Below, piece after piece: positions 1 to 12,612 of a stretch of 12,612 nucleotides of DNA. The position numbers and the translations under genes are program-made. Source of the DNA: Choanephora cucurbitarum (taxonomy: Eukaryota; Mucoromycota; Mucoromycetes; Mucorales; Choanephoraceae); the NCBI GenBank assembly GCA_025331435.1, contig JAIWNI010000289.1, forward strand, positions 1-12,612, in the 5' to 3' direction. Position 1 is the first letter of the stretch. Every line of letters begins with the position of its first letter. The notes beneath the pieces were generated by a model, which did not search any database, was not told the origin of the DNA, and saw only the letters and a list, made by a program, of their open reading frames with translations.

Positions 1-2030
1 ACAGTCGAGGCCGAGATTAACATAGGTGAAGTAGTGACAGATTCAGTTGGCGAAGATGGTGATGATCTAGGTGGTGGCATACTTTCGTCACTTGAAATGG
101 GATCTTTACTGCTGGTTTCATCAGTGTCAGAGTCACTACTGCTAGATATGTGAATGAAGCTTATGGACGGCAGATGATGTATCTGGAGTTGTGATGATGT
201 TGATGTCTGAACTTCAGTATGAATTGTGGTGGAGTGAGAGTTCAAGTTGTCATGACTGGATATGACACTGGCTGCACTGCAGACGCTACCGGTATCGTTG
301 ATACCTTGTTCTTCTTCGGTAATCACATGATCTCTTTCAGAGATAGGCTTGTCCTCAAGATCTTGATTGTCTTCAACTTTTTGAGCCTCTTGACCTTCTT
401 GATCATTTGTTGCTTCACCATTATCCCGTTCCTGTTCATTCAAAATGATACTATCGGGTATGGAAACCATGTCTTCATCCGGTAATGATAAGAGGTCGTT
501 GTTACTTTCAGCGATTGACAGCATATCGTCATCTTGACTAATCGAGGAAGGTTGAGGGGTAGGCCTTGGTATATCAATTTGATTTGATGATGATGGTGGT
601 ACTGGTAAATTTATAGTCTCTGGAACTCTTTGGGGTGGTGGTATGTTCATAGGTGGCATGGGCAGACTGGCTTGACGAGGCAATATCATTACTGGGGTAC
701 TTGGGTCCACCCAGTCTTGTTGAAGAATGTTCTCTTTAGAGGCTTGTCTAACCATTCTGCGTGAGATGGTAGGATCATACCACGGTACGTCTGGTTTACT
801 TCCTTCAGCAGGCTTCAGTCTGTCAATATGAACCAGCGATTTCAGAGGCTCACCAGCCACGGTCTCCAACCGGTATGTACCATATTCTGGATATGACGCA
901 ACTACCATATATGGTCCCTTGAACCTTGGCTCTAGACCGTATCGACCTTCATGTGAGAGCATCACCATATCACCAGGTTCAAATGAAAGCTTTTTGATAT
1001 GCTCATCCCATCTCTCTTTGTCTTTTTCTGCAACAGCTTTGAGTCTGAATTCTGCAGCTGCTCTGTGCTGTCCAAGTTCTTCTAGTTCCCGCGAGGTAAT
1101 GTCTGCAATAGTACGAGGATCAGCTTTTGATGATCGATCTAAATATGGTTGTACTTCGTCTCCTGGTAGACGTGGCTCACGACCGTAGACCAAGAAAAAA
1201 GGTGAGTATCCTGTCGTACTATGTTTGCGAATACGAGTGGCCCACAAAGCTGAGTATACGAAATCGTCCCATCTGTGAATAGCTCCGTTGGTGTATTTTC
1301 TTAACATCTGTTTGATGATACCGTTATAACGCTCCACTTTACTATTGGTGCGAGGATGGAAGGCAGAGGTAAGTTTATGATTAGTGCCTACACGTTGGAG
1401 ATAGGCTTCAACCAGTCCACTGGTGAAATTGGCACCACGGTCAGTAATGATCTCAGAGGGGCACCCAAACTTCATGACAATCTCCTCGTATATGAAATCA
1501 GCCACAGTTTCTTGTGAGGCAATAGGGACTGCTTTGGCAATAGGCCAGTTGGTAAGTGAATCGACGGCGGTAAGTAACCACTTGTTCCCATTGATTGTAG
1601 TTGGGAGCTCGCCTACAAAGTCGAGGTGCCAACGGTCAAAGGCTTTGGGGATAGACAGTGGATGCATTACATCTTGATGGGCTTTCGATCGCCTACTGTT
1701 GACTTGGCATTGAGGGCATGTTTTGAGCCAGTCTTGAATGTCTCTCTTCATTGTAGGCCACCAATAGCGGGACTCCATCATATGACTCATCGTCTTAAAA
1801 CCGGCATGTCCGAACCCAACATGGTATTTCTCAACCCAATCGACTCTATCCTCAAAGGGAACGAACTGCACTTCCTTGATTTCAGTGGCTTCATTTGGCT
1901 TCTCCCCCCTCTTCAGTGTTACCTTACGGTAGACACGATTGTTGCGGACAACAAAATGAGGTCGTTGGGCTTCAACATGGTCTTTGAGTTGTTTGCATTT
2001 GAGTTTACTGATGTTCTCTTCTTTCAGATA
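1..2030 (-). CDS. Element A integrase with C-terminal extension (third frame of pol, partial)
   Basis: I translated this stretch by hand. It stays open in one frame from about 2030 to the window edge, and there is no start codon of its own because it continues pol after a frame change. It begins with a linker, then an HHCC zinc-binding domain (His codons at 1823 and 1808, Cys codons at 1718 and 1709, spacing H-X4-H-X29-C-X2-C). The DDE core follows, with Asp at 1622, Asp at 1442 and Glu at 1334 (D-X59-D-X35-E). A GPY/F module comes next (FKGPY, then SLVHIDRLK) at about 940-800. The rest is a long Pro/Ser/Thr- and Asp/Glu-rich tail with no chromodomain. Integrase inserts the cDNA into the genome. 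The active-site residues are intact, so only the frame change upstream separates it from RT. The missing C-terminus can be inferred from the LTR copy at 5857-6034. Confidence 0.93.
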
Positions 2031-2718
2031 CAAAGAGGCCAGTCGGCTTTCAACTCAGGTGACAATTGATCCCAAGTGGCATACAGAAAGTCTGGTTCCA
2101 TTGAGTCTACAAGAGGAAGTTCTGCTAGCTCGGAACTTCGTGACAAGGCATCAGCTACCGCATTGTCTTTTCCCGGTTTGTATTGTACATTGGGTGAGTA
2201 GAGTTCGTATTCGGCAATCCATCTAACCAAACGACTTGTAGGCTTAGCTTGCGACTGGAAGTAGAGGAGAGGCTTGTGATCACAGAGAACTGTATAACCT
2301 GCTTTACAGCCATCTACCAGACAGCGCCAAGTACGCAAGGCATGGATGATTGCTATAAGCTCTCGTTCCTGAGCGGGGAACTTTTGCTCTGCCAGCGACA
2401 ACTTTCGGGATTCGTATGCGATGGGGGCCCATGTGTTTGTCTGACGATCAGGTTGGAGTAACACAGCGCCAACACCGAAATCGCTAGCGTCTGTTTCTAT
2501 GCGAAAAGGGAGATCCAGATCTGGCAAGCGAAGTACCGGTGGAGATGTCAGCAATGTCTTGAGCTTGAGAAAACTGTCTTCGCATTGATTATTCCAAATA
2601 ATGGCTCTCTTTTTGGCACCAGTGCCGTGTGTTAGTTCGGTGAGTGGGGCGGCTATTGCGCTAAAATTGGGGCAGAACCGTCGGTAATGCTGTGCAAGAC
2701 CAATAAACTGTCGTACCT
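2024..2718 (-). CDS. Element A RT connection and RNase H (second frame of pol)
   Basis: This is the middle piece of element A pol, one frame over from the gag-RT frame. It is open from about 2718 (VRQFIGLAQHYRRF, the start of the RT connection) to a stop at 2024. A methionine codon at 2554 lies inside it, but the piece should be read as a continuation rather than a separate gene. The RNase H domain starts at ETDASDFG, with the first catalytic Asp codon at 2491. The QERELIA segment carries the catalytic Glu, CDHKPL the second Asp and ADALSR the last Asp. RNase H removes the RNA strand of the RNA:DNA hybrid during reverse transcription. The piece ends in DWPL followed by two out-of-frame residues and a stop. 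Element B continues in frame at the same point, which places the second missing base near 2031. Confidence 0.93.
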
Positions 2719-5475
2719 CTGCACATTAGTGGGCCGAGGCCAATTCTGAATGGCTTTCACTTTAGAGTCAGATGGTAAGATACCCTTAGCACTAATCTTG
2801 AAGCCCAGAAACTCTAGCTCGCGAGCAGCAAACGTACACTTCTTGACATTTAGTATAAGCTTAGCATCTTGAAGCCGTTTCAATATCTCAGTAACATGAC
2901 GTCGATGTTCTTCTTCGTTACGGCTGAAAATGAGTATGTCATCAAGATACACCAAGGCAAAACGATCGATACAACCATCTAAGACTTGGTTCATCATGGA
3001 TTGGAAAGTGGGGGGTGCATTACTCAAACCAAAGGGTAAAACTAAAAACTCAAATTTACCGTACCGCGTATTGAAAGCAGTTTTAGGGATATCAGAGTCT
3101 TGCACTCTTATTTGATGATAGCCGGACTTTAGGTCTAGTGTGGTGAAGTAGGATGCACCTTGCAAGTGATCAAGACATTCGTCGATTCGGGGCAACGGTG
3201 TGGCATTTCGTTTGGTCAAGCTGTTGATGGCGCGATAATCAATGCACATGCGCATTGATCCGTCCTTCTTCTTAACTAGTAAAACCGGAGAGCCCCAAGG
3301 GGAACTGCTGCGACGAATTAAGCCCAAAGACAAGAGCTCATTCAACTGTTTATGAAGTTCATCTAACTCGGCTGGACTCATACGAAATGGCATTCGGTTT
3401 ACTGGTTTAGCATCACCCGTATCGATGACATGCTGAACACCTCGTGCAGGTGGTAATCCAGGGAGAGAGTCCAAAAAGACAGCAGGGAAATCTTTGGGTA
3501 ACTCGGACCAAAAAGAGGTATTCTCGTTATCAGAAGCCGATGAAGGTAAATCGTCCATTAAAAATAAGAAACATGCTTGCGCACCCTCTTTTTCAACCGC
3601 TTTCTTGGCTTGTTGTTTTGACATTAGGTAGTTTAATGTAACAGGGGCCACAACATCATCAGTATCATGTCTCAAGTCATCATGAAGAGGCCAGATAGTA
3701 CCATCGGTACCAACATCAAGGCAACATGTGACAGACCAAGAGTCATTCAACCAGTTTGCTTTTGGCTTATGAGTTTTTAACCAAGAGCGGCCTAAGATAA
3801 CATCGAACTTCGTATCAAATACAAAGGCAGACATCGAACTTGAATGACCTTGTAAGTTAAGGTCGAATACCACGCGCTCTGTAATAGGAGAGGTGTTACC
3901 TCCTGCAGTCTCAACCTCACGTCCGTGAACATGATGATGCGTACCTGCTATCAATTGTGACACCCTAGGCGAGATGTAGTTCTCACTAGCACCGTTGTCA
4001 ATAAGAATGTGAACATCCAGCAGCGAACCATCAGAAGATGTAACTAAACCATGGTATAACGGCAAGTAACAAGATACGACGGTGTTTAAGTGCGAAAGAT
4101 GTACGGCATCTAGAGCAAGGGACGAATGGCTTAGACTTTGATTATGACTGATCGTGTCAGAACCTGTAGATATACCTGATATTCTAACGGGTAATAGTTC
4201 CATGGGTAGACGAGTAACGTTATTCGAAGAAGCAGACATCTTAACTGCGGTCGAAAGAGGAGTGAACTGAGATCCCAACTTAGGCTTACTTTGATAAGTA
4301 GTCTCAGACTTAATATGAGTGACCTCATTATGTGACTCATCTGATATAGAAGTCGTAGATACATAAGATGATGAATCAGTGACTTTATTATGAATGGTAG
4401 ACTTAGAAGAATGACTACGATCACAATCAGGTTCAGCAACAGTAGAATCGATAGCGTTTAAAGTGGAAGACTTGACACCAGAACCAGAAGAACTACCACG
4501 ATGACCACCTTGGTTGTGACGGTACTTGTCCTTCATTTTTGATTCATAGTTGGCTAAATCCTTAGCTCGAGTACGACATTCATTAATTTTGTGACCTTTA
4601 CGAGAGCAGTAATGGCAAGTACCAGAGAAAGGGGGACCACGAGCAGCACGGTTATCTTTGCTGTAAGTAGAATGATAGCCTTGTTGATGATGATTACGCG
4701 AGTGAAGAACATCACAATCCATAGGATCATTGAATGTTGATGATGGTTCAACGACCGTACCAGTATGGGCAGATGAGCGGAGAACATTAGGAGCATAACC
4801 ACTGTTTGTGGATTGTGTAGACGGATGATGAGCAGCCTCAAAGTCCAGAGCCTCACGAAGTACTCGCTCCATCGTACGGTCTTCAATACTGATACCCCGT
4901 ATGCGTTGGATGAGTTCAACCTCACGAAGACCACGAAAAAAGATGTCAAACAAGAACTGCTCCATGACTTGTTGAGCAGTCAGACCAGAAGTGTTTAGCA
5001 GCATGGATATGTCCATAAACGTATCAACGTAGGCTTGGATAGAGGACGTTTGGCGAGTGTTATAGAGACGATCACGCACCATGTCTTCTGCATTCGCAGG
5101 ACGAAAGGTGATGATTAAGAGATTTTTGAACGATGGCCAATCAGAAGGGCCGGTACCATTTATTTCTTGACTTGAAAACCAGGCTTCGGCACGACCAGAA
5201 AGAAGGGTACGAGCGAAACGGAAGGTTTGAACATCATCCCATGAGTAATACTCCTTTAGACGATCAATAGAACGAAGCCAGCTATCCAGTTTCCATACAT
5301 TTCGGCTCCCATCGTAAGCTTCAGGACGTTGCAATTGGATAGATGGGGGCTTAGCCAAAATGTTCTGAGAAGAATCGGCCGTCTGAGTTTGTAAGACCCT
5401 TGTCAATTGAGTCACGAAATCAATTACAGCAGGGTGTACGTTTGAGTCTTGAGCAGATTGATGAGAATTATCCAT
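2653..5475 (-). CDS. Element A Gag-protease-reverse transcriptase polyprotein (940 aa, broken after RT)
   Basis: The start is ATG at 5475, 235 bases inside the 5' LTR edge, matching the position of the element B start. Residues about 60-240 form a retrotransposon Gag capsid region (GRAEAWF, WPSFKN, then RDRLYN). A CCHC zinc knuckle, CHYCSRKGHKINEC, lies at residues 287-300. A Ser/Thr/Asn-rich linker of about 180 residues follows. The aspartic protease motif is LIDNGASENY with Asp at residue 493; position 494 is Asn where the family has Ser or Thr. RT then runs from about residue 690, with LDLKSGYHQ and the catalytic YLDD at 843-846. Gag, PR and RT share one frame, so no frameshift is needed between gag and pol in this element. 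After residue 919 the frame is lost by one base near 2719 and 21 unrelated residues precede the stop. Confidence 0.96.
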   Translation of the reverse strand: MDNSHQSAQDSNVHPAVIDFVTQLTRVLQTQTADSSQNILAKPPSIQLQRPEAYDGSRNVWKLDSWLRSIDRLKEYYSWDDVQTFRFARTLLSGRAEAWFSSQEINGTGPSDWPSFKNLLIITFRPANAEDMVRDRLYNTRQTSSIQAYVDTFMDISMLLNTSGLTAQQVMEQFLFDIFFRGLREVELIQRIRGISIEDRTMERVLREALDFEAAHHPSTQSTNSGYAPNVLRSSAHTGTVVEPSSTFNDPMDCDVLHSRNHHQQGYHSTYSKDNRAARGPPFSGTCHYCSRKGHKINECRTRAKDLANYESKMKDKYRHNQGGHRGSSSGSGVKSSTLNAIDSTVAEPDCDRSHSSKSTIHNKVTDSSSYVSTTSISDESHNEVTHIKSETTYQSKPKLGSQFTPLSTAVKMSASSNNVTRLPMELLPVRISGISTGSDTISHNQSLSHSSLALDAVHLSHLNTVVSCYLPLYHGLVTSSDGSLLDVHILIDNGASENYISPRVSQLIAGTHHHVHGREVETAGGNTSPITERVVFDLNLQGHSSSMSAFVFDTKFDVILGRSWLKTHKPKANWLNDSWSVTCCLDVGTDGTIWPLHDDLRHDTDDVVAPVTLNYLMSKQQAKKAVEKEGAQACFLFLMDDLPSSASDNENTSFWSELPKDFPAVFLDSLPGLPPARGVQHVIDTGDAKPVNRMPFRMSPAELDELHKQLNELLSLGLIRRSSSPWGSPVLLVKKKDGSMRMCIDYRAINSLTKRNATPLPRIDECLDHLQGASYFTTLDLKSGYHQIRVQDSDIPKTAFNTRYGKFEFLVLPFGLSNAPPTFQSMMNQVLDGCIDRFALVYLDDILIFSRNEEEHRRHVTEILKRLQDAKLILNVKKCTFAARELEFLGFKISAKGILPSDSKVKAIQNWPRPTNVQRYDSLLVLHSITDGSAPILAQ

Positions 5476-5709
5476 GTCAATTTAAGATTGAGAGGGTAAT
5501 AACAGAGAACAGATAAGGTGCAGAGAGAAAGAGAAAAAATCGGTGATGACAGTGATCGATGATTTTTGTAGGCGAAGGTAGACAGCAGAAGAAACACCCG
5601 TAGAAGAGTGCAGAAAATACCAGTAAATGGGGGACAAATAAAGTGAGAGAAAATAGACAACAACAGCAGGAAGAGAAAAAGAAAAAAATAATGCAGAGAT
5701 GCTACCAGT
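5476..5709 (-). other. Element A PBS and 5' leader
   Basis: This is the untranslated leader between the 5' LTR and the gag ATG. Read on the minus strand it opens with a 2-nt spacer and the primer-binding site, then becomes pyrimidine-rich, with long C/T tracts, up to the start codon. Two open frames in it (5424-5663 and 5482-5793) show no domain, overlap the gag start or the LTR, and are not supported as genes. Confidence 0.75.
5696..5707 (-). promoter_or_regulatory. Element A primer-binding site (tRNA-primed minus-strand DNA synthesis)
   Basis: On the minus strand this reads TGGTAGCATCTC, starting 2 nt from the LTR edge. TGG is the complement of the CCA 3' end of a tRNA. The same 12 bases occur at the same place in element B, so both should use a tRNA ending GAGAUGCUACCA. 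The implied A1:U72 acceptor pair with A73 is typical of eukaryotic initiator tRNA-Met, but the exact tRNA cannot be fixed without the genome. Confidence 0.85.
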
Positions 5710-5838
5710 TGTCAGCTTCACGTGGGTATGAAAGTAAGTGATCCAACTATTACGCCTGTGAAACTGATATATAGTGTGATCACTGTGATTCAAAGATATT
5801 AAAAAGATAAAGACTTTATAATATCTTTTATCACAGCC

Positions 5839-5846
5839 TATTTATA
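5839..5846 (-). promoter_or_regulatory. TATA box of element A 5' LTR
   Basis: TATAAATA on the minus strand, followed by GG, about 130 bases before the inner LTR edge. This fits a U3 promoter that transcribes leftward into element A gag. Confidence 0.6.
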
Positions 5847-5853
5847 CTACAAC

Positions 5854-6034
5854 TTATAAATGGTCCGGACCGGACCGGCGCTGCCGCTTGGCCGGGCTGC
5901 TGTTATTAAGCTTTGGCTTAAACTTGCGTTTCTTGTTTACGTTCCAGTTGCGTAGGAACGCAGGGACATCCTCAGTGTTGGCAAAGTCCAACTTCACTTG
6001 GTTGCTAAGAGAACTGTTATTTATTGCTATGACA
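5854..6034 (-). other. LTR copy of the element A pol C-terminal tail (basic, NLS-like)
   Basis: In the 3' LTR, outside the window, the same sequence would be the end of pol; here, in the 5' LTR, it is an untranslated copy. The first LTR base is the third base of an Asn codon, then 59 codons follow before TAA. The encoded tail contains NKKRKFKPKL and, after a short spacer, PAKRQRR: two clusters of Lys/Arg like a bipartite nuclear localisation signal. Element B has the same arrangement in the same phase, with NKKRFKPQL, and there the join to pol is directly visible. Translation of element A through its own 3' LTR is inferred from this parallel. Confidence 0.7.
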
Positions 6035-6037
6035 TTA
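6034..6037 (+). repeat. Target-site duplication of element B, left copy (ATTA)
   Basis: ATTA directly before the 5' LTR; the same four bases follow the 3' LTR at 12377-12380. The first base is also the last base of the element A LTR. Confidence 0.8.
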
Positions 6038-6317
6038 TGTCGTAGAAAATAACGATTTAAAGCATAAACAGCCAATCGAAGTCGAATATAACTTGCCCTT
6101 TATGTATAATCCAAATAAGAAAAGGTTCAAACCCCAACTGTTGAACAAGAGAAGAAAGAAGACCCGATTGAATCTCATTTGTACAAAGCGTTTACCTTTT
6201 GGAAAAAGTCAGACACGTCTCTAATTCGTCAACGAACAACAATCAATCAAGTTGGAGTATTTAATTGCTTCCTTCTTTATTTAACATAGTATGAATATTT
6301 AGTATAGATAGAAAAAG

Positions 6318-6325
6318 TATAAATA
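6318..6325 (+). promoter_or_regulatory. TATA box of element B 5' LTR
   Basis: TATAAATA, about 238 bases before the inner LTR edge, well placed for an RNA start within the LTR that reads through gag-pol. The same octamer serves element A on the opposite strand. The copy in the 3' LTR is at 12139-12146. Confidence 0.6.
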
Positions 6326-6353
6326 CCGTGTTGTTGAATATTATAAGCTCTTT

Positions 6354-6447
6354 ATCTTAGACTTATAATATCAAAACACAGGTAACATAACTTAAAGAAA
6401 TATAAAATAAAATAAAAAGATCTTAGACTTATAATATCAAAACACAG
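6354..6447 (+). repeat. 28-bp direct repeat pair within element B 5' LTR
   Basis: An identical 28-bp unit beginning ATCTTAGACTTATAATATC occurs at 6354-6381 and 6420-6447, starts 66 bp apart, with an A-rich spacer. It is repeated in the 3' LTR at 12175-12202 and 12241-12268. Lying downstream of the TATA box, it may be in R/U5, where it could hold processing, termination or packaging signals. The role is unknown. Confidence 0.85.
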
Positions 6448-6508
6448 ACAACGTCACTGTCTTCTAGAACTATTTCCAGTAATCTGATTGGCTAAAAATA
6501 CTTCTAAA

Positions 6509-6518
6509 GTCACGTGAC
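6509..6518 (+). promoter_or_regulatory. GTCACGTGAC palindrome (E-box-like) in element B 5' LTR
   Basis: A perfect 10-bp palindrome with a CACGTG core, the site type bound by bHLH factors such as fungal Cbf1/Pho4 relatives. Element A carries CACGTG at 5719-5724, also near the inner end of its LTR. Binding is not shown. Confidence 0.35.
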
Positions 6519-6557
6519 CTGCTGTAGACATCCTTAACAAAATATCAAGACGACAAT

Positions 6558-6569
6558 TGGTAGCATCTC
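6558..6569 (+). promoter_or_regulatory. Element B primer-binding site
   Basis: TGGTAGCATCTC starts 2 nt after the LTR end and matches element A over 12 bases. With a one-base gap the match extends into TGC. It would pair with a tRNA whose 3' end is GAGAUGCUACCA. Confidence 0.87.
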
Positions 6570-6734
6570 CTGCTGTATCTCTGGACCTATTGCTTCCTGC
6601 CTGCCTTTGTGCTGATCTATTGACTTACCTGAATTAATTTACTGTTTGCCTCTGTACTGTTTACTGGTTGCCTCTGTGCTGCTTATTGTTTATCTCTGTG
6701 AATCCTGCCTTGTTGAACTAAAAAAAGAAAAAAA
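6570..6734 (+). other. Element B 5' leader with short tandem repeats
   Basis: Non-coding leader between the PBS and the gag ATG at 6735. It contains about three imperfect 22-bp tandem units at 6646-6667, 6668-6689 and 6690-6711, built around TGCCTCTGTRCTG, and related single copies earlier near 6601. The last 15 bases before the ATG are nearly all A, a favourable start context in fungi. The repeats may be part of a packaging or dimerisation signal, but nothing in the sequence proves this. Confidence 0.7.
6646..6711 (+). repeat. 22-bp imperfect tandem repeats in element B leader
   Basis: Three adjacent 22-bp units; the first two are clearly alike (TTGCCTCTGTACTG and TTGCCTCTGTGCTG), the third more degenerate. 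Confidence 0.65.
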
Positions 6735-7100
6735 ATGTCCGCTGAAAATACCGCTCCTATTATGAATGAAAATTCTGCCATTGCATCGTTAATCCAAGAA
6801 TTTACTAAAGCATTGACTATGAACAATGGTAACCGAGTACCTCGTACACAAGAACCTCCTACATACGATGGCGCTCGTGATGCTATGATAATTGATTCGT
6901 GGATCCGTACCTTCGAACGATATACCGATTTTCAAGGCTGGGATTCTGTGCAAAAGAAAAGGTATGCTGTTACCTTACTCCGCGGACGAGCTGATACCTG
7001 GTATCGCACACTCGAATCTGGTGAAGATGAACCGGAAGACTGGTTGACCTTCAAGAGAGAACTCGTCGAATTTTTAGACCTGACGATTCGGTACGTCTAG
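6735..7100 (+). CDS. Element B Gag, N-terminal part (cut short by a frame change)
   Basis: Starts at the ATG at 6735 in an A-rich context. It encodes the first part of the capsid protein: PPTYDGARD, then LLRGRADTWY and WLTFKRELVEF, which align with YDGSRN, LLSGRAEAWF and WPSFKN in element A Gag. Gag assembles the virus-like particle in which reverse transcription takes place. After codon TTT at 7071-7073 the frame is lost within a run of five T and a stop follows at 7098-7100. The rest of the same domain continues in another frame from 7073. One additional T in the run would make it continuous with the next piece. Compared with element A, in which this domain is one frame, this looks like a one-base loss or a sequencing error. 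Confidence 0.88.
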   Translation: MSAENTAPIMNENSAIASLIQEFTKALTMNNGNRVPRTQEPPTYDGARDAMIIDSWIRTFERYTDFQGWDSVQKKRYAVTLLRGRADTWYRTLESGEDEPEDWLTFKRELVEFLDLTIRYV

Positions 7101-7591
7101 CCCGTGATAGGTTGGCAGCTTATCGACAAAACGGCTCTTTGAATAACTATGTCAATGGATTCATGGACATTATTGCTGCAATTCCTGGCATAACTGAAGA
7201 TGAATCTTGTGACAAGTTCATGCGTGGACTGTCCAACCGCGACACTCGTTCCCAAGTACGCCAAGCACAATCCGCTACCTTGAGAGACGCTGTTCGTGTC
7301 GCTATTGCCCATGATAGCGCAATCTATGAGAGTCCATCCTTTTACCGCCGTAACACTGAAAACGTGAACTACAACCGTCCTCCCAGAAGACCTTATGCTG
7401 GTGAACCTATGGACTTGAGTATGATGGCTTCTTCTTCTCGAGAAAATGTTCGATGTCACTACTGTGGTAAGACTGGCCATATTCGTCGATACTGCAAGGT
7501 GCGCGCTGAAGAGATCCGTCAGATGGAACAAGACCGTTATCTCAAAGTGAATAAGGGTAGTAATGCGGGTTCATCAAAGGATTTTCATTAA
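7073..7591 (+). CDS. Element B Gag, C-terminal part with CCHC zinc knuckle
   Basis: Continues Gag from FRPDDSVRLARDRL, which matches FRPANAEDMVRDRL in element A, so translation should enter here from the frame of the preceding piece rather than start anew. The second half of the capsid domain is followed by the nucleocapsid knuckle CHYCGKTGHIRRYC at 7454-7495 (C-X2-C-X4-H-X4-C), which binds element RNA and tRNA. The frame ends at TAA 7589-7591. The pol frame is already open from 7564 and lies -1 relative to this one, giving a 28-nt overlap. In element A, gag and pol are one frame, so the break here could be a one-base loss in the T4 run 7582-7585, or a -1 frameshift site. No canonical slippery heptamer was found in the overlap. 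Confidence 0.9.
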   Translation, partial: FRPDDSVRLARDRLAAYRQNGSLNNYVNGFMDIIAAIPGITEDESCDKFMRGLSNRDTRSQVRQAQSATLRDAVRVAIAHDSAIYESPSFYRRNTENVNYNRPPRRPYAGEPMDLSMMASSSRENVRCHYCGKTGHIRRYCKVRAEEIRQMEQDRYLKVNKGSNAGSSKDFH

Positions 7592-10500
7592 ACCTAGTTG
7601 ATGAACAGGAAGTTCAACTAGGTGAAGATGTCCAAAATCTTCCTGATAACGATGGCCGTATTGATGCAGCTTGTACATGTTCAAGTAAAACAATTAATAA
7701 AGTTGATCATTCTACTCCCTATTCTTCTATCGTTGATATTGAAAACTGTAATAATGACTCTGTTGCAAGTGATGAACCGGTTGCAAAAGAAAATGAAGCT
7801 GTCAAAGAACCAAGTACTACGAGATATAATGCTGTAACAGAATTGGTGCCTATCGTACACCCAAGTGAAAGCCTAAAAGAAGAATTTCAGTACTTGTCTG
7901 AATTAAACACTGTAGCAACAAAACTACCTCTGTATCATGGATGTATCGACGACGCTTCTCTAGAAGTACTCATTGATAGTGGTGCAAGCGAGAACTACGT
8001 GTCTCCCATGGTTGCCAAGTATGCGGTCTCTTCCACCCCAATCTATGATCGACAGGTAGAAACTGCTGGTGGCGAGACTACTGTAATCAAAGAGAAAGTC
8101 GAAGTTATGTTAGACTTGAGTGGTTTCAAGACGAAGGTAGTTGCTTACGTATTCCCTACCAAGTTTGACGTTATCTTGGGGCGAACATGGCTGAAGGAAG
8201 TGGACCCCAGACCTGAATGGTCTACAGATACTTGGTACATTCAAAGCAAGGACAAAAAACAAAAGGTCAAGTTGACTCCTTCGAATAACTATCACAGTCA
8301 ATCACACCCTCAGCTGAATTACTTGATTTCGAAGAAACAAGCGGAAAAGAGTATTCGTCAAGGCGCTGATAGCTGTTTACTGTATCTGAATGTTACTGAG
8401 TCCAAGGACAAGGATTCCATGCTTGTAAAAGAAGAATACTGGGATAACCTTATCAAGGAATTTTCCTCAATTTTTCAAGAAGAATTGCCTGGTATTCCGC
8501 CCAAACGTGACGTAACACATGTCATTGATACTGGTGATGCAAAGCCGATTAGCAGACCACCATTCAAGATGAGTCCTGCTGAATTGGATGAATTGCAGAA
8601 ACAAATCAAGGAACTGCTTCAACTGGGTCTAATCCGCCCAAGTGCTTCACCTTGGGGTGCTCCAGTCCTCTTTGTAAAGAAGAAAAATGGTGAAATGCGC
8701 ATGTGCATTGACTATCGTGCCTTAAATAGTGTCACTGTTAGGAACAATCACCCTCTGCCTAGAATAGATGAGTGTCTAGATCGTCTACAAGGAGCAAAGT
8801 ACTTTACAAGTCTCGATTTGAAGTCTGGATACCATCAAGTACGCATTCAACCAGAAGATGTTCCAAAAACTGCATTCAATACTAGATATGGTCAGTTTGA
8901 ATTCTTGGTTCTGCCATTTGGATTAACCAATGCACCACCTACGTTTCAAAGTTTGATGAACAAGGTGTTGGGCAACTATCTGGATAAGTTTGCGCTGGTA
9001 TATCTTGATGATATCCTTATCTATAGCAAGTCCTTAGAAGATCATCGAAGACATGTACGCTTGATTTTGGAGAAACTTAAAGAGGCTCAATTGATCGCTA
9101 ATCTAAAGAAGTGTGAATTCGGAAAACGTGAATTAACCTTTGTTGGATTCGACATCACTGCCAATGGAATTCTGCCTAGCCGTGCCAAAGTAGAAGTTTT
9201 GAAATCATGGCCAGTACTGACAAATGTTCAAGAAGTAAGATCGTTTATCGGACTAGCTCAGCACTACCGTCGATTTATACCTGGTTTTGCTTCTATAGCG
9301 TCTCCATTAACTGATCTTACGAAAGGTACTGGACCAAAACGCCGCCCTATTGTCTGGACTGCTGAATGCCAAGAGAGTTTCGACAAGATCAAAGCATTGA
9401 TGGTTTCTGCACCGGTATTGCAAGCACCGAATATGGAAAAGCCTTTTCGTGTAGAAACAGATGCGTCTGATTTCGGATGTGGTGCTGTTCTTCTACAGCC
9501 TGACGACAACGATCCTCCTCTGTGGCATCCTGTGGCGTATGAATCCAAGAAGTTTTCCTCAGCGGAACGCAACTACCCAGCACAAGAAAGAGAACTGATG
9601 GGAATCTTACATGCTCTTCGTACTTGGCGATGCTTCTTAGATGGCTGTCATGGTGGGTACAAGATACTTACAGATCACCTGCCAAACTGCTATTTGAGAA
9701 CACAAGAAAAAATGAGTCCGAGATTGGTGAGATGGATGAACGAATTGGAGCTATATTCACCTACCATTGAATACAAGCCTGGTAAGGAGAACAATGCTGC
9801 CGATGTTCTATCCAGAATAGGTGGACCTGACACTGATGTGGCTGATACTTCCTTGGAGCCTGATTTTCTGTATGCTACTTGGACGATGAAAGATGCTCCT
9901 GAGTCAATTCAGAATGACTGGCCTTTGTTATACACCAACTTGGATCGAATCAAATCTGCAGATTTGCGCAAATACCTGGATGAAAGACAAGACAGATTTA
10001 TTGTTCAAGACAATAAAGTACTTCACAAGGTAGTTATCGATGACAAAGAAACGATAAAGGCTGTACCCTTCGTTCCTTTTGCTGCTAGAGCCGATCTGGT
10101 AGCACGTTATCATGAATCCAATGGACATGCTGGTTTAAAGACAATGATTAAATTGTTTGTACCTCGCTTTTGGTGGCCAAGTCTGAAACGTGATATCAAG
10201 GATTGGATAAAGACCTGTCCTTCCTGTCAAGTCAACAGCCGACCTGGTCATATTCACCACGATGTCATGCATCCTCTAAAAATACCTACTGCCTTTGATC
10301 GCTGGCATTTGGATTTTGTAGGAGAATTGCCTCTAACTGTCAAAGGTAATCGCTGGTTACTGGTCGCTGTGGACTATGCCACAAACTGGCCTATCGCTCG
10401 TGCTGTGTCTGCTGCCACCAAGGAAACTGTCGCCGATTTTATCTACGAGGAAATCATGATGCGTTTCGGTTGTCCTTCTGAGATTCTGACCGATCGAGGT

Positions 10501-12045
10501 GCCAACTTCAACAGTGATTTAGTTAATGCATATCTGAAGCGTGTAGGCTCTCATCACAAGTTGACCTCGGCTTATCACCCAAGAACTAACTCGAAAGTTG
10601 AGCGCTTTAACGGTGTTATTAAGGGTATGCTGCGAAAATACGTGAATGGTGCACTTCATCGCTGGGACGATTTCGTAAATGCGGCACTTTGGGCTTCAAG
10701 AATTAGGGTGCACAATACTACAGGTTACAGTCCGTTCTACTTGACATATGGACGTGAGCCAAGACTACCTGGTGATCCCTTAATACCGTATATCGACAAG
10801 ACAACTTTCAATGATCAGCGAACTGTTGCTGATATTACATCAAGAGAGCTTGCTGAACTAGGACAACATCGTGCAGCAGCCGAATTCCGCATGAAAGCTA
10901 TGGCTGAAAAGGACAAGGATCAGTGGGACTCAAAGATCAAAAAGGTTTCTTTCGAAATTGGTGACAAAGTAATGCTGACGCATGAAGGCCGCTATGGATT
11001 AGAACCAACCTACAAAGGTCCTTATGTAGTTGTACAATCATTCCCTGATTTTGGTACGTACAAATTACAAACCATTGCTGGCGAACCCGTACAATCCCTT
11101 GTCCATGTGGATCGATTACGACTTGCTACTGGTCATCAATCTGATGCCCCTTGGTATGATCCAGTCAAAGCTCGTCAAGAATGGCGTCAAGTTATGACCA
11201 ACATCGGACGCTCTGCTGTTATTCCAGAAGTACCACCTGTTGTTGTCACTAATGACATGGTTGTTGATCTCCCTTCTGTACCTGATGCTTCTGCTGTCGA
11301 ATATGACTCTTTTGATTCTGTACCTAATGCTCAAATTGATGTCGATTCAGATTCTCATTCTGTGGCTCACGTTGATACTGTTCCCTCTGAATCTCCAATC
11401 GACTATATCGATCCAGTTGAGCAACCTGCCTCACGTCAGCCTAGTACCGGTACTATAACTGCTGAACCGTTCTTGCCCTCTCTTGACCTGCCTGATGCCA
11501 CGGCATCTACACCTACATCTCCCCTCGCTGCTCCTTCTCCTGTTATTACTGACTCGTTACCAACGATACCTTTAGGAGACACGCTAGACGATTTGGTTGA
11601 TGATGCTATGCTAGATGCTAGTGTTGAGGTTGACAACGATGAATTTGTGGATGCTCAGGAAGACTTATCACCTCAAGAAGACGATTTACCCGACTCAGAA
11701 TTTAATTTCGATATTGATGTTGACGATGCTGAAGATTCAAATGAAGACATTGACCACTTTCAAGTTCCACTTGTGCCATCTACTGCTGTTTCTCCTTCTC
11801 CTACTGATAGTACTCCTTCAAAAGTTCAGAGCCGAACTTTAAGCCAGGAGGGGGGTAATGTCGTAGAAAATAACGATTTAAAGCATAAACAGCCAATCGA
11901 AGTCGAATATAACTTGCCCTTTATGTATAATCCAAATAAGAAAAGGTTCAAACCCCAACTGTTGAACAAGAGAAGAAAGAAGACCCGATTGAATCTCATT
12001 TGTACAAAGCGTTTACCTTTTGGAAAAAGTCAGACACGTCTCTAA
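7564..12045 (+). CDS. Element B Pol: protease, RT, RNase H, integrase and LTR-encoded tail
   Basis: The frame is open from 7564; no ATG fits the start and it probably continues Gag. Protease: LIDSGASENY, Asp at 7975. RT: LDLKSGYHQ and the catalytic YLDD at 9001-9012. RNase H: first Asp at 9460; its second Asp lies in the unusual DHLPN (DHKPL in element A). Integrase: HHCC with His at 10111 and 10126, Cys at 10216 and 10225; DDE with Asp 10312, Asp 10492, Glu 10600 (D-X59-D-X35-E). A GPY/F module (YKGPY, LVHVDRL) lies near 11010-11120. Then come about 240 residues rich in Ser, Pro, Asp and Glu, strongly acidic from about 11570. The frame passes through the polypurine tract (EGGN) and 62 codons into the 3' LTR, ending in a basic tail with NKKRFKPQL and NKRRKKTRL. 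There is no chromodomain. The cleaved enzymes would make and integrate cDNA. Confidence 0.96.
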   Translation, partial: CGFIKGFSLNLVDEQEVQLGEDVQNLPDNDGRIDAACTCSSKTINKVDHSTPYSSIVDIENCNNDSVASDEPVAKENEAVKEPSTTRYNAVTELVPIVHPSESLKEEFQYLSELNTVATKLPLYHGCIDDASLEVLIDSGASENYVSPMVAKYAVSSTPIYDRQVETAGGETTVIKEKVEVMLDLSGFKTKVVAYVFPTKFDVILGRTWLKEVDPRPEWSTDTWYIQSKDKKQKVKLTPSNNYHSQSHPQLNYLISKKQAEKSIRQGADSCLLYLNVTESKDKDSMLVKEEYWDNLIKEFSSIFQEELPGIPPKRDVTHVIDTGDAKPISRPPFKMSPAELDELQKQIKELLQLGLIRPSASPWGAPVLFVKKKNGEMRMCIDYRALNSVTVRNNHPLPRIDECLDRLQGAKYFTSLDLKSGYHQVRIQPEDVPKTAFNTRYGQFEFLVLPFGLTNAPPTFQSLMNKVLGNYLDKFALVYLDDILIYSKSLEDHRRHVRLILEKLKEAQLIANLKKCEFGKRELTFVGFDITANGILPSRAKVEVLKSWPVLTNVQEVRSFIGLAQHYRRFIPGFASIASPLTDLTKGTGPKRRPIVWTAECQESFDKIKALMVSAPVLQAPNMEKPFRVETDASDFGCGAVLLQPDDNDPPLWHPVAYESKKFSSAERNYPAQERELMGILHALRTWRCFLDGCHGGYKILTDHLPNCYLRTQEKMSPRLVRWMNELELYSPTIEYKPGKENNAADVLSRIGGPDTDVADTSLEPDFLYATWTMKDAPESIQNDWPLLYTNLDRIKSADLRKYLDERQDRFIVQDNKVLHKVVIDDKETIKAVPFVPFAARADLVARYHESNGHAGLKTMIKLFVPRFWWPSLKRDIKDWIKTCPSCQVNSRPGHIHHDVMHPLKIPTAFDRWHLDFVGELPLTVKGNRWLLVAVDYATNWPIARAVSAATKETVADFIYEEIMMRFGCPSEILTDRGANFNSDLVNAYLKRVGSHHKLTSAYHPRTNSKVERFNGVIKGMLRKYVNGALHRWDDFVNAALWASRIRVHNTTGYSPFYLTYGREPRLPGDPLIPYIDKTTFNDQRTVADITSRELAELGQHRAAAEFRMKAMAEKDKDQWDSKIKKVSFEIGDKVMLTHEGRYGLEPTYKGPYVVVQSFPDFGTYKLQTIAGEPVQSLVHVDRLRLATGHQSDAPWYDPVKARQEWRQVMTNIGRSAVIPEVPPVVVTNDMVVDLPSVPDASAVEYDSFDSVPNAQIDVDSDSHSVAHVDTVPSESPIDYIDPVEQPASRQPSTGTITAEPFLPSLDLPDATASTPTSPLAAPSPVITDSLPTIPLGDTLDDLVDDAMLDASVEVDNDEFVDAQEDLSPQEDDLPDSEFNFDIDVDDAEDSNEDIDHFQVPLVPSTAVSPSPTDSTPSKVQSRTLSQEGGNVVENNDLKHKQPIEVEYNLPFMYNPNKKRFKPQLLNKRRKKTRLNLICTKRLPFGKSQTRL
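11846..11855 (+). promoter_or_regulatory. Polypurine tract of element B (plus-strand primer)
   Basis: AGGAGGGGGG, followed by TAA and then the TG of the 3' LTR. Such purine runs resist RNase H and prime plus-strand DNA. Here the tract is also coding, read as Glu-Gly-Gly in pol. Confidence 0.85.
11859..12045 (+). other. LTR-encoded basic C-terminal tail of element B Pol
   Basis: Here the junction is visible: codon AAT spans the LTR boundary, its T being the first LTR base, and GTC GTA follow. The tail carries Lys/Arg clusters (NKKRFKPQL, NKRRKKTRL) after an acidic stretch. It resembles a nuclear localisation signal at the end of integrase; that role is inference. Confidence 0.85.
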
Positions 12046-12376
12046 TTCGTCAACGAACAACAATCAATCAAGTTGGAGTATTTAATTGCTTCCTTCTTTA
12101 TTTAACATAGTATGAATATTTAGTATAGATAGAAAAAGTATAAATACCGTGTTGTTGAATATTATAAGCTCTTTATCTTAGACTTATAATATCAAAACAC
12201 AGGTAACATAACTTAAAGAAATATAAAATAAAATAAAAAGATCTTAGACTTATAATATCAAAACACAGACAACGTCACTGTCTTCTAGAACTATTTCCAG
12301 TAATCTGATTGGCTAAAAATACTTCTAAAGTCACGTGACCTGCTGTAGACATCCTTAACAAAATATCAAGACGACA
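11859..12376 (+). repeat. Element B 3' LTR (518 bp)
   Basis: Same sequence as 6038-6555 at a constant offset of 5821 bases, ending CGACA before the ATTA duplication. The last 62 codons of pol occupy its first 187 bases, with the stop TAA at 12043-12045. The TATA box is at 12139-12146 and could drive transcription toward the tRNA-like gene and the flank. Confidence 0.97.
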
Positions 12377-12380
12377 ATTA
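12377..12380 (+). repeat. Target-site duplication of element B, right copy (ATTA)
   Basis: ATTA directly after CGACA of the 3' LTR, matching 6034-6037. The target is AT-rich, so a chance match of four bases is possible, but the position is exact. Confidence 0.8.
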
Positions 12381-12391
12381 AAATTTTTTAA

Positions 12392-12459
12392 GTTATGGTT
12401 CAGTGGTATGACATTGGCTTGTCACCCGAGAGGTTTTAGGTTCAACTCATGGTGGGAAC
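12392..12459 (+). pseudogene. Degenerate tRNA-like gene, Asp(GTC)-like anticodon
   Basis: An A box, TGGTTCAGTGG (12396-12406), fits the Pol III consensus fully. A B box, GGTTCAACTCA (12439-12449), fits at all but one base. Between them, a loop with TTGTCAC places anticodon GTC at 12421-12423, suggesting tRNA-Asp. The 3' end TGGGAAC would pair with GTTCCCA, but the 5' end reads GTTA, as if three bases were lost. The anticodon stem lacks one G, and the T stem has a mismatch. The length is 68; adding the four missing bases gives 72, the normal length without CCA. T-runs follow at 12461-12465 and 12475-12484, usable as Pol III terminators. It could be a tRNA pseudogene, the head of a tRNA-derived SINE, or a real tRNA with sequence errors. 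Confidence 0.6.
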
Positions 12460-12574
12460 ATTTTTGTGACGCAATTTTTTTTTTATTTTTTTATTAAATT
12501 TAAAATTGAATGAAAACTTTTTCACTTCATAGTTCTTTTTGTTTCTTACGAAATATTATATATTTTTATTTAAT
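12460..12574. other. AT-rich flank
   Basis: T-rich, with runs of up to ten T after the tRNA-like gene and long A/T stretches. No gene or repeat is seen in it. Confidence 0.6.
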
Positions 12575-12612
12575 ATGTCTCCCATCCGTAGATCTACTCG
12601 TAATTCTGTCAC
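12575..12612 (+). CDS. Possible start of an unrecognised gene (cut by window end)
   Basis: ATG at 12575 after an AT-rich stretch opens a frame of 12 codons, MSPIRRSTRNSV, that runs off the window without a stop. The residues are basic and Ser/Arg-rich. It is too short to assign a family and may be chance. Confidence 0.25.
   Translation, partial: MSPIRRSTRNSV

What the first reader, a model, noticed from the sequence alone, without database searches (positions are those of the whole stretch)
11840..12045. Pol reads through the polypurine tract into the 3' LTR, which encodes a conserved basic tail
In element B the pol frame passes the PPT (EGGN) and uses the first 187 bases of the LTR, ending in NKKRFKPQL and NKRRKKTRL. 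In diverged element A, the LTR begins in the same phase (the first base completes Asn, then Val) and encodes 59 codons with NKKRKFKPKL and PAKRQRR. The LTR start is thus both a recombination/integration end and protein coding, and the basic clusters survive although the rest of the LTR differs. An acidic stretch precedes the tail in both. A nuclear localisation or chromatin-targeting role for integrase is likely by analogy with the C-terminal bipartite signal of Ty1 integrase, but the LTR-encoded placement is unusual.
Basis: partly seen in the sequence, partly recalled or inferred. Interest (0 to 1): 0.8.

Follow-up and report, generated by a model that had tools for sequence, protein, structure and literature searches.

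The report
Integrase tail encoded inside the LTR
In a group of fungal jumping genes related to yeast Ty3, the gene for the DNA-inserting enzyme runs on into the element's repeated end, and that stretch codes for a conserved, positively charged tail that probably helps bring the enzyme into the nucleus and perhaps to its tRNA-gene landing sites.

Summary
In element B the pol frame (7564-12045) crosses the polypurine tract and uses the first 187 bases of the 518-bp 3' LTR. All 13 assessable B-type pol 3' ends read (8 distinct elements) cross the LTR edge in one phase. In the LTR-coded core pN/pS is 0.26; in the integrase GPY/F region 0.18, in the linker 0.82, in wrong frames above 1.4. Neutral simulation never kept all 8 frames open (0 of 2000). 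Element A's 3' end is off the contig, but two relatives read intact into their LTRs in the same phase. Non-basic segments of the tail are conserved too. Mucorales proteins show the same layout; a neighbouring group mostly does not. At five sites an LTR ends 9-11 bp upstream of a called tRNA gene (three more by eye, 8-12 bp). The integrase extension is predicted disordered, without a chromodomain; a nuclear-import signal, possibly doubling as a tether as in Ty1, is the likeliest role, untested. Placement is not unprecedented: published Ty3 coordinates imply its pol runs about 49 nt into U3. New variant of a known kind; the long conserved tail was not found described in the searches made.

The parts
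7564..12045 (+). pol ORF of element B: protease, RT, RNase H, integrase, long C-terminal extension, LTR-encoded tail
   Evidence: open frame; Pfam protease, RVT_1, RNase H, Integrase_H2C2, rve
11701..11727 (+). short acidic motif FNFDIDVDD in the otherwise variable linker; a related motif in all 8 distinct B-type elements
   Evidence: alignment
11846..11858 (+). polypurine tract AGGAGGGGGG plus TAA, read in the pol frame as ..EGGN; the tract's TAA lies in another frame
11859..12376 (+). 3' LTR of element B, 518 bp, TGT...ACA, identical to the 5' LTR; TATAAA at LTR nt 281, downstream of the stop codon
11859..12045 (+). LTR-encoded end of pol (187 nt including the stop)
11890..11919 (+). QPIEVEYNLP, the best conserved part of the tail in the B-type
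11935..11955 (+). basic cluster 1, NKKRFKP (basic F-x-P core, shared with A-type and many Mucorales homologs)
11965..11982 (+). basic cluster 2, NKRRKK
6038..6555 (+). 5' LTR of element B (identical; not preceded by pol, so not coding here)
6034..6037 (+). ATTA, 5' copy of the 4-bp target-site duplication; its first base is also the first base of element A's LTR
12377..12380 (+). ATTA, 3' copy of the target-site duplication
12389..12460 (+). degenerate tRNA-Asp-like sequence (A box 12396-12406, B box 12440-12448), about 12 bp from the LTR end; read by eye, not called by ARAGORN or Rfam
5710..6034 (-). 5' LTR of element A
5857..6033 (-). 59 codons in element A's LTR in the same phase (FANTEDVPAFLRNWNVNKKRKFKPK..PAKRQRR)
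21..2054 (-). element A integrase part of pol, cut by the contig start before its 3' LTR

Best explanation
A group of Mucorales-type Ty3/gypsy elements carries the last 60-91 codons of pol, that is of integrase, inside the U3 part of the LTR. Shown by sequence: the pol frame crosses the PPT and the TG end of the LTR in a fixed phase and ends upstream of the TATA box, so U3 at the 3' end of the genomic RNA can be translated; the segment is under protein-level selection; several of these elements sit about 10 bp upstream of tRNA genes. Inferred: the tail is the disordered, conserved C-terminus of integrase after a long flexible extension, its two basic clusters act as a bipartite nuclear-import signal, and the conserved residues beside them probably contact a host protein, perhaps of the Pol III machinery.
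For: Frame and phase. Selection: pN/pS 0.264 over the LTR core against 0.815 in the linker and 0.176 in the GPY/F region, wrong frames 1.41 and 1.44; four non-overlapping pairs give 0.18-0.27, each Fisher p below 4e-4; simulated neutral minimum 0.62 of 400, all frames open 0 of 2000. A-type 0.29 against 2.13 and 1.13 in wrong frames. Depth: 24 of 120 listed homologs show the PPT-like peptide plus a basic F-x-P core by pattern, clustered on the tree. NLS-like content. Predicted disorder of integrase residues 419-693. tRNA-gene sites. Ty1 precedent for a targeting domain inside a bipartite NLS: PMC9673352 passages, PMC10050235 abstract and introduction.
Against: No localisation, binding or transposition data. 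7 of 24 homolog tails lack the NLS-like pattern. Conserved segments without basic residues are not explained by an NLS. That the tail stays on mature integrase, with no protease cut before it, is assumed. The model's disorder rests on a 36-row alignment of moderate quality (mean pLDDT 62.9, pTM 0.39). A largely tail-less neighbouring group exists, and one of its rows (P0073) is annotated Rhizopus delemar RA 99-880; strain 99-880 is the one in which Ty3-like elements were reported near tRNA genes, so the tail may not be needed for tRNA targeting.
Confidence: 0.6

Rival explanations
1. The tail is an NLS and no more; targeting comes from the integrase CTD and other regions, as in Ty3 where CTD and chromodomain contact TFIIIB.
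For: NLS-like clusters; Ty3 uses CTD and chromodomain (PMC8632968 passages); the WYDP..ARQ-WR-VM..GR segment after GPY/F is also conserved here.
Against: An NLS needs few residues (general knowledge), yet QPIEVEYNLP (B) and FANTEEIPAFLRNW (A) are as conserved as the basic clusters.
Confidence: 0.3
2. The tail binds the element's own nucleic acid or RT (PPT/U3 end, cDNA) and aids reverse transcription or intasome assembly.
For: Strongly basic; Ty1's IN C-terminus also stimulates its RT (PMC9673352 passage).
Against: No direct evidence; the long predicted-disordered spacer is also typical of host-binding peptides.
Confidence: 0.2
3. The LTR start is conserved for DNA or RNA reasons (att site, PPT/U3 recognition, promoter) and the open frame is incidental.
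For: The first LTR bases and the PPT are conserved; over 7 aligned LTRs nucleotide identity of the coding core (0.69) is no higher than of neighbouring non-coding LTR (0.70).
Against: Differences are largely synonymous: without the first 10 codons third positions take 59% of them against 35% in the linker and pN/pS is 0.20, and neutral simulation does not keep the frames open.
Confidence: 0.03

Closest known systems
Ty3 of Saccharomyces cerevisiae (Ty3/gypsy, Metaviridae)
   Same: Ty3/gypsy domain order, insertion just upstream of tRNA genes, integrase with HH-CC, core and SH3-like CTD; published coordinates imply pol also runs about 49 nt into U3 (PMC11381356 passages).
   Different: Ty3 has a chromodomain after the CTD (PMC8632968 passages); none is predicted here and the C-terminus is long and disordered. 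About 16 LTR codons in Ty3 against 62-91 in the B-type here. No sequence match of B's C-terminus to any PDB chain, Ty3's included.
Tj1 of Schizosaccharomyces japonicus
   Same: Ty3/gypsy element inserting 5-11 bp upstream of mature tRNA 5' ends, in tRNA orientation (PMC4600332 passages), as the four B-type copies next to called tRNA genes do here.
   Different: Whether Tj1 pol enters its LTR was not stated in the passages seen.
Ty1 integrase C-terminus (bNLS with AC40-binding targeting domain)
   Same: Disordered C-terminal region with a bipartite basic signal in an element that targets Pol III genes (PMC9673352 and PMC10050235, passages and introduction).
   Different: No sequence homology was looked for or shown; likeness is by analogy. 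Whether Ty1 pol enters its LTR was not checked.
Rhizopus oryzae Ty3-like LTR elements
   Same: Mucorales Ty3/gypsy elements reported to co-localise with tRNA genes (PMC2699053 passages); Rhizopus proteins are among the homologs.
   Different: No LTR-encoded tail is described in the passages seen; Rhizopus rows fall in both tail-bearing and tail-less groups.
Retroviral genes that enter U3 (HIV nef, MMTV sag) - recalled, from no call
   Same: A reading frame running through the PPT into U3.
   Different: Those are separate accessory genes, not the integrase C-terminus.

Membership tests
Ty3/gypsy LTR retrotransposon | PR-RT-RNaseH-IN order in pol | tested here: met
   Pfam matches in that order
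Ty3/gypsy LTR retrotransposon | identical LTRs with TG..CA ends, PPT, PBS, target-site duplication | tested here: met
   518-bp identical LTRs, PPT, 4-bp ATTA duplication; TGGTAGC.. starts 2 nt after the LTR (likeness to a tRNA-Met PBS is recalled)
Ty3/gypsy LTR retrotransposon | GPY/F module in integrase | tested here: met
   KGPYVVV..HVDRL
Chromovirus / Ty3-type integrase with chromodomain | chromodomain after the CTD | tested here: not met
   no Pfam chromodomain listed at E up to 10; AlphaFold model disordered from residue 419
Pol III-targeted (Ty3-like) element | insertion within tens of bp of tRNA genes | tested here: met
   B-type gaps 9, 11, 9, 10 bp to tRNA genes called by ARAGORN and Rfam and 10 bp for A-type C294; not at every site (C39, C221, C251_1 show none)
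Ty1-like integrase tail | functional bipartite NLS | not testable with these tools
   pattern only
Ty1-like integrase tail | binding to AC40 or another Pol III component | not tested
   -

The most novel reading that the evidence does not exclude
The LTR-coded tail is the target-site module of integrase: it tethers the enzyme to the Pol III machinery, and its placement in U3 keeps the integrase C-terminus physically linked to the very DNA end that integrase recognises, so that LTR exchange or template switching moves end and specificity together.
Probability: 0.15. Interest if true: 0.8.

Novelty: new variant of a known kind. Interest (0 to 1): 0.58.

Why it matters
One stretch of DNA serves as integrase substrate, primer border, repeat copied to both ends and protein-coding sequence. 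It offers a conserved short peptide as a candidate for how Mucorales Ty3 elements enter the nucleus or find tRNA genes without a chromodomain. It also warns that annotation which cuts pol at the LTR edge would lose the best conserved part of the integrase C-terminal extension.

Tried and rejected
Protein search with the tail region alone found nothing at E 1e-3; the RT-IN region found homologs whose C-termini could then be read. My first automatic sorting of those C-termini used a too narrow GPY/F pattern and is superseded; four A-type-like rows (P0023, P0026, P0035, P0113) were missed by the pattern as well and were labelled as tail-bearing by eye for the tree (three of them are among the 86 tree rows; 89 rows were eligible, 3 dropped for short coverage). 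Looking for the motif in other genomes' DNA failed (17 stretches, no relative), so the LTR position of the tail in other genera rests on the PPT-like peptide, not on LTR sequence. ARAGORN and Rfam did not call B's tRNA-like flank. PDB sequence searches for the C-terminus gave nothing. Row B_5LTR was started one base out of phase; its LTR equals the 3' LTR. C154 and C178 gave no usable 3' end.

The literature searches were full-text term searches of an open-access library and cannot show absence elsewhere; of most listed papers I saw only the listing.

Limits: the 'short' rows (40 rows) may include truncated gene models, so the contrast between groups is a lead, not proof, and the root is not inferred. 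The linker alignment is uncertain, which makes its pN/pS rough. dS is saturated in 17 of 28 pairs for the LTR core. Copies within one genome may have recombined. Loci were found by searching with the tail and LTR themselves.

Full report
What was checked. The window is a 12,612-base contig of an unnamed 33.4-Mb genome. The closest protein relatives that carry a name are mostly from Mucorales fungi: Mucor, Parasitella, Choanephora, Rhizopus, Absidia, Circinella and Lichtheimia. It holds two Ty3/gypsy elements head to head: A on the minus strand, whose 3' end is off the contig, and B on the plus strand, with both LTRs. B's LTRs (6038-6555, 11859-12376) are identical, 518 bp, with a 4-bp ATTA duplication. 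The pol ORF 7564-12045 carries protease, RT, RNase H and integrase.

The frame through the PPT. In B the frame reads ..VQSRTLSQEGG-N-VVENN.., where Asn is completed by the first LTR base, and stops after 187 LTR bases. I read 14 oriented B-type 3' ends; one ends before its LTR. Of the other 13, 13 continue across the edge in the same phase, and 12 of 13 are open for 60 codons upstream in that frame. C39_58k is broken further upstream; C39_40k crosses open but its more upstream residues are out of the pol frame. They make 8 distinct elements; the rest are tandem or near-identical copies. LTR coding length runs from 187 to 274 nt, upstream of the TATAAA box at LTR nt 278-284 in these copies. Among 36 B-type LTR rows (5', 3' and solo), 34 of the 35 correctly phased rows have at least 43 open codons; in three of them (C258, C80, C112) the LTR's own 5' end is missing or unrecognisable, so the first codons counted are not LTR. 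The exception is the 5' LTR of C124_350k, with a stop after 22 codons while its 3' LTR is open. B's 5' LTR row was mis-phased and equals its 3' LTR. Some old copies do carry in-frame stops or shifts later on (for example C357_12k, C295 and C112). All rows were found by searching with the tail or LTR, which favours copies that keep them. Two more pol relatives, C154 and C178, are too damaged to tell.

Selection. On 8 distinct elements (28 pairs), pN/pS is 0.264 for the LTR core and 0.196 without its first 10 codons; 0.176 for the GPY/F region; 0.815 for the linker; 0.747 for the acidic motif to PPT. Reading the LTR core in the other two frames gives 1.41 and 1.44. Third positions hold 53% of the differences in the core (59% without its first 10 codons) against 35% in the linker. 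Four non-overlapping pairs give 0.26, 0.25, 0.18 and 0.27. Neutral simulation along the core's tree gave a mean of 0.87, minimum 0.62 of 400; all eight frames stayed open in 0 of 2000, on average 1.15 of 8. The A-type gives 0.29 over 49 codons of 4 rows, against 2.13 and 1.13 in the wrong frames. Against an easy reading: over 7 aligned LTRs the nucleotide identity of the coding core (0.69) is not above that of the neighbouring non-coding U3 (0.70), so the signal is in the codon pattern, not in overall conservation; dS is saturated in 17 of 28 pairs, and copies from one genome may have recombined.

What the tail looks like. B-type: KQPIEVEYNLPxxYNPNKRRFKPQxxNKRRKKxRLNL. A-type: DFANTEEIPAFLRNWNxNKKRKFKPK..SPAKRQRR. 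Both share a basic F-K-P core and a second basic cluster. Of the 120 listed homologs (3390 at E 1e-100), 32 do not reach the GPY/F module by my pattern, 24 show a PPT-like peptide plus a basic F-x-P core, 5 the peptide with a tail without that core, 8 the peptide with a tail under 20 residues, and 51 no PPT-like peptide (40 with a short and 11 with a longer extension). Four of those 11 (P0023, P0026, P0035, P0113) do show both features by eye. On an 86-row RT-IN tree all 28 rows labelled as tail-bearing (window and C294 rows included) fall in a 36-row group (support 97) or a 7-row group with Rhizopus rows (100); a 33-row group between them (99) holds 29 rows that end soon after GPY/F and none labelled tail-bearing. 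FastTree supports are local, the root is not inferred, and short rows may be truncated models. AlphaFold (36-row alignment, mean pLDDT 62.9) models integrase up to about residue 415 and leaves 419-693, tail included, almost wholly below pLDDT 50; no chromodomain appears there or in Pfam at E up to 10.

Target sites. Directly after the 3' LTR, in the same orientation, lie tRNA-Leu (gap 9 bp), tRNA-Pro (11), tRNA-Arg (9) and tRNA-Asn (10) genes, called by ARAGORN and by Rfam; Pro and Arg flank two copies of one element type at different sites. By eye only: a degenerate tRNA-Asp-like sequence after B (12 bp) and tRNA 5' halves after C251_5k (8) and C235 (11). No tRNA was seen after C39, C221 and C251_1; other 3' ends were truncated, degenerate, at a contig end or followed by another element. 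The A-type element of C294 has its 5' LTR end 10 bp from a tRNA gene, in the opposite orientation. New elements land at the edge of older ones: a B-type LTR follows an A-type LTR end with only the 4-bp CCGT between them, and two LTRs in C326 are 4 bp apart. In the window, B lies 3 bp from the end of A in a similar way. This resembles the behaviour reported for Tj1 and Ty3 (PMC4600332, passages).

Reading. Shown: an LTR-coded, selected, phase-locked pol C-terminus in two lineages of this genome, and insertion next to tRNA genes. Inferred: that it stays on integrase, nuclear import by the basic clusters, host contact by the other conserved residues. The Ty1 integrase C-terminus, with a targeting stretch inside a bipartite NLS (PMC9673352 passages; PMC10050235 abstract and introduction), is the nearest functional model. 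The Ty3 coordinates in PMC11381356 (passages) imply that Ty3 pol enters U3 by about 49 nt; that is my subtraction, not the paper's statement. So the arrangement itself has a precedent, while the long conserved tail is, as far as these searches show, undescribed.

Noticed in passing
L003:2330-2700 and 47 genome matches: A repeat of roughly 330 bp lies 36-115 bp downstream, same strand, of 23 of 52 listed tRNA genes, and within 300 bp upstream of none of the 52 (both lists are partial): apparently a second tRNA-targeted mobile element, on the other side of the gene, like TRE3 or Skipper-2 of dictyostelids (PMC5006619 passages).
   Followed up: partly
L015 (minus strand) from 1260 down; L061 from 3538 on, ORF 3819-7001 minus: In C251_5k and C235 a tRNA 5' half ends after GCTCAG and continues into the same non-LTR element (endonuclease and RVT_1 in Pfam), as if a LINE inserts into the tRNA D-arm/A box. 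Two cases only.
   Followed up: partly
L003-L005, L008 (C124:42186-60400): Three B-type elements in tandem sharing LTRs, period about 5898 bp, with CAAA at both outer ends; real array or assembly product not resolved.
   Followed up: no
L012-L014 (C39): A 17.4-kb spacing of three near-identical, frame-damaged B-type elements with short satellite-like repeats next to their 3' LTR.
   Followed up: no
window 6717-7591: Gag of element B is spread over two overlapping frames (6717-7100, 7031-7591) before pol at 7564; frameshift site or damage not resolved.
   Followed up: no
window 12175-12213 and 12241-12279: An imperfect 39-bp direct repeat (90%) within the LTR downstream of the TATA box, also visible in several relatives' LTRs.
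   Followed up: no
P0085: A retroelement protein of this kind listed under a Leuconostoc mesenteroides MAG: likely contamination.
   Followed up: no
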